Source: Acidobacteriota bacterium
GTDB lineage: Bacteria; Acidobacteriota; Thermoanaerobaculia; Multivoradales; Multivoraceae
DNA: 64,000 nucleotides
NCBI GenBank assembly: GCA_003388555.1
Contig: QQVD01000043.1
Span: 1-64,000 of the forward strand
Reading direction: 5' to 3'
Shown piece by piece: positions 1 to 64,000 of this stretch; the first letter of the stretch is position 1, and each line of letters begins with the position of its first letter. Both the position numbers and the translations under genes were made by a program. Below the pieces are notes generated by a model, which saw only the letters and a list, made by a program, of their open reading frames with translations, had not been told where the DNA came from and ran no database searches.

Positions 1-469
1 TTCCTGCGTCCTCCCCCTGAGGCGAAGCCGGATGACTGGGAAACCCCCACCTTTGTCCTCCCCCTGAAGGGGGAGGAGGCGGAGGGCCGCGACTCTGCCT
101 CCACTCCGTCATTCCCGCGGAGGCGGGAATCCACGCCTGGCGGGTGATGGCAACGCTGCGCGGGCCACGCCAGAGGCCGAAGCGAGCGCCAGCGAGCTGA
201 GCCGCAAGACCGTCAGTGAACGCCCGAAGCGAAGCCGGATGACTGGGAAACCCCCACCTTTATCCTCCCCCTGAAGGGGGAGGAGGCGGAGTGTCGCGAC
301 TCTGCCTCCGTTCTGTCATTCCCGCGGAGGCGGGAGCCCACGCTTGGCGATACTCGGAGAGGCAGCGCGGGGCCACGAGCCGGATGACTGGGAAATCCCC
401 ACCTCTTTCCTCCCCCGGCAGGGGGAGGAGGTCGGATACCCGCTGTCCCGTTTGAGATTGCGAGACCGG
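1..469. repeat. Tandem composite intergenic repeat, three copies
   Basis: No gene is supported here. A unit of about 120 bp is present at 23-143 and 230-349, with a shorter third copy at about 376-434. Each full unit contains a GAAGCCGGATGACTGGGAAA lead-in, a C-rich/G-rich hairpin (CCTCCCCCTGAAGGGGGAGG type, replaced by CCGGCAGG in the third copy) and, in the first two, an ATTCCC-N8-GGGAAT palindrome at 111-130 and a degraded one at 318-337. The block lies just after the stop codon of the protease gene read on the minus strand, so the hairpins may also help end its transcript. That role is an inference. Confidence 0.85.
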
Positions 470-2059
470 CTACGGCGCGGCGGACGACCACGCCGAGAGG
501 TCGCCGCTCTCGTATCCGTCGGCGAAGATCTCGCTCGGTGTGAAGTTCCCCAGCCACGGCGAGACGTGGAAGTGCGTCGTCTCGAACGAGCCCTCCATCT
601 GGTCGAAGGTCGAGCCGTCGCACAGGTCCGCTCCGGGCTGGAAGAAGCAGTAGCCGTAGGTCTGGCCCACCAGCAGGCCGCCGTTGCGCCCCACGATCGC
701 CGGCCCTCCCGAGGCGCCGCCGGTGCTCGAGCCCTCGAGCCGGGTGCCGTAGTGGAAGCGGTCGCGCGGCCTGACCGCACAACCGATCCCGTTGTTGCCT
801 TCGAAGAAGGTGGTCGAGAGGTAGTGCTGGGGCATCGCCGCCGGATGGGCCACCCGGTGCACGATCTCGCCCGCCTCGGGCGGCTGCGCGGTCCAGCCCA
901 GGTAGTGGTTGGTGCCCGCGGGGTTGGTCGACAGCTGCACCATCGTGAAGTCGCTCAGGTCGGAGGTGGCCAGCAGGGTCGAGCCGTTCACCCTCGGCAC
1001 GCTGAGCAGGTCCGGGGCGCTGCCGTTGCAGGTGTCGCTGCGGTAGTCGAAGTACGACGTCAGACTGCTGGCTGCGGCCTGGGTGGCGAAGCAGTGGTTC
1101 GCGGTCAGCAGATAGGGAATGCCGGTCTGCCACTGGTCGGCCAGCAGGGCTCCCGAGCACGAGTAGCTGATGCCGTCCTCCATGAAGAAGAGCAGCGCCA
1201 CCGCCTCGCGCAGGTTGGCGACCGGCGGCAGCGTGCCCGGGCTGACGCAGGTCGCGTCGACCTTGCAGGCGAGCCAGGTCGACGGCCCGGTGCCGCGCCC
1301 GTCCGGCGCGCACACCGCCTCCGGCGCATCGGCCAGGTTCTCCGGCGTCGGCGCGGTATCGAACAGCTCGGCGACGCGGCCGAGGCGCAGCGTGACAACC
1401 GCTTGGTCGCCGCGCAGCAGCTCGTCGACGTCGGCGCGCACCTCGATCACGACCTCCGGCCCGGGCGCCGGCGGCAGCCAGAGCGTCCCGTCCTCCGCCA
1501 CCTCGTCGGCGGTGAACGGCCCGGCCAGGAACTCCGGCCGCGACGGCGAGCTGATCCACAGGCGGGCTCCGGGCGGGAGATCCACGTCGACGAGCTCGAG
1601 GCGCAGCGCCCACGCCTCCTCGATGCTGACGCTGGCCGCCCACACCGCGGTGTCGCCGAGGATCTGCAGACGCCAGTCACTCCCTTCCAGAGCCCGCAGA
1701 TCGCTGCCGATGCGCACCAGGCGGTCGGCTGTGCCGCGCACGAAGCCGTTCATGATCCTCCCTGCGCCCGCGGCGTTGTGCTCGCGCAGGGCGGCCAGAC
1801 GGCCCTCGTCCTCCGCGGCGGCGGCTGACGCCGAGAACAGCGGATCGAGGCCGTTGGTGGCGCCGGCCAGCGGCGTCGGCAGCGTTTCGGCAGCGGAGGC
1901 CCGACGCGGTGGCTCGACCCGCGTGTAGCCAGGGAGCTCCTGCGCGGCGGCCATGGCGGCGGACGCGACGAGCAGGGCCGCGGCGAGGAAGGCGACGGGA
2001 GGAGCTGAGTGGATCGGGCGTCTCGGCCCCGAGGAAGGCCAGCGGAACGGACTGGGCAT
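470..2059 (-). CDS. Secreted Lys-C-like trypsin-family serine protease with DGYESG tail
   Basis: A 529-residue secreted serine endopeptidase. A signal peptide covers roughly residues 1-39 (hydrophobic stretch from Ala23, ending AMAAAQ). The N-terminal third resembles the propeptide/beta-sandwich found before lysyl-endopeptidase-like domains. The catalytic triad is readable: His322 in LLTANHC, Asp370 in SDLSDFT and Ser450 in TGGASGGP. Several cysteines (250, 265, 271, 301, 323, 344, 427, 471, 480) suit a disulfide-stabilised extracellular enzyme. The C-terminus ends IFADGYESGDLSAWSSAAP, the same tail type as the proteins at 17031 and 23142, probably a sorting or anchoring signal. The ATG is preceded by AGAGG. 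The substrate cannot be read from sequence. Family assignment is firm; Lys specificity is not shown. Confidence 0.88.
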   Translation of the reverse strand: MPSPFRWPSSGPRRPIHSAPPVAFLAAALLVASAAMAAAQELPGYTRVEPPRRASAAETLPTPLAGATNGLDPLFSASAAAAEDEGRLAALREHNAAGAGRIMNGFVRGTADRLVRIGSDLRALEGSDWRLQILGDTAVWAASVSIEEAWALRLELVDVDLPPGARLWISSPSRPEFLAGPFTADEVAEDGTLWLPPAPGPEVVIEVRADVDELLRGDQAVVTLRLGRVAELFDTAPTPENLADAPEAVCAPDGRGTGPSTWLACKVDATCVSPGTLPPVANLREAVALLFFMEDGISYSCSGALLADQWQTGIPYLLTANHCFATQAAASSLTSYFDYRSDTCNGSAPDLLSVPRVNGSTLLATSDLSDFTMVQLSTNPAGTNHYLGWTAQPPEAGEIVHRVAHPAAMPQHYLSTTFFEGNNGIGCAVRPRDRFHYGTRLEGSSTGGASGGPAIVGRNGGLLVGQTYGYCFFQPGADLCDGSTFDQMEGSFETTHFHVSPWLGNFTPSEIFADGYESGDLSAWSSAAP

Positions 2060-2104
2060 GGTAGGGCAGACCTCTCTTCGAGGGATGAACGGATGGAGGG
2101 CGTT

Positions 2105-2215
2105 CTCCCATGAAAGGCGTCAAAGGGCCAGGCCAGGGGACATCCTGCGTCGCCGCACCCACTCCGGCCCCTCCCCCTGCAGGGGGAGGCTGGGAGGGGG
2201 TTGCCCCGTCATACG
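2105..2215. repeat. Dispersed C-rich hairpin repeat upstream of permease
   Basis: The 330-bp gap between the divergent protease and permease genes contains one copy of the dispersed hairpin (CCTCCCCCTGCAGGGGGAGG, about 2170-2189) followed by CTGGGAGGGGGTTG, the usual downstream context of this family in the window. No convincing -35/-10 pair could be assigned for either divergent gene. Confidence 0.7.
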
Positions 2216-2389
2216 ACTCGTCGCGATGCTCCCTTCGGCTCCACGCGCGCCACCGCCACAGCAAAACCCACACCCATCTTGCGCGCCACCACGGTTGGGC
2301 TATTCTTCGCCGCCGCGCGCGCCGGGACGTCTCTCGGGTCCCGCCGCGGCCCTTGGGTTGGAGGTTCCTGGAAAGGAGGCATCGACCCG

Positions 2390-3982
2390 ATGGCTACTGG
2401 GCACCCCTCTCCCGCTCCGCGTTCGCCGCGGTCTCCGTTCTGGGCCAGCGTCATGGCCCGCAAGCCACTCTCCCAGGTGCTGCCGCACGAGGTCGAGGGC
2501 GCGCCGTCCCTGGCCCGCGTCCTCGGCCGCTGGGAGCTCACCGCGCTCGGCATCGGCGCGATCATCGGTGCCGGTATCTTCGCCGCCACCGGCTCGGCGA
2601 TCGCCGGCGGCGCCAACCACCTCGGCGCCGGGCCCGGCATCGTGCTCTCCTTCGTGGTCACCGCGATCGCCTGCGCCTTCGCCGCGCTCTGCTACGCCGA
2701 GCTGGCGGCGATGGTGCCGGTGGCCGGCTCGGCCTACACCTACAGCTACGTCGCGCTCGGCGAGCTGGTGGCGTGGATCATCGGCTGGGACCTGGTGCTC
2801 GAGTACGCGGTGGGCAACATCGCGGTGGCGATCTCGTGGTCGGGCTACTTCGTCGAGCTGCTGCGCACCTTCGGCGTCGTCGTGCCGGCGTGGCTCGAGA
2901 CCGACGTGCGCACGGCCCTGATCGCGGTCGCCGAGCGCACCGCCGGCTCCACCGATCCGCACGTGCTGCTCTCGGCCAGCGCCTGGGACGACGCGCCGCG
3001 GCTGCTCGGTGTGCCGATCATCTTCAACCTGCCGGCCTTCCTGGTCGTCGGCGTGGTCACCATCGCGCTGCTCTTCGGGGTGCGCTCGGTAGCCCGCTCC
3101 ACCGGCGCCCTGGTGATCGGCAAGATCCTCATCGTGCTCTTCTTCATCGCCGTCGGAGCGGCCTACTTCCGGCCCGAGAACCTCACTGCTCACGGCGGCT
3201 TCTTCCCCAACGGCTGGGCCGGCGTGTCGACCGCGGCGGCGCTGGTCTTCTTCGCCTACATCGGTTTCGACGCGGTGTCGACCGCGGCCGAGGAGGCAAA
3301 GGACCCCGGCCGCACGCTGCCCTTCGGCATCATCATGAGCCTGGTCATCTGCACCGTGCTCTACATGCTGGTGGCGGTGATGCTGGTCGGCATGGCGCCG
3401 TGGGATCGCCTCGGCACCGCAGAACCGATGGTCACCGCGCTCGAGTACGCCGGCGGCTCGCCGCAGGTGATCGCGGTGTTGCAGGTGATCGTCGCCTTCG
3501 GCGCGGTGCTGGCGATGACCACCGTGCTGGTCGCCTTCCAGCTCGGTCAGCCGCGCATCTTCTTCTCGATGGCGCGCGACGGCCTGCTGCCGGCCTGGGC
3601 GGCGTGGGTGCATCCGAAGTACCGCACGCCCTGGGTGACCACGATCCTCACCGGCGTCGTGGTGGCGACCGTCGCCGGCTTCGCCAACATCAACGAGGTC
3701 ATCGAGCTGACCAACATCGGCACCCTGTTCGCCTTCGCGTTGGTCGCGGCCGGCGTGCTGGTGCTGCGCAGGACGGATCCCGACCGTCCGCGCCCCTTCC
3801 GGCTCTGGGGTGCGCCGTGGACGCCGCTGCTGGCGATCGGCTCGTGCCTCTACCTGATGCTGCAGCTGCCGCTGATCACCTGGATCCGCTTCCTGATCTG
3901 GCTGGCGATCGGGGTCGTCATCTACTTCGTCTACGGGCGTCGCCACCGGCGTCTGGCGACGGGCGCGGCGGTGTCGGGCTAG
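2390..3982 (+). CDS. APC-superfamily amino-acid permease
   Basis: A 530-residue inner-membrane transporter of the amino acid-polyamine-organocation superfamily, cationic-amino-acid-transporter-like. After a short hydrophilic N-terminus the protein reads GIGAIIGAGIFAATG, the conserved TM1 motif whose glycine-rich break binds the substrate amino group. About twelve hydrophobic segments follow, with FFAYIGFDAVSTAAEEAKDP, a typical APC TM6-loop signature, at the expected place. The start is set by AAAGGAGG at 2372-2379, 10 bases before the ATG; an in-frame upstream extension would lack such a site. Its stop codon overlaps the stop of the convergent lipoprotein gene by three bases. The substrate cannot be read from sequence. 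Confidence 0.9.
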   Translation: MATGHPSPAPRSPRSPFWASVMARKPLSQVLPHEVEGAPSLARVLGRWELTALGIGAIIGAGIFAATGSAIAGGANHLGAGPGIVLSFVVTAIACAFAALCYAELAAMVPVAGSAYTYSYVALGELVAWIIGWDLVLEYAVGNIAVAISWSGYFVELLRTFGVVVPAWLETDVRTALIAVAERTAGSTDPHVLLSASAWDDAPRLLGVPIIFNLPAFLVVGVVTIALLFGVRSVARSTGALVIGKILIVLFFIAVGAAYFRPENLTAHGGFFPNGWAGVSTAAALVFFAYIGFDAVSTAAEEAKDPGRTLPFGIIMSLVICTVLYMLVAVMLVGMAPWDRLGTAEPMVTALEYAGGSPQVIAVLQVIVAFGAVLAMTTVLVAFQLGQPRIFFSMARDGLLPAWAAWVHPKYRTPWVTTILTGVVVATVAGFANINEVIELTNIGTLFAFALVAAGVLVLRRTDPDRPRPFRLWGAPWTPLLAIGSCLYLMLQLPLITWIRFLIWLAIGVVIYFVYGRRHRRLATGAAVSG

Positions 3983-4623
3983 CCGGTGACGTCGGGCACG
4001 CACTCGCAGTTCCAGGCCGCGCCGGCCTGCAGCAGATAGCAGGCGTCGAACGTCGGGCACTGCGGATCTGGGCAGAGTATGTTGTTGGCGAAACAGTCCT
4101 GAGCGGCGCACTGTGACCGCGGCGCGTACTGGGCGCCGCAGGAGAACTGGCTGCAGTACTGCTGGCACCTCGCGGCGGCGGCGGCGTTCGCTTCCCGCAG
4201 GCGCAGCGCCGGGTCGCAGTCGACGACGCAGAGCCTGGAGTAGGCACCGATCTCGGCCCTTGCCTGGTTGGGGTCTCCCGGCACGCAGTTGTTGCCGGCG
4301 GTGCGGCGCAGGAAGGTCTTGATCGATCCAGGGCAGTTGGCTTCCTGCTGCGGCGGCGCGAAGGCGAGCAGGCCACTTCCCGGATCGAGCCGCTGGAAAG
4401 AGTCGGCGGTTGGGGTCTCCGGCTGGGCGCCGTCAGCCACGGCGGCCGGCGAGGCCTCGGTCTCGATCCTCTCGATCTGCTCGAGCAGCCGGGCGACGCC
4501 CTCGTCGGGTCCCTGCGGCTCGGGCTCGCCACAGCCCAGCGCGGCCAGCGCCACCACACAGGCCAGGGCGAGCCACCGATGCATCGCCTCCAGCTTCCAC
4601 GATTCCGTCTGCTTTCGCTTCAC
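3979..4623 (-). CDS. Cysteine-rich lipoprotein of unknown function
   Basis: A 214-residue predicted lipoprotein starting at GTG, with GGAGG seven bases upstream. A signal sequence ends in the lipobox LAALGC, so the mature protein should be acylated. The first mature part is acidic and Pro/Glu-rich. The last 120 residues are cysteine-rich (CPGS, NNCVPG, CVVDCDP, CQQYCSQFSCG, CAAQDCF, CPDPQCP, CNCECV-like spacing), suggesting a disulfide-bonded exported domain. I do not recognise the family. Stop codons overlap with the convergent permease gene. Confidence 0.7.
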   Translation of the reverse strand: MKRKQTESWKLEAMHRWLALACVVALAALGCGEPEPQGPDEGVARLLEQIERIETEASPAAVADGAQPETPTADSFQRLDPGSGLLAFAPPQQEANCPGSIKTFLRRTAGNNCVPGDPNQARAEIGAYSRLCVVDCDPALRLREANAAAAARCQQYCSQFSCGAQYAPRSQCAAQDCFANNILCPDPQCPTFDACYLLQAGAAWNCECVPDVTG

Positions 4624-4773
4624 GGCCGTACCTCCGTTCCCTTGGTAGGGCGGGCCATGGCATGGCATCGAATCGGATCGGATCGGTCGTCTTCTCGATC
4701 TGCGGGTCTCTACTCCATCAGACGGACGCGGGTCGCATTCCTCTCACCCACGAGACCCCCGACGAACGCTGGC

Positions 4774-5577
4774 TCAGGTCGCGGCGATCCACAGCGCGCA
4801 GAAGACGATCGCGGGGTAGCTGGCGACGAACGACCAGAAGAACGAGTTCAGGCCCATGATCAGTGCGTTGAGGGCGTGAAACGTCACCCCCCAGACGAGA
4901 CCGAGCACCAGCCACGGCAGGCCGGCGACGAGCACCAGCGGGAAGAGCACCTCGGCGCCCACCACCGACCACGTCAGAGCACGCGACAGCCGCGGCGCCC
5001 GGTCGAGCACGCGCGCCACGCTGGCGACGCCGTAGGTCGAGGTGTTGAAGATGAGGCGCACGGCGTCGCCACCGCGCCACAGCGGGCCGAACAGCTTGGC
5101 GACCCCGGCGACCGAGTAGGAGAGCAGGGCCTGGGCGCAGATGTAGGCGAGGCAGAGCGCGGCCAGCTGACGCGGTGCGCAGGCGGCGACGAAGAGCGCC
5201 AGCAGGAGCTGGGGGCTCATCTGGTCGGAGCCGTCCTGGCCGAAGGCGCTGCGCAGGTTGCACAGCAGGGTGATCGCGAGCACCACGCCCAGGGCCGGGG
5301 CCGCGACGGACGGTGAGTTCGGCCAGATCGCCGCCACTCCGAGGCCGACCAGCCGGATGCCGAGGAGGAGCGGGAAGATGGGCTCGTCGAGTACGCGATC
5401 GAGCAGCGCCCGCACCGTTCGCGAGCCCATCACCGCGGGTCGCGAGCGCAGCACCCGCCAGGCGTAGAGCCCGCTGCCGCCGAGCTCACGGCGCAGCCAC
5501 AGTAGCTCCAGGGTCGAGATCGCGGCGCCGACGCAGACCAGTCGCGTCGTCCAGGCGATCGCCAGCTCGACGCTCAT
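4774..5577 (-). CDS. HTTM-domain-like integral membrane protein
   Basis: A 267-residue polytopic membrane protein, probably of the HTTM (horizontally transferred transmembrane) family related to vitamin K-dependent gamma-carboxylases. About seven hydrophobic segments are visible. The C-terminal HALNALIMGLNSFFWSFVA and following YPAIVF match the end of HTTM domains. I take the ATG of MSVELAIAWTTR as the start; an upstream extension would translate repeat DNA. It is the last gene of a minus-strand operon with the 358- and 211-residue proteins. Its first 36 bases exist twice (see the direct repeats), and it was probably overlapped by the upstream gene before an insertion separated them. The activity is unknown. 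Confidence 0.7.
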   Translation of the reverse strand: MSVELAIAWTTRLVCVGAAISTLELLWLRRELGGSGLYAWRVLRSRPAVMGSRTVRALLDRVLDEPIFPLLLGIRLVGLGVAAIWPNSPSVAAPALGVVLAITLLCNLRSAFGQDGSDQMSPQLLLALFVAACAPRQLAALCLAYICAQALLSYSVAGVAKLFGPLWRGGDAVRLIFNTSTYGVASVARVLDRAPRLSRALTWSVVGAEVLFPLVLVAGLPWLVLGLVWGVTFHALNALIMGLNSFFWSFVASYPAIVFCALWIAAT

Positions 5578-5578
5578 C
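5543..5578. repeat. 36-bp direct repeat, copy 1 (5' end of HTTM gene)
   Basis: CGCGTCGTCCAGGCGATCGC and the following 16 bases up to 5578 recur at 5731-5766 with one mismatch. This copy holds the true start of the HTTM-like gene. Confidence 0.95.
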
Positions 5579-5652
5579 TCCGCCTTTGCCGCCGACCCCT
5601 CGGCCGAGAGCTCGAGGTACGTCGCAGTGGCCCGGCCTGCCACCAGGCGTGG

Positions 5653-5672
5653 ATTCCCGCCTGCGCGGGAAT
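5653..5672. repeat. dRS3-like palindrome
   Basis: ATTCCCGCCTGCGCGGGAAT, an ATTCCC-N8-GGGAAT palindrome lying inside the 188-bp segment bounded by the 36-bp direct repeats. Confidence 0.9.
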
Positions 5673-5730
5673 GACGAAGGTGGTGGGGCGTTGTTGCTCG
5701 CCAACGAATCGCGACGCCGGAGCAACCCTG

Positions 5731-5766
5731 CGCGTAGTCCAGGCGATCGCCAGCTCGACGCTCATC
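5731..5766. repeat. 36-bp direct repeat, copy 2 (3' end of upstream gene)
   Basis: Second copy of the 36-bp sequence. It supplies the TGA stop of the 358-residue protein and an abortive copy of the HTTM start (MSVELAIAWTTR), which runs into repeat DNA. This suggests the two genes once overlapped ATGA and were separated by an insertion. Confidence 0.9.
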
Positions 5767-6838
5767 GTCGGTCGTTGCCCCCCCGCGTCAGCACCCAGTT
5801 CCTCGCTCCCAACAGCTCCTCGAGGGTCGGCTCGTCGCCGAGCACCGGCGGCGGCCCGCCGCCGCGCCGCCACCTCGAGCCCGCCATCTGGCCCGGCAGC
5901 AGCGCCGCGCCGGCCACGTCGGCCGTCGCCTCCACCGCGTCGGCTGCGTCCGCCGCATCCGCGTCGCCGTCGTCACCACCGACGCCCTGGCCGATGTCGT
6001 CGACCTCACCCGGTCCGACCCCCTGCCGGCCGTCCTCCTCGTTCTGCACCTCGGCCTTGCCGAGCTGGCCGAGTGCGTGGGCGGCTCCCTTGGTCACCGC
6101 GACGCCGGCCTTGGCAGCCTCCTGGGCGTGGTGAGCCACCCAGTGGGCGGCCTTGCCGAAGAAGTCGAGCGGCTCGGGGCGGAAGAACGGCCGCATCGGA
6201 CGCGGCTGCAGCAGCCGCCCCGCGATCACCTCGATCGGCGACAGCAGCGGTGGCTGCAGCAGCACGGCGACTTCGGTGCGCGACGGCGAGCGCTCGTGCA
6301 GGCGGACGCGCAGCTCGGCGGGATCGAGCCGCCCGCCGGCATAGGGAATCCGCGCCAGGGCGATGCCGAGTCGATCGAGCGGCAGGGTGACGACCGGGTG
6401 ACCGCCGAAGGAGAGCTCGGCGACCGCCTGCAGATCGTCGAGGCTGGTCGTCCGGGCGGCCTCGACGCCTCGCTCGACGTGGCGGCGCAGCGACGCGGTG
6501 GCCTCTTCGAGGCTGTCCTGCCGCAAGGCCCGTCGGTCGACCGCCTGCGCGGCTCCGTTGCCGCGCACCGCTGCGACGAACCGGGCCGCCGGCCGGCACG
6601 CAGGCTCCCACAGCAGCAGGACCAGCGAGCCGTGCGGCGCCAGCGCCTCGGGCAGCCGGCCCTGGGTGCCGCGCACGATCGGCGCCGCGATTTCACGCTG
6701 GCCGAGGGCGAGCGACGCCGCGGCGCCTTCCTCCCACAGGCGCTGCAGGTGGCGCTGGGCCTGCTCGAGCGACTGCCATGCGGCGGCGGAACCCGGCGGG
6801 TCGTTCAGCGGTGCGGCCATGGCTGCGTGTCGGGTCAT
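5762..6838 (-). CDS. Unknown 358-residue protein of the HTTM operon
   Basis: A 358-residue protein without a recognisable domain. The start ATG (MTRHAAMAAPLNDPPG) follows AGGAGGAGC and overlaps the stop of the upstream gene as ATGA. The N-terminal half is soluble-looking with Arg/Ala-rich helices. A central region reads like a DNA- or peptide-binding alpha/beta domain, but no motif supports that. The last 100 residues are Asp/Ala/Gly-rich low complexity ending RNWVLTRGGNDRR. An AHWVAHHAQEAAKAGVAVT segment could be amphipathic. Coupling with the HTTM and FFAPNPG proteins suggests membrane association. Function unknown. Confidence 0.6.
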   Translation of the reverse strand: MTRHAAMAAPLNDPPGSAAAWQSLEQAQRHLQRLWEEGAAASLALGQREIAAPIVRGTQGRLPEALAPHGSLVLLLWEPACRPAARFVAAVRGNGAAQAVDRRALRQDSLEEATASLRRHVERGVEAARTTSLDDLQAVAELSFGGHPVVTLPLDRLGIALARIPYAGGRLDPAELRVRLHERSPSRTEVAVLLQPPLLSPIEVIAGRLLQPRPMRPFFRPEPLDFFGKAAHWVAHHAQEAAKAGVAVTKGAAHALGQLGKAEVQNEEDGRQGVGPGEVDDIGQGVGGDDGDADAADAADAVEATADVAGAALLPGQMAGSRWRRGGGPPPVLGDEPTLEELLGARNWVLTRGGNDRR

Positions 6839-7470
6839 CGTGCTCCTCCTGGTGCCGTGCGCGGGTCCAGCGGCGACGGCGTCGGCCTCGACGCCTCGCT
6901 GCGTTGCTCGCCAGCGGTTTCGAAGCGATGGAACTGGGACTCGAAGAGGATGCCGGGCTGACGGATCGGCACCTCGCCTCCGGTCGCCACGATCACGAAC
7001 TGGCGCGACGCCACCAGCGGCGAGCGTTCCAGTGCGGCGACGTGGTTGAGGATCATCAGGTAGGGGAGGGAGGTGCGCAGCCGGCGTGCCTGCATCGACT
7101 CGCTCAGGTGCGGCAGCGACTGCACAGCGTCGGTGAGCACCTTGTGCAGCCGCTTCTGCGGGTTCCACAGCAGGTGGTGCAGGCGGCGGGGCGGGCGCAG
7201 CGGCACCTGGCGCGGCGTCGCCAGCGAGCCGTCGTGCAACCGGTCGCGCAGCAGCAGGTGGTAGTCGACGACGCCCGGGTTGGGTGCGAAGAAGGTCCAC
7301 CGGGGCAGCAGCGAGAAGAGGTCGAAGGAACGCAGCCGCTGAGAGAACGGGCCGCGCCCCTGCGAGATCGCGGTGAGCAGGAGCAGCGCGGCGAAGCCAC
7401 AGGCGACCAGCACAGCGCCGGGCGACGTGAGCGTCGCCAGCGCCTCTGCCCAGGTCTCGGTTCCGTGCAT
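6835..7470 (-). CDS. Membrane-anchored HTTM-operon partner with WTFFAPNPG motif
   Basis: A 211-residue protein with one N-terminal transmembrane helix (about residues 16-38, AVLVACGFAALLLLTAI) followed by a soluble domain. The segment LLPRWTFFAPNPGVVDYHLL matches a motif I recall from unnamed proteins encoded beside HTTM/DoxX-type membrane proteins. The start is the ATG of MHGTETWAEALATL with GAGGGAG upstream; an upstream extension would translate hairpin repeats. It is the first gene of the 7470-to-4774 operon and overlaps the next by four bases. Biochemical role unknown. Confidence 0.65.
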   Translation of the reverse strand: MHGTETWAEALATLTSPGAVLVACGFAALLLLTAISQGRGPFSQRLRSFDLFSLLPRWTFFAPNPGVVDYHLLLRDRLHDGSLATPRQVPLRPPRRLHHLLWNPQKRLHKVLTDAVQSLPHLSESMQARRLRTSLPYLMILNHVAALERSPLVASRQFVIVATGGEVPIRQPGILFESQFHRFETAGEQRSEASRPTPSPLDPRTAPGGAR

Positions 7471-7599
7471 CGCAGCTCCCTCTGCGTTGGTGGGGGTACC
7501 TCTGTCGAGTACCGGATCGGGCGGCGAAAGTGACCGTCGCTGTTCGGCCACCGTTCTGCCGCCGTTTCCGTTGTCGAGACCGTCCAGCCGACGAGATCT

Positions 7600-8010
<411 letters not shown>

Positions 8011-8183
8011 CACCTGAAGCCGAGCCGCCCGCCTTACGACTCCGGCCAAACCCGGGTCACGGCCCTCGTCACCTTCGACCGCGCCGCCGACGACCTCCGG
8101 GTCTGCCCGCTTCTTCCCACACCGTTCCATCGACTGGCAGGTCGTCCGGCGGCCTCAACCCTGAGGGAGACCACCGCCTCCCG

Positions 8184-8189
8184 TACCAT
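8184..8189 (+). promoter_or_regulatory. Possible -10 element of a leaderless MFS transcript
   Basis: TACCAT lies eight bases before the ATG at 8198 and no Shine-Dalgarno sequence is visible. Initiation seven to eight bases after the hexamer would give a leaderless mRNA. No clear -35 is seen. Confidence 0.3.
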
Positions 8190-8197
8190 CTGCTCCC

Positions 8198-9529
8198 ATG
8201 GCCATCCCCGAAGCCGCCTACCAGATGCTCACCGGCGACGACGAGGGCAGGGTGTGCCGCGACATCCCCGAGTCGGCCTGCAACCACCAGCCCGGCAACT
8301 TCCTGCGCCACGTCGTCAGTCTGTCGGCGACCAAGACCGGCGACGGCCTCGCCGACCCCAAGCTGGTGCTCTCCTGGCTGCTGGTGACGCTGGGCGCTCC
8401 CGCCGGGCTCGTCGGTCTGCTGGTGCCGATCCGCGAGGCCGGCGCCCTGGTGCCGCAGCTGCTGACCGCCGGCGCCATCCGCGCCCTGCCGCGCCGCAAG
8501 TACGCCTGGGCGCTCGGCAGCGTGGTCCAGGGCCTGGCGGTGCTCGGCATGGCGGCCGCTGCCGTGCGCCTCGAAGGCGCCGCGGCGGGCTGGACCGTGC
8601 TCGCCTTGCTGCTGCTCTTCGCCCTGGCGCGCAGCGTCTGCTCGGTGAGCTACAAGGACGTGCTCGGCAAGACCGTCTCGAAGGCGACTCGCGGCTCCGC
8701 CACCGGGGCGGCGAGCAGCCTGTCGGCGGCCCTGGTGCTGCTGTTCGGACTGCTTCTCGCCACCGGGATCCTCGAGCCTTCCGTGCCGCTGATCGCCGCG
8801 GCGCTCGCCGTCGCCGGAGCTCTCTGGCTGCTAGCCGCCGCGATCTTCGTCGGCCTCGCCGAGGAGGCGGGCGCCACCGAGGGCGGACGCAATGCCGCCG
8901 ATGTGCTGGGCGATCAGCTCGGCCTGCTGCGCACCGACGTGCAGCTGCGCCGCTTCATCGGCGCCCGGGCGCTGCTGCTGGCGACCGCGCTGGCGCCGCC
9001 CTACGTGCTCGCCCTCGCCGGGCGCGACAGCAGCAACGGCCTGGGAACCCTCGGCCCCTTCGTCGTCGCCAGCTCGCTCGCCGCGATCTCGAGCGGCTAC
9101 CTGTGGGGACGACTGGCCGACCGCTCGAGCCGCCGGGTGCTGCTCGCTGCCGCCCTGCTGGCCGCCGCGGCCCTCGGCGCGATCTCCGCCGCCGGCTGGA
9201 TCCTCGGCGGCGACGCGCTCGCCGGCTGGCTCATGCCGTCGCTGCTCTTCGCGCTGATGGTCGCCTACCAGGGCGTGCGCGTCGGCCGCTCGACCCACAT
9301 CGTCGATATGGCGAGCGAGGAGAAGCGTGCCGCGTACACGGCCCTGTCGAACACCGCGATCGGCGTCCTGCTGCTCGTCGGCGGCACCGTCGGCTGGCTC
9401 GCCGGGCGCTACGGCGAGGAGACTGTGCTGGCCCTGTTCGCGGTCTTCTGCGTGCTCGCGGCGCTGGTGGCGGCCGGGCTCGAAGAGGTGCAGCAGGAGG
9501 AAGAGGCGACGGGCGGGGGAGTTGGCTGA
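8198..9529 (+). CDS. Major facilitator superfamily transporter
   Basis: A 443-residue polytopic inner-membrane protein with about twelve hydrophobic segments. The cytosolic loop LWGRLADRSSRRVLL between helices in the C-terminal half is the MFS loop signature (G-x-x-x-D-R-x-x-R-R). An unusually long hydrophilic N-terminus of about 60 residues (GDDEGRVCRDIPESACNHQPG) precedes the first helix; such extensions occur in a subgroup of uncharacterised MFS proteins. The substrate is unknown. The start lacks a Shine-Dalgarno sequence and may be leaderless. A (CT)25 tract lies upstream. Confidence 0.85.
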   Translation: MAIPEAAYQMLTGDDEGRVCRDIPESACNHQPGNFLRHVVSLSATKTGDGLADPKLVLSWLLVTLGAPAGLVGLLVPIREAGALVPQLLTAGAIRALPRRKYAWALGSVVQGLAVLGMAAAAVRLEGAAAGWTVLALLLLFALARSVCSVSYKDVLGKTVSKATRGSATGAASSLSAALVLLFGLLLATGILEPSVPLIAAALAVAGALWLLAAAIFVGLAEEAGATEGGRNAADVLGDQLGLLRTDVQLRRFIGARALLLATALAPPYVLALAGRDSSNGLGTLGPFVVASSLAAISSGYLWGRLADRSSRRVLLAAALLAAAALGAISAAGWILGGDALAGWLMPSLLFALMVAYQGVRVGRSTHIVDMASEEKRAAYTALSNTAIGVLLLVGGTVGWLAGRYGEETVLALFAVFCVLAALVAAGLEEVQQEEEATGGGVG

Positions 9530-10030
9530 TCAGAGCGATCCGCGCGGCGCGATCCACTCCTCTGGTTCAGCGACCGGGCCGCGTGGCTGCGAGAAGCCGG
9601 CGCGAACGCTCGATGCCTTCGCCGGACACGATGCGCCGCGCGAGTCGGCCGCGGTGTGCCCGGGCGATGACCTCCTCGGAAGCACGATCCGGCGCGTCCT
9701 CGAGGCGGTCGCTCTCGGTCGCGCGACGTCCCCGTTTGGGGGAGCTCGGCGTCGTTCTCTGGCGTCGTGAGCCTCTTCACGTCCGGCAGGATACCTGCTC
9801 CCCCTCACGGTAAGCCCCTGCGGACGTCTGCACGGGCGGGATACCGCCTGTGCGCCACCGAGCCACCGCTTCTGGTGTACCCTGGTAGGTCACCCACCAG
9901 CTGAATCACGCCGCGATCGACCCCAGTCAGGTCGGAAGCGGATTCCCGGAGAGAGCGCCGAGCGCGCGCCATCTCGCAGTCCGGCGGAGCCTCGACGCTC
10001 CCTCCCAGGAACCACTACGGAGGGAAAGCG
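9530..10030. other. Intergenic stretch, nothing supported
   Basis: About 500 bp between the MFS gene and the next secreted protein. A minus-strand frame of 92 codons exists but is Arg/Pro/Ser-rich, with no ribosome site or family resemblance. The last 130 bases presumably hold the promoter and leader of the downstream gene, which has GGAGGG just before its ATG. Confidence 0.6.
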
Positions 10031-10819
10031 ATGGAGAAGCTCTGTACCCTGAAGCCCGGACGCCTGGCACTCGTGGCGCTGCTGACGGTCGCCGCGCTGG
10101 TGCTCACCGCGCCGATGGCGCTCGCCCAGGAGCAGCCGCCGATGGTGCGTGTGGTCACCGTGCACACCCACCTCGGCCACGGCCCCGCCTTCGAGGCCGG
10201 GATGAAGAAGATCGCTGCCGCGGCGGCCAAGATGGAGAAGCAGCACCTCGGTTTCGTCGGCATGCTGACCTCACAGCCCGGGTCGTACGACCTGGTGTTC
10301 CCGATGACCGGCTACGCCGACATCGCCGAGCAGGAGGCGACCACCCAGAAGCTGTTCGCCGAGCTGGGCGCCCAGACGGCCGAGATGACGGCGGCGGTCA
10401 AAGGCATCGACTCCGCGATCTACGGTTGGCGCGGAGACCTCTCCTTCCAGCCCGAGGACCCGAGAGTGTCGCAGGATCAGGCTGCCTTCACCCGCATCGT
10501 CACCCTGCGCCCGCACCTGCAGCACCAGATGGCCTTCGAGGCCGTGCTGAAGAAGACCATGGAGACGCGCAAGAAGCACGGCATCAACGACTCCATCGGC
10601 GTCTGGCAGCAGATGATCGGCCCCGACGGCCCCGCCTACGTGCTGCTCGTCGACGCCACCAGCGAGGCCGACTTCTACACCAACCAGGCCAAGGCGATGG
10701 AGAAGATGGGCGCCGACTGGGCCAAGCTGATGGACGAGGTCGGACCGTTCCTGCGTGGCGTCGAGTACGCGACGAGCGTGCCGCGGATGGATCTGATGGG
10801 TGGGGGTGGGATGGAGTGA
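10031..10819 (+). CDS. Secreted protein with two antibiotic-monooxygenase/NIPSNAP-like repeats
   Basis: A 262-residue exported protein. A signal peptide occupies about residues 1-33 (hydrophobic core VALLTVAALVLTAP, cleavage near ALAQE). The mature part has two similar halves of about 110 residues, each beginning with a beta strand and a histidine cluster (VVTVHTHLGHGPAFEAGMKK and IVTLRPHLQHQMAFEAVLKK), as in dimeric alpha-beta barrel (NIPSNAP/EthD/ABM-type) folds. Both halves contain the H-x(5)-FEA-x(2)-KK pattern. The ATG follows GGAGGGAAAGCG. The ligand is unknown; the fold call is by pattern only. Confidence 0.65.
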   Translation: MEKLCTLKPGRLALVALLTVAALVLTAPMALAQEQPPMVRVVTVHTHLGHGPAFEAGMKKIAAAAAKMEKQHLGFVGMLTSQPGSYDLVFPMTGYADIAEQEATTQKLFAELGAQTAEMTAAVKGIDSAIYGWRGDLSFQPEDPRVSQDQAAFTRIVTLRPHLQHQMAFEAVLKKTMETRKKHGINDSIGVWQQMIGPDGPAYVLLVDATSEADFYTNQAKAMEKMGADWAKLMDEVGPFLRGVEYATSVPRMDLMGGGGME

Positions 10820-10876
10820 GTGGGCCCACGGCACTCGACGGGCCTGAGGCGCTTCGCGCCCGTCATATCGCACGGC

Positions 10877-11821
10877 CTACAGGGAAGCCCTGGCCACCCC
10901 GAGCTGAGGCTCTGTCACTCCCGCCGCGGTCGCGAGGCTCCGCAACAGCTGGTCGAAGTCCGGATCCATGAGACTCGAGAAGGCAGCTTCGGTGTTGCTC
11001 GACGGTGGGCAGCCGATGCCCTCGGAGAGCACGCCGGTTGCTACGAACGCCGGGCCGGGCCGCGTCACGTAGGACGGTGTACCGCTCCACCCGTCGCATC
11101 CGACGGTGCCGGTCGCCTCGCAGGAGGCGCCGAGCACATGGTGTATTGCCGACTCGAGCCTCCACCCGGCCTTGGAGTTCCCGTGATAGCCGAAAGCAAG
11201 GGGTGGAGTGCCGGAGTTCGTCCCAACAGGTACCCAACTCATCTCGAGATCCACCGCGGTCAGATCCGTTAGGTAGCAAAGTGCTCTATCGTGCGCAGCG
11301 TTTGTGCTGCAAGACTGGTTTGACCAACTCTTTGGCGGTGATACGTCTTCAACGACGCACTGCGCATCGGTGTGCTTGGAGCCGCCGTCATGAGGGCTGA
11401 TGATCTCGAGGTCGACCGTACGATCGTAAACGATGCAGTGTGCCGCTGTGGCGAGTACACGTGGCCCGATGAGCACTGCCATGCAGCCCGGCACGAGCTC
11501 GAGGATGAACGGTTTCTCGACCTGATCCGCAAGAGGGAGGTCCAGTCTCATTCCTTGGAGCGACCAGACTCCAGCTGCTTTCTCGACCCCGATCGCCCGC
11601 TGCCATTCCTCGGACGAGGGCACCCTGACGGTAATGCGGCTTCCTTCTGTCTGAGTTGGCGCCCTAGTGGCGCAGGCCCCCAGGGCGAGAACCAGCAGAA
11701 GTGTCGACGATCTCCATCTGAAGGCCTGCTGAACAATACTGGCGGAGTCTCGCGCCAGGATCTGCGCCGTTCGGTTGTGAGGCGGCCGACGAAGTCGATG
11801 CGACCAGCGTCTAGTGCTCAT
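10877..11821 (-). CDS. Trypsin-like serine protease, predicted lipoprotein
   Basis: A predicted exported trypsin-fold protease of 314 residues from the ATG that overlaps the upstream stop codon. The true start may be downstream, because the signal-like segment (STLLLVLALGAC, lipobox Cys50) lies far from it. Catalytic residues can be assigned: His128 in ATAAHC, Asp178 in AAHDRAL, and Ser246 in CDGWSGTP, where the usual GDSGGP is altered to GWSGTP. The last gene of a four-gene operon that starts with a TPR-CHAT protease, so two protease families are encoded together. The substrate is unknown; the two paralogous proteins encoded between them are candidates. Confidence 0.75.
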   Translation of the reverse strand: MSTRRWSHRLRRPPHNRTAQILARDSASIVQQAFRWRSSTLLLVLALGACATRAPTQTEGSRITVRVPSSEEWQRAIGVEKAAGVWSLQGMRLDLPLADQVEKPFILELVPGCMAVLIGPRVLATAAHCIVYDRTVDLEIISPHDGGSKHTDAQCVVEDVSPPKSWSNQSCSTNAAHDRALCYLTDLTAVDLEMSWVPVGTNSGTPPLAFGYHGNSKAGWRLESAIHHVLGASCEATGTVGCDGWSGTPSYVTRPGPAFVATGVLSEGIGCPPSSNTEAAFSSLMDPDFDQLLRSLATAAGVTEPQLGVARASL

Positions 11822-12638
11822 AGCGCCCGTAGGGACAGCGGAGCGTCGGAGGTGTCGCCGCGGGATCCCTGTTGACCGGCCATCTGTCTGTCGACGCGTG
11901 ATGTCCATGAGCGTGGCCTGGCGTCATGGCACTGTTCAACAAGTCAAGAACGTGGTAGTGCGGCTCCTCATCGGGAAACGCACGGAGGGGAAAGTGAGTG
12001 AAGGAGACGTGAATATCGGCCTGAGCACTCTCGGCGGGTCGGTGAATCTGGATTCGGGGTAGTCGATCGATCTCGATCTCAAGGAACTCCTGGCAAGCGA
12101 TCTGTGCCACCAGTCGGTCGTTGTTGGGAGGGTCGATGGGTTTCCCCTTGAACTCCCATCTTCCAGTGATCTTGTCCTCGCTCTTGAGCTCGCCGCCTTC
12201 GATCCGGACCACGACGGAAACCGCGTTGCCATCGTCTCTCCTTCTTAAGACGAACGGGTCACTGTTGTGGAGGTCCCAGATTCGATCGAGAGCCGCCGCG
12301 TCTCCAGTCTTTCTCTCCGAGATCGGTGCCGAGGCGCCATCCGGGAGGATGCGCACAGAACGCGGGTTCCCCGACGCGATCGTCGTGGCGTCGACCAGAT
12401 CGATCGAAAAGAGACTCTCGCCATCCCGACCGGGAAGGATCTGGTGCTCTATGCGGTGGATGTTCCGATTGAGCAGGTGACGCGCGGCGAAGGAGAGCCG
12501 CGATGTGTGCGGCGCGACGCCCGGCTTCCTGGTGTTCGGGAACAGGCTGTAGGCCTCGGTGATGCTTCCGCTCTTGTTGTCGCGGACGATCTCGCAGATG
12601 CCGGCGCCGGAGAAGTGCACGTGTGCGGTGAAGGCCAT
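11811..12638 (-). CDS. CHAT-operon unknown protein, paralogue B
   Basis: A 275-residue protein homologous to its upstream neighbour. Both begin M-x-F-x-A-x-VHF-x-GAG, continue to an SLFPNT segment near residue 30, and end with RCPY plus an aromatic (here LRCPYGRYEH). No signal peptide or transmembrane segment is evident. The middle contains a GRWEFKGKPIDP stretch matching GKWEVDGKPTVA of the paralogue, suggesting a beta-rich domain. Upstream AAAGGGG gives a plausible ribosome site. It lies between the CHAT protease gene and the trypsin-like protease gene. Function unknown. Confidence 0.7.
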   Translation of the reverse strand: MAFTAHVHFSGAGICEIVRDNKSGSITEAYSLFPNTRKPGVAPHTSRLSFAARHLLNRNIHRIEHQILPGRDGESLFSIDLVDATTIASGNPRSVRILPDGASAPISERKTGDAAALDRIWDLHNSDPFVLRRRDDGNAVSVVVRIEGGELKSEDKITGRWEFKGKPIDPPNNDRLVAQIACQEFLEIEIDRLPRIQIHRPAESAQADIHVSFTHFPLRAFPDEEPHYHVLDLLNSAMTPGHAHGHHASTDRWPVNRDPAATPPTLRCPYGRYEH

Positions 12639-12661
12639 GGCAGGACCCCTTTCAAAGCAGT

Positions 12662-13477
12662 TCAGGCGAACTCGGTGAACTTGAGGTAGGGACAGCGTGT
12701 GTTGGGTTCGGTGCGAGGCTCTTGGGGCTCGACGGGCTCCGTCTCGTCGCGCACTTTCTTCGGGAACTTCAGCTTCTTGGGGTCGCCGCCGACGACCTCG
12801 TCGAAGGCGGGATGAAGAGCCTCGTAGTGAATGGTCTCCGAAGCGGTGCGGAGGAGATGCGCGAAGGCGAGGTCGAGGGGTGGGAGCGGCTGGTAGTTGG
12901 TCTTCTTCGGCAGCAGAGAGAGCTCGTGCTCACCCAGTTCCAAGGTCAGGAGGTGGCTGACCCAAAAACTCGCTTTGAGACGATCCGCGTTGGCGACGGT
13001 CGGCTTTCCGTCGACCTCCCATTTACCCGGAAGCACCGCTTCGGCGGCGAGTCGGGAAGGGGGAATCTGCACGGCTACGCAGAAGGCGCTCGCATCGCTG
13101 CTGGAGCAGAGGCTCTCGACGCCACTGTCTCCGGCTTCGTAGAGCAGTTGCAGCCTCTGGTCCTCGTAGGCCGTCGGAGTTCCGCCACCGAGTAGAACCT
13201 CGTTGGCTCTCAGTGCGTCGAGGTCCAAATGAAGAAGTACGGTGCCCTGGTGATCGGTAGAGAAGGAGTAGGACCCTGCCGGCAGGTTCTTTAGCTCATC
13301 CAGGTGAATGGCGGAGGCAGGCACGATCAGCAGCGGCCGATGCTGCATCGACGCGTCCATCTGCGCCGTGTTCGGAAACAGCGACTCCGCCTTGACGATC
13401 CTGCCGCTCTCCGAACCCTCCCGGACGATCCGTGCCAGGCCGGCACCTCCGAAGTGAACGATGGCTTCGAATCCCAT
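12662..13477 (-). CDS. CHAT-operon unknown protein, paralogue A
   Basis: A 271-residue protein of the same unnamed family as the gene at 11811-12638. It starts three bases after the stop of the TPR-CHAT protease, implying translational coupling. N-terminus FEAIVHFGGAGLARIVREG, a central PGKWEVDGKPTVANADRL, and a C-terminal TRCPYLKF are shared with the paralogue. A Lys/Pro-rich segment before the C-terminus (KKLKFPKKVRDETEP) is exposed and protease-accessible in appearance. It lacks an export signal, in contrast to the flanking lipoprotein proteases. I do not recognise the family. Confidence 0.7.
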   Translation of the reverse strand: MGFEAIVHFGGAGLARIVREGSESGRIVKAESLFPNTAQMDASMQHRPLLIVPASAIHLDELKNLPAGSYSFSTDHQGTVLLHLDLDALRANEVLLGGGTPTAYEDQRLQLLYEAGDSGVESLCSSSDASAFCVAVQIPPSRLAAEAVLPGKWEVDGKPTVANADRLKASFWVSHLLTLELGEHELSLLPKKTNYQPLPPLDLAFAHLLRTASETIHYEALHPAFDEVVGGDPKKLKFPKKVRDETEPVEPQEPRTEPNTRCPYLKFTEFA

Positions 13478-13480
13478 GCC

Positions 13481-16453
13481 TCAGATCCCTCCGATCGGCT
13501 GAAAGGCCGCCCAGGCCCGGTCGCCTCGCGCTACGGCCTCCAGGGCGGCCAGACGGTAGGCCTCCGTTGCTGGCTGCCCAGCCGCGACTAGGCGATGGAA
13601 CGCGACCAGGAAATCGAGCCCCTCTCTGTCTTCGAGGGGTCGCAGTGTCGCGAGAACGAACCCTGCTCCCGCCCGCAGCAGCTCGGCCGGCATGCCCCAG
13701 GAAGGAGCGGAGTCGAGTCCCATCCCGACTGCGGTCTCGCAGGCGGCGAGCACGACGACACGGGCGCCGACCGGGCTGATCCGGCGCAGACGATCGATGG
13801 AGTAGAGGCCCGAGGGGAGATCGTCGGTTGGCCTGACGACCAGCGCGGCGTCGATCGGACTCGTTCCGGCGAGCACCGCGTGCCCCGCGAAGTGCACCAC
13901 GTGTGCTTCGGCCAGGGTGTCGTCGAGGTCGGCCGCACTGGCAGCGGAGGTCATGCGCCCGTCTGGGTAGATCGCCGCGATGGACTCGGCCTCCAGGACG
14001 GCGAAGCGCAATTCGGGCAAGTTCAGGTCCTGCAGCACCTCGGTGCCGGCGCCGGTGAGCGCTGCGCCGCTGGAGGGCGGCGGAGGCTGCGCAGGCGCTG
14101 CGGCCGCGATCAAGGTCTCGAGTCGCGGCCAGATGCTGATGCGGAAGCGCTCCAGGAGTTTCCTGCCCGATGCGTCGCGGGCGGCATGCATTGGAGTCCG
14201 GGCCATGGCTTCGTGCAGGACGAGGTGCAGATGCTGCGAGGCATCGATCATCGACGCCAGCTCACTCTCCACCGTGAGCCATAGTCGCTCGGCTGCGCGC
14301 TGCGGCTCCGAGGGCATCCTCCAATCGACGGCCAAGCGCCGCTGCTCCAGCCTTTCGCTCGTCAGCGCCGAAGCGAGGACCGTGTGCTCGTCCAGAGGTG
14401 TCAGGTGGAGCACGAGGTCGCCAGGCTCGAGCAGGCCCTGCAGCCTCCACGACTCGAGATGGTCCTCCCCGTGTGCCCGCGGTAACACGAGGTACGGAAC
14501 GTGGGCGTCGTTGGCCACCTCGAGCATCCGCTCGGCGCTGAGCTGCGCGGAGGCAGCGATACGGAGCGTCGTTCGGCGGACCCTCGCAACGTCGAAGGCG
14601 ATGCGCTTCATGTCCGTGGCCGAGATGCTCGTGGCCATGTTGGCGAGATCCTCGATCTCTGCTGCCAGGGAGGCGAGTGTTCGTAGCGACGCATCGGATC
14701 TGCCGAGGGCTGCCTGCGCCTCGGCGATGCCTAGTTGTGCCGGAAGGAGCTCCATCAGCTCACCCAGCGCGACCTGGCGTCGCGACGCGGGTTCGAGGAG
14801 TTCGAGGGCCAGTCGTGGCTGTCCAACCACATGAACCAACCCCTCGGCGATCCCTGCCTCGAGCGCGATCCATTCGTGCTCTCCCGAGACGCCCTCGAGG
14901 ATCTCCCTCGCGCGCCGGACGTCCTCCAGAGCCGTCGTCCGGTCGCCGAGCTGGGTGTGGAGCTTGCTGCGTTGGATCAGCACCTCGGCCAGAGCCGTCG
15001 CGTTTTCCTCCCAGTGCTCGGCGTTGCGCACCTGCTCGTCGAAGAATGGCAGCGCGCGCTCGGGGAAGCCCGAGCGCAGCAGCGAGAACGCCGTGTTGAG
15101 CAGCAAGCTGTGCTTCTGCCAGTGATCGTCGCTCGGGGTGATCTCCCGCAGTGCTTCGAGTCGTCCCCGCCAGCTCTCTTCGTGGCGCCCCAGTGCTTCG
15201 AGGGGGCCAGCTGCGATGACGTGGGTGAAGGCCGCGGCGCGGCGTCCGGCACCTCGCTCGATCCACGGATACGCCAAGCGAGCCCAACGCAGTGCTTCGT
15301 GCTCGTTGCGCTGAGAATGCTCCACGATCGCCGCGAACCAGGCTGCTTGTCCCTTGAAGAAGGGCTCGTCTTCGGGCGTCTCCTCGTAGAGGGCGCCAAA
15401 CTCGTCTCTGGCATGGGCCCGGTCACTACCCAGCAGGCACCTCGCCGCATAGAGCCGAGCACGACGCGCCAGGGTGGGGCTCGCGCTCTCCAGCTGGTTT
15501 GCCGCCGCGGCGAACAGGGGCGCTGACTCGACCATCCGTTCGCCGCGGAAGATCCCCGTGGCCTGCTGAAAGAGGGCGACCGCGCGGCGCCGAGCATCGT
15601 CCCTTGGGCGCAGCTCCTCCATGATCTTCGCGGCGCTGAGGTCTCCGCGCGAGGCCAGGGATCGCGCGATCGCTTCGGCGACCTCCTCCTGCTTGCGCTC
15701 TCCTCTGGCCACCCAAGAACCCAAGACGTGTTCCTCGAAGAGTCGGAAGGCCAGATCCGGAGCCGACTCGAGGGCTGATCGCCAAGACTCGTCGATCGGG
15801 AATCTCGTGGTGTCGAGCAGCGCGTCGCGTGCTCTCACCTGGTTCACCTCCGCCTGCAGTCGCTCGGTATTGGCCAAGGCCTCGCTTCGCCAGGCTCCTG
15901 CGGGAAGCTGATCGGCGGTTCGTCTCCAGGTTGCGATCGCCGACTCTGCCAGTCCGAACGATTCGAGGGCGACCGCCAGGTTGTGGAGGGCGCGCGCAGA
16001 CTGCGGTGCAGCACGCGCGGCGATCTCGGAGGCTTCCAGTCCGCGCAGCAGGTCGAGTGCCCGATCCTCATCGGAGAGGCCGAGCTCCAAGAGGGCGATC
16101 GCACGAAAGTCGCCCACGGCCCCGTCTGGCGCCGCCCTCGACAGAGCAACGGCTTCCTGCCAGCGCCCGGTGCAGAGCAGGCTGGCCAGCTGCACCTCGG
16201 TGGTGGGGTGGAGGCGCACCAGCGAGGAGATGCGCGAAGCCTCGCGTCTAGTCGAGGACGAGCTGAGTTGTCGAGCGCCTCCGCGCGGTACGTCGGCGCG
16301 ACCGGACAGCCTCGTCCTGCGCTCGACACACAGGGGTGACGACTCGATCGAGGCCCTCGCCTGGTCCGGAGTCGCGATGCGGTCGCTGGTGAAGCAGCCG
16401 AGCGCACTCATCATGATCGCGCCGACCGCGATTCCTGTCGGGAAGCGCAGCAT
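13481..16453 (-). CDS. TPR-CHAT caspase-like protease, predicted lipoprotein
   Basis: A 990-residue protein beginning with a short signal sequence and the lipobox MSALGC. Residues about 80-640 are helical repeats of TPR type (recurrent A-x-x-LG/A-x-x-A-x-x patterns). The C-terminal 300 residues form a CHAT domain with the catalytic His858 in HFAGHA and Cys905 in LAACETA. CHAT proteases are caspase-like and usually activated through their repeat domain. First gene of an operon with two paralogous unknowns and a trypsin-like protease. The lipobox implies export, which argues against a cytosolic cell-suicide role. The native trigger and substrate are unknown. Catalytic motifs are clear. Confidence 0.88.
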   Translation of the reverse strand: MLRFPTGIAVGAIMMSALGCFTSDRIATPDQARASIESSPLCVERRTRLSGRADVPRGGARQLSSSSTRREASRISSLVRLHPTTEVQLASLLCTGRWQEAVALSRAAPDGAVGDFRAIALLELGLSDEDRALDLLRGLEASEIAARAAPQSARALHNLAVALESFGLAESAIATWRRTADQLPAGAWRSEALANTERLQAEVNQVRARDALLDTTRFPIDESWRSALESAPDLAFRLFEEHVLGSWVARGERKQEEVAEAIARSLASRGDLSAAKIMEELRPRDDARRRAVALFQQATGIFRGERMVESAPLFAAAANQLESASPTLARRARLYAARCLLGSDRAHARDEFGALYEETPEDEPFFKGQAAWFAAIVEHSQRNEHEALRWARLAYPWIERGAGRRAAAFTHVIAAGPLEALGRHEESWRGRLEALREITPSDDHWQKHSLLLNTAFSLLRSGFPERALPFFDEQVRNAEHWEENATALAEVLIQRSKLHTQLGDRTTALEDVRRAREILEGVSGEHEWIALEAGIAEGLVHVVGQPRLALELLEPASRRQVALGELMELLPAQLGIAEAQAALGRSDASLRTLASLAAEIEDLANMATSISATDMKRIAFDVARVRRTTLRIAASAQLSAERMLEVANDAHVPYLVLPRAHGEDHLESWRLQGLLEPGDLVLHLTPLDEHTVLASALTSERLEQRRLAVDWRMPSEPQRAAERLWLTVESELASMIDASQHLHLVLHEAMARTPMHAARDASGRKLLERFRISIWPRLETLIAAAAPAQPPPPSSGAALTGAGTEVLQDLNLPELRFAVLEAESIAAIYPDGRMTSAASAADLDDTLAEAHVVHFAGHAVLAGTSPIDAALVVRPTDDLPSGLYSIDRLRRISPVGARVVVLAACETAVGMGLDSAPSWGMPAELLRAGAGFVLATLRPLEDREGLDFLVAFHRLVAAGQPATEAYRLAALEAVARGDRAWAAFQPIGGI

Positions 16454-17030
16454 GTGGAGGAGGTGTTCGGGAGATCACCTCCGATCATGCGACACGCTTG
16501 CCTCTCCCGCCAGGTTCCCATTCATCCCTAGCCTCCCTCGAGGAGAGTAGACGGACGCTGCGAGGTGAGTTGCGCGCCGAAGCTCGCGACCAGCATTGGA
16601 GCGATGGAGTCGACGAAGGGCGAGCTTGCGCGCCCGGACGCCTCGGCGATCTAGGCTTCCGCTTGCTGGCGGCGATCCGCTTTCCGTCTGGCGTAGATCC
16701 CCAGCCTCCGCGGGGATGACGCCATCGCCGGGTGAAGGACGCCGACGGCTCGGCGACGGTTCATGGAACCGTGCAGCACCCCCACCCAACCTCCCCCTGC
16801 AGGGGGAGGGGCCGGAGTGGCGACTCCGCCGCTTGGCTCTGCTGCTCTCCTCGCGCTTCGGTCCAGCGCACGGGATGCGTGGCGCACCGGTTCCGCCGGC
16901 GACAGCACGCCGGCGGAGTCGGTGAGGCGGGAACAGCTACGGCACGGTCGAGGACCAGCGCGGCGTACGGCCCGACTCGCGCAGCCCGCCGACGACAGAT
17001 CGCCGGCGGGCCACTGGCGAGCGAGCTCTA
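16454..17030. repeat. Intergenic gap with dispersed repeats
   Basis: No gene is supported. A degenerate palindrome ATCCCC...GGGGAT lies at 16697-16717, and a C-rich hairpin (CCTCCCCCTGCAGGGGGAGG) at about 16790-16809 with its usual flanks. The region separates the CHAT operon promoter side from the 3' end of the beta-helix gene. Confidence 0.7.
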
Positions 17031-18788
17031 CTACGGCACCGTGTCCGACCAGGCCGACGTGTTGCCGCTTTCAAAGCCATCGGCGAAGAACAGGCCCGTC
17101 GCCTCGAAGGCTCCCCAATCGTGCACGTCGCCCGGGAAGCCGATCCCCGGCTCGTCGAAGCCGCGCAGCTTGTGCTCGAGGTCGCGCTGGGTCGGGGCGA
17201 AGGTGTGGCAGCGGTCGACGGTTGGGGAGCTGGTGTACACGCGCAGGTCTCCGCGCGGTGCGTCGAGGAAGCCGGGGTTGGTGCCGGTCTGCAGGGTGGT
17301 CGTGCCGCCGGCCAGGCCGCCGGAGGTCGTCAGGTAGCTGCAGCTCGCGGTGACGCTTCCGCCGCCCTGGCTGAAGAAGGTGTCGTGGTTCTGCAGGATG
17401 CTGGCCTCGATGGTGACGATGCCGGTGGTGTCGGTGGTGGCGCCGGCGCTGCTGACGATGTTGTTGAGGATGTTGCGGTAGTCGTTGAGCGCCGCCGAGA
17501 CCCAGCGCGGATTGATCACCGCGTTGCCCACCGCCCTGAACAGCGCCCAGGTGTGGTTGTTCCACAGCTGTGACGACTCCACCCTCATGGTGGTGCCCGG
17601 GTCCTCGGCGTAGAGCACGAAGCCCCGCTGGTTGAGCCCGGTGTGGTTCTCGATGTAGGTCTGGTAGAGGTTCACCGTGGAGTTGCCGCCGGCGAAGACG
17701 GCGCTGCCGAAGCCCTCGGAGGCCAGCGTGTTGCCCTCCAGCCAGGAGCAGCGCCTCGCGACGCAGAACGAGTCGCCGCGGTCCATCACGAAGAGGCCGC
17801 TCGCGTCGACGTAGGCGCCGCCGCCCTCGTCGCCCGCCTCGTTGCCGCGCACCCAGGTCTCCTGCAGCACCATCGAACCGCTGTTCACCACCCACACGCC
17901 GCCACCCTCCTGCAGCGCGGTGTTGTCGTCGATGCGGATGCCGAAGGTGAGACCGGGATCGGTGATCACGGTCGACCCGGTGTTGAGGACGGCGATGCCG
18001 CCGCCCCAGGTGGCGTCGTTCAGAATCACGTAGGCGCCGTCGCGCAGCGTCACGACACAGCCTGTCTGCACCGCGATACCGCCGCCGGTGCCCGCATCGT
18101 TCTCGCGCACGATCGCGCCGAGCGCGACGGTCGAGCCGCTGCCGAGGCAGTTGATACCGCCACCCTGCCCCGAGCCGACATCGTTCAGCCGGATCGAGAC
18201 GTCGACATCGATCTCGACGTCGGCGCCGTTCATCACCTGCAGGCCGCCGTCGCTGAACGAGATCTCGCTGTCGCGGATCGTCAGATTGGCGCCGGAGCCG
18301 TTCGCCACCACCGCGTAGGCGTTGTTGGCATCGCGGATGGTGAGTCCGTCGAGAGTGACGACGGATTCGTTTCCGGAGGTGGCGCTGATGTCGAAGACCG
18401 GGCCCGATGCGTCCCCGGAGATCTCCGAGCGCGGGCCGTTGCGCTGCGTCGAGCCGCACGTGGTGTGGCGCCCGAGAATCGTGATCGAGCCCACGGTATC
18501 GGGATCCCAGTTGACGAAGTTCTGGTCGACGTTCGAAAGGTCGCCGACGATACGGATGGTGTCGTCATCCGGGCCGAGCGCGCCCACCAGCGCATTGGCG
18601 ATCGAGGTCGTGGGACAGGAGCTGCCAACCCAGATGTCGGCGGCCGGCGCCGGTGCGGCGAGCGTCAGGAGAGCAGCTGCGACCAGCGCGGCTGGGGTGA
18701 TTCGTGCGATCCGTGCGATCGGGGCCGCGAGCACGCGAGCCCTCCGTGGCCGGGTCCTCAGGGATGTGACGAAGTGGGTGCCGAGCAT
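17031..18788 (-). CDS. Secreted right-handed beta-helix protein with DGFESG tail
   Basis: A 585-residue secreted protein. An Arg-rich N-terminus leads into a signal sequence ending APAPAADIW. From residue 60 to 500 it shows the short, repeating V-x-N-x-G-x-x-V/L-x-I-x-x-S pattern of parallel beta-helix proteins (for example LTIRDSEISFSDGGLQVMN), with Asp/Asn/Gly turns. The tail reads LFFADGFESGNTSAWSDTVP, the same sorting-type ending as in the genes at 470 and 23142. Such proteins are often adhesins or polysaccharide-active enzymes; no lyase catalytic residues could be assigned. GC content is typical of the region. Confidence 0.8.
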   Translation of the reverse strand: MLGTHFVTSLRTRPRRARVLAAPIARIARITPAALVAAALLTLAAPAPAADIWVGSSCPTTSIANALVGALGPDDDTIRIVGDLSNVDQNFVNWDPDTVGSITILGRHTTCGSTQRNGPRSEISGDASGPVFDISATSGNESVVTLDGLTIRDANNAYAVVANGSGANLTIRDSEISFSDGGLQVMNGADVEIDVDVSIRLNDVGSGQGGGINCLGSGSTVALGAIVRENDAGTGGGIAVQTGCVVTLRDGAYVILNDATWGGGIAVLNTGSTVITDPGLTFGIRIDDNTALQEGGGVWVVNSGSMVLQETWVRGNEAGDEGGGAYVDASGLFVMDRGDSFCVARRCSWLEGNTLASEGFGSAVFAGGNSTVNLYQTYIENHTGLNQRGFVLYAEDPGTTMRVESSQLWNNHTWALFRAVGNAVINPRWVSAALNDYRNILNNIVSSAGATTDTTGIVTIEASILQNHDTFFSQGGGSVTASCSYLTTSGGLAGGTTTLQTGTNPGFLDAPRGDLRVYTSSPTVDRCHTFAPTQRDLEHKLRGFDEPGIGFPGDVHDWGAFEATGLFFADGFESGNTSAWSDTVP

Positions 18789-19148
18789 GACGAGTCCTCC
18801 TCAGGTTCCGTGGCGGCTGGAGTGGGAGTGGAGAGCAGCCGCCTCACCCTGGAAGCACGCAGAGGCTCGGGAAACCGTGCCAGGCCTTGGACCAAAGAAG
18901 TGTCGGTCAGGTGGCGAGGGATCGGCCCCGGCCAGGCCGCACTGAGCATGTCGAGCTGCCGTCGAAAGGCCGCCCTCTGGACCCCTCCCCTTGCAAGGGG
19001 AGGGCAAGGGTGGGGTGAGTCCCAGCGGTGCTAGTGAAACGGGAGCTCCGCGACGGGTCCCTGCCGAATCGAGATCCTCGTGTCCCAAGACCCGGGCTGC
19101 GACGCTTCCGAGACCGACACCCGGTTGCTCCTCAGCGCAGCGGATTGC
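18789..19148. repeat. Intergenic gap with C-rich hairpin
   Basis: No gene is supported. A hairpin CCCCTCCCCTTGCAAGGGGAGG lies at about 18982-19003, followed by GCAAGGGTGGGGTGAGTC, matching the dispersed family. A short direct repeat (CTCAGCGCAGCGGATTG / CTCAGCGCAGCGGGTTG) occurs at 19133-19163, at the 3' end of the broken toxin gene. Confidence 0.6.
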
Positions 19149-19591
19149 TCAGCGCAGCGGGTTGCGCCAGCGAAGCCCCTCGAAGCGGCCGAAGTCCCCG
19201 TCGGTGCTGCACAGGACCAGGCCGTGCTCGAGCGCCAGCGCGGCGAGGTGCGCGTCCATCACCAACCCTGCGCCGGCGTTGCTCGCGCGGAGCAGCTCTC
19301 CCAGCAGCTCCGCGTGACGCTCACCCGGTGACGGGATCCACACCGTGCGCGGCTCGAGCCAAGAGCGCACCTGGCTCCAAGCATCCTCGACCGAGAGAGG
19401 TCGCTCGAAGAGCTTCGGGTGCGTGCTGATGCGCAGGAAGGCGAGCAGCGAGGGCCACGGCAGGCCGACCCGCGCCGTGCCGCCGAGCTGCTCGTCGAGC
19501 CAAGCGCGCGCCGCCGGATGCTGACGCTAGCCTTCGATCTTCAGCCCTCGATCTTCGCGTAGAGCAGCAGGTTGGCGTCGACCAGGATCAT
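19149..19591 (-). pseudogene. PIN-domain toxin (VapC type), broken
   Basis: The reading frame begins MILVDANLLLYAKIEG and stops. A tandem 14-bp duplication (AGCCTTCGATCTTC / AGCCCTCGATCTTC on the plus strand, 19529-19556) shifts the frame. Even with one unit removed, a TAG (19527-19529 complement) interrupts, after which the family continues: ARAWLDEQL, then RVGLPWPSLLAFLRIS, and VMDAHLAALALEHGL near the C-terminus. The last 73 codons (19149-19370) remain open. The N-terminal catalytic Asp of MILVDAN and the C-terminal Asp residues (DAHLAAL, STDGDFGRF) are present but on separate frames. The antitoxin gene upstream is intact. The PIN family identity is clear; the loss of function is inferred. 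Confidence 0.85.
19529..19556. repeat. Tandem 14-bp duplication inside PIN toxin gene
   Basis: Two adjacent 14-bp units differing at one position; the duplication shifts the reading frame of the toxin gene near codon 14. Confidence 0.9.
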
Positions 19592-19618
19592 CGGTTCGGC
19601 CGCCCTCGTCGTCCGTCC

Positions 19619-19864
19619 TCAACCTTCCGAGTCGGCGATCTCGAGCACGCCGGCGACGTCGTCGAGGTCCGGCAGCCGCGCGCGCCCCAGGTCCGCCGGC
19701 TCGGTGGAGTAGGCGCGCGGCGCCTCCGCCACCTCGCCGCGCAGCACCATCAGCCCCGCACGCAGCGCAACGTTGACCACCTGCTCGAAGCTGGCCTCAC
19801 GCTCGCGCTGCAGGCGTCCCAGCTCCCGCGCCACGTCGTCCTCGAGGGTCAGGGTGGTCCTCAT
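19619..19864 (-). CDS. Ribbon-helix-helix antitoxin, partner of broken PIN toxin
   Basis: An 81-residue antitoxin. MRTTLTLEDDVARELGRLQ is a typical ribbon-helix-helix N-terminus (beta strand RTTLTL, helix, helix). The acidic, disordered C-terminal half would wrap the toxin. I place the start at the ATG of MRTTLTL rather than 27 codons upstream, because the family always begins there. It lies 27 bp upstream of the toxin start codon in the same direction, the normal antitoxin-first order. Since the toxin is broken, this is an orphan antitoxin that may still repress its own promoter. Confidence 0.85.
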   Translation of the reverse strand: MRTTLTLEDDVARELGRLQREREASFEQVVNVALRAGLMVLRGEVAEAPRAYSTEPADLGRARLPDLDDVAGVLEIADSEG

Positions 19865-20070
19865 GAGCGAATCTTGCATCAAAGCATCAGGTAGAGATGC
19901 TTCGAGGTCGGGAGCGGAGTCTCCGTGACGTAGCCGCACCCGCACTTCGCGAAGGGCCCGGCCGGTGCTCGGTCCGAGGCGCGGTTGCCCAGCCCGAGCC
20001 CCGCGAAGCGTCCGCCTGGCGTCCGTCTAGTCGTTCGATAGGAACGGAGAATCTCATCGGAGAATCCGCC

Positions 20071-21168
20071 ATGAACGCCGTCAACCACGTCGTCCTCGGG
20101 CGCTGCCGGCCAGCGGCCGCGGTGCTGGCGCTGCCGCTGCTGCTGGCCGGCTGCATCACCATCGAGTCGACCGGGCAGTCGTCGCGCAAGACCAAGAAGG
20201 CGATCACCGACTCGGCCTCCTACCGGATGTCGGAGGTGCTCTACCCGGACGCCGACTCGGCCACCTCGGCGCAGCGCCTGGCGAAGAAGCGGCTGAAGGA
20301 GCTCGACCGCCAGCTCGAGGCCGCGGTGACGGGGCTGATCGCCGAGTACGAGAGCCAGATCGGGCCGATGTCGGAAGGCATGGGCACCGCTCTGCAGCGG
20401 ATCGAGGAGGTGAGGGTGGAGGTCACCGACGAGGGGGCGCCGGTGGTCTACGTCGATCCCGACCGCACCATCCACGTCGACTTCAAGGTGGCTCAGGGCT
20501 TCTTCGCCGGCAGCCTCGTCGAAGGCATGCAGGGGCGTGACTTCTTCGGCCGCCCCAAGAACGACCTCGGCGAGGATCCCAGCGACGCCGAGCTGCTCGC
20601 CGCCTTCCTCGAGCTGCGGCAGAGCATCGACGCGCAGAAGTCCCGCACCCTGATCGGCGACATCTTCTCCGACGACCCGTTCGCGATGCAGGAGTTCGCC
20701 GAGGACCTCGACCGCGTCGACACGCGCTACCGCGGCACCCTCTACTTCCTGCTCGCGCACGAGCTCGGCCACCTCGCCCTCGGCCACTTCGACCCCGGTT
20801 GGAGCGCCAGCGTGCGCGACACCGAGCTGCAGGCCGACGACTTCGCGGTGCGGCTGATGGTCTCGGCGCTGCGCCCGGTGATCATCCAGAACAGCCTGCT
20901 CGGGGGCTTCTTCGGCGACGAGAGCGAAACGCCCAACCTGGTCGGCTTCCTCGACCTCTTCCGCTACGGCTACCAGCGCGCCGGCTTCGTCGCTGGCGAC
21001 GTGCCCGACGACGCCTACCCCTCGGCGATGGAGCGACTGGAGCGCAGCAAGGTCGTGTTCCAGCAGGCGGCGGCGCCGATCCGCGAGGCGGCCGGCGACG
21101 CGCTCGAGCGTGCCTTCGAAGAGGCCTTCCGCGAAGCCGCCGAGAAGATCGCGGAGGGTGAGTCGTGA
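20071..21168 (+). CDS. M48-like zinc metalloprotease lipoprotein
   Basis: A 365-residue predicted lipoprotein (signal ALPLLLAGC, lipid on Cys28). A zinc-protease helix LLAHELGHLALGH places His230, Glu231 and His234, followed 18 residues later by TELQADDFAV, where Glu252 is the probable third ligand, as in M48/gluzincin families. A long coiled-coil-like N-terminal segment precedes it. The start at MNAVNHVV, after a GGAGAATCC stretch, is chosen because it gives a proper signal peptide. The TGA overlaps the GTG start of the next gene, so the protease and the DUF900-like hydrolase are translationally coupled and likely act together in the envelope. Confidence 0.78.
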   Translation: MNAVNHVVLGRCRPAAAVLALPLLLAGCITIESTGQSSRKTKKAITDSASYRMSEVLYPDADSATSAQRLAKKRLKELDRQLEAAVTGLIAEYESQIGPMSEGMGTALQRIEEVRVEVTDEGAPVVYVDPDRTIHVDFKVAQGFFAGSLVEGMQGRDFFGRPKNDLGEDPSDAELLAAFLELRQSIDAQKSRTLIGDIFSDDPFAMQEFAEDLDRVDTRYRGTLYFLLAHELGHLALGHFDPGWSASVRDTELQADDFAVRLMVSALRPVIIQNSLLGGFFGDESETPNLVGFLDLFRYGYQRAGFVAGDVPDDAYPSAMERLERSKVVFQQAAAPIREAAGDALERAFEEAFREAAEKIAEGES

Positions 21169-22571
21169 GCGCGGCGCGAGGCCCGGAGGTCCATGTGGCC
21201 GAGGCGGGCGGCGCCGAAGCGTGCGGTCGTGGCGGCGTGAGCGAGTCGTCGCGCGGTGGTCTCCTGCCGATGCTGGTGGCGGCCTCCGCGGCGCTGCTTC
21301 TCGCCGGTGCCCTCCAGGCGGTCAGCCTGGTCGGCCGGGTCACCGACCCCGCCGGAGCGGCGCTCGAAGGCGTGCTGGTGAGCGCCGCGCACGCCGAGCT
21401 CAGCTTCGGCGGCGTGGCGCTGAGCGACGCCGAGGGCGCCTTCGAGATCCCCGACCTTGCGCCCGGGCCCTACGTGGTGGCGTTCGAGAAGCAGGGGCGC
21501 CTCACCAGCGAGCTCGAGATCACGCTGACGCCCGGCGCATCGATCTCGCTCGAACAGCAGATGCGCCCCGCCCTCGGCTTCTCGCGCGCGCCGACCCGCC
21601 GGCCGCGCAACTTCGTCACCGTCGACGTGCGCTACGCCACCGACCGCTCGCCCCAGGGCCGCGAGGGCGACCGCCAGCTCTACTCGGCGCACCGCGGCTC
21701 GAAGCTGCGCTACGGCGTCGCCCAGGTCACCATCCCGCGAGATCACCGGCTCGGCGAGTTCGAGCAGCCGAAGTGGTGGAAGCTCGAGTTCCGGCCCGAC
21801 CCCGCCAAGCACGTCACCTTGGCCAGCGTCGTGCCGCAGTCGCCGCAGCAGTTCGCCGAAGCTCTCGCCGAGGGCTCGGTGGCGCTGGTCTTCGTGCACG
21901 GCTTCAACGTCGCCTTCGAGGACGCGGTGATGCGCACCGGCCAGCTCAGCTACGACCTGCGCTTCAACGGCGTGCCGATCCTCTACAGCTGGCCCTCCAA
22001 CGGCAGGGTGCAGGACTACGTCGCCGACCAGGACAACGCGGCCCGATCCAGCTCGCGCTTCGCCGAGTTCCTCGAGCTGCTCGCCAGCTCCACCGAGACC
22101 GCCCACGTCATCGTGCACAGCATGGGCAACCAGGTGCTCACCGGCGCCGTCGCCCACCTCGAAGGGCTCGCCGACGCAGGCCCGTACGTGCAGGAGGTCG
22201 CCCTGGTGGCGCCCGACGTCGACGCCGGCGTCTTCGGCGACTTCGCCGAGAAGGTCCTCGCGCTCGGCAGCCGCACCACCCTCTACGTCTCCGCCAACGA
22301 CCGGGCGCTGATCGCCTCGAAGACCCTGCGCGGCGGCTATCCCCGCCTCGGCGACTTCGACTCGCAGCGCGGCCCGTTCGTGATGGACGGCCTCGACACC
22401 ATCGACGTGTCGCAGCTCGACTCCGGCTTCCTCGGCCACTCCTACTACGGCGACAACCGCTCGGTGATCTCCGACCTCTTCCACCTCCTCTCCGGCGACA
22501 AGACCCCGGCCGACCGCGGGTTGCAGAGCGTCAGCTTCCAGGACCGCCGCTTCTGGCGTTTCGTCCCGTAG
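21165..22571 (+). CDS. DUF900-type alpha/beta hydrolase with carboxypeptidase-regulatory-like domain
   Basis: A 468-residue protein starting at GTG within the previous stop codon. It has a single hydrophobic helix near residues 33-53, which may anchor it, then a CarboxypepD_reg-like beta domain (GRVTDPAGAALEGVLVSA, about residues 57-130). The C-terminal alpha/beta hydrolase has the oxyanion-side VFVHGFN (243-249), nucleophile Ser319 in VIVHSMGN, an acid in VAPDVDAG and a late His in FLGHSYYGD, as in DUF900 hydrolases. The substrate is unknown; an ester- or lipid-acting role at the membrane is plausible. It is coupled to the M48-like lipoprotein gene upstream. Confidence 0.8.
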   Translation: MSAARGPEVHVAEAGGAEACGRGGVSESSRGGLLPMLVAASAALLLAGALQAVSLVGRVTDPAGAALEGVLVSAAHAELSFGGVALSDAEGAFEIPDLAPGPYVVAFEKQGRLTSELEITLTPGASISLEQQMRPALGFSRAPTRRPRNFVTVDVRYATDRSPQGREGDRQLYSAHRGSKLRYGVAQVTIPRDHRLGEFEQPKWWKLEFRPDPAKHVTLASVVPQSPQQFAEALAEGSVALVFVHGFNVAFEDAVMRTGQLSYDLRFNGVPILYSWPSNGRVQDYVADQDNAARSSSRFAEFLELLASSTETAHVIVHSMGNQVLTGAVAHLEGLADAGPYVQEVALVAPDVDAGVFGDFAEKVLALGSRTTLYVSANDRALIASKTLRGGYPRLGDFDSQRGPFVMDGLDTIDVSQLDSGFLGHSYYGDNRSVISDLFHLLSGDKTPADRGLQSVSFQDRRFWRFVP

Positions 22572-23141
22572 CCGCCGTGCCGCGGTCCGGCGTGCCGGGC
22601 GGCTGAGGCACGGCGGACACGGTCCAGGTTCCTTCGCACCGCGGGCAACGCGTGCACCGCGTGCGCCGCCTCTGCTGTCATTCCCGCGAAGGCGGGAATC
22701 CACGCTTGGCGTGTCTGCCGGATCGTCACGAACTGCCACGAGCACACCTCGGGAGACTCCGCCACGACGAGGGGGAAGCAGAGCCGATCCCGACGAGGAG
22801 ATCTGGAATCGCAGGAGCCGCATCGGGAGCCGCGACCGCTGAAGTCCTGCCTTGCGTTCCCGCTGAAGGTGCTCCTTGGCGTGACAACCCCACTGCCGAG
22901 GGGAGCGACAGCGAGCCGAGGCGGAGGGCAGAGTGCGCACCGCCGCGCTCTTTGCAGCCCGCGACGCGATCGGGGTGCCGCGTTCTGCGGTGGCTGAGTC
23001 GTCTGCGGCGTGAGGGTGTTCTCCGCCCGTTGTCGCCTCCCCGTTCGAAGGCGCTCGTAGACCGCCGGCACGACACCGCCGATGGAGGAACGAGCGCGCC
23101 CGAAGAACCGAGAACAACCTGTGACGACGAGGTCAGAAACC
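22572..23141. repeat. Intergenic gap with dRS3-like palindrome and dispersed repeat
   Basis: No gene is supported in 570 bp. ATTCCCGCGAAGGCGGGAAT lies at 22680-22699 followed by CCACGCTTGGCG, the usual flank. Sequence at about 22850-22960 (GCCGAGG...GAGCGACAGCGAGCC) resembles the repeat seen inside the serine hydrolase gene at 28161-28371. Confidence 0.65.
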
Positions 23142-24863
23142 ATGTCTGCATCCGCCCGGCCTTCCCCCTTCTGCTCCCTTTCCGCCGTTCCCAAGCTCAA
23201 CGCGACGCTGCCGTCGATCCTCACCCTGGCTCTCTGCCTCGCCGCAGCGCCGACCGTGGCCCAACCGGTGCCCTCGTCGGCCGAGGTCTTCTCGCAGCAC
23301 AGCTCCAACGAGCGCTTCGATCTGTTCAGCCAGCCGGAGACCAACGATCAGGTCGGCGCTGCGCTGGCGGCCGGCGACTTCGGCGGCAGCGGCTTCCTCG
23401 ACCTGGCGATCGGCGTGCCGCGGGAGGACTACCTCTCCAACGACGTCCAGCGCGTCGACGCCGGGTGGACGCACGTCATCGAAGGCAGCGCCACCGGTCT
23501 CGATGCGTCGGTCGGCGTGGAGGACGCGCCGTGGGACCAGGACGGAGACATCCAGGGCGGCCCCGAGAGCGGCGACCTGGTGGGCTGGGCCGTGGCGGTC
23601 GGCGACTTCGACGGCGACGGCTGGGACGATCTGGTGATGGGCGCGCCGGGCGAGTCGGTCGGCGGCGAGAACAACACCGGCTGCATCAACGTGATCTACG
23701 GCTCACCGAACGGCCTGACCACCGCCGGCAACCGACAGCTCTGGCAGAGCCGGGTGGTCGACGGCGGCACCGTGCCCGGCGCCGCCGAGGCCGACGACCG
23801 GTTCGGTCATTCACTGGCGGTCGGCAACTTCAACGGCGACCTCTACGACGACCTGGCGATCGGGGTGCCCGACGAGGACGTCTTCGTCACCGTCAACCGC
23901 GTCGACGCCGGCGGCATCGTGGTGCTCTACGGCAGCGCCGACGGCCTCACCCCAGTGGGCTCGCAGGGCATCACCCGCAACGCGCCCGGCATGGTGGTCG
24001 CGGTGACCGCCGGCGACGAGTTCGGCTACGCGCTCGCCGCCGGCGACTTCGACGGCGACACCTTCGACGACCTGGCGATCGGCGCCCGCTACGACGACGA
24101 GGCCGGCCACGACCGCGGCTCGGTCGACATCCTCTACGGTTCGGCGAGCGGCCTCGACACCACGACCCACGAGGTGTGGCACCTCGATTCTCCCGGCATC
24201 GACTATCCCGACGAGCAGGGCGAGGAGCTCGGCGCCGCGCTGGCGACCGGCGACTTCGACGCCGACGGCAGGGACGACCTGGCGATCGGCGTCCCCAACC
24301 ACGACGGCGGCACCAGCGAAGAGGGCCGCGTCCTGGTGCTCTACGGCAGCAGCTCCGGCATCACCACCGCCGGGCACCTGCTGGTCGATCAGGACACCCC
24401 CTTCGTCGCCGGCGAGCCCGAGGAGGACGACAACTTCGGTCAGGCCCTGGCCGCCGGCGATCTCGACGGCGACGGCGCCGACGAGCTGATCGTCGGCATC
24501 CCCGGCGAGCGCTACGTCTCCGGCCCGGCGAACCGCGACGGCGCCGGCGCGGCGCAGATCTTCCAGGGCGCGCCCATCTTCGGGCTCGACCCGACCCAGA
24601 ACCAGATCCTCGACTATTCCCTGGTCGGCGACCCCGCCCTCTCCGACGGATTCGCCACCGCGCTGCTCGCCGCCGACTTCGACGCCAGCGGCACCGACGA
24701 CCTCGCCTTCACCGTGCCCCGCCGCCTGGTGCGCGACCAGAGCAACCAGCTCATCTCCGCCGCTGGCGAGATCGTCGTCGTCTACAGCGCCGGTGGCGCG
24801 GCGATCTTCGTCGACGGCTTTGAATCGGGTGACACCACTCGGTGGTCGCAGTCGGTGCCGTGA
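23142..24863 (+). CDS. Secreted FG-GAP (integrin-alpha-like) beta-propeller protein
   Basis: A 573-residue secreted protein. A signal peptide (LPSILTLALCLAAAPTVAQ) is followed by seven repeats of about 70 residues, each containing a calcium-binding D-x-D/N-x-D-x-x-D-D-L loop and the FG-GAP ending: for example GDFDGDGWDDLVMGAPGES and GDFDADGRDDLAIGVP. These form an integrin-alpha-type seven-bladed propeller. The protein ends IFVDGFESGDTTRWSQSVP, the shared tail. The start ATG (MSASARPSPF) follows a CGAGG stretch; the in-frame upstream codons would precede a less suitable signal. It is likely a cell-surface or extracellular binding protein. Confidence 0.88.
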   Translation: MSASARPSPFCSLSAVPKLNATLPSILTLALCLAAAPTVAQPVPSSAEVFSQHSSNERFDLFSQPETNDQVGAALAAGDFGGSGFLDLAIGVPREDYLSNDVQRVDAGWTHVIEGSATGLDASVGVEDAPWDQDGDIQGGPESGDLVGWAVAVGDFDGDGWDDLVMGAPGESVGGENNTGCINVIYGSPNGLTTAGNRQLWQSRVVDGGTVPGAAEADDRFGHSLAVGNFNGDLYDDLAIGVPDEDVFVTVNRVDAGGIVVLYGSADGLTPVGSQGITRNAPGMVVAVTAGDEFGYALAAGDFDGDTFDDLAIGARYDDEAGHDRGSVDILYGSASGLDTTTHEVWHLDSPGIDYPDEQGEELGAALATGDFDADGRDDLAIGVPNHDGGTSEEGRVLVLYGSSSGITTAGHLLVDQDTPFVAGEPEEDDNFGQALAAGDLDGDGADELIVGIPGERYVSGPANRDGAGAAQIFQGAPIFGLDPTQNQILDYSLVGDPALSDGFATALLAADFDASGTDDLAFTVPRRLVRDQSNQLISAAGEIVVVYSAGGAAIFVDGFESGDTTRWSQSVP

Positions 24864-25098
24864 TGCGTCGGGATTGCGTCCCTCCGGCTCCTCCCCCTTC
24901 AGGGGGAGGATAGAGGTGGGGGTGTCACGTCAAGCGAGCCCCTGCAGGGGAGGCTGGAAGGACGCCCGTGGTCGAAGTCTCTCACTGTCGGCCTTGCGGC
25001 TCGGCTCGCTGTTGCTCGCCTCGACAAAGGGGGTGTCGCGTCAAGCGAGCGCCTGCCGGGGAGGGTAGGGAAAGAACGTCTGTGCTCGCCGGTGGCTC
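24864..25098. repeat. Intergenic dispersed repeats
   Basis: A C-rich hairpin (CTCCCCCTTCAGGGGGAG, about 24890-24910) followed by GATAGAGGTGGGGGTGTCAC, then two related segments containing CGAGCCCCTGCAGGGGAGGC and GTCAAGCGAGCGCCTGCCGG. No coding sequence is supported. Confidence 0.75.
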
Positions 25099-25497
25099 TC
25101 ACTCCGAGAACGGATTGACCACCGAGATCCCGCAACCCTCGAAGTCGCGCACGTTGCGCGTCGCCAGCATCAGCTGGTGGGCCAGCGCGGTCGCGGCGAT
25201 GAACATGTCGGCCTGGGTCCGCTGGATGCCGTCGCGGCGCAGCGCGCCACGCAGTGCACCCGCACGGCCTGCGATCTCCGCGGTCACCGGCAGCACTTCG
25301 GCGCTCTCTTCGATGAGCCGTTCGAAGCGCCGCTCGATGCGCTGGTTTGGCCGCGCGGCGAGGCCGAAGCGCACCTCCTCGAGCGTCACCACGCTGATCC
25401 GCAGCGGCGGCGGCAGCTCGTTCGCCCACGCGAGCACGCCTTCGTCGGGCCGTGGCCTCAGCAGCTCGCTCAGCACGTTGGTGTCGACCAGGAACAT
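25099..25497 (-). CDS. vapC: PIN-domain ribonuclease toxin, VapC family
   Basis: A 132-residue PIN-domain protein with the conserved acidic residues: Asp5 in FLVDTNVLSELL, Glu40-type residue in VTLEEVRFGL, Asp96-type in QADMFIAATAL and Asp near the end in NVRDFEG. VapC toxins cleave specific tRNAs or rRNA when freed from their antitoxin. The antitoxin gene lies 51 bp upstream in the same direction. The gene is intact, unlike the PIN gene at 19149. Confidence 0.92.
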   Translation of the reverse strand: MFLVDTNVLSELLRPRPDEGVLAWANELPPPLRISVVTLEEVRFGLAARPNQRIERRFERLIEESAEVLPVTAEIAGRAGALRGALRRDGIQRTQADMFIAATALAHQLMLATRNVRDFEGCGISVVNPFSE

Positions 25498-25548
25498 GCT
25501 GCGGTCGCGAGTCGAGGGTGGGTAGCGGAGTGCGGATCGCGGCGGCGA

Positions 25549-25827
25549 CTACGGCGTCGCCCTCTCGTCGGCCACATCGGTCTCGCGGTCGACGCGCTCG
25601 ACGGGCGGCAGCTCGTAGCTCTCCTCTGCGGCGATCTCGCGGATCTCGGCCGTCAGCTCACCGACGCTGCGACGCTCGCGTGCCTGCCAAGCCTCGAAGC
25701 GGAGGAACTCCTCCGGCGCCACCACCACCGCCACCAGCTCGTCGCGCCGGTAGAGCCGTTGCGGCTGCCTCTGCGCCGCGGCGACCAGCCGGGAGAGGTG
25801 CTTCTTTGCCTCGGCGATCTTCCACAT
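25549..25827 (-). CDS. Phd/YefM-type antitoxin for the VapC toxin
   Basis: A 92-residue antitoxin. The N-terminus MWKIAEAKKHLSRLVAAAQ and the strand-loop VAVVVAPEEFLRFEA match Phd/YefM antitoxins (the usual form is IADAKAHLSELI ... VAVLVSPEEY). The C-terminal half is Glu/Arg-rich and probably neutralises the toxin. It is transcribed ahead of vapC. As in other such operons the complex probably binds its own promoter. Confidence 0.85.
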   Translation of the reverse strand: MWKIAEAKKHLSRLVAAAQRQPQRLYRRDELVAVVVAPEEFLRFEAWQARERRSVGELTAEIREIAAEESYELPPVERVDRETDVADERATP

Positions 25828-26458
25828 GTGGTCACGTTAGCAGAAGGAGTTGGTCATGTTGGGCTCTCTGAGACCCTCGCCCCTTCAGTTCGTGGCGGTC
25901 CGGCAGACCCGCGACGCGTGGATTCCCGCCTTCGCGGGAATGACAGAGAGGGAAGTCGGTCGTCGCGACCTCCTTCTCCGGCCCCTCCCCCTTCAGGGGG
26001 AGGCTGGGTGGGGGTGTCCCAGTAATCCGGTTCGCTCCTTCTTCGACTCTCTCCGTGGTCGCAGGCTCCTACTGTCGGCCTTGCGGCTCGGCTCGCTGGC
26101 GCTCGCCTCGGCAAAGGGGGTGTCCCAGTAATCCGGTTCGCTCCTTCTTCGACTCTCTCCTGTGGTCGCAGGCTCCCACTATCGGTCCTTGCGGCTCGCC
26201 TCGCTGTCGCTCGCTTCGGCAAAGGAGGTGTCCCAGTAGTTCGGCAGGCTCCCTCTGCCGATCCGGCGCGGCTCGCTGTGCTCCGTCGTGCAGGGGCATC
26301 CCCAGGAGCTGCGCTCCTCGCCATTCGTGGCGGTCCGGCAGACCCGCGACGCGTGGATTCCCGCTTTCGCGGGAATGACGGAGGGAGGGAATGACGGAGG
26401 GAGGGAATGACGGAGGGAGGGAATGACGGAGTGACGGAGTGACCCACCGCATCCACCT
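25828..26458. repeat. Repeat-rich intergenic region
   Basis: No gene is supported in 630 bp. It holds ATTCCC-N8-GGGAAT palindromes at 25922-25941 and 26357-26376, a C-rich hairpin near 25983-26002, two copies of a roughly 110-bp unit (GTGGTCGCAGGCTCCTACTG..., about 26054-26160 and 26165-26250, the same family in reverse as the in-frame repeats at 28161-28371), and four tandem 16-bp units GGAATGACGGAGGGAG from 26371 to about 26438. Confidence 0.85.
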
Positions 26459-28420
26459 TCACTCTCCCATCACCAACCGCTCCAGCGCCCGCGACAGCGC
26501 CCGGATCTCGTCGCGCCGCCCCTCGCCGTTGAGGATCATCATCGCGACGTCGCCTTGTGTGTCGAGCGCTTCGAAGATGTAGAAGCCGCGATCCGAGCCA
26601 CCGACGCCGAGCCGCTCGCCGAGGTAGCGCCGGGCGTACTCGCCCTGCAGCAGCTCTCCAGAGCGCATGAACCGGTGGAAGCGCAGCATGTCCCCGAGGG
26701 TGGAGAACATGCCGCCGCTGCCCATCACCAGCCACGAGGCCTTACCCCAGTTGGGCGGGATGTTGGGCAGGCCGACCGAGCTGGCGCCGTAGCCGACGGC
26801 GAAATCGCGCAGCGCGAAGCCGCGCGTCGCGCCGTACATGCCGGTGGCGTTCATGCCGGCGGGATCGAAGATCTCCCGGCGCAGGAACTGCTCGTAGCCC
26901 TCGCCGCTGCGCAGCTCGAGGATCGCCGCGGCGAGGCCGTAGGCGGAGTGCGAGTGCTGGCGGCTGGTGCCCGGCGCGAAGAGCAGCGGCTGCGCGAGGA
27001 TGCGGCGCACCGCCTCGTCGCGGTCGATCCACGCCAGGTCGGCGTCCCAGTCGCCGGGCAGGTCGTGGAAGTCGGGCAGGCCCGAGGCGCCGGTGATCAG
27101 GTGGCGCACCGTCATCGCCCGCTTGTCCTCCGGCACGCCTTGAAAGAACTCGCCGATCGGATCGTCGAGCGACAGCTCGCCGCGCTGCGCCAGCAGGTGG
27201 ATCCCGGCGACGGTGAAGTCGATCGGCGTCGAGCCGATGCCGAAGATCGTCTCCAGCGTGACGGGGTAGGCCAGCTCGCGGTTGGCCATCCCGTAGGCCT
27301 TCTCGAGCACCACCTCGCCGCTGCGCGCCAGGTGCACCACGCCCGAGAAGCCGCCCGCGGCGAGCTCCTCGAAGTGCGCCCCGGCGCTCTCCCAGGTGAG
27401 CTCCGGCCCGCGCGAGGAGGCGTCCTGCTGCCGCACGTCGAGGGCGGTCAGCGCGAACGGCGCCTGGTGCTCGAGGGCGAAGTGCACCTCCCAGGTGCCG
27501 CCGCGTGACTCGAGGGTGAGCTTCAGGCCGCCGTCGTCTTCGTCGAGCAGCGCGGCGCCGGCCGCGGCGGCAGCCGCGCGCAGCTCGGCCAGCTCGGCGC
27601 GACGCTCTTCGGCCGTCGTGCTCGCCAGCATCTCGGCGGAGAAGCGGTGCTGCTCGAAGTCGCGCACCAGCTCGTCGAGCTCCTGGCGGTGCGCCCCCTC
27701 GAGGGCGCGCAGGTGGTTCTCCAGCGCCTCGTCACGGCCAGCGCCCTCGGCGGGCGGAGCCGAAGCCGCTGCCACCTGGCCCGCCTGGCCGAGCGCCAGC
27801 GAGGTGATGCCGGCCTCCGTGATGCCGACGTCGAGTACGTGCACCACGCCGCCGCTGGTGAGCAGCAGCTGCACCCCGCCCGGCGCCCCTTCCACCGCGA
27901 TCTCCTCGAACTCGGCCGGCAGCGCCTCGCGCACCGCCAGCGCCTCCGCGCGCACCGCCTGCGCGCCCGCCTCACCGCGCCAGCCGTCGGCCACCGCCTC
28001 TTCGACGAAGCTGCCCAGCCGCTCGTCGGTGCGCTCGCGCAGCAGCTCGATCACCGCGTCCACCGCCTGGGTCACGTGCGGCGGTGGGCCCTGGGCAGCA
28101 GCCGCGGCGGCGGAGCAGAGCAGAAGGGTCAGCAGTGCTCGCTGCAGGCGAAGCGCCCGCTGCCGAGGCGAGCGAAAGCGAGCCGAGCCGCAAGTCCGCC
28201 AGTGGGAGCCTGCGACCACCGGCGTCTTTCCCGGCCTCCCCCTGAAGGGGTGTTCGTTGAACGAGACACCCCCACGCCGAGGCGAGCGACCGCGAGCCGA
28301 GCCGCAAGTCCGCCAGTGGGAGCCCGCGACCACCGGCGTCTTTCCCAGCCTCCCCCTGAAGGGGGAGGGGTCGGAGAGAGCGACCCTCGGTCCGGTCGTC
28401 GTGTCGGTCGATTCGTTCAT
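26459..28420 (-). CDS. Class C beta-lactamase-like serine hydrolase with repeat-derived leader
   Basis: A 653-residue serine hydrolase of the AmpC/beta-lactamase class C (PBP-like) family. The catalytic S-x-x-K corresponds to a GIGSTPIDFTVAG segment, where the Lys is not obvious; the Y-x-N equivalent is HSHSAYGL (YG-x pattern). The N-terminal 100 residues are unusual: after MNESTDTTTG comes translated repeat DNA (two in-frame 38-codon units with GKTPVVAGSHWRTCGSAR) and only then a signal sequence LQRALLTLLLCSAAAAAAQG. The start follows GGAGGACCGCTGAC. The gene begins two bases after the PadR gene stop, so both are one operon, probably controlled by PadR. Because the Ser-x-x-Lys reading is imperfect, activity is uncertain. 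Confidence 0.75.
   Translation of the reverse strand: MNESTDTTTGPRVALSDPSPFRGRLGKTPVVAGSHWRTCGSARGRSPRRGGVSFNEHPFRGRPGKTPVVAGSHWRTCGSARFRSPRQRALRLQRALLTLLLCSAAAAAAQGPPPHVTQAVDAVIELLRERTDERLGSFVEEAVADGWRGEAGAQAVRAEALAVREALPAEFEEIAVEGAPGGVQLLLTSGGVVHVLDVGITEAGITSLALGQAGQVAAASAPPAEGAGRDEALENHLRALEGAHRQELDELVRDFEQHRFSAEMLASTTAEERRAELAELRAAAAAAGAALLDEDDGGLKLTLESRGGTWEVHFALEHQAPFALTALDVRQQDASSRGPELTWESAGAHFEELAAGGFSGVVHLARSGEVVLEKAYGMANRELAYPVTLETIFGIGSTPIDFTVAGIHLLAQRGELSLDDPIGEFFQGVPEDKRAMTVRHLITGASGLPDFHDLPGDWDADLAWIDRDEAVRRILAQPLLFAPGTSRQHSHSAYGLAAAILELRSGEGYEQFLRREIFDPAGMNATGMYGATRGFALRDFAVGYGASSVGLPNIPPNWGKASWLVMGSGGMFSTLGDMLRFHRFMRSGELLQGEYARRYLGERLGVGGSDRGFYIFEALDTQGDVAMMILNGEGRRDEIRALSRALERLVMGE
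28161..28371. repeat. Two 114-bp dispersed repeats inside a coding sequence
   Basis: Two near-identical units about 114 bp apart (start points 28162 and 28276), each with GCCGAGGCGAGCG, CCGAGCCGCAAGTCCGCC and the CCTCCCCCTGAAGGGG hairpin. The period is a multiple of three, so the serine hydrolase frame stays open through both. Confidence 0.9.
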
Positions 28421-28421
28421 G

Positions 28422-29051
28422 TCAGCGGTCCTCCTTCGAAGCCTTCGTCCTCGTCTTGCTCTTGCTCTTGCTCTTGCTGTTGGTCTTGCTCGACGCGCCG
28501 CCGCCGCCCTCGTGCGCCAGCCAGGTCTGCAGCCAGCCGATGCGCGCGCGCATCAGCCGCACCGCGTTCTCGTGCGCCCAGTAGTCGACCTCCGGCAGCG
28601 CCTCGCGCTCGAAGAACGCCTCGATCTGCGCCAGCTTCTCCTCGCTCGCCCGCAGCGCCGCGCGCAGCCAGCGGCGTCGCTGCGCCGGCGTCAGGCGGCC
28701 GACGAACGAGGCCTTCGTGCGCAGCGGGTCCTCCGCCAGGTGGCGCGCCCCGTCGTCGCTGAGCAGCCAGCGCAGCACCTGAACGGAGCCCGCCTCCGTC
28801 ACCGAGAGCAGCCGCGTGCCGCGCCCGTCACGCGCCGCGCCGCGCTCGAGCAAACCCCGCGCCTGGAGCCGACGCAGCAGTGGATAGATGCTGCCCGTGC
28901 TCGACGACAGCGCGTCCGTCGGCGAAGCCTCGATCAGCGCCCGCACCCGGTACGCCGTGATCGGCCCGTCGCGCTCGATGCGCGCCAGCACCAGGTTCTC
29001 GAGCAGACTGCCCGTCGCCTCCGCGTCGATCTTGGACTTCTGCTTCACCAT
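28422..29051 (-). CDS. PadR-family transcriptional regulator
   Basis: A 209-residue regulator. The PadR winged-helix domain is clear: LENLVLARIERDGPITAYRV, then SIYPLLRRLQARGLLERGA and RLLSVTEAGSVQVLRWLL, where SxxYPxLxxLexxGLl is diagnostic. The C-terminal half forms the helical dimerisation region. A Lys/Ser/Thr-rich tail (SKTNSKSKSKSKTRTK) is encoded by a CTTGCTCTTG-type tract. The ATG at 29051 directly abuts a perfect palindrome at 29053-29071, suggesting autoregulation. The serine hydrolase gene follows two bases downstream. Confidence 0.9.
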   Translation of the reverse strand: MVKQKSKIDAEATGSLLENLVLARIERDGPITAYRVRALIEASPTDALSSSTGSIYPLLRRLQARGLLERGAARDGRGTRLLSVTEAGSVQVLRWLLSDDGARHLAEDPLRTKASFVGRLTPAQRRRWLRAALRASEEKLAQIEAFFEREALPEVDYWAHENAVRLMRARIGWLQTWLAHEGGGGASSKTNSKSKSKSKTRTKASKEDR

Positions 29052-29052
29052 T

Positions 29053-29071
29053 ATCGTGCGAAACGCACGAT
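29053..29071. promoter_or_regulatory. Palindromic operator candidate for PadR
   Basis: ATCGTGCG-AAA-CGCACGAT, a perfect 8-bp inverted repeat around a three-base spacer, sits one base upstream of the padR start codon. PadR proteins repress through dyad operators overlapping their own promoters. A ribosome site is absent between the palindrome and the ATG. Confidence 0.6.
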
Positions 29072-29094
29072 TGGCGAATAGGTTCCCGAGTGTC

Positions 29095-29397
29095 CTATCT
29101 CGGGGTCCGCTTCGAGGTTGGCAGGTCCTGGCCCGGGTGCGCCTCTCGTGAGGCGACGCAGCAGGCGATCGAAGGTTCGGCCTTCCAACGCTGGCCCGTC
29201 GGCTCGACCACGTCGCCGAGCAGCTCCGTATCGCCGGCATGCAGACCGAAGGGCGACTTCGGCAGCTCCCGGTACGGCAGCAGCTTCGAGACCGGCCGAC
29301 CGTCCTTCGTGATGACCAGGCCTTCCCCCGACTCGGCCACCTCGTCGATCAGGCGCAGGCACCGTGCTTCGAACTCCGACGCTTCGATGCTCTTCAT
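29095..29397 (-). CDS. Orphan Phd/YefM-family antitoxin
   Basis: A 100-residue protein whose first 70 residues are a good Phd-type antitoxin (MKSIEASEFEARCLRLIDEV, then VITKDGRPVSKLLPYRE). The rest, after the Trp in GQRWKAE, is Arg/Pro/Ser-rich and unlike the family, which normally ends there just before an overlapping PIN toxin. No toxin frame follows; the PadR regulator region begins instead. I read this as an antitoxin remnant with a run-on tail caused by toxin loss. Confidence 0.7.
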   Translation of the reverse strand: MKSIEASEFEARCLRLIDEVAESGEGLVITKDGRPVSKLLPYRELPKSPFGLHAGDTELLGDVVEPTGQRWKAEPSIACCVASREAHPGQDLPTSKRTPR

Positions 29398-29419
29398 GGA
29401 AGCAGATTATGGAAGCAGA
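29396..29419. promoter_or_regulatory. Direct repeat at antitoxin start, possible operator
   Basis: ATGGAAGCAGA occurs twice with a two-base gap (29396-29406 and 29409-29419), overlapping the start codon of the antitoxin on the opposite strand. Such repeats can be antitoxin binding sites; no binding data. Confidence 0.4.
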
Positions 29420-29478
29420 GTACCGTGGGCGCGACCGTGACCACCACCGCGAGTCTGATCCTCCAGTAGTCTCTCGAC

Positions 29479-29691
29479 ATGCCGAAGAAGCACAGCAGCG
29501 GCTCGAAGAACGCTCCGGCCCCGGATCCTTCAGCCGGCAGCCTGCGCGAAGTCTCCGACCAGCGCTGCACGGGCGCCGAGCTGCGTTCGCTGATCGAGCG
29601 TTTGCCGAGCCCAGACGAGCAGTTCCTGAGCGCGCTCGAGGAGATCACGAGGCAGCAGCCTGAGCTGCCGAGGTCCGCCTGGGACCGCTGA
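29479..29691 (+). CDS. Small hypothetical protein
   Basis: A 70-residue protein, divergently oriented to the antitoxin remnant. After a Lys/Ser/Pro-rich N-terminus (MPKKHSSGSKNAPAPDPS) it has two helices, GAELRSLIERLP and DEQFLSALEEITRQQPEL. Coding potential is supported by third-position GC and helix-like periodicity, but no ribosome site is clear. Family not recognised; a small antitoxin-like protein is one possibility. Confidence 0.4.
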   Translation: MPKKHSSGSKNAPAPDPSAGSLREVSDQRCTGAELRSLIERLPSPDEQFLSALEEITRQQPELPRSAWDR

Positions 29692-30137
29692 CCCGCTCCA
29701 CCGGTGGTCTGGTGACGATCACGCCGCGCTGCGACCAGGGCGGCGAAGAGCGTCGGGGGTCGCGACTTCCATGGCTGCGGCGTAGCGCCGAGTCCTCTCG
29801 ACTCCCGACACCTCACCCTTCAGAGGGAGGCCGGGTTGGGGGTATCCCGGCCATCCGCCTCGATCGGTAGCACAGTCTTCGTAGACTCCCACTGTCGGTC
29901 CTTGGGGCTCGTCACGCTGCCGCTCGCCTCGGCGGGTTCCCGACCTCACTCCTCCCCCTTCAGGGGGAGGCCGGGTGGGGGTGCTTCAACCATCCGGCTC
30001 GTCTCGCCGCTCAGTATCTCCAGCGCCTCCACTCCCGCCTCCTGCGGTTCAAGCTCACCGAGGTTCGTTTCGGCGCCTGAGGAGTGCAGCCCTCCGGCCA
30101 TTCCCCCTCGAGACCCAGAGCGTAGGATGAGAGGGCA
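29692..30137. repeat. Intergenic dispersed repeats
   Basis: Contains two hairpin-family copies (a degraded one near 29805-29845 and CCTCCCCCTTCAGGGGGAGG-type at about 29950-29972), each followed by GGGTGGGGGTG-like sequence. These are the last copies seen; none was noticed between 31 and 64 kb. No gene is supported. Confidence 0.75.
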
Positions 30138-30386
30138 GTGAACACGATCGAGAAGAGGTACCGCGAAGAGATCGGCCGCTGGACCGGTCAGCAGCGCGTG
30201 CAGCGCACCGCTTCGCTGCTCGGCGAAGTCCGCGTGATGTTGCGCCATCGCGAGCAGTCGCGAGCGACGCGCCCTCTCAGCGAGTCCGAGCTGCGCCGCG
30301 CCGTGGCCGCCAGGCTCTACCGGACCGATCCGAGGACGCAGCGCCTCATCGCCAGGCTCGAGGAGGCCGATGAGTCAGGTCGCTGA
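30138..30386 (+). CDS. Small protein of a nucleotidyltransferase-linked pair
   Basis: An 82-residue protein starting at GTG after a GGATGAGAGGGC stretch. The sequence (NTIEKRYREEIGRWTGQQRV, then SESELRRAVAARLYRTDP) resembles small hypothetical proteins I recall in front of AbiEii-like nucleotidyltransferase genes. Its 3' end overlaps the ATG of the broken frame at 30370 by 17 bases, the usual arrangement. Probable toxin-antitoxin-like relic. Function not established. Confidence 0.5.
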   Translation: MNTIEKRYREEIGRWTGQQRVQRTASLLGEVRVMLRHREQSRATRPLSESELRRAVAARLYRTDPRTQRLIARLEEADESGR

Positions 30387-30541
30387 CCTGCAGCGAGTCG
30401 TCGGCGCCGTGGTGGCGGTGCTCGATCGGCTCGACATCCGTGCTCGGCGGCGAAGCCGTCTTCCTCGAAGGCCGCAGCGGCCTAACCCCCAAGCAGCGCG
30501 AGACCCTGCGCAAGGCAGGCATCCTGCTGCGGCGGGGTTAG
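30370..30541 (+). pseudogene. Decayed nucleotidyltransferase-like gene
   Basis: The frame from ATG 30370 reads MSQVADLQRVVGAVVAVLDR and then LDI, where the family normally continues with PY-x-LGG. The sequence instead continues in another frame with VLGGEAVFLEGRSGLTPKQR and stops at 30541. A small deletion plus loss of the body of the gene explains this. Assignment rests on the N-terminal pattern and the neighbour, so it is tentative. Confidence 0.45.
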
Positions 30542-30884
30542 CTGAGTGTGGGAGCGTAGACGCTCACAGGAGGTCGAGAAGGGCCCTGTTGCGCTTCCCG
30601 CGGCCTTCCTCGCTGGGCTCCGGAAGCCGCCTCCCGCCGGTGCCGTTCCGCAGGAAAGCGAAGGCTGCCGGCGACTCGCGCCGCCAGGCCGCCTAAGGAG
30701 AAGAGTTTTTCCCAAGCGCGGCGGCCGCTTCCGGTTCCAAGTCTCTGTCATCCCGGACTTGACCCACGGTTCCACGCCTCGCCTCGAGCCGACCAGCCAC
30801 CTCGGCGATCCGTCTCAACCATCCCCTTGTCCGCCGCCCAACCACCTCGGCGACGACCCCGTCCCAGCCATCACCTCCCGTCCG

Positions 30885-30930
30885 CCCCCGACCCCCGACC
30901 CCCGACCCCCAACCCCCAACCCCCAACCCC
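30885..30930 (-). other. Telomere-like C-run heptad array, G-quadruplex candidate
   Basis: Seven C-runs (six of five bases, the last of four) spaced exactly seven bases apart: CCCCCGA three times then CCCCCAA. The minus strand therefore reads G5-T-T/C repeats, strongly G-quadruplex-forming. It lies about 150 bp upstream of the first defence-island gene. The rest of 30542-31044 shows no gene. Confidence 0.8.
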
Positions 30931-30974
30931 TCACCCCTTCCGCCCACCGCCTCCCTCCGATACCCTTCTCCTTC

Positions 30975-31054
30975 ACTTCCCAGTGAAGCTCCATTCGCAC
31001 TGAATCGACCGCCTTGAGGGGGGCGGAGAACGGCTGAAGGACCTTTGGCGGCCC
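30975..31054 (+). promoter_or_regulatory. Conserved 80-bp element, copy A
   Basis: About 85% identical (nine substitutions, three gapped bases by eye) to 42313-42389. It starts within a hairpin (CTTCACT-TCCC-AGTGAAG, 30971-30988) and ends GGCTGAAGGACCTTTGGCGG, which includes the probable ribosome site and TTG start of the Rad50-like gene. No other copies were noticed. Confidence 0.75.
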
Positions 31055-33903
31055 GAAGAGACGCGTCAGACCGCGACAGCAATTCCCCCGAGCAGCCGCT
31101 CGACGGCGACCTCCTGCGCGCGCTCCTGGAGCGCCTCGAGGACGGCGAATCCGCCCTCGACGCCAAGAGCGACGGCGCCGCCGCCTTGGTGCTCGCAGCC
31201 CTGCTCGGGGAGGTCGACGCGCACCTCGAGGGCGCCGAGAGCGCCCGCCCCGAGCCCGACGCCACCGCCCGCCACACGCCGCCCCAGGCCTGGCTGCGCT
31301 CGATCACCGTGTGCGGCTTCCGCGGAGTCGGGGAGGCGTGCACACTCGAGCTCGAGCCCACCGCCGGGCTCACCGTGGTGCTCGGGCGCAACGGCTCCGG
31401 CAAGTCCTCCTTCGCCGAGGCCGCCGAGCTCCTCTTCACCGGCCGCAACAGCCGCTGGGACGGCCGCCCCAAGGCCTGGGCCGACGGCTGGCGCAACCTG
31501 CACCACGAAGGCTCGCGCTCGATCGACGCCGTGGTGCGGGTGGACGGCGAGGCCGGCGCCACCACCCTGCAGCGCACCTGGGACGCCAAGAGCCTCAGCC
31601 TCGACGACGCCGAGACCCAGATCCAGCGCCCGCCCGACGCGCCGCCCCTCGAGCGCCTCGGCTGGAGCACAGCGGCCGTCACCTACCGGCCCTTCCTCTC
31701 CTACAACGAGCTCGGCTCGCTGATCGAGGATTCGCCCTCCCGCCTGCACGACGCCCTCGCCGGCATCCTCGGCCTCGACGCCCTCGTGACCCTGGCCGAC
31801 GACCTGCGCCAGCGCCGCCTCGACACCGAGAAGCCGATCAAGGACGCCGAGAAGACCGCCAAGGACCTCGCCCATCGCTGCGAGCAGCTCGCCCAGCCCA
31901 CCGCCGACGCCGACGCTGAGGCTGCAGCCGATCCCTCTTCGGGTGACCCACGCCCAACCGACGAGCGCTTCGCCCAGGCCGCCGCCCTCCTCGGCGTGCG
32001 CGGCAAGCAGTGGGACCTCGACGCGCTGCGCCAGCTTCTCGCCGACCGCGACGACGAGACCGCCCCGCCCGACGCCGACGCCGACGGCACCCACGACTCC
32101 GCCGCCACCGCCGCGAGCGCCCCAGCAATCTCACCCCGTCGCGCCGCCGCCACCCTCGCCGCCTTCGAGCCCCTCGACCGCGCCGCCTACACCCAGAGCC
32201 TCGAAGACCTGCGCGCCGCCCAGCAGCACCTGCACGAGCTCAGCAGTGGGGAAGCCGGACGCGCCGAGCAGCTCCTGCGCATCCTCGAGCCCGCCCTCGA
32301 GCACGTGCGTTGCCAGCACCCGAAGCATCAGCCCACCGCCGACTCCGCCGATCTCGCGGCCACCTCCGTCGCTTCCGTCGCCACGTCCGCCTCCGATTCC
32401 GACTCCACCTCTGCCACCCGCACCTCCGACGCCTCCGACGCCACAGCCGACGCCACCACCACGACGACCACTGTCCCCTGCCCGGTCTGCGGCCAGACCC
32501 CCCTCGACGCCGCCTGGCAAGCGTCTGCCACCGAGCAGATCGAGCGCCTCCGTGCCCAGGTCGCCGAGCTCGCCGCAGCGCGCGACGCCGAAGCCGCCGC
32601 CCGCGCCGCCCTGCCGACGCCGCCACCCGTCGAGCCCCTGCGCACCCTCGACGCCCCCGCCGCGCTCCTCGCCTGGAGCGAGCGTCTCACCGCCGTCCGC
32701 TCCTCCGCCCCTTCCGCCTCCGCCGGCCCAGCCTCCGCCCCTTCGCTCTCCGAGCCCTCCGCTTCCGCCCCCGCCACCTCCGCCACCATCACGCCAGCCA
32801 CGCCGACCCCCGACTCCCTCCTCACCTCCGCCTCCACCGATCTCGACCTGCTCGACGAGCTCCTCCTGCACGCCGGCCACCTCCACCAGCAGAGCGAGAG
32901 CGTCTGGCAGCCCGTCCGCAGGCAGCTCGAGGCCTGGCTGCCCACCGCCCGCCAGACCCTCGACGCCCGGCCCCTCGCCGCCCGCTTCAAAGAGGCCGAG
33001 GCGTGGCTGCGCGATCAGGCCACCCAGCTCTACAACGAGCGCTTCGCGCCGATCGCCGAGGCCGTGCGCCAGAACTGGGACGAGTTGCGCACCGCCAGCA
33101 ACGTCAGCCTCGAGGAGATCCGCTTCGCCGGCAAGGCCACCCGCCGCACCGTCGAGCTCGACGTCACCGTCGACGGCCTCGAGAGCCCCGCCCTCAGCGT
33201 GATGAGCCAGGGCGAGCTCAACGCCCTCGCCCTGTCGCTCTTCCTGCCGCGCGCCACCCTCGATCGCAGTCCCTTTCGCTTCGTGGTGATCGACGATCCC
33301 GTGCAGGCGATGGACCCCGCCCGCGTCGACGGCCTCGCCCAGGTGCTCGAGCGCACCGCCCGCACCCGCCAGGTGATCGTCTTCACCCACGACGACCGCC
33401 TCGCCGAATCGATCCGCCGCCTGCAGATCAAGGCCCGCCTGCTCGAGGTGCGCCGCGGCGAGCGCAGCCAGGTGAGCGTGCACCCGCGCAGCGACGAGGT
33501 GCAGCGCGCCTTCGACGAGGCCTACGCCCTCATCCGCACCGAGAAGCTGCCGCCCTCGGCGCGCGACCGCGTCGTCCCCGGCCTGTGCCGCGTGGCGCTC
33601 GAGGAGGCCGCCCTCGAGGCCTTCCGCCGTCGACGCCTCGGCCGCGGCGAGCCCCACCTCGACGTGCAGGAGACCATCGAGCAGTGCGACAAGCTGCTGC
33701 CCAAGGTCGCCCTCGCCCTGTTCGACGATCCCGGCCGCGCCGGCCACGTGCTCGGCCACCTGAACAACAGCGACCTGCGCCACCAGGCCGACGTCCTCAT
33801 GGCATGCAACAAGGGTAGCCACGGCGGCCTCCAGGGCGCCGCCGACCACCAGTTCCTGCGCAGCGCCAAAGACCTCGCCCAGTACCTGCGGAGCCGCCCG
33901 TGA
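31045..33903 (+). CDS. Rad50/SMC-like ATPase with zinc-hook motif
   Basis: A 952-residue ABC-type ATPase of the Rad50/SMC class. Walker A is LGRNGSGKSSF (about residue 112), with a split arrangement: signature MSQGELNALALSLFL and Walker B FVVIDDPVQAMDP (about 745), H-loop VIVFTHDD. The middle has a coiled coil with CPVCG (about residue 478), a zinc-hook motif that pairs molecules. Around the hook are Ser/Thr/Asp/Ala-rich low-complexity inserts. The TTG start with GAAGGA three bases upstream is uncertain. The stop overlaps the GTG of the next gene, so the two encode a likely complex. Role: probable DNA-end or foreign-DNA sensing in defence. Confidence 0.8.
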   Translation: MAARRDASDRDSNSPEQPLDGDLLRALLERLEDGESALDAKSDGAAALVLAALLGEVDAHLEGAESARPEPDATARHTPPQAWLRSITVCGFRGVGEACTLELEPTAGLTVVLGRNGSGKSSFAEAAELLFTGRNSRWDGRPKAWADGWRNLHHEGSRSIDAVVRVDGEAGATTLQRTWDAKSLSLDDAETQIQRPPDAPPLERLGWSTAAVTYRPFLSYNELGSLIEDSPSRLHDALAGILGLDALVTLADDLRQRRLDTEKPIKDAEKTAKDLAHRCEQLAQPTADADAEAAADPSSGDPRPTDERFAQAAALLGVRGKQWDLDALRQLLADRDDETAPPDADADGTHDSAATAASAPAISPRRAAATLAAFEPLDRAAYTQSLEDLRAAQQHLHELSSGEAGRAEQLLRILEPALEHVRCQHPKHQPTADSADLAATSVASVATSASDSDSTSATRTSDASDATADATTTTTTVPCPVCGQTPLDAAWQASATEQIERLRAQVAELAAARDAEAAARAALPTPPPVEPLRTLDAPAALLAWSERLTAVRSSAPSASAGPASAPSLSEPSASAPATSATITPATPTPDSLLTSASTDLDLLDELLLHAGHLHQQSESVWQPVRRQLEAWLPTARQTLDARPLAARFKEAEAWLRDQATQLYNERFAPIAEAVRQNWDELRTASNVSLEEIRFAGKATRRTVELDVTVDGLESPALSVMSQGELNALALSLFLPRATLDRSPFRFVVIDDPVQAMDPARVDGLAQVLERTARTRQVIVFTHDDRLAESIRRLQIKARLLEVRRGERSQVSVHPRSDEVQRAFDEAYALIRTEKLPPSARDRVVPGLCRVALEEAALEAFRRRRLGRGEPHLDVQETIEQCDKLLPKVALALFDDPGRAGHVLGHLNNSDLRHQADVLMACNKGSHGGLQGAADHQFLRSAKDLAQYLRSRP

Positions 33904-34319
33904 GCCAGCAGACCGCCGCCCCCAACCGCCCGCCCAGCGCCGAGCTCGCCCTCAGCGACCAGCTCCTGGAGCACGCCGACACCTGCCTCCAGCTCGCCGC
34001 CAAGGCCCACGAGCCCGGCCCCAGAGCCTGGCTGCGCGCCTCCGCCCTTCTCCAGCGCCAGGCCTTAGAGACCCTGCTCGAAGCCCTCTACGCCCAGCGC
34101 ATGCCCGGAGTGGAGCACGCCTCCCTCAGGGCCCAGCTCCTCGTCCTCCCCGAGATCCTTCGTTCACCAGCCGGCCTCGCCACCCGCATCGGCGCCGCCT
34201 GGGGCCGCCTCAGCTCCGCCTGCCACCGCGGCGGCGGCATCGGCCTGCAGGGAGTCGAGAGGCTGCGCGAGCCGCTGGGGGTGTTGAGGGAGTGGAGAGG
34301 GCATGGGGTGTGGGGGTGA
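33900..34319 (+). CDS. Small partner of Rad50-like ATPase
   Basis: A 139-residue, mostly helical protein starting at GTG within the ATPase stop codon (four-base overlap). The core ALLQRQALETLLEALYAQRM with LRAQLLVLPEIL and AWGRLSSACHRG resembles HEPN-like helical bundles, but the R-x4-6-H active motif of HEPN RNases is not present in clear form. The obligate coupling implies a two-protein module with the ATPase. Family not recognised. Confidence 0.6.
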   Translation: MSQQTAAPNRPPSAELALSDQLLEHADTCLQLAAKAHEPGPRAWLRASALLQRQALETLLEALYAQRMPGVEHASLRAQLLVLPEILRSPAGLATRIGAAWGRLSSACHRGGGIGLQGVERLREPLGVLREWRGHGVWG

Positions 34320-34426
34320 TGTTGCGGCGGCCACGCCCTTGCGGTGGCCCTTGGAAGAGCGTCCCCGGGTAGGACGTCGGTGACGCTGCACGCACGGCGC
34401 TGCGGTAGATGGTTGTGGAGAGTCCA

Positions 34427-37400
34427 ATGAATGAACCAGGCCAGGTTGGCGAGGCGCCAAGCGCGCAGGACTTCGCGACTCTGGGCGCCAAGCTCGATCG
34501 CGACCGGCGTGACCTGCTCAACCTGGATCTTCGAAACGCCCTCCTCAACTACAAGTTCCCTCGCACGCGTTCCGTGCGCATCGTCGACGAGCTGTCGCAC
34601 GAGGTCTTTCGCATCCTCGTCAGCGAAGAGCGGACTATGTCCTTTCTCGCCGTTCCCGAGGATCAGGAGGATGCCGTTCTCGCCGCGGCTGATGAGACTC
34701 TGGTCGAGGATCTCGATTGGGCGAAGTTGCTGAAGACGGAGGAGGCAGCTGCCGATGTCCCCGGCGACGCAGCCTCTCGGCATTCGGACAGGTACCTTCA
34801 AACGGACTTGTCCAAGGTCCGTCTCGACCGACGGATCCACGCGATCTCGAAGATCGCCCGCACCCTGGTCGAGGAACAGGGTGTCAACGTGCTCTATCTG
34901 GCCCTCGGCTTCCTTAGATGGTTCGAGTCGCCGTCGTCCCAGAAGGCTCTGATGGCTCCGCTGCTGCTCGTACCAGTCCGTGTCGACCGCTACCAGCGAG
35001 GCGGATTTCGAATCCTCTACAGCGGCGAGGACGTGGTGATCAACACCCCGCTATCGGAGAAGTTCCAACAGGACTTCCGTCTCGTGCTCCCTGGGCTCGA
35101 GGACGAGGTCGACCCTCTTCGCTATTTCGAGCAGGTGGAGCGAGCGATCACGGGCCAGGACAAATGGCGGGTTGAGAAGGACCGCATCGCGCTCGGCTTC
35201 TTCTCCTACCTCAAGTACCTCATGTTCGAGGATCTCGATCCTGCGAACTGGCCCGAAGGCGAGAACCCGCTCGAGAACGAGCTCCTGCGAGCCCTTTACG
35301 GAGAGGCCTCGCTTGCGATCGACACCTCCCTTGCCGGCACCGTCAGCGGCACGGGTGACGATCTCACTCTGGACGACCTGTGCCAGGTCATGGACGCCGA
35401 TGGCTCACAGTCGCGAGCGATGCTCGAGGCGCGGCGCGGTGGTCACCTCGTCATACAAGGTCCTCCCGGTACGGGCAAGTCACAAACCATCACCAATCTA
35501 CTGGCGGACGCGATCACCCAACGAAAGAAGGTGCTGTTCGTCGCCGAGAAGGCCGCCGCACTTGAGGTGGTCAAGCGGCGACTCGACCAGGTGGGCCTGG
35601 CTGACGCGGTGCTCGAGTTGCACAGCCACAAGGTGAAGAAGCGCGATGTGGCCGAAGAGCTCGGTCGCTGTCTCAAGCTCGGCAAACCGGTGGAGAGCGA
35701 AGCCGACGTCACCAGTGCCGTTCGACATCGGACGGCTCAGCAACTGGACGCGTACGCCGAGGCGCTGAGGGAGCCGATCAACCAGAGCACTCTCACCCCG
35801 ACTGCCGCCCTTGGCCGCCTGCTCAAACACGGCTATCCCGACCCTGAGATGCCGCTGCTAGGCAACAGGCACGAGTTCGCGCGTTGGACGTCGCACGAAG
35901 CCGTCGAGCGTCTCCGGCAGGTCGAGGAGCTGGACCATCGTCTGCAGGACGCCGGCGCCCTCGCCGGCAACCCTCTGGCTGAATCGCAGCGTACGGGAGC
36001 GCTGTTGCCGCCTGAGGAGTTGCAGTTGCGAGAACAGAGCGCCAAGGCGGCGGACTCCCTCCAGAGATCGCAAGTGGCGTGCTCGGATCTCGCGGAGTTC
36101 ATCGGCGCTCCGAAGCCTGAGAATCTCCAGGGCGGTGAGCGCCTCATTTCCTTCACCGAACATCTGGTCGCGCGCCCCGATCTAGACGGAATCGTCGTCT
36201 CCGACCCTCGATGGGCGCACGAGCAGAAGCGCATGGTACTCCTGCTCGAAGCGTTGGAGCAGCGCCAGCGTGGTCGCGAAAGGCATGGCTCCACCGTCGA
36301 CGAGGCTGCTTGGTCCGCTCCTGTGGATGAAGCTCTCGGGGCGTATCGGGTCTACGGAAGCAAGTGGTGGCGGATGTTGTCCGGCCGGTTCCGTAGCGCG
36401 CGGCAGACCGTGGCCGCGCTCTCCGGGTCCGGTCTTCCCCGCAGAGTGCAGGATCAGCAGGAGCTTCTCGAGGCGATCCGCAGTGACCAAGAGTCGGGGA
36501 AGAAACTGCGGCAGCACGCCGAACTGGGCGAGATCCTTCTGCGGAAACGCTGGCAGGTCGAGTTGACAGACTCGGGTTGGGCTCGTGCCGCCTGCGAATG
36601 GGTGTTCCAGCTTCACCAGAAGACCGGCGAAGCCACTTTTCCGCCCGAGGCGCTGAAGATCGCGACCGGGAGCTGGTCGCAAGAGCGGCTGCAGGAGTTG
36701 CTGGCGCGGGCTCGAGAAGCGTCTGATTCGGCGCGAGGTGCCCTCGAAGAACTCTTGTCCGCACTCGGACTCGGAGTTGAGGCTCGGAGCGCCTCCTACG
36801 ATGAATGGCTCAGGCGACTCGACAGGTGGGCCAGCGACCTCGTTGCACTACGCCTCACGGTTTGGCTTCGCGAGCGCGAAGACGAGTGGAGATCGAAGGG
36901 ACTGGGCGAGGTCTTCGATCTGGCGATCTCTTGGGCGCAGGCGCCGGGTCGACTCGCTGGCCTGCTCGAATACTCACGAATGCTCGCACTGCTCGAGAGC
37001 GCGGCCCAGGCACGCCCCGAACTTCGCGACTTCGAGCGCGCCGCGCACGAGAAGACCCGATTCGATTTCGGGCATGCCGACCGCAAGATGTTCGACCACA
37101 ACAAGGTGCGAGCCGCCGCCGCGCATTGGGAGGGAGTGCCGAATCCGACAGGTGCGGTGGGAGAGGTGGCGTTACTTCTCAGAGAAGCCGCCAAGAAGCG
37201 CCGGCACATGCCGGTGAGGAAGCTCCTCCTCGAAGCCGGTCGCGCGATTCAGCAGGTCAAGCCGATCTTCATGATGAGTCCCCTCTCGGTCGCTACGTTC
37301 CTGCCGCGCGGGCAGGCTCAGTTCGACCTTGTGGTTTTTGACGAGGCGAGCCAGGTCAAGCCGGTCGAAGCGGTGGGCTCGTTGCTGCGAGGACGCCAGG

Positions 37401-39316
37401 CCATCGTCGTGGGAGACAAGAAGCAGCTGCCTCCGACCGCGTTCTTCCAACGTGTCACCTCTGGTGATGAGACCGATGAGGCAGAAGACGAAGGGGTCGC
37501 AGACGACGAGAGCATCCTTTCGACCTTCGACAGTCGCGGAGCGCCCTCGGAGATGCTCGAGGGGCACTACCGCAGCAGGCACCACTCCCTGATTGCCGTC
37601 TCGAACGCCGAGTTCTACGACAATCGGTTGCTGACCTTTCCCAGCGTTGGAGATCCCGAGTCCTGGGAGGGAGTTCATAGACGTCTCCTCGGCGACGCCG
37701 TCTACGACCGGGGGAAGTCGAGTACCAACAAGCAGGAGGCCCGAGCGGTCGCGGCGGAAGTGATTCGGCACTTGGAGGCGATAGAGAAGGCCGCGCTTCC
37801 GAACTACACCCTCGGCGTCGTCGCCTTCTCCATGGCGCAGCAGAAGGTCCTCGACGAGTACATCGACTTCGAGCTTCGGCAGCGGCCGCAGCTCGGGGAT
37901 CTTCTCCACCAGTGGAGGGAGCGCGGTGAGCCCCTGTTCGTCAAGAACCTGGAGAACGTGCAGGGTGACGAACGCGATCGCATCATCATCAGCATCGGCT
38001 ACGGGAAGGCGTCGGACGGTGATCTGTTCCTGAACTTCGGGCCTCTCACGAAGGAAGGGGGTGAACGGCGGTTGAACGTCCTCATTTCCCGTGCTCGGAT
38101 TCGATGCGACGTCTTCAGCAACTTCCGCGCTGCAGACCTGGATCTGAAACGCACGCCCTCGAGGGGGATCGAGGCGCTGAAGCACTACCTCCACTTCGCG
38201 GAGACCGGGCAGCTCGACGAGACCCGCGATTCCGGCAGTTTGCCCGATAGCGTTTTCGAGCAGGAAGTGTTCCAGGCGCTGCGGTCGCGCAACCTGCTCG
38301 TCGAGCGGCAGGTGGGGTTCGGCCCCTACCGGATCGACTTGGCGCTCAAGGACCCCGAGCAACCGGGACGTTTCGCTCTCGGCATCGAGTGCGATGGCGC
38401 CACCTACCACTCGACGGCATGGGCGCGCGATCGAGATCGGCTGCGGCAGGAGGTCTTGGAGAAGAAGGGATGGCGGATCCATCGCGTTTGGAGCACCGAC
38501 TGGTGGCGGAACCCCCAGCGCGAGGTCGATCTCGTGGTTCGCGCGTACGAGTTGGCCCTGGAGGCGAGGACGATTCCAGGCAGCGCGCCTCGGGCGGCGG
38601 CTTCCAAGAAGGACGAGCAGGCCGAAAGGGAGCCTCCGTTAGCTGAGGTCTTGTCGCGACCAGCAGCGGCCAGTCTGGCTCCGACTGAGACTCGCAAAGA
38701 GCCGGAGCGCCTCGCTCCGGTCATCCGACGCCAGGAAGTCCAACCCGACGAGGTCGCAGAGGGCCCGCTCACCCGCCCCTACGAGAAGGCCCCTCTCCCT
38801 GCCATTTCAGGCAGTATCACGAACTCCAGGTGGGACGACCTGATGCGCGCGGCGAAGGTGGTCTTGGAAGTCGAGTCTCCCGTGTCGATGGAAGACTTCG
38901 TGATCCGGATGCGCGAGGCAGCAGGTGTGGGTCGGGCCGGTCGACTGATCCAGAACCATCTCGGCAAGCTCGTCGCCGAGATGCAGAGACAAGGAATCCT
39001 GGAACGCCGAGGCGGCTTTCTCTGGAAGCCCGGCCAGACCGAGGTCGAGGTGCGCGATCGCTCGAGTTTTCTGCAGCAGGAGAAGAAGATCGATCGCGTG
39101 TCTCCGGAAGAGATTCGGGCGGCGCTCCGCGGGGTGTTGCAGCGTGGACACCGGGTGGGTCGCGATGAGCTGCTCACCTCAGCATGTCGCGACCTCGGCT
39201 TCCTCCGCATGAGCAAGGAGATCGGAGCCGCCCTAGGAGCCGTTCTCGAGACGGACCAGAGCATCGCCGAGGTCAGCCCAGGTGTCTTCGCTCTCGCCTC
39301 CGAAGGACCGAATTGA
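34427..39316 (+). CDS. DUF4011-type SF1 helicase with Vsr-like nuclease and DUF3320
   Basis: A 1629-residue protein with the order DUF4011-like N-terminus (LDLRNALLNYKF, about residue 35), UPF1-like SF1 helicase (Walker A GPPGTGKSQT near 346; Walker B VVFDEASQVKPVEA near 975; GDKKQLPP near 1000; VQGDERDRIIISIGYG and LNVLISRAR near 1225), a Vsr/MTES_1575-type nuclease (FEQEVFQALRSR, IDLAL, GIECDGATYH, GWRIHRVWSTDWW; about 1275-1375), and a C-terminal DUF3320-like part. This architecture is known from single-protein anti-phage systems of the Hhe type (from memory). ATG 34427 follows GGAG at a six-base spacing. Stand-alone transcription unit, convergent with the next operon. Confidence 0.85.
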   Translation: MNEPGQVGEAPSAQDFATLGAKLDRDRRDLLNLDLRNALLNYKFPRTRSVRIVDELSHEVFRILVSEERTMSFLAVPEDQEDAVLAAADETLVEDLDWAKLLKTEEAAADVPGDAASRHSDRYLQTDLSKVRLDRRIHAISKIARTLVEEQGVNVLYLALGFLRWFESPSSQKALMAPLLLVPVRVDRYQRGGFRILYSGEDVVINTPLSEKFQQDFRLVLPGLEDEVDPLRYFEQVERAITGQDKWRVEKDRIALGFFSYLKYLMFEDLDPANWPEGENPLENELLRALYGEASLAIDTSLAGTVSGTGDDLTLDDLCQVMDADGSQSRAMLEARRGGHLVIQGPPGTGKSQTITNLLADAITQRKKVLFVAEKAAALEVVKRRLDQVGLADAVLELHSHKVKKRDVAEELGRCLKLGKPVESEADVTSAVRHRTAQQLDAYAEALREPINQSTLTPTAALGRLLKHGYPDPEMPLLGNRHEFARWTSHEAVERLRQVEELDHRLQDAGALAGNPLAESQRTGALLPPEELQLREQSAKAADSLQRSQVACSDLAEFIGAPKPENLQGGERLISFTEHLVARPDLDGIVVSDPRWAHEQKRMVLLLEALEQRQRGRERHGSTVDEAAWSAPVDEALGAYRVYGSKWWRMLSGRFRSARQTVAALSGSGLPRRVQDQQELLEAIRSDQESGKKLRQHAELGEILLRKRWQVELTDSGWARAACEWVFQLHQKTGEATFPPEALKIATGSWSQERLQELLARAREASDSARGALEELLSALGLGVEARSASYDEWLRRLDRWASDLVALRLTVWLREREDEWRSKGLGEVFDLAISWAQAPGRLAGLLEYSRMLALLESAAQARPELRDFERAAHEKTRFDFGHADRKMFDHNKVRAAAAHWEGVPNPTGAVGEVALLLREAAKKRRHMPVRKLLLEAGRAIQQVKPIFMMSPLSVATFLPRGQAQFDLVVFDEASQVKPVEAVGSLLRGRQAIVVGDKKQLPPTAFFQRVTSGDETDEAEDEGVADDESILSTFDSRGAPSEMLEGHYRSRHHSLIAVSNAEFYDNRLLTFPSVGDPESWEGVHRRLLGDAVYDRGKSSTNKQEARAVAAEVIRHLEAIEKAALPNYTLGVVAFSMAQQKVLDEYIDFELRQRPQLGDLLHQWRERGEPLFVKNLENVQGDERDRIIISIGYGKASDGDLFLNFGPLTKEGGERRLNVLISRARIRCDVFSNFRAADLDLKRTPSRGIEALKHYLHFAETGQLDETRDSGSLPDSVFEQEVFQALRSRNLLVERQVGFGPYRIDLALKDPEQPGRFALGIECDGATYHSTAWARDRDRLRQEVLEKKGWRIHRVWSTDWWRNPQREVDLVVRAYELALEARTIPGSAPRAAASKKDEQAEREPPLAEVLSRPAAASLAPTETRKEPERLAPVIRRQEVQPDEVAEGPLTRPYEKAPLPAISGSITNSRWDDLMRAAKVVLEVESPVSMEDFVIRMREAAGVGRAGRLIQNHLGKLVAEMQRQGILERRGGFLWKPGQTEVEVRDRSSFLQQEKKIDRVSPEEIRAALRGVLQRGHRVGRDELLTSACRDLGFLRMSKEIGAALGAVLETDQSIAEVSPGVFALASEGPN

Positions 39317-39319
39317 CCC

Positions 39320-39341
39320 TGCCCCAACTGCTCCTGGGGCA
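39320..39341. terminator. Hairpin between convergent genes
   Basis: TGCCCCA-ACTGCTCC-TGGGGCA, a perfect 7-bp stem three bases after the helicase stop, in the 71-bp gap between convergent genes. No T-run follows, so termination is inferred from position only. Confidence 0.4.
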
Positions 39342-39387
39342 AGAACCGATGACCACCGCGACGACTCCTCGGGTCCTTCGCGTTCTC

Positions 39388-41817
39388 TCAGTGCAGCACC
39401 GCCACCAACTCCGCCAACACCTGGAACCGCTCGTCGTCCTCGTCCTCGATCACGATCGGCTCGAAGGCCGGATCGTCGGACTCGGGACGTAGGACGACGC
39501 GTTTCCTCGGCCGGCCGTCTTCGCCGACCTGCACCTCGCTGGTGTAGCGCTTGAGGGTGAAGCGGCCACCGTGCTCGGGGTCGGCGATGTCGCGGTGCTG
39601 CACCAGGACGATGCGGTTCTGCCTCGTTCCTGCGGGCCGCGCCTTGAAGAGGCAGTACGAGCCGTTGGGCACGCGCCGGTTCATCGACTCGCCGACCACG
39701 CGGGTGAGGAAGAGGTCGGAGGCGAAGTTGAAGTCCCCCGGCAGCTCGACCCACTCCTCGGCCGACGCCGTCTGCTCTTCGCTGAAGAGCCCGGCGGCGA
39801 CGGCGAGGTCGTAGAAGGGCACCGCTCGCTTCGAGGACTCTGCCTCGGCAGGAGTGAGAAAGGGGAGAGGAGCGTCGCTCTTCGACGGCGCCTCCTCGGG
39901 CTCCGTGGCACCCGCCACCCCGGGCGCCACCTTCTTCTTGTCCAGGAAACTTCGGTTCACCGCCGCACGCAGCCACTCGTTGGTCTCGGGGTCGACTGAG
40001 AAGACGTAGCAGCCCCTCATCCCGCGGCTCATCAGGGTGCGGTAGGTGTTCTTGACGATGCGGTCGGCGATGGCGCGCGCTTCGACCGGGTTCTCCTTGA
40101 GCATCTTCTTGATGCCGCGCACGGAGGAGTCGTAGGTGGCCCTCTCCGTTGCATCGGTGACGACCTCGCCGTCCCGCACCACCAGGTCGGGGCCGAGGAT
40201 CACGCCGACGTAGTCGAGCTCGAGCCCCTGGCAGGTGTGGATGCAGCCGATCTGCTCCACCGACTCCTCCTGCAGGATCCACAGGCCGCCGTGGTCGGCG
40301 AAGTTCCACTGCATCTCGAAATCGTGCTCTGGGATCACGACGTCCATGGCCCGCGAGTCCTTCTTGCTGTCCCAAGGCCAGCAGTATCCGGCGACCAGGC
40401 GCGACTTGTTGCGGCCTTCATTGCGCACGCGGATCAGGTCGCGCAGCTCGTTCGGCGATTCGCAGACCCGGAAATCGAAGTCGATGCCGTCGAGGTCGGT
40501 GTGCGCGGTTGATTCGATCTGCAGCACATGGTCGAGCCAGGCGAGGTAGGCGTCCGATCCGTTGCAGCGGAACTGCGACGCCAGCTCGAGGGACGTGGTC
40601 TCGGCGCCGAGTCCCCGCGCGATCTGGGCGATGCTCTCCCGGTCGCCGATGTCACGCAGGGTGACCTGCTGCCGGTCGTCGACGAAGAAGATCGCCGAGC
40701 GGGCCGCGCGCACGATCTCCGCGATCTGGTTGTTGCCCAGGTTCTTGTAGAGCCCCGACTTCTCGGCCAGGCGGTGTGCCTCGTCGACCACGAGGCAATC
40801 GAACGTGTTCGGCGCGGTCTCGATGTAGGAGCCGGAGCCACTGAACAGCGCCTCGATGCGCGCCTTCTTCGTCTCCCCCGCCAGGGTCTCCTTGTAGACG
40901 GCGCGGGGAGCGCTGTTGTTGGTGACGTACTGGGCGTTGAGCTCGCGCTCGCCGACCAGAGCAACCAGCAGATTGACGGCCACCACCGACTTGCCGGTCC
41001 CCGGCCCTCCTTCGACGATGACGACCTGCTTTTTGCGCCCCTCGGGGATCGCTTTGGCGACGCGCTCCAGGCTGCGTTCGTAGACGAGCTTCTGCTCGTC
41101 GATCAGGACGAACGAGCGGTTGCCCTGCAGCAGGCCGACCAGGTGCTCGGCGAGCTGCTTCGACGGCCGGATCCGCCCCTGGTCGATCCGGTAGAGCAAC
41201 GCTCCGCGATCGCCGGTCTTGACGTGCCGGCGGATGAACTCGGCCAGAGCGGCCGCATCGGAGCGGAGGAAGATCGGGGCGTCGACGGTGAGGTGCTCGA
41301 AGCTCGGCGCCTTGAGGATGGCCGACGAGTCGCAGTTGTGCAGGTAGCAGCAAGGGGCGAGCGTCACGTCGGTGGAGTAGACCTCCTCGTTGAAGTCGCG
41401 CAGCAGGGTGGCGTAGCTGTACGCCTGATACGAGGGGTGCGGCACCGACTGCAGTCCGCCGCCCAGGATCGTCGTCACGCAATCCGGCAGGTCGCTCGCG
41501 CTCACCTCCGACCACTGCTTGAGCTCGACGATCACCATCGTGTCGCGCCCGCCCTCGTCCTGGCCGGTGAGCAGGAAGTCGATCCGCTTGCTGGTCGTCG
41601 GGATGCCGTACTCGATCGCGACACCCGTCTCCTCGGGGATCTCCTCGTCCAGCAACACGTTGTTCATGTACAGCAGCGAGTTCTGCCACGAGGCGAACTC
41701 GGAGTCCGCTGTCCTCCGCCCGAGCATCAGGTAGACCGCCTCGCGCACCTTGTCCGCCACGCGGTTGGCGACGACGTCGGCGCGAAACTCCGCCTTGGTG
41801 GCCGAATAGACGATCAT
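39388..41817 (-). CDS. PD-(D/E)XK nuclease-DUF2075 helicase-S24 (LexA/UmuD-like) fusion
   Basis: An 809-residue three-part protein. Residues 60-105 hold a PD-(D/E)XK nuclease core (Asp80 in KRIDFLL, Glu98-x-Lys100 in VIVELKQW). Residues about 260-620 are a DUF2075 SF1-type helicase (Walker A VEGGPGTGKSVV near 269-280, Walker B CLVVDEAHRL near 341). Residues about 666-809 are a peptidase S24 domain: Ala675-Gly676 in AVAAGLFS, Ser711 in VVGESMNR and Lys756 in FTLKRY. The Ala-to-Ser distance of 36 equals that of UmuD (24 to 60). RecA-stimulated self-cleavage could thus release the nuclease-helicase after DNA damage. MazG gene upstream, 15 bp away. Domain calls are firm; the switch is inference. 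Confidence 0.85.
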   Translation of the reverse strand: MIVYSATKAEFRADVVANRVADKVREAVYLMLGRRTADSEFASWQNSLLYMNNVLLDEEIPEETGVAIEYGIPTTSKRIDFLLTGQDEGGRDTMVIVELKQWSEVSASDLPDCVTTILGGGLQSVPHPSYQAYSYATLLRDFNEEVYSTDVTLAPCCYLHNCDSSAILKAPSFEHLTVDAPIFLRSDAAALAEFIRRHVKTGDRGALLYRIDQGRIRPSKQLAEHLVGLLQGNRSFVLIDEQKLVYERSLERVAKAIPEGRKKQVVIVEGGPGTGKSVVAVNLLVALVGERELNAQYVTNNSAPRAVYKETLAGETKKARIEALFSGSGSYIETAPNTFDCLVVDEAHRLAEKSGLYKNLGNNQIAEIVRAARSAIFFVDDRQQVTLRDIGDRESIAQIARGLGAETTSLELASQFRCNGSDAYLAWLDHVLQIESTAHTDLDGIDFDFRVCESPNELRDLIRVRNEGRNKSRLVAGYCWPWDSKKDSRAMDVVIPEHDFEMQWNFADHGGLWILQEESVEQIGCIHTCQGLELDYVGVILGPDLVVRDGEVVTDATERATYDSSVRGIKKMLKENPVEARAIADRIVKNTYRTLMSRGMRGCYVFSVDPETNEWLRAAVNRSFLDKKKVAPGVAGATEPEEAPSKSDAPLPFLTPAEAESSKRAVPFYDLAVAAGLFSEEQTASAEEWVELPGDFNFASDLFLTRVVGESMNRRVPNGSYCLFKARPAGTRQNRIVLVQHRDIADPEHGGRFTLKRYTSEVQVGEDGRPRKRVVLRPESDDPAFEPIVIEDEDDERFQVLAELVAVLH

Positions 41818-41832
41818 GCGGATCGGGCCGGG

Positions 41833-42186
41833 CTAGCGCTCGTACTCGCTGTACTTCTTGGCGCTGCCGCGCACCATGCGGGCGGGATACTTGGAACGAT
41901 TCTTCTCGAGCTTCTCGAAGCTCGAAGCGACCAGGTCGATCTTGAGCTTGTCCGCCAGCCGCACCAGGTAGATCTGGATGTCCGCGAGCTCGTCGGCGAT
42001 CTCCGCGATCCGCTCCGGCGAGGCCGACTCCTCTTCGCTGAGCCACTGGAACTCCTCGAGCAGCTCGCCCACCTCGCCCCCCAGGGCCATCGCCAGGTTC
42101 TTGGGCGAGTGGAACTGGTCCCAGTCCCGTTCCGCGGCGAAGGTGCGGAGCTGGTCGCGGAGTTCTTGCAGGGATCGTTCGGGCAT
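41833..42186 (-). CDS. MazG-like nucleotide pyrophosphohydrolase
   Basis: A 117-residue all-alpha NTP pyrophosphohydrolase. The metal-binding motif is intact: GGEVGELLEEFQW followed by IADELADIQIYLVRLA (E-x-x-E ... D-x-x-D type), then FEKLEKNRSKYP, as in short MazG/dCTPase-like proteins. These hydrolyse (d)NTPs to monophosphates. Start ATG (MPERSLQELRDQL) was chosen over a 90-codon upstream extension, which has no family resemblance and would read through the intergenic element. Stop is 15 bp from the start of the nuclease-helicase, so the two are one operon; nucleotide depletion combined with DNA attack would suit defence. Confidence 0.88.
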   Translation of the reverse strand: MPERSLQELRDQLRTFAAERDWDQFHSPKNLAMALGGEVGELLEEFQWLSEEESASPERIAEIADELADIQIYLVRLADKLKIDLVASSFEKLEKNRSKYPARMVRGSAKKYSEYER

Positions 42187-42312
42187 CGTCGGCCAACTGC
42201 GGCGTCCCGGGTGCTGCCGGACGCCTGCTGTGAGGCCCCCAGCGTAGCCGATGGCCGAATCGGCTCTCGCCGAAGTTTGAGCCGAGGCGCCCGGCGCGAT
42301 AGCGTTGCCGAA

Positions 42313-42389
42313 GCTTCCCCGTGAAGCTTCGTTTGCACTGCATCGACCGTCTGGAGGGGGCGGAGAATGGCTGAAGGACTTGGCGGCCC
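42313..42389 (+). promoter_or_regulatory. Conserved 80-bp element, copy B
   Basis: Second copy of the element at 30975-31054, lying in the 400-bp divergent gap between the MazG operon and the restriction gene. Its 5' end is a strong hairpin CGAAGCTTC-CCCGT-GAAGCTTCG (42309-42331). The hairpin stem differs from copy A but the pairing is retained. The rest of the gap (42390-42585) has only a GGAGG ribosome site before the ATG at 42586. Confidence 0.75.
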
Positions 42390-42585
42390 AACCGGATAGA
42401 CAGCGCGAAGCACCTGCGCGGCCCGAGGGTCGTGAGGTACTCGGCCGGCTCTTCACGCGGCTCGGTGTGTGCCGATCTGCGTCCGTCTGCTGCCCACGCT
42501 CCCGCGCCGCGAGGCGGGCTGGCTCCGCTCGGCCGCCGCGCTGCCACCGCTCGGTGTTGCGGCCGGCGCACCGGAGGACCAGGCC

Positions 42586-45500
42586 ATGAGCGACGACTTC
42601 TTCCGCTCACCGATCCTCAACAACCCCTACGAGCGCCCCGGCGCTTACTGGGAGCTCGACGACGACGGGCAGCCGACCGGCGTCAAGAAGAAGGGTCGTC
42701 GACCTTCCTCCAACGTCACCCCGGTCCCCAAGCCGAAGAAGCGCAAGCTCGCCAAGCAGGTCGAGCTCGACCAGGGCGCCGAGTCCGACGAGCAGCGCTA
42801 CGACGTCAACCGCACGATCAATGACATTCGCAACCGGGTCGACGCCTGGCGTCAGCTCAACAACCCCCACGACTGGCGGGTGACGCCGGAGACGGCGCGG
42901 CTGCTCCAGCACTGGCGGCACCACCGGTTCGCCAGCATCAGGCCCTTCTTCTGCCAGGTCGAGGCAGTGGAGACGGCGATCTGGCTCGCCGAGGTGGCGC
43001 CGAAGCTCGACAAGGGCTCCCGCGACCTGGTCGCCGGGCTGCGCGAGGCCAACCAGGAGGCCAACCCGGAGCTTTTCCGTATCGCGCTCAAGCTGGCCAC
43101 CGGTGCCGGCAAGACCACGGTGATGGCGATGCTGATCGCCTGGCAGACGATCAACGCCATCCGCCACCCCGGCAGCAAGCAGTTCTCGCGCGCCTTCCTG
43201 GTGGTCACCCCGGGCATCACGATCAAGGACCGTCTGCGCGTGCTCCTGCCCAACGACGCCAACGAGTACTACGGCAGCCGCGAGCTGGTCCCCCAGGACC
43301 TGCACCGCGAGTTGCTGCGCGCCAAGATCGTCATCACCAACTACCACGCGTTCAAGCTGCGCGAGAAGACCCAGCTCGCCGCCGGCACCCGGCGCATGCT
43401 CGAAGGTCGCGACGGCAAGCTCGACACCCTCGAGAGTGAAGGGCAGATGGTGCAGCGGGTGATGGGCGAGCTGATGGGTCTGCGCGGAATCGTGGTGCTC
43501 AACGACGAGGCGCACCACTGCTACCGCGAGAAGCCCGAGTCCGACGAGGGCAAGCTCACCGGCGACGCGCGCAAGGAGGCGAACGAGAACGCCGAGGCGG
43601 CCCGCCTGTGGATCAACGGCATCGAGGCGGTGAAGCGCAAGCTCGGCGTCGGCACCGTGTACGACCTCTCGGCGACACCGTTCTTTCTCTCCGGCTCCGG
43701 CTACGCCGAGGGCACCCTCTTCCCGTGGACCGCCTGCGACTTCTCACTGATGGATGCGATCGAGTCGGGCATCGTGAAGCTGCCGCGCGTGCCGATCGCC
43801 GACAACATCTCCGGTGAAGACGCGCCGCGCTACCGCCGCCTGTGGGATCACATCGGCAAGAGGATGCCGAAGAAGGGCCGTGGCAAGAGCGGCGCCTACG
43901 ACCCCAGCAAGCTGCCCACCGAGCTCACCACCGCGCTCGAGGCGCTCTACGGCCACTACGCTAAGACCTTCGAGCAGTGGGTCGACGCGGGCATCGAAGT
44001 GCCGCCGGTGTTCATCGTGGTGTGCAACAACACCACCACCTCGAAGCTGGTCTACGACTACGTCTCCGGCTTCGTGCGGCAGACCAAGGACGGCGACCTC
44101 TTTGTCCCTGGCGCCCTCGAGCTCTTCCGCAACTTCGACGAGCACGGCAACCCGATCCCGAGGCCCCGCACTCTGCTGATCGACAGCCATCAGCTCGAGT
44201 CGGGCGAGGGGATCGACAAGAACTTCCGCGATGCGGCCAGCGCCGAGATCGATCAGTTCCGGCGCGAGATCACCCAGCGCGAGGGCAGCGGGGGAGCCGA
44301 CCGCACGATCAGCGACGAGGAGCTTCTGCGCGAGGTGATGAACACCGTCGGGCAGCAGAACCGCCTCGGCGAGTCGATCCGGTGCGTGGTCTCGGTCTCG
44401 ATGCTCACCGAGGGGTGGGATGCCAACACCGTCACCCACGTGCTCGGCGTGCGCGCCTTCGGCACCCAGCTGCTGTGCGAGCAGGTGGTCGGCCGAGCTC
44501 TGCGCCGCCAGTCGTACGAGCTGAACGAGGAAAATCGCTTCGACGTCGAGTACGCCGACGTGCTCGGGGTGCCGTTCGACTTCACCGCCAAGCCGGTGGT
44601 CGCGCCGCCGCAGCGCCCGGCGCAGATCACCCGGGTCCGCGCCGTCTCCCCCGAGCGCGACCACCTCGAGATCCGCTTCCCCCGCGTCAGCGGCTACCGC
44701 GTCGAGCTCCCGGAGACCGAGCTGCGCGCCGACTTCACCGAGGACTCGAAGCTGGTGCTCACGCCAGACCTGGTCGGGGCTACCAAGACCGAGAACGCCG
44801 GCATCATCGGCGAGATCACCACGCTCAGCGTCGACCATCTCGAGGACGTGCGCAAGTCCCAGGTGCTGTTCGAACTGGCGGCCCACCTGATCTACAACCA
44901 CATGCGCGACCCCGACGGCGCCGCGCGCTACGACCTCTTCCACCAGGTCAAGCGGATCGCCAAGGTCTGGCTCGACGAGCACCTCGAGTGCCAGGGCGGC
45001 ACCTACCCGGCCCTCCTGCTGCGCCAGGAGCTGGCCGAGATGGCCTGCGAGCGCATCCACGCCGCGATCACCGAAGCCCACCGCGGCGAGCGTCGCATGA
45101 CCGCGGTGCTCGATCCCTACAACCCCGAGGTTTCTACCCGGGTGGTCAACTTCACTACCTCGAAGGACACCCTCTGGAAGACCTCACCGCAGAGCAGCCA
45201 CGTCGACTGGGTGGTCTGCGACAGCGACTGGGAAGCGGAGTTCTGTCGCGTCGCCGAGGGGCACTCCCAGGTTGTCGCCTACGTCAAGAACCACGGGCTG
45301 CAGTTCGTAGTTCCTTATCGCTTCGGCGGCAACGCCCGCCAGTACTGGCCCGACTTCATCCTACTCGTCGCCGATCGACCGGACTCTCCCGACGATTTGC
45401 TCCACCTGGTGGTCGAGGTCAAGGGCTACCGGGGCGAGGACGCCAAGGAGAAGGCCAACACGATGCGCACCTTCTGGGTGCCCGGCGTCAACAACGCGCG

Positions 45501-45606
45501 TTCGTTCGGCCGCTGGCAGTTCGCCGAGTTCACCAACGTCTACGAGATCGAGAGCGCCTTCTCGGATCTGATCGAGAAGGCAATCGCAGAGAGCGAGAGC
45601 AGCTGA
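42586..45606 (+). CDS. Type III-like restriction endonuclease (BPTD_3080-type), helicase-nuclease
   Basis: A 1006-residue SF2 helicase-nuclease resembling the Res subunit of type III restriction systems (BPTD_3080-like family). Helicase motifs: I LATGAGKTTV (about residue 169), II VLNDEAHH (about 307), III DLSATPFF, and VI QVVGRALRR. A C-terminal PD-(D/E)XK nuclease reads WPDFILL then VVEVKGYRG (about 922-946). ATG 42586 follows GGAGG eight bases upstream. The next gene, the methyltransferase, starts within its stop codon (TGATG). Together they form a restriction-modification pair, first in the long plus-strand operon. Confidence 0.9.
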   Translation: MSDDFFRSPILNNPYERPGAYWELDDDGQPTGVKKKGRRPSSNVTPVPKPKKRKLAKQVELDQGAESDEQRYDVNRTINDIRNRVDAWRQLNNPHDWRVTPETARLLQHWRHHRFASIRPFFCQVEAVETAIWLAEVAPKLDKGSRDLVAGLREANQEANPELFRIALKLATGAGKTTVMAMLIAWQTINAIRHPGSKQFSRAFLVVTPGITIKDRLRVLLPNDANEYYGSRELVPQDLHRELLRAKIVITNYHAFKLREKTQLAAGTRRMLEGRDGKLDTLESEGQMVQRVMGELMGLRGIVVLNDEAHHCYREKPESDEGKLTGDARKEANENAEAARLWINGIEAVKRKLGVGTVYDLSATPFFLSGSGYAEGTLFPWTACDFSLMDAIESGIVKLPRVPIADNISGEDAPRYRRLWDHIGKRMPKKGRGKSGAYDPSKLPTELTTALEALYGHYAKTFEQWVDAGIEVPPVFIVVCNNTTTSKLVYDYVSGFVRQTKDGDLFVPGALELFRNFDEHGNPIPRPRTLLIDSHQLESGEGIDKNFRDAASAEIDQFRREITQREGSGGADRTISDEELLREVMNTVGQQNRLGESIRCVVSVSMLTEGWDANTVTHVLGVRAFGTQLLCEQVVGRALRRQSYELNEENRFDVEYADVLGVPFDFTAKPVVAPPQRPAQITRVRAVSPERDHLEIRFPRVSGYRVELPETELRADFTEDSKLVLTPDLVGATKTENAGIIGEITTLSVDHLEDVRKSQVLFELAAHLIYNHMRDPDGAARYDLFHQVKRIAKVWLDEHLECQGGTYPALLLRQELAEMACERIHAAITEAHRGERRMTAVLDPYNPEVSTRVVNFTTSKDTLWKTSPQSSHVDWVVCDSDWEAEFCRVAEGHSQVVAYVKNHGLQFVVPYRFGGNARQYWPDFILLVADRPDSPDDLLHLVVEVKGYRGEDAKEKANTMRTFWVPGVNNARSFGRWQFAEFTNVYEIESAFSDLIEKAIAESESS

Positions 45607-48413
45607 TGGCCGCCAAGAAGAAGCGCACCAAGAAGGGCAAGAAGGTCGCGACCTACAAGCACCAGGAAGCCAAGCGCACCAACATCCCCACCGCCGAGCT
45701 GCAGTCGGCCGTCGGGCCCGAGGTCAGCTCACCGCTCGAGGTGGCGATCGGGCGCCGCAACCGCGACCTCGACCCCCAGCTCGTCTGGCGGGGTAAAGAC
45801 GAGCTCAACGCTTCCGATCTGGTTGTGCCTGCCCCTCCTCTCTTCATCCAGGAGAAGGTGCACCCCAAGGTGCTGATCGACGACCTGCTGCGCTCCAGCC
45901 GCAGGCGCGAGACCGAATCGTCCGATCAGATCGACCTCTTTGCCGACTTCAACGGCGCCAGCGACGAGGCCAAGACCACCGACTTCTACCAGCACGAGCA
46001 GAACTGGACCAACCGCATGATCCTAGGGGACTCCCTCCAGGTCATGGCCTCCCTGGCGGAGCGTGAAGGCTTGCGCGGCAAGGTGCAGTGCATCTACATC
46101 GACCCGCCCTACGGCATCAGGTTCAACTCGAACTTCCAGTGGTCGACGACGTCACGCGATGTGAAGGACGGCAAGGCCGACCACATCACCCGTGAGCCCG
46201 AGCAGGTGAAGGCGTTCCGCGACACCTGGCGCGACGGGATCCACTCCTACCTGACCTACCTGCGCGATCGGTTGACGGTGGCGCGGGAGTTGCTAACGGA
46301 GAGCGGGTCGGTGTTCGTGCAGATTGGGGACGAGAACGTGCACCGGGTGAGGGCGTTGATGGATGAGGTGTTTGGGGAGGACAATTTTCTTCGGGTCCTC
46401 ACTTTCAAGAAGACAACCGGCCAGGCTTCAGAGTTGCCGCCGTCGATCTACGACCACATCCTCTGGTACGCGGCAGATCGTTCTCGTGCGAAGACTTGGG
46501 CTCCTCTGAAGAGAAGGCCTCGGGCCGTAGTTGACAAGTCCTATACATGGTTCGAGGCCCGTTTGGGGCAAGTGGCGAGGGCCACCAAGTCCGATCCGCC
46601 CCCTGAGGGCGCTAGGCGCTTCATGACGGCGAGCCTGATGTCGTCCGGCGCTTCGAAGCAGGGGTCTCGCCCCTTCGGGTTTGGGGGTCGCGAGTTCTCG
46701 CCATCGTCAGGAACGCATTGGAAGACCCATCATTCAGGTCTCTCTACCCTCGCCCGGGCCGGACGATTGATCGGTGTCGGGAAGACCCTGGCTTATCGGC
46801 GATTCTCCAGTGACTACGACGCTCAGGTGATTGACTGCGTCTGGACCGATACGCTCCAGAGTACCTTTTCGGTAGAGAATATATATGTAGTGCAGACCTA
46901 CTCGAAGGTGATTCAGCGTTGCCTGCATATGGCGACTGACCCTGGCGATCTGGTCCTCGATCCTACCTGCGGATCCGGCACGATGGCTGCGATCGCTGAA
47001 CAGCTGGGTCGCCGCTGGATCACCGTCGACACTTCCCGGGTAGCCCTCGCTTTGGCCCGAGCCCGAATCATGGGCGCACGCTATCCCTACTACCTCCTCG
47101 CCGACAGCGAGGAGGGGAAGCGCAAAGAAGCCGAGATCTCTCGATCGCCGCCGAGTGACGAGCCGACGCACGGCAAGGTGCGGCAGGGTTTCGTCTATGA
47201 GCGCGTACCGCACATCACGCTGAAGTCGATCGCCAACAACGCCGAGATCGACGTCATCTGGGAGGAGTACCAAGAGCAGCTCGAACCGCTGCGCAAGCAG
47301 CTGAACGACCGGCTCGGCGAGGCGTGGGAGGAGTGGGAGATCCCTCGAGAGCCCGAGGAGGAGTGGGGCGCAGCGGCGAAGGAGGCACACGAGAGGTGGT
47401 GGAAGGCGCGGATCGCCCGCCAGAAGGAGATCGACGCCTCGATCGCCGCCAAAGCCGACTTCGAGTTCCTCTACGACAAACCCTACGAGGACAAGTCGAA
47501 GGTGCGTGTTGCTGGGCCCTTCACCGTCGAGTCGCTCTCACCGCACCGTGTGCTGAGCGTGGGAGCGGACGACGAGCTCATCGATCCTCGCGAGGAGGCT
47601 CAGGAGCGAGGGGCGCGGCACCAGGGCTTCGCCTCCATGGTGCTGGACAACCTGAAGACCGCTGGCGTCCAGCAGGCCGCGAAGGAGGACCGCATCTCGT
47701 TCACCTCACTCCAGGGCTGGCCGGGCGAGTGGATCTGCGCCGAGGGTCGCTATGTCGAGGGTGCGAACGAGGAAGGGGAGGGCGGCACGGAACGCCGCGC
47801 CGGCATCTTCGTCGGGCCGGAGTTCGGCACCGTCGGCCGCCAGGATCTCGTGCGTGCGGCCCGAGAGGCCGCCGACGCCGGGTTCGATGCGGTCATCGCA
47901 TGCGCCTTCAGCTTCGACGCCCACAGCGCCGAGTTCAACCAGCTCGGCAAGGTCCCCATCCTGCGCGCCCGCATGAACGCCGATCTCCACATGTCTGGCG
48001 ACCTCGCCAACACCGGATCCGGGAACCTCTTCGTGATCTTCGGCGAGCCCGACATCGAGATCCAAGAGCAGGAAGACGGCCGCGTCACCGTCCAGATCCA
48101 CGGCGTCGACGTCTTCGATCCCCAGTCCGGCAAGGTCCGCTCCGGCGGCCCCGACGACATCGCCTGCTGGTTCATCGACACCGACTACAACGACGAGAGC
48201 TTCTTCGTCCGCCACGCTTACTTCCTCGGCATCCAGAGCGACCCCTACAAGGCGCTCAAGACCACCCTCAAGGCCGAGATCGACGCCGAGGCTTGGGAAA
48301 CCCTCAACAGCGACACCTCCCGCCCCTTCCCCAAGCCCGAGTCCGGCAGGATCGCTGTCAAGGTCATCAACCACCTGGGCGATGAGGTGATGAAAGTCTT
48401 CAGGATCGAATGA
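45606..48413 (+). CDS. Site-specific DNA methyltransferase, beta class (type III-like Mod)
   Basis: A 935-residue adenine/cytosine-N4 methyltransferase of the beta class: motif IV DPPYG (about residue 165) comes before motif I DPTCGSGT (about 452). A Lys-rich N-terminus (MAAKKKRTKKGKKVATYKH) may bind DNA. The intervening segment, about 46380-46960, should include the target-recognition domain; it has markedly lower GC (some 60-bp lines near 42%) than the flanks. The long C-terminal part (about residues 620-935) is typical for partners of BPTD_3080-type enzymes. It is coupled to the Res-like gene by TGATG and to the next gene by ATGA. It protects host DNA. Confidence 0.9.
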   Translation: MAAKKKRTKKGKKVATYKHQEAKRTNIPTAELQSAVGPEVSSPLEVAIGRRNRDLDPQLVWRGKDELNASDLVVPAPPLFIQEKVHPKVLIDDLLRSSRRRETESSDQIDLFADFNGASDEAKTTDFYQHEQNWTNRMILGDSLQVMASLAEREGLRGKVQCIYIDPPYGIRFNSNFQWSTTSRDVKDGKADHITREPEQVKAFRDTWRDGIHSYLTYLRDRLTVARELLTESGSVFVQIGDENVHRVRALMDEVFGEDNFLRVLTFKKTTGQASELPPSIYDHILWYAADRSRAKTWAPLKRRPRAVVDKSYTWFEARLGQVARATKSDPPPEGARRFMTASLMSSGASKQGSRPFGFGGREFSPSSGTHWKTHHSGLSTLARAGRLIGVGKTLAYRRFSSDYDAQVIDCVWTDTLQSTFSVENIYVVQTYSKVIQRCLHMATDPGDLVLDPTCGSGTMAAIAEQLGRRWITVDTSRVALALARARIMGARYPYYLLADSEEGKRKEAEISRSPPSDEPTHGKVRQGFVYERVPHITLKSIANNAEIDVIWEEYQEQLEPLRKQLNDRLGEAWEEWEIPREPEEEWGAAAKEAHERWWKARIARQKEIDASIAAKADFEFLYDKPYEDKSKVRVAGPFTVESLSPHRVLSVGADDELIDPREEAQERGARHQGFASMVLDNLKTAGVQQAAKEDRISFTSLQGWPGEWICAEGRYVEGANEEGEGGTERRAGIFVGPEFGTVGRQDLVRAAREAADAGFDAVIACAFSFDAHSAEFNQLGKVPILRARMNADLHMSGDLANTGSGNLFVIFGEPDIEIQEQEDGRVTVQIHGVDVFDPQSGKVRSGGPDDIACWFIDTDYNDESFFVRHAYFLGIQSDPYKALKTTLKAEIDAEAWETLNSDTSRPFPKPESGRIAVKVINHLGDEVMKVFRIE

Positions 48414-50104
48414 AGGACGGGGTAGAGAGGAGAGTTGGCGCCAGGGTGAGGCCATTCTGGCCGTGGCTAGCGCTCGTGCTTTGTCTCGGCACGACGGCCG
48501 TTTCGACCTCGCCGCTCGAGGAGAAGGCGTCGCGGAGCACTGAGCCTGAACGACCGACGAGGGTTCTCGTCGCATCGTCCGCCGGCCTGTTGAGCGTTGT
48601 CCGGGGCGATCGAATCGGGAGCTGGGATGCGGATCATCTGCGCCTCGACTACGACGACGGCACCTATCTCGTCGTGCGCGACTTCGTTCCGCGTTCCGAG
48701 TGCGTCGCTCTCAACACGGGCTGGCCCTGTGCTGGGCGGTCACTGCGTGTCAGGCGGGGAACTCCCGTCGCCGTGGTCCCGGATGGAACCTCACCGGAAC
48801 TGCGTTGGCTAGTCGATGACGAGCTGTTGCCATCGGAGTGCTCGGCCGGGGCAGCGACAAGCCTTCCAGCGTTTCGAGGGTCTATAGAAGACGAGATTTT
48901 CACGGACGGCTTCGAGAGCGGATTCGTAAGGGCGTGGTCCAGCTCCACTGGCCAGTCTCCGCCAAGACTCGTCAGACCATCCTGGAGTTTCGGCGTGTGG
49001 TTCTACGCACGTCCGGCCATCGGGCCTGACGGCCGGCTCTACAGCACATCGCATGACCACCCGATCAACCCACTCTCGCTCGATGTCGTCGCCTGGGATC
49101 CGCACACCACGGAGGGCGACCCTGATTGGGTGACGGTTGCTTCGCCCTCCTGCTTCGCCTTCTCGGTCCCGAGCGTGGCGAATGACGGAACGCTCCTCGT
49201 CACCTGCGAGTCGGCTTCGGATCAGATCCCGACTCTCGTCGCGATGGACCCTGCCGACGGCGAGGTGCTCTTCGAGAGGGATCAGTGTGTCGGTGCGACG
49301 AGGGCAGGCCCGGCGTCATACGACCGGGTCTCGGACTCCGGCTTCCTCGGCGAAGCCACGCTGTGCGCAGTGGAGCTGTCTACTCAGGCTCTCGAGGTGG
49401 TCGGTAGCTCACAGTTCACGTACAGCACGGGAAGAATCCTCGATGCCCCTGGCAACCGGTACGTCGGTACGTCCGGTCCCTTCCCCCTGCGCGAAGGAGA
49501 TCTGCAGGCCTTCAAGGTGGATGGGAGCGCTGACTGGAGCGTCACATTCGCGCCAGGCGATGGGGCTCCGGCCGTAGAGGCCGCGAGCGACGGCCGACTC
49601 TTCCTCAGCCAGTCAGAGGTGGGACATCGCCTACACGCGCGCAGGGCCGCGGATGGCTTCATCGACCGCTCCTTTCGCGCTCAGGAGGACCTGCGATACC
49701 CGGTGCTCGATGAGGAAGGCAACCTCTACGCGAGCCGGGTGAGCATGGCAGCTGTGGTGGCGCTGAGTTCGGCTGGTGAGCCGCGTTGGGAGGTCGACTT
49801 CTCGGGTTCCGGGGGGCCCTATGCCTACGTCGATCTCGTAGCCGCCGGCGGCGTGGTCATCGTCCGCACGGGAAATCGTCTCTACGCCCTCGATTCTTCG
49901 ACCGGTGAGCCACTCTGGTCCGAGCCGTTCGTCGCGGCCGGATCCATCACCGCGCCAGCGGTTCTCGACGAGCACGGGCACCTGGTCCTGATCGACTCGA
50001 CCCGCAATCACTACCTGTTGGACACCGGCCTGACGTACGCACCATCCGACTGGCCAGTGGGGTTCTGGGGAACACCCAGGAACACCCTGCAAGAGGCGTT
50101 CTGA
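48410..50104 (+). CDS. Secreted PQQ-like beta-propeller protein with internal DGFESG motif
   Basis: A 564-residue exported protein in the middle of the restriction operon. A signal sequence lies at residues 15-32 (FWPWLALVLCLGTTAVST). An N-terminal domain of about 130 residues is followed by IFTDGFESGFVRAWSS at residues 163-178, the motif that ends other secreted proteins here, but placed internally. After it comes a PQQ/YVTN-type propeller with repeats such as RLYALDSSTGEPLWSEPF and LVAMDPADGEVLF. ATGA overlap with the methyltransferase stop; the UvrD-like gene starts 13 bp after. A secreted protein is unexpected between cytosolic DNA enzymes. Function unknown. Confidence 0.75.
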   Translation: MKDGVERRVGARVRPFWPWLALVLCLGTTAVSTSPLEEKASRSTEPERPTRVLVASSAGLLSVVRGDRIGSWDADHLRLDYDDGTYLVVRDFVPRSECVALNTGWPCAGRSLRVRRGTPVAVVPDGTSPELRWLVDDELLPSECSAGAATSLPAFRGSIEDEIFTDGFESGFVRAWSSSTGQSPPRLVRPSWSFGVWFYARPAIGPDGRLYSTSHDHPINPLSLDVVAWDPHTTEGDPDWVTVASPSCFAFSVPSVANDGTLLVTCESASDQIPTLVAMDPADGEVLFERDQCVGATRAGPASYDRVSDSGFLGEATLCAVELSTQALEVVGSSQFTYSTGRILDAPGNRYVGTSGPFPLREGDLQAFKVDGSADWSVTFAPGDGAPAVEAASDGRLFLSQSEVGHRLHARRAADGFIDRSFRAQEDLRYPVLDEEGNLYASRVSMAAVVALSSAGEPRWEVDFSGSGGPYAYVDLVAAGGVVIVRTGNRLYALDSSTGEPLWSEPFVAAGSITAPAVLDEHGHLVLIDSTRNHYLLDTGLTYAPSDWPVGFWGTPRNTLQEAF

Positions 50105-50117
50105 GGCTGCCGCGCCA

Positions 50118-52178
50118 ATGCACTTCCGCCTCGCCGACACCTTCACCGCCAGCCTCGCCAAGCTGACCGGCGACGAGCAGAAGCAGGTCAAGACGACCGT
50201 CTTCGACCTGCAGATGGACCCAGCCAACCCAGGCGTGCAGCTGCATCGCCTCGACAAGGCAAAGGACTCCAACTTCTGGTCGGCGCGGGTCAGTCGCGAT
50301 CTGCGCATCATCGTGCACCGCACGGGCGAGAGCTTCCTGCTCTGCTACGTCGGGCACCACGACGATGCGTACGCCTGGGCCGAGCGCCGCAAGCTCGAGG
50401 AGCACCCGAAGACCGGCGCGATGCAGATCGTCGAGATCCGGGAGGCGGTGCGCGAGGTGGTGGTCCCCGTCTACGTGCACGAGGAGCGACCGGCGCCACC
50501 GGTTCTGGCTGGATGCTCGAGTGAGGATCTGCTCTCCTACGGGGTCCCGCTGGAGTGGGTGGACGAAGCGCTCCACGCCGATCAGAACGCTCTGCTCGAG
50601 ATCGCGCTGCATCTGCCGCAGGAGGCGCAAGAGGCTCTGTTGCGACTGGCGGAGGGTGAGCGCCCCGAGAAGGCTCCGGTGGCCAAGCAGGATCCTTTTG
50701 GGCATCCGGACGCACAGCGGCGGTTCCGGCTGTTGGAGAGCCACGCCGAGCTCGAACAGGCCCTCGAGTACCCCTGGGAGCAATGGACCGTCTTTCTGCA
50801 TCCCAGCCAGCGCTCTCTGGTCGACCGGGAGTTCTCTGGCGCCGCCCGGGTCAGCGGTTCTGCCGGGACCGGAAAGACCGTCGTTGCCCTGCATCGCGCC
50901 GCGCAGCTCGCCAAGCGGAATCCGAAGGAGCAGGTCCTCCTCGCGACCTTCTCCGAGCCGCTCGCCAACGCACTCCAGGTCAAGTTGGATCGCCTCGTTG
51001 GCAACCAGCCCGACGTCATCCGGCGGGTCGAGGTCGAATCGCTTCCCGGTCTGGCCCTCCAGCTGCATCGCGAGCTCCTTGGCGAGGTCCGGATCGTCGA
51101 TGCCAGTGAGTTGAGAGATCGTCTCGATGCGGCGTTGGAGGAGAGTGGGGCCGGCTTCTCTCCGTCCTTCGTGCGCTCGGAATGGCGGGAGATCGTCGAT
51201 GCGTGGCAGATCGAAGACTGGGATCAGTACCGGGACGTGCCTCGCCTGGGCCGGAAGACCCGCATCGGGGGCAAGCAGCGCGAGTCGCTGTGGTCGATCT
51301 TCGAGCGGGTCCGAGCCGCACTCGCTGGAGACGATCTGGCGACCCCCGCTCAAGTGCTCGGTCGTGTGACGGACGCCCTGCCGGGTTCCGCAGCCCAGAA
51401 GCGCTGGCGCTTCGCCGTAGTCGACGAGAGTCAGGACCTGGGTGTGCCCGAGCTGCGTTTCCTTGCCGCGCTGGCAGGGAGGCGCCCCGAAGCGCTCTTC
51501 TTCGCTGGCGACCTTGGCCAACGCATCTTCCAACCGCCCTTCTCGTGGCTGAAGCTAGGCGTCGACATCCGCGGCCGCTCCCACACCTTGCGCGTCAACT
51601 ACCGCACCAGCCACCAGATCCGGCGCGGCGCCGACCGGCTCCTGCCCGCCGAGCTCGCCGACGTCGATGGCGTCAGCGAGAACCGTCGAGGCACCGTTTC
51701 CGTCTTCGGCGGTCCCGAACCCATCGTCGAGGCCTTCGCCTCCATCGAGGCCGAACAGGCCGCCGTCGCCGGGTGGCTCGCCGACCAACTCCAGGCAGGC
51801 GTCGCGCCCGACGAGATCGGCCTCTTCGTACGGGGCGCGTCCGAGCTCGCACGAGCCCAGGCAGCAGCCGAAGCCGCCGAGATCCCCCACCGCGTCCTCG
51901 ACGCCAGCCACTCCCCCCGCCCCGACCATCTCACGATCGGCACCATGCACCTCGCCAAAGGCCTGGAGTTCCGAGCCGTCGCCGTCATCGCCTGCGACGA
52001 CGACATCGTTCCCAGCCAGGCCCGCATCGACACCGCCGCCGAGCCCTCCGACCTCGAAGAGATCTACCGCACCGAACGCCACCTGCTGTACGTGGCGTGT
52101 ACCCGGGCGAGGGAGGCGCTGTGGGTCAGCGGAGTCGAGCCAGCGTCGGAGTTCCTGGAGGATCTTGGAGATGAGTGA
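50118..52178 (+). CDS. RelE-like domain fused to UvrD-type SF1 helicase
   Basis: A 686-residue protein. Residues 1-95 are a RelE/ParE-type fold (FTASLAKL, DLQMDPANPGVQLHRL, RDLRIIVHR, LLCYVGHHDDAYAWAERR), where the basic RVSRDLR and the end HHDDAY are typical. Residues 220-680 are a UvrD/Rep SF1A helicase: Walker A SGSAGTGKTVV (246-256), motif II FAVVDESQDL (about 428), motif IV LRVNYRTSHQIR and motif VI YVACTRAREALWV. RelE-UvrD fusions occur in defence islands. It overlaps the sigma-like gene by eight bases. Whether the RelE part is a toxin, a ribosome-binding or merely a protein-docking domain is open. Confidence 0.85.
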   Translation: MHFRLADTFTASLAKLTGDEQKQVKTTVFDLQMDPANPGVQLHRLDKAKDSNFWSARVSRDLRIIVHRTGESFLLCYVGHHDDAYAWAERRKLEEHPKTGAMQIVEIREAVREVVVPVYVHEERPAPPVLAGCSSEDLLSYGVPLEWVDEALHADQNALLEIALHLPQEAQEALLRLAEGERPEKAPVAKQDPFGHPDAQRRFRLLESHAELEQALEYPWEQWTVFLHPSQRSLVDREFSGAARVSGSAGTGKTVVALHRAAQLAKRNPKEQVLLATFSEPLANALQVKLDRLVGNQPDVIRRVEVESLPGLALQLHRELLGEVRIVDASELRDRLDAALEESGAGFSPSFVRSEWREIVDAWQIEDWDQYRDVPRLGRKTRIGGKQRESLWSIFERVRAALAGDDLATPAQVLGRVTDALPGSAAQKRWRFAVVDESQDLGVPELRFLAALAGRRPEALFFAGDLGQRIFQPPFSWLKLGVDIRGRSHTLRVNYRTSHQIRRGADRLLPAELADVDGVSENRRGTVSVFGGPEPIVEAFASIEAEQAAVAGWLADQLQAGVAPDEIGLFVRGASELARAQAAAEAAEIPHRVLDASHSPRPDHLTIGTMHLAKGLEFRAVAVIACDDDIVPSQARIDTAAEPSDLEEIYRTERHLLYVACTRAREALWVSGVEPASEFLEDLGDE

Positions 52179-53817
52179 AGGCCGACCACCAGACGGCCTG
52201 CGGCGCGACGAGCGGGTGTCCGGAACCAGGATCGAGGTCGGTGCGGTATACCTTCATCGCCGTCAGGGTGAAGTCGCCGTCGTCGGCTTCGACGACACGT
52301 CGGTCACTCTCCATGTGCTGGCGACGGGTGCACAGATTCGCATGCTGCGCTCGAGTGTCTGGAGCACGTTGCAGTTTCTCGCCACCGCGGAGGAGGCGGA
52401 AACGTCTGTCGAGGAGAGGCCGCGAGGCGGCTCGCCCGAAGCTGCGGCGCCCGATCCGACCGCTGTGCGCTCGCCCCAGCCGCGACCGCAGCAAGAGTCC
52501 TCTCTCGAGATTGTGGCAGCAGAGGAAACAGAGCCCTTGCCGGAGGAGGACCGGAGACTCCTGGCTGACCTCGAAGCGCTCAGGGGCTTCGTGACCGAGG
52601 CCGAGACTGGTGGGGGGCCCTGGTCTTCTTCTGGCTCGCTGAAGACGGAGACTCCCGAAGCTGCCCACGAGCTGGCGGGCTTGTTCGATGACCTGCCGGA
52701 GCCACGGACGTTGGAAGAGCGAAGGGCCAGCTTGGAGGAGCTGGAGGCGGTGGAGGTGGAGTGTCTAGCGACGCTTCTGAGCTGCCAAGAGGACGACTTG
52801 GGTCGAGAGGCGGCCGATCTCAGGGAGAAGATGCTGGGGTCGATGGGCGCAGAGGCAGCGGCTGCTTCGGTAGCGGACCTTGGTGATCTCGAGAGTCTCT
52901 TTGCCCTGGTTCGGAGAACAGTGCCGGACAAGAAGGAACGCTCCGAGTCCGTGCGCGCTCTCTGGCTGGAGGATCTTCAGCGGAAGGCGACGGTGGCCGA
53001 GTGCAGCGCCCCTCGAAATCACATCGGCACTCTACTGACCCGTTGGGCCGCGTTGCGGCAGGAAACACTGTGGCGAAACTCTCGTCTGGCGGCGGCCTGG
53101 GTTCATCGGCACGGCAGGGGCTTCGACCGCCGCCTTGGCTTCCTGTTGGCCCTGCAGGGCTTGGAACGGGCGCTCGACTCCTACGAGTCTGGCCGTAGTG
53201 AGTTGTCGACCTACGCCACCCAGTGGATCCGACAGGTCCTGCAACGAGCGCGCGCGAATCACCTTCGCCCCTTGAGGGTCCCGGTGCATGCCATCGCCAT
53301 CGCCAGCAGTGCACGGACGGCGTTCATGGAGGAATGGCAGCCGTGCCGGCACTCGCAGGACGTCCATCGCGATGCCTTGAAGTTCCTCGCCCCGAACGAG
53401 GTGAAGCACTGGCACCGGGACACGCCAACCTGGCGGGCGGCTTGGCGATGTCCAGGGACAGGGAGCCCAATCGAGGACACGCTCCTCGACTGGCAGAACC
53501 GGCATTTCCTGTTCCCCTACCGTCGCGACGCTTCTCTCGAGTTGTCGACTGCAGTCGACAGCTTCTTGACGGAGGGGGTCGGCGTGTGTGGAGGCGGTGC
53601 CTGGGCCACACAACAGGCGCTCGAGCGCGAGCTCGAAGTGCTCCGCAGGAGGTTGGGTTTCGGGTCCGCTCGCAGCGAAACGCTCGAGGCCATCGGGGAA
53701 TCGATGGGCGTCACGCGAGAGCGTATCCGCCAGATCCAGACCAAGGCGCTAAGGAGGATTCGACAGGCCCACGGCGATCGGCTCGAAAGCCTGGCACGCC
53801 ACTTGGACTCCGCCTGA
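52171..53817 (+). CDS. Sigma70-like protein within defence operon
   Basis: A 548-residue protein with sigma70 regions 2 and 4. Residues about 297-378 align with region 2: RNSRLAAAWVHRHGRG, then LDSYESGRSELSTYATQWIR and NHLRPLRVPVHA (housekeeping form FSTYATWWIRQ ... RTIRIPVH). Of the promoter-melting aromatics, Tyr and the second Trp remain, the first Trp is Gln. Residues about 500-533 carry a nearly unaltered region 4.2 HTH: TLEAIGESMGVTRERIRQIQ and KALRRIR. The N-terminus has a small SH3-like beta domain (IEVGAVYLHRRQGEVAVVGF) and an acidic linker. Region 3 is replaced by unrelated sequence. Overlaps UvrD (8 bp) and the next gene (TGATG). Adjacent to a beta/beta'-like protein, so probably its partner. 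Confidence 0.88.
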   Translation: MSEGRPPDGLRRDERVSGTRIEVGAVYLHRRQGEVAVVGFDDTSVTLHVLATGAQIRMLRSSVWSTLQFLATAEEAETSVEERPRGGSPEAAAPDPTAVRSPQPRPQQESSLEIVAAEETEPLPEEDRRLLADLEALRGFVTEAETGGGPWSSSGSLKTETPEAAHELAGLFDDLPEPRTLEERRASLEELEAVEVECLATLLSCQEDDLGREAADLREKMLGSMGAEAAAASVADLGDLESLFALVRRTVPDKKERSESVRALWLEDLQRKATVAECSAPRNHIGTLLTRWAALRQETLWRNSRLAAAWVHRHGRGFDRRLGFLLALQGLERALDSYESGRSELSTYATQWIRQVLQRARANHLRPLRVPVHAIAIASSARTAFMEEWQPCRHSQDVHRDALKFLAPNEVKHWHRDTPTWRAAWRCPGTGSPIEDTLLDWQNRHFLFPYRRDASLELSTAVDSFLTEGVGVCGGGAWATQQALERELEVLRRRLGFGSARSETLEAIGESMGVTRERIRQIQTKALRRIRQAHGDRLESLARHLDSA

Positions 53818-56800
53818 TGACTGATCTGAAAGCGACAGCTCGTGCCCTCTTGGAGGCACTCAGGACCGCGGGTGATGTCGAGGCTGCCGACGAGTGGTTG
53901 TCGCGGCTCGACCATTCGGGTTGGACGGTCTCTCCTTCGGTGGTGCACGACATGTCGCAGGCTGTTTCGCGCGCCGTACAACGATCAACGGCGCCAGTCC
54001 ATGCCGGGGAGGAGGACGACCGCGCAACTCCCCTCGAGATGTTCCGCGCCTTCCTTGATCCGATCGCGAGTTGGCGCGAGATGGCAACGAGTCTCAGCGG
54101 TCTCGGAGCCGTCAGGTCGTTCGGTGAATGCCAGGAGCACGTTCGCTCGCTCTTCGTGGAGTGCCTCGGCTACAGCCCCAAAGCGTTCGACGCCACGGGG
54201 CGACTGAGGAGCACTGGCACCTTCCCCCGCCTGGTTGGCGTCGCGGCGTTCGAGGGATTCCAAGTCTCGATTGCGGAGGTGTCCAGTGAGTTCCCATACA
54301 GCACGCCGTATCAACCCATTCTCTCGCTCTTTCCCTATGGGCTCTGCATCGTCGTCAATGTGGAGCGAAAGTTCGTTCGCTTCGTCTACGGATCGGGCCA
54401 AGGGCAGCGGAGAGAACCTCACTATCGGACGTTCCTGGGGTCGATTCGAGGTCGGGACGCCAACGACAATCTGGCGGTGTGGATTCGGCGTCTGTCGCTG
54501 ATGAAGCCAGTGTTTGGCGACGATGACCTGGCGGTCAGCCGCAGGGTAGAAGACGCGTTGTCCGTGAGCCCTCGACAACTCGCCGAGGCTTGGGAGTCGA
54601 TCGATCTCGATGCGCCTCACCAGGACTTGCCGGGGCCGCTCTGGAGCGACCTGCCGCATGCCGAGGCAGTGGCCTTCGTCCAGAAGGACTCGACTGACCG
54701 GCTTCACTGGGGGCTGGAAGCAGTTCTACGCGAACGTTTTCCCATGGCCGTTGGTTTCGGGAGCGGGAAGTTGTCCTGTCATGGCTACCGTCTGGAGGCA
54801 ACCAACGCATCGCGAGAAGCCAGCGGTGTCGACCTCACCCTCGAGCTCGGTCTCGGAGGAGCCCTCGAAGTCGATGGAGCTGTCTACCTGGGCAAGGAGG
54901 GCTGGTACGACGCCGAGGCGCAGGAGGTGCGATTCGATCTGCCGTGCTTCCTTCAGTTACCGGAAGGAGATGGCTGTTTCCTGCGAGCTGCAGAGCGTTG
55001 GCTCTACAGCCCTTCTGAAGGAGAGCCGGGTCGCAATGAGGCATGGTTGGCGACGGGTAGCGAGGCCGAGCTCGACTCTGAGGATGGGGACGATGAGCTC
55101 GAGGAGCCCGATGAGCCCGATGAGCTCGAGCCATGGGCTGGTGAGGCACTGGCGCACGGGCCTTTCGCTGCGATCAACCAAGAGGGCGAAGACTCGGCGG
55201 TGGGCCTCGCTCAGGGGTACGGTCTCACCCCGGTTCTGGAGGCGTGCGTTGCAGTGCGCCTCGCGGCGCTGTCGAGGTCCCTTCGGCGAGTTCCTCGAGA
55301 CCGTTTCGATGGCTTGCCGTCCGTACTGCGCACATTGGCTCTCTTCAGTGACGCGCGAGGCCGCTTCGAGCTCGCGTCGAATCGGGTACTCGATTCCGTC
55401 CTGACTGTCTCGCAGGAGCCTCTCGGCTCCTTCGCCCGTGTCGTGCGACGTTCGTCGAGTGCTGCACTACCGCCGGCCTGGGCCTGTCCAGACAGCTCAG
55501 CAGCCCGCCCAGGCGCATGGGTTCCGGTTCGCGGGGCGCGGCTGCATCCGAGCGGCGAGCTGGCGGTACCACTTCGAGGAGATGCCGGGCATCGACTGCG
55601 GGTTTCGACGCTCACTGCCCTCGAGGTCAACCCGCGAGTTGGCGATCGAGACGTCGTTGACGGCCGTCATTGGATCGCTGAAGGCCTCGAACACTGGTCC
55701 GACCTCCGAGTTGGCCAGCTCGTGGACCAGGGAACGCTTCTGCGGCCCGGCGCTACGACGACGCACGAGCGAATCTGGATCGAGATCCGTGGAGAGGTCG
55801 ATCGGACCGAGGACGTCTCTTCGCCGGCGGCGAGTGTAATCGTCGACGAGAAGCGCTTGAAGGAGATCACCTGCCAAAACGCTCTGAGGCGGAGTCGCCT
55901 GCTCGAGATTCCGCTGCTGCTAGGTCGGGCAGAACCCTCCCTTCGTATCGAACCAGGCCAGTGGGTGACCGGAGGAACGACCTGGCTCGAGGTACCGAGA
56001 GAGCTCTGGGGTGCACCAACTAAGGGGACCGTGCACTGGGCCGCTGAGCTGGTGGCGCTGCTGGCCGAACGAGATGTTCCCGACTGCGGCTTCCAGATCC
56101 GAGTTCCAGCGAGCTGGTCGGGTGTCGTCACGGAGGCTGACCTTCGGGTCGTTCGTGGGCGTTTCGGCGAGCCCGTCGCCTGGCGGGCAACCCTGACAGT
56201 GGCTTCGCCTCCGGTCTACGCGGCGGTGCTGCTTCCCAACGGCTCCGTGGTTCCGATACAGACCTCGGCCACGGAGGACATGCCTTTCGAACCCGAGACC
56301 GGCAGGACCCCCGGCATTCTGTTCCGGGGAAATGTCACGCCAGCCAGCGGCGCCCAAACACGAAGATGCGTCGACGGGAGGAGCGGTGAGACGCTCGATG
56401 TCATCAGGCAGGATTCGCTCGTGCGCTGGCTGCCAGCTACGGTCGGCTCTGGGACCACGATGGAAGGCTCGAGGCTCCTCGACAACGCGCTGGTGCCGAA
56501 GGCGTCCCAGGAGCGTCCAACGGACATGTCGAGGCTGTGGCTGAGACTCGCCCATCCGGCGCTGGCCCTCGGCCTTGAAGTCGCCGAGGAGCGAGGCAGG
56601 GAACGGGTCAGATCTTGGGAGCCCGCGCTCGGCGCCGTTCTGGAGAACCTCGATCTGGCGGGAGCTCGAGGGATCGTCAATTGGCGATGCACAGTCTCGA
56701 AGTCCAGAGTCGCAGCCCGCGGTGCGCTGGACAAGACGCGACGCGCCTCACCTCGAAGCGGCGCCTCAGACTCCCGAGTAGGTGGGTTCTCGTGGTCTTG

Positions 56801-58535
56801 CCCGTGCGGGACGCTGGTCGGACTCGCGCAGATCGACAAGGTCTGTCGAACCTGCAAGGGCACTGTCGAAGAGACAGCTGCAACCGTTCTCGTCTGGGCC
56901 TGCGGTTGTGGTGAGAACGTCAGCCTGAGCAGAAACCGGAAGCGGTGTTCTCAGTGTCGTGAGAGGCCTTCTCTCCGGGGGGTCCCTACGGCAGCCGCTC
57001 CGTTTACGCGTCGCGCTCTGCCGTTCGAGATCCTGCATCCATGGTGGTTTCGGGAGATTGCGACACTCCTCGGCCTTCAACGGGAAGAGCTGCTCCAGCG
57101 GCTGGGCACACACGGACCAGCGCCGCTGGCTCGCCTGATTCGCCGCGTGCTGGCCGCCGACGGGCCGCTGGATGCAGCCGCCGTAGCTCGGCTCGAAGGG
57201 CTCGAGGATCGCCAGAGACGATCGGAGCTCGGCGTCGGCCTGCACCGGCTTCGGGCGCTGCTACATCGATGTGACTCCTGGATCCTCGATCATTTCGCTG
57301 TGGTTCCTCCCCGCTTCTTGCTCACCGGGCTGTTCCCGGGAGCTCCGCGGCTGGTTCACAGCGGCCTGATGGAGAAGTACCGGCATCTCCGTCTCGCCCT
57401 GGAGCAGGCGAAGGTGCACCAGTCGTCAGTCCTCGCTGGAGTACGAACGGAGGCGCAACTCGCGGTCCAGGAGGCAGTGAATGCGCTGTACGGTGACCTG
57501 GATGCCGGGCACGACAGCGTCGACTCCCTGGCCGGCCTGGTTGCGAGGCTGTGGCCGCTCTCGGCCGCCAACTCCTCGCGAAGTGCCGAGCTCGTTGCAA
57601 GCTCTGACCCCGGCTGCGGTGCGGTTCCGGGGCAGCCTGGCGAGGAGAGCGGCCTTCGTTCGCCGAAGACTTTTGTCGGCAATCCGGCCAACGAGCCTGA
57701 TTGGCACCGAGCTTTCGCTCGCTCAAAGCTATCGACAGACTTGCTTCTGCCCTTGGTCGGCATCATCGCCGGAGTACGTTCCGAGGCGATCGAGGACCGC
57801 ATCCGGGGATCGGTTCGAGATGCCCGGAGCTTGCCTGTTGAGCGGTTCTCTCTCCGTCTCGTGAGTGCCCTTCTCTGTTCGCTGCAGCACCCGTCCGGGC
57901 GGCCGGATGTGCTGCACGACTTGCTCGTGCGACAGCTGCCGCTGGCCCTACCGACGGTCTCCGTGGATGCCTCTTCTGAAATCGAGAAGAGGCTCGAGGG
58001 TGCGTTCTTCGGCTCCGACGACGAGACCGGGATGGTGACCGCGGCTCTCGTTTTCGCTCTCTCGAACTGGTGGGCTCGTGAACCTTCGGCGGAGTGCCCT
58101 CTCGGCTGGGAGTTCGATTCCGAAGTGGAGCGATCGACGCCGTGGAGGAGAGCGCTCCCTCCGCTCCATTCGAAGGCTTGGCTTTCGTGGACCGGAGCTG
58201 GTGGATTGCTCAGTCCTTTGGAGTGGCTCCTGCACGGTGGCGCCAGATCCCCGGTCTTGAAGACGGCTCTGGGCTTTCCCCATGCGCTCGACGTCGAGTG
58301 GCGACATCAGGCCGAGGATCGGCTGGCTCAGAGAGCCGCGGAGTCGGAGCGACCGTGGGCGAGTGCCGAGCCATTGACTCCTATCCGGACGGCGATCGCC
58401 GAAGCCGAGTCGCAGGTTGCGGTTCCGAGATCAACCCTCGACGAGGTTGTGGCGGGTCGATCGGACGCCGTGCGTCAGCCTGAGATCCGGTTGCTCAGGG
58501 TGGGGCTTCGTGACTGGCTGAGTGTGGGGCCGTGA
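53817..58535 (+). CDS. RNA polymerase beta/beta'-like fusion protein lacking catalytic motifs
   Basis: A 1572-residue protein. Residues 1-550 are not recognised (RSLFVECLGYSP resembles N-termini of restriction helicases; acidic linker 414-440). Residues about 600-900 follow the beta C-terminal half in order: VGQLVDQGTLL, IEPGQWVTGG, IRVPASWSGVV (761), EDMPFEPETGRTPGI (820) then NVTPAS, DGRSGE (853). The beta GDK-x-A-x-RHGNKG segment before EDMPF is absent. Residues about 905-1230 follow the beta' N-terminus: LRLAHPA, zinc ribbon C995-x-C-x12-C1010-x2-C1013, a second identical ribbon 1029-1047, LPFEILHPWWF, VVPPRFL (1162), clamp-helix-like 1183-1226 ending VQEAVNALYGD. No NADFDGD. The rest is unknown. 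Starts within the sigma-like stop codon. Likely a non-catalytic polymerase-derived scaffold. Confidence 0.72.
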   Translation: MTDLKATARALLEALRTAGDVEAADEWLSRLDHSGWTVSPSVVHDMSQAVSRAVQRSTAPVHAGEEDDRATPLEMFRAFLDPIASWREMATSLSGLGAVRSFGECQEHVRSLFVECLGYSPKAFDATGRLRSTGTFPRLVGVAAFEGFQVSIAEVSSEFPYSTPYQPILSLFPYGLCIVVNVERKFVRFVYGSGQGQRREPHYRTFLGSIRGRDANDNLAVWIRRLSLMKPVFGDDDLAVSRRVEDALSVSPRQLAEAWESIDLDAPHQDLPGPLWSDLPHAEAVAFVQKDSTDRLHWGLEAVLRERFPMAVGFGSGKLSCHGYRLEATNASREASGVDLTLELGLGGALEVDGAVYLGKEGWYDAEAQEVRFDLPCFLQLPEGDGCFLRAAERWLYSPSEGEPGRNEAWLATGSEAELDSEDGDDELEEPDEPDELEPWAGEALAHGPFAAINQEGEDSAVGLAQGYGLTPVLEACVAVRLAALSRSLRRVPRDRFDGLPSVLRTLALFSDARGRFELASNRVLDSVLTVSQEPLGSFARVVRRSSSAALPPAWACPDSSAARPGAWVPVRGARLHPSGELAVPLRGDAGHRLRVSTLTALEVNPRVGDRDVVDGRHWIAEGLEHWSDLRVGQLVDQGTLLRPGATTTHERIWIEIRGEVDRTEDVSSPAASVIVDEKRLKEITCQNALRRSRLLEIPLLLGRAEPSLRIEPGQWVTGGTTWLEVPRELWGAPTKGTVHWAAELVALLAERDVPDCGFQIRVPASWSGVVTEADLRVVRGRFGEPVAWRATLTVASPPVYAAVLLPNGSVVPIQTSATEDMPFEPETGRTPGILFRGNVTPASGAQTRRCVDGRSGETLDVIRQDSLVRWLPATVGSGTTMEGSRLLDNALVPKASQERPTDMSRLWLRLAHPALALGLEVAEERGRERVRSWEPALGAVLENLDLAGARGIVNWRCTVSKSRVAARGALDKTRRASPRSGASDSRVGGFSWSCPCGTLVGLAQIDKVCRTCKGTVEETAATVLVWACGCGENVSLSRNRKRCSQCRERPSLRGVPTAAAPFTRRALPFEILHPWWFREIATLLGLQREELLQRLGTHGPAPLARLIRRVLAADGPLDAAAVARLEGLEDRQRRSELGVGLHRLRALLHRCDSWILDHFAVVPPRFLLTGLFPGAPRLVHSGLMEKYRHLRLALEQAKVHQSSVLAGVRTEAQLAVQEAVNALYGDLDAGHDSVDSLAGLVARLWPLSAANSSRSAELVASSDPGCGAVPGQPGEESGLRSPKTFVGNPANEPDWHRAFARSKLSTDLLLPLVGIIAGVRSEAIEDRIRGSVRDARSLPVERFSLRLVSALLCSLQHPSGRPDVLHDLLVRQLPLALPTVSVDASSEIEKRLEGAFFGSDDETGMVTAALVFALSNWWAREPSAECPLGWEFDSEVERSTPWRRALPPLHSKAWLSWTGAGGLLSPLEWLLHGGARSPVLKTALGFPHALDVEWRHQAEDRLAQRAAESERPWASAEPLTPIRTAIAEAESQVAVPRSTLDEVVAGRSDAVRQPEIRLLRVGLRDWLSVGP

Positions 58536-58581
58536 AGCCATCGGGTCGGTTCTCTTGGGCGTGGCAGAACGAGAGCGAGTG

Positions 58582-61500
58582 ATGAAGAAGCGAATTGTCA
58601 TCTCAGGAGATATCCGCCTCGGGCTCCTCGACACCCTCGATCCGGAGGGCGAAACGATTCTCGTCATCGCTGCGCCAGCGGCCGTCGGTGGTTTCGACGG
58701 ATTGAGTGACGTGATGAGAGAACCCAGTGCGAGGATCGGCCTCGCGAGCGCATTCTCCTTTCGCGCGGCTGTTTGGGCGGGCTTGCAGCGGGCTGTTGCT
58801 GGCGTGCAGGGGCAGGCCGACTGGAGAGACACTCTCCACGCGTGGATCCAAGCGCTGGAGGAGGGCCGGGTGAAGTGCCTGCACCACGCTCAGGCCCCGC
58901 TCTTCACCCGTCTGATTCTCGAAGAGGATCGAGCCCTGGTCTTCGCCTGCCCAGTGGCGCCGGAGCTGATCGATACCAGCGCAGAGCTGGTGCTCGAGAT
59001 CCGAGGCGACGAGCGAGATCGGGCAGCAGAGTGGGCGCAAGGCAAACTCGAGCAGAGTGTCGATGTCTCGTCTGAGTTCTTGGAGCAACTCAGGGCGAGT
59101 TGGGCTGGGCCTCGGATTGGTGTAGAGGATCTGTACTACCTGGTTCTGAGTCGCTACTTCGGAGCAGTGGTCGGCGGTCTGGATCGAGAGGTCGACGACA
59201 ATCCTCTCGTCGAGCAGTTGACCGAGTTCCAGGTCGAGGCGTACGAGTACGCCAAGGGCATCCTCAGGCGCTATGGCGGAGTCTTCCTCGGGGACGTCGT
59301 GGGTCTCGGAAAGACCTACATCGCAATGGCTCTGCTGAAGCATCTCCAAAGCCGCTACGAGGAGCACGCTGTCGTCGTCGCGCCGCCGAGCATCCTGCCG
59401 GCGTGGAGGGACCTGGCGGCTGAGTTCCGAATCGAGCTTCAAACGGTCTCCCTGGGGAAGCTCGAGGACCTGGACGCGGTATCGGACCGCGAGGTCCTAG
59501 TCGTCGACGAGTCCCACCACTTTCGGAACACCGGCACCGCCCGCTACGAGAGGTTGATGGACTGGGTACGTCCCGACGGCCTACCCTCGACGAAGAAAGT
59601 GATTCTCCTGTCGGCGACCCCTCAGAACAACGATCCGAAGGACGTCAAGCACCAGCTCGCCTTCTTCCCGGACAACTACTCCCGCCTCCCCTTCCAGGCC
59701 GAGTCCCTGGACGAGTGGTTTCAGCAGGTCAGGTTCGGTACCTCGAAGATGGCGGATCTGCTCCAGCACGTAGTCGTCCGTAGGACACGCGGCTTCATCA
59801 AGTCGAACTATCCGAACGCCACTCTGAAGGTCCGTGGCGACACGGGCGAGCTCGAAGACGTCCCGCTCATCTTCCCGGAGCGACGCTCAGGCGCCGAGCA
59901 GTGCCTCCGGTACAGCATCGTGTCGACCTACGAGAATCTGTATCAAGAGATCCTCAGGTACATCGGGAGGATGAAGTACGCGCCCTACTCGTTGGCGAAG
60001 TACCTCAGCGTGGAGGGCGCCGAGGATCCCCGCGTGCAGGGGGTGAGGCGAGCGGGGGAGAGTGTCCGTGGGCTGTACAAAGTCCTGCTCCTGAAACGTC
60101 TGGAATCGAGCACCTACGCCTTTCGCGAGACCCTCGTCCGACTTCTCGAACGACTAAGGTCCGTTCAGGAGCGCCTCAAGGACGGCAGGGTCACGCTACG
60201 GGTTCGTGGCGTGATGACGGTGGATGACGAGAGCGGCGAGCTCGTCGAGGCCGACGCTGAGTACTCAGTTCCGGCGGACCTTTTCGATCAACTCCGTCTG
60301 GCATCTGACCTGATGCACGACCGTAGGGCAGTCGCCGAGCTGCTCAAGCTCATGGACGGTTTGGAGGTCGACGAGAAGGTGCGGCGCCTCGTCTCGTATC
60401 TCCAGAGCCGGGATCCGAGAAGTCACAAGACTGTGGTTTTTACTCAATTCGCGGACACGGCGGAGTACCTGGCGGAGACGCTCGGGCAATCCCATGGCCA
60501 AACGGAGGTGGTCACTGGTTCGCGGGGCAACGCCATTCGGGCCGCTCGACGTTTCTCACCACGGTCGAATCGTCTCGATGACCTGCCTGAGGGCGAGATC
60601 GACCTCCTCATCTCCACGGACGCTCTCAGCGAAGGCGTCAATCTCCAAGACGCCGACACCCTCATCAACTACGACATCCACTGGAACCCTGTGCGCCTGA
60701 TTCAGCGAGCGGGGCGTATTGACCGGATCGGTAGCCAGCACGAGGTGATCGAGATCGCTAGTTTCCTGCCGGAGGCGGCCTTGGAGTCGGAGCTGGGTTT
60801 GGAGGCTGTGGTTCGGCGCCGGATCAAGGAGTTCCTCGAGGTGTTCGGCGAAGACAGCGGGGTGTTGCCAGCCGAGGACAAGCTCGACCCCGAGGCTGCG
60901 GTCGCTGCCTTTACGGGCGAGGCCCTGGAGGACGAAGGCGACGAGCTCGACGGGATCAGTCGGCACGTCGAGCGACTCCTGGCTCTTCGTCGCGACGAAC
61001 CCGAGCGGTTCAGCTCTATCGTCGAAATGGCTGGGGGTCGTGAGGCCGCTTCGAGCTCCTTGCTGCCGTCCGTGGTGGCGTTGAATGCTGGAGGGTTCTG
61101 GGGCTTCTGGCGTGCGCGCCGAGAGGATTCGAGGCTGGATGACCTTTCGGGCCTCGACTTGCTGCTGCGTCATGCGGAGGCGGGCGATCGGGATCAGGTC
61201 TCAGCCGACGAGATCTCCGTCTTAGAGGAGTTGGTGGCCGGCTCCAGGCAGCGGTTTCAAGAGCTCGCTGATGCCGTGCGAGAACAGCGAGCACACCCAC
61301 GCCTCGAGGCTTCCGAGGAGTTCGTACTGAATCGGTTGGAGGAGTACTCGGGGAAGTGCGTTGCGAGTCGGAGGGATCTGGTGAAGCAGCTCATTGCGTG
61401 GGTCAGGGGCGGATCTGCGCAGGTGCAGCTGCGACGCCGCGCCCGTCGATGGAAGAAGGAGAACCTCGCTGCGGAGAGCGTATTCAACGAGGCGAAGGTG

Positions 61501-61587
61501 CTCTTCGCGAGGTTTCCCGCAGATGGCGATGAAGTGGGCGAGGTGGAAGTGGTCGGAGCGGTTTCTGGATTCTCGCGCCCGGTCTAG
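58582..61587 (+). CDS. SNF2-family ATPase with degenerate PLD-like N-terminus
   Basis: A 1001-residue SF2 SNF2-class translocase. Residues 1-180 resemble a phospholipase D-like domain but lack the HKD motif. Motif I is GDVVGLGKTYIA (237-248), II VLVVDESHHF (305-314), III ILLSATPQNN, then a helical insertion, and the second RecA lobe VVFTQFADTAEYLAETL, STDALSEGVNLQ and WNPVRLIQRAGRIDRIGS (motifs V and VI). The ATG (MKKRIVISGDI) follows GAGAGCGAG; the GTG 60 bases upstream is less likely. A gap of 46 bp separates it from the beta/beta'-like gene. RapA, a SNF2 ATPase, recycles RNA polymerase; an analogous role on the polymerase-like protein is possible but unproven. Confidence 0.88.
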   Translation: MKKRIVISGDIRLGLLDTLDPEGETILVIAAPAAVGGFDGLSDVMREPSARIGLASAFSFRAAVWAGLQRAVAGVQGQADWRDTLHAWIQALEEGRVKCLHHAQAPLFTRLILEEDRALVFACPVAPELIDTSAELVLEIRGDERDRAAEWAQGKLEQSVDVSSEFLEQLRASWAGPRIGVEDLYYLVLSRYFGAVVGGLDREVDDNPLVEQLTEFQVEAYEYAKGILRRYGGVFLGDVVGLGKTYIAMALLKHLQSRYEEHAVVVAPPSILPAWRDLAAEFRIELQTVSLGKLEDLDAVSDREVLVVDESHHFRNTGTARYERLMDWVRPDGLPSTKKVILLSATPQNNDPKDVKHQLAFFPDNYSRLPFQAESLDEWFQQVRFGTSKMADLLQHVVVRRTRGFIKSNYPNATLKVRGDTGELEDVPLIFPERRSGAEQCLRYSIVSTYENLYQEILRYIGRMKYAPYSLAKYLSVEGAEDPRVQGVRRAGESVRGLYKVLLLKRLESSTYAFRETLVRLLERLRSVQERLKDGRVTLRVRGVMTVDDESGELVEADAEYSVPADLFDQLRLASDLMHDRRAVAELLKLMDGLEVDEKVRRLVSYLQSRDPRSHKTVVFTQFADTAEYLAETLGQSHGQTEVVTGSRGNAIRAARRFSPRSNRLDDLPEGEIDLLISTDALSEGVNLQDADTLINYDIHWNPVRLIQRAGRIDRIGSQHEVIEIASFLPEAALESELGLEAVVRRRIKEFLEVFGEDSGVLPAEDKLDPEAAVAAFTGEALEDEGDELDGISRHVERLLALRRDEPERFSSIVEMAGGREAASSSLLPSVVALNAGGFWGFWRARREDSRLDDLSGLDLLLRHAEAGDRDQVSADEISVLEELVAGSRQRFQELADAVREQRAHPRLEASEEFVLNRLEEYSGKCVASRRDLVKQLIAWVRGGSAQVQLRRRARRWKKENLAAESVFNEAKVLFARFPADGDEVGEVEVVGAVSGFSRPV

Positions 61588-61604
61588 GACTCAGGAGCTC
61601 GCAG

Positions 61605-64000
61605 ATGAGTACAGGACTTCCCAAGACCCTAGCCGAGCTCGACCGCTCGGATCCTGGCCAAGCCCGCCGGCTGATCGAAGAGCGATTGCTCCCGCACGAG
61701 GAGAGCCGTGCGGAGGTCCTTCGTCGCCTCCTCGAGCTGATTCGTCGTTGCGAGGCCAAGCCGTTCGCCTGGGGTGTGACGCTGAAGCCAGGCGAGCTGA
61801 ATCTCAATGCCGGCTGGGCGCTCGTGTTCTCGGCGCGTGCAGGTCAACTCACCTTCAGCTACTCGCCCGAGTCTCTGAGCGACGAGGCGGTCTCTTGGGT
61901 CCGCGAGGTGGCCGTTGAGCCGAAGGCTTCGCCCCAGAGCAGCGGCAATCGGTGGTTCAGGATCGAGGCCGCGAAGGTGAAGGAGATGCCGCCCGCGGTC
62001 TGGACTGCTTGCCTCGCGGCGGTCGACAAGGAGCTGGCGAACAAGGAGGGGCGATATCACTGGTGGGATGCGCACTCTCCTGGAGTGTTGACCTATCTCG
62101 AGGAGGAGTTCGGCGAGAGCATCGCCCATCCGGACTACACACAGGTCGATGTCGGGGTGCGCTACTGGAAGATCGCACCCGGCAAGAAGGCGTGGAACTG
62201 GGACAGGTGTCGCGAGGGTGGCTTCATCGCGATGGGTTGGTCGCTCCTGGGCGATCTGCGGCGCTTCGAGTCCCAGGAGGAGTTCGAAGAGGAGCGAGAG
62301 CGAATCCATGCGAAGGAAGGCGACTACTCGAAGGTGGGCTGCGCGCAGCTCTGGACCTTTCGGAGCATTGCGCCTGGCGACAAGGTGGTGGCAAATCGCG
62401 GCAAGAGCGAGGTGCTGGGCATCGGTACGGTGACTGAGGGCTACCACTTCGATCCCTCAAGCGAGCGGCATCATCATCGGCTTGGCGTGCACTGGGAGCA
62501 CACCGAACCATTTCAGGTGAACGAGCGAGGCTGGCAGCGCACCCTGATCGAGCTTGGGAAGACGAAGTTCCAGAAGCTGACGGATCGCCACCGCAAGCAG
62601 GACGCAGCCGAGCCAACAGGCTCCTTCGCAAAGCTGAGGGATGGGCTGCGGGAGCAGGGCCTCTTCTTCCCCGACGAGATCGTGGCCAACTTCCTGCTCG
62701 CCCTGCAGTGCAAGCGTTTCGTAGTGCTCAGCGGGATCTCGGGCACCGGGAAGACGCAGATCGCGCTGGCTGTGGCGAAGCACTACCGGGGGTCGGTTGC
62801 TGCTCGTGTTTCGGCTGGGGCGGAAGAGGGAGTGGTTGGCATCGAAGTCAAGCCCTACATGCTGCGCCATCGCCGTACTTCCCTCCCGGAAGAAGTCCTG
62901 TCTGACTTGGAAATGGGCCCGCTCAATGCAGCGAACGCGACGACGGTAACTGTGGTCTACCCAGGCGGCTCGAATCTCTGCCGGCTCTGGAAGAGTCCAC
63001 AGAGCCGTGGTGGTTCGCTCACGCTGTCCGGTGACCTGGGAGATTGGTTTCGGCGTGAACTCCAGGTGGGAGAGGAGTTTCGAATAGAGGTGGTGCTGGG
63101 CCGGAATGAACCTACCCTGCATATCTCGGTTCCCGAGACCAACAATCAGGAAGTCGATCTCGAAAACTTCGAGGTGATCGCGGTCCGGCCCGATTGGACC
63201 GACAACCGCGGTCTCCTGGGCTTCTACAATCCGCTCACCGAACAGTACGTCGGCACGCCGTTCCTCGATCTGCTGCTCCGGGCGAAGGAAGAAGAGGAGC
63301 GCGCCGAGGCGGAGGGTCGCGAGCCGTGGCCGTTCTTCGCCATCCTCGACGAGATGAACCTGGCGCGGGTGGAGCAGTACTTCTCGGACTTCCTGTCTGC
63401 TCTCGAGTCGGGCGAGCCGCTGCATCTGCACGAGTCGCAGGAGGTCGAGGAGGGTTCGTCGGCAGGGCCGCAGGTGCCGAGAGAGCTCGCCGTGCCCAGC
63501 AACGTCGCGTTCGTGGGCACGGTGAACGTCGACGAGTCGACCTACATGTTCAGCCCCAAGGTGCTCGATCGGGCCTTCACGGTGGAGTTCGACGAGGTGG
63601 ACCTGAGGGCGATGGCGGGGCTCGAGAGGGAAAGGGAGGGCGGCGCTCTCTGGCTGGGCGACCTGCCGGACCGACTGACCTTCGGTGGCAAGCCGACGAG
63701 CGCCGACTGGAAGCGGCTCACGGAAGATCATCGGGACAAGGCCGAAGCGTTGATGCAGTTCCACGAGCTGCTTGCGCATGAGCGCCGGCACTTCGGCTAT
63801 CGGGTGGCAAACGAGATCGCGCGGTTCGTGCTGTTGGCGGTGGATCAGGCCGGGGAGGACGCAGCCGCCGACGCCTTCGACCTGGCTGTGCTGCAGAAGG
63901 TGCTGCCCAAGCTGCACGGCACCCAGCAGGAGCTCGAATCGGTGCTCGACTGGCTCTTCGCGTTCGCTGTGCAGGGTGGCGGCTCGTCTCCTGCACAGGC
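61605..64000 (+). CDS. EVE/PUA-like domain fused to McrB-type AAA+ NTPase, partial
   Basis: At least 798 residues; the gene continues past the window end. Residues about 1-185 are unknown. Residues about 185-310 are an EVE/PUA-like domain (YWKIAPGKKAWNWDRCREGG, then QLWTFRSIAPGDKVVANRGK and VLGIGTV) that in relatives reads modified bases. The AAA+ part has Walker A LSGISGTGKTQIAL, Walker B FFAILDEMNLARVE and the McrB segment GTVNVDESTYMFSPKVLDRA. McrB is the NTP-driven motor of McrBC, which cleaves methylated DNA with McrC. An mcrC gene is expected beyond 64000. It starts 17 bp after the SNF2 gene, with AGGAG upstream. Confidence 0.88.
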   Translation, partial: MSTGLPKTLAELDRSDPGQARRLIEERLLPHEESRAEVLRRLLELIRRCEAKPFAWGVTLKPGELNLNAGWALVFSARAGQLTFSYSPESLSDEAVSWVREVAVEPKASPQSSGNRWFRIEAAKVKEMPPAVWTACLAAVDKELANKEGRYHWWDAHSPGVLTYLEEEFGESIAHPDYTQVDVGVRYWKIAPGKKAWNWDRCREGGFIAMGWSLLGDLRRFESQEEFEEERERIHAKEGDYSKVGCAQLWTFRSIAPGDKVVANRGKSEVLGIGTVTEGYHFDPSSERHHHRLGVHWEHTEPFQVNERGWQRTLIELGKTKFQKLTDRHRKQDAAEPTGSFAKLRDGLREQGLFFPDEIVANFLLALQCKRFVVLSGISGTGKTQIALAVAKHYRGSVAARVSAGAEEGVVGIEVKPYMLRHRRTSLPEEVLSDLEMGPLNAANATTVTVVYPGGSNLCRLWKSPQSRGGSLTLSGDLGDWFRRELQVGEEFRIEVVLGRNEPTLHISVPETNNQEVDLENFEVIAVRPDWTDNRGLLGFYNPLTEQYVGTPFLDLLLRAKEEEERAEAEGREPWPFFAILDEMNLARVEQYFSDFLSALESGEPLHLHESQEVEEGSSAGPQVPRELAVPSNVAFVGTVNVDESTYMFSPKVLDRAFTVEFDEVDLRAMAGLEREREGGALWLGDLPDRLTFGGKPTSADWKRLTEDHRDKAEALMQFHELLAHERRHFGYRVANEIARFVLLAVDQAGEDAAADAFDLAVLQKVLPKLHGTQQELESVLDWLFAFAVQGGGSSPAQ

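Follow-up and report, generated by a model that had tools for sequence, protein, structure and literature searches.

When modification fails or DNA suffers damage, a cell must keep its DNA-cutting defences off its own chromosome; how it does so has long been asked, and to our knowledge has been answered in detail only for a few E. coli Type I enzymes. The locus described here, which lies in a stretch of 64,000 nucleotides from an Acidobacteriota bacterium (the window), raises the question of why a large nuclease-helicase should end in a domain of the kind with which LexA, lambda CI and UmuD cleave themselves. The original prediction placed such a LexA/UmuD-type domain on an effector rather than on a repressor, and this stands. 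The Pfam scan of the window protein found no HTH, and the part ahead of the tail consists of nuclease and helicase. As a post-translational switch on an effector, linked to DNA damage, the domain is a plausible candidate.

The fusion gene and its S24 tail

The gene and its surroundings are laid out in Table 1. The helicase had been predicted to be of the DUF2075 kind, and Pfam bears this out: SLFN-g3_helicase (PF09848, formerly DUF2075) covers residues 263-609 with an E value of 5e-102 and 342 bits against a cut-off of 24, and in structural comparison the helicase part matched UvrD (Z 21) and human SLFN11 (Z 19). The predicted PD-(D/E)XK nuclease was borne out in its motif, D80-x17-E98-x-K100, which is kept across a 10-sequence alignment, and in a partial match to PADLOC PDC-S41 (60.8 bits in two stretches, residues 4-319, the best of which covers positions 6-292 of the 657-position profile). 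Motif and partial match together fit a putative PD-(D/E)XK nuclease in the N-terminal part. A phmmer comparison of the whole window protein with PDB sequences gave no match, and there was no polymerase among the scanned genes neighbouring the fusion gene.

Table 1. Positions in the window of the fusion gene, its parts and the genes around it.
Feature	Position	Strand	Basis
Fusion gene P0001, PD-(D/E)XK nuclease / SLFN-g3 helicase / S24, 809 aa	39388-41817	-	ORF and Pfam
PD-(D/E)XK nuclease core (putative), about residues 60-160, D80...E98-x-K100	41338-41640	-	Motif in 10-sequence alignment
SF1 helicase, Schlafen group 3 type (PF09848), residues 263-609	39991-41031	-	Pfam and structural matches
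Linker, disordered, residues 623-661, varying among relatives	39835-39951	-	pLDDT <50; gaps in alignment
S24 (LexA/UmuD-type) self-cleavage module, residues 663-809	39391-39831	-	Pfam, alignment, AF2 model, fold matches
Predicted scissile bond Ala675/Gly676	39790-39795	-	P1 Ala/Cys 110/110, P1' Gly 104/110
Ser711, catalytic by S24 likeness	39685-39687	-	Kept in 110/110 tails
Lys756, catalytic by S24 likeness	39550-39552	-	Kept in 110/110 tails
MazG-like nucleotide pyrophosphohydrolase; opens the gene pair and stops 15 nt short of the fusion gene	41833-42186	-	PF12643, E 5e-12
SMC/RecF-like ATPase	31045-33903	+	Pfam/PADLOC
ProA/PDC-S37 DUF4011 helicase	34409-39316	+	Pfam/PADLOC
BPTD_3080-family restriction enzyme	42469-45606	+	Pfam/PADLOC
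DNA methylase	45654-48413	+	Pfam/PADLOC

That the C-terminal ~145 residues are a peptidase S24 domain, as first proposed, is upheld by Pfam, in which Peptidase_S24 matches residues 667-802 at 25.8 bits, just above the cut-off of 23.3, and by the LexA/CI/UmuD fold of the predicted structure. Modelled by AF2 with 64 relatives as input, the tail reached a pLDDT of 85 and a pTM of 0.81, and its best Foldseek match was the lambda CI hyper-cleavable fragment (best E 2e-5). VIA gave Z scores of 11.6 to 9.7 against the lambda CI fragment, LexA and UmuD', with T. maritima LexA at 11.6 and E. coli LexA at 11.2; for another E. coli LexA structure, 1jhc (Z 11.1), model residues 16-160 superposed on LexA 75-197, and RecA-filament-bound structures of LexA, UmuD and CI scored about 10. 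In the full-length model of the window protein the tail is a separate domain and the linker at 623-661 is disordered (pLDDT <50). The residues named in the original prediction, A675 before G676, S711 and K756, with an Ala-to-Ser spacing of 36, are exact in the sequence, where A674 precedes A675, and the Ser711-Lys756 distance of 45 recurs in 98 of 110 complete tails. The scissile triplet lies in a short helix of the tail model, which may be an error of the model or a conformation that does not permit cleavage. Against the profile of their own family most tails reach 150-260 bits, compared with roughly 25-42 bits against Pfam S24, and by these scores the tail family is a separate S24 sequence subfamily.

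The fusion gene is surrounded by a dense defence island (31045-48413). The host genome encodes RecA and ClpX, and an independent genome search, which placed the S24 domain at the same position, found no S24 proteins in that genome other than the window fusion and one LexA. A MazG-like gene lies upstream of the nuclease-Schlafen helicase in about a dozen loci, forming a two-gene system with it. Since this gene adjoins the body both with and without the S24 tail (a tail-less body with a MazG partner is seen in L071), the tail is best regarded as an add-on to a pre-existing two-gene system; no MazG relative was found at the loci of the other tailed body types.

Spread and exchange of the module

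Searching 396 genomes of the window's phylum at the protein level recovered full-length relatives, relatives of the body that have no tail, and about 30 tail-only matches, the last lying at the ends of other large proteins; the module is present in 34 of these genomes. Searched singly against genome contigs, the window protein found no relative, but an alignment of the tails used as query did. With a profile of the tails, at least 394 relatives were confirmed in a named genome collection and 80 were kept, those with a recognisable phylum belonging to Acidobacteriota, Planctomycetota, Pseudomonadota, Gemmatimonadota, Omnitrophota, Bacteroidota, Myxococcota, Actinomycetota, Thermodesulfobacteriota, Verrucomicrobiota and several others. 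The module is thus carried by at least about 115 distinct proteins in well over ten phyla, and because the tail is a widespread module the question shifts from an odd fusion to a general control device.

The bodies of the ~115 tailed proteins were clustered by blastp and named from representatives scanned with Pfam and PADLOC. Type I HsdR is the most frequent (29 tailed, and a further 4 with the module inserted), followed by DruE-like DEAD-helicase/MZB proteins (24), the nuclease-Schlafen type of the window (13), PLD/ResIII Type IV-like helicases (9), DUF3037 (9), Type ISP/IIG (7), Type III Res (5), DrmMI/IIG-like methylases (4), HTH_3 (2) and isolated examples, among them an HNH-methyltransferase fusion. 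So the majority of hosts are DNA-cutting or DNA-translocating parts of defence systems. One HsdR-S24 gene adjoins HsdM and HsdS (L047) and another adjoins HsdM (L115).

Several of these proteins have features of their own. A Type ISP-S24 protein of 1681 aa (L079:2441-7486) also matches an IS200-like Y1 transposase domain over residues 652-728; a planctomycetal protein (L103:1519-5481) joins a HIT domain, matching PADLOC ThsC, to a PLD/ResIII helicase and S24; and in an Omnitrophota locus a partial second S24 copy of 74 aa (L143:7751-7975) directly follows the nuclease-helicase-S24 gene. The DUF3037-S24 proteins are of 260-270 aa (L065, L066, L106, L132, L137, L138, L139, L145 and L151), and at L137 and L139, the loci whose genes were read throughout, they lie beside the same kind of upstream gene with no visible restriction genes. 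The repressor-like HTH_3-S24 proteins (L093, L110) have tails that group with those of restriction enzymes. A stand-alone S24 protein as the usual form was considered and rejected, as one candidate proved to be the truncated terminal part of a Type ISP gene (L119) and another starts near a contig end (L056); two small S24 frames (L064, L109) are the stand-alone cases left over.

Among phage records no relative of the module was found, only ordinary repressors and tail-less bodies, and viral contigs held three relatives. The only plasmid carrier is that of Halomonas sp. PA16-9 (L155:7920-10390), in which body and S24 tail lie in different frames with the break in the linker region, due to either mutation or sequencing error.

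In four EcoEI-type HsdRs (L053, L054, L113 and L140), which form one clade with support of 100, the module is not appended but lies inside HSDR_N, where it separates the first helix from the catalytic RADYVL...IEAK strands. A cyanobacterial orthologue without S24, 77% identical, cleanly lacks the inserted piece and is itself truncated further on. With the module in this position, cleavage would split the nuclease domain.

On a tree of the 110 tails the host-body label must change at least 27 times; one acquisition per body would need 10 changes and shuffled labels need a mean of 72. The figure of 27 is a minimum-change count on one tree, which came from a brief search and has weak support at many forks. 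The window type stands in more than one place on this tree, once where the window protein groups with L033 and L034 (support 97) and again as a separate Bacteroidota/Omnitrophota group. Over its body the HsdR of L045 shares 79% identity with a Type I enzyme encoded on a plasmid, the match ending before the tail, and the window-type body without a tail is a complete protein in several bacteria and archaea. Judged by these comparisons of sequence, the module is portable and has moved between unrelated bodies.

Predicted cleavage and what it would do to the enzyme

No homologue without the Ser/Lys pair, the case named at the outset as contradicting a self-cleaving domain, was found: both residues are invariant in 110 of 110 complete tails, the search pattern by which some of the tails were gathered having fixed S-M-[EN]-P and left the Lys and the scissile site free, so that conservation of Ser711 is independent only for the loci of the window's phylum that came from the protein search. 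P1 is Ala in 104 tails and Cys in 6, the Cys-Gly form being as in UmuD, and P1' is Gly in 104, Ser in 5 and Thr in 1, while positions 672 and 677, which flank the scissile site, are among the most variable of the domain. Such invariance of Ser, Lys and P1 Ala/Cys is the trace expected from selection for a working scissile bond and would be hard to explain otherwise.

The predicted N-terminal fragment ends in AAA (71 tails), VAA (27), AAC (6) or IAA (3), together 107 of 110, within a pattern, L-x-[AV]-A-A, that resembles both cleaved LexA and the host tmRNA tag. The tag of the host, ANDNLALAAA, is close to the L-K-A-A-A of the module, and its own LexA has the cleavage site IAA/G. In E. coli LexA and in LexA-like proteins of S. 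mutans, ClpXP degrons lie directly before the scissile bond (PMC5742171).

Based on these observations, we propose that the module, portable and cleavage-competent, acts as a damage-triggered off-switch on DNA-cutting or DNA-translocating defence enzymes, a reading in which our confidence is evenly balanced. Cleavage, the RecA trigger, removal by ClpXP and the shut-off itself are all steps that we infer. First, DNA breaks, including the enzyme's own cuts in host DNA, would give rise to RecA-ssDNA filaments. A filament would then stimulate the Ser711/Lys756 dyad to cut the same chain after Ala675, and the nuclease-helicase would be left with a long unstructured C-terminus ending in ...LAVAA-COOH, a LexA/ssrA-like signal for ClpXP. 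Finally, ClpXP would degrade the cleaved nuclease-helicase and cutting would stop, which would amount to restriction alleviation. Where the module is inserted in the nuclease domain, the cut itself would break the enzyme. Several points argue against such an off-switch. The alleviation of E. coli EcoKI is stated not to be an SOS function (PMC11109961). Disarming a defence upon DNA breaks could also disarm it during infection. The degron logic is weakened in that [AV]-A-A/G is partly the generic look of an S24 site, and it would not be universal, since in the inserted class only a short peptide gets an ssrA-like end. Furthermore, the module appears also on DUF3037 and HTH_3 proteins, which have no obvious link to DNA cutting, and on methyltransferase-type proteins (ISP, DrmMI-like).

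The original prediction had the switch turn the other way, with the S24 tail keeping the nuclease-helicase inactive until RecA-stimulated cleavage frees it against phage or damaged DNA. Activation by S24 cleavage has a precedent in the conversion of UmuD to UmuD', and in the model the body is folded independently of the tail behind a flexible linker, so that an intact body would be released. In addition, PMC13192584 reports DruE as late-acting on ssDNA-containing replication intermediates, where RecA filaments could form. Against this, complete bodies without a tail are common, cleavage in the four HsdRs would split the nuclease domain, and the freed fragment would carry an end like a ClpXP degron. 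Type I and Type III enzymes are, moreover, already gated by DNA recognition. We favour the off-switch on these same grounds, namely that the tail is optional on enzymes that need no activation step, that the inserted modules would destroy a nuclease and that the left-over fragment ends like a degron; activation is unlikely, and the direction first proposed is probably the wrong way round.

A self-cleaving switch could also answer to something other than RecA filaments, such as a phage antirepressor-like protein, oxidative stress or a MazG-linked nucleotide. The module resembles phage repressor tails, lambda CI being its best Foldseek match, the window's body usually has a MazG-like enzyme as its partner, and for the LexA-like protein IrvR, PMC7101444 reports cleavage outside the RecA paradigm. 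However, the MazG partner also accompanies tail-less bodies (L071) and was not found at the loci of other tailed bodies, and the closest folds, LexA, CI and UmuD, all use RecA. We consider a different signal quite unlikely.

That the module does not cleave at all, its S24 fold serving for dimerisation or for docking on RecA-ssDNA with the catalytic residues as relics, we hold to be very unlikely. UmuD-type domains do dimerise, and a docking role would suit ssDNA-related enzymes, but relic residues should decay, whereas Ser, Lys and P1 Ala/Cys persist in every one of the 110 very divergent tails and the scissile triplet forms a conserved island amid a variable stretch. A chance fusion or assembly artefact in one genome, which the window viewed alone would permit and for which the frame break in the sole plasmid copy could speak, has next to no probability, given that a full-length relative of 56% identity occurs in the same family and that the same body is fused in Bacteroidota, Omnitrophota, Planctomycetota and one Syntrophobacterales genome; a one-off fusion is ruled out by these other fusions.

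Relation to known systems and implications

The module shares with LexA, lambda CI and UmuD the predicted fold, the Ser-Lys dyad, the Ala/Cys-Gly scissile site and the spacing. While those proteins pair it with a DNA-binding domain or a polymerase partner, the module is found on nuclease-helicase and restriction bodies; UmuD is a short stand-alone partner of UmuC, whereas the window module is the C-terminus of an 809-aa protein. The latent degrons of E. coli LexA and of S. mutans IrvR and HdiR similarly lie beside the scissile bond and are exposed by self-cleavage (PMC5742171). Those degrons destroy small repressors; the hosts of the module are large defence enzymes.

Type I restriction alleviation is alike in having a motor/nuclease subunit as its target, in its proposed purpose, to limit self-damage, and in its proposed executor, ClpXP. 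In the alleviation of EcoKI, HsdR is degraded by ClpXP (PMC4231737 and PMC11109961), a process that PMC11109961 states not to be an SOS function. The substrate there is the translocating complex, with no identified degron. In contrast, the module would build the trigger into the enzyme.

The window protein resembles the PDC-S41 and Schlafen group 3 (DUF2075) nuclease-helicases in its order of nuclease and then SLFN-g3 helicase, with the PDC-S41 likeness partial, and adds to them the S24 tail and the upstream MazG-like gene; the DruE and YprA-family helicases correspond to the bodies of 24 tailed proteins. The words S24, LexA and peptidase are absent from the main text of the 2025 YprA-family preprint (PMC12458937), as are S24 and LexA from the main texts of the 2026 BREX census, the 2025 restriction-biology review and the 2024 Type IV census. 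Searches of the open literature turned up no account of an S24 module on a restriction or other defence enzyme; earlier notice in subscription papers or InterPro architectures is possible.

Whether one exchangeable self-cleaving module serves as a general, RecA-read safety fuse on DNA-cutting defence enzymes of many phyla is a wider claim, and one that we put a little short of evenly balanced. If true, the enzyme would carry its own route of restriction alleviation, which would act at the protein level through the very event that sets off the SOS response, and immunity would be tied directly to the SOS signal without transcription. Type I, Type III, ISP/IIG, Druantia-like and Schlafen-type enzymes would then have one shared answer to the question of self-protection, and the module would be a ready-made, damage-controlled degron.
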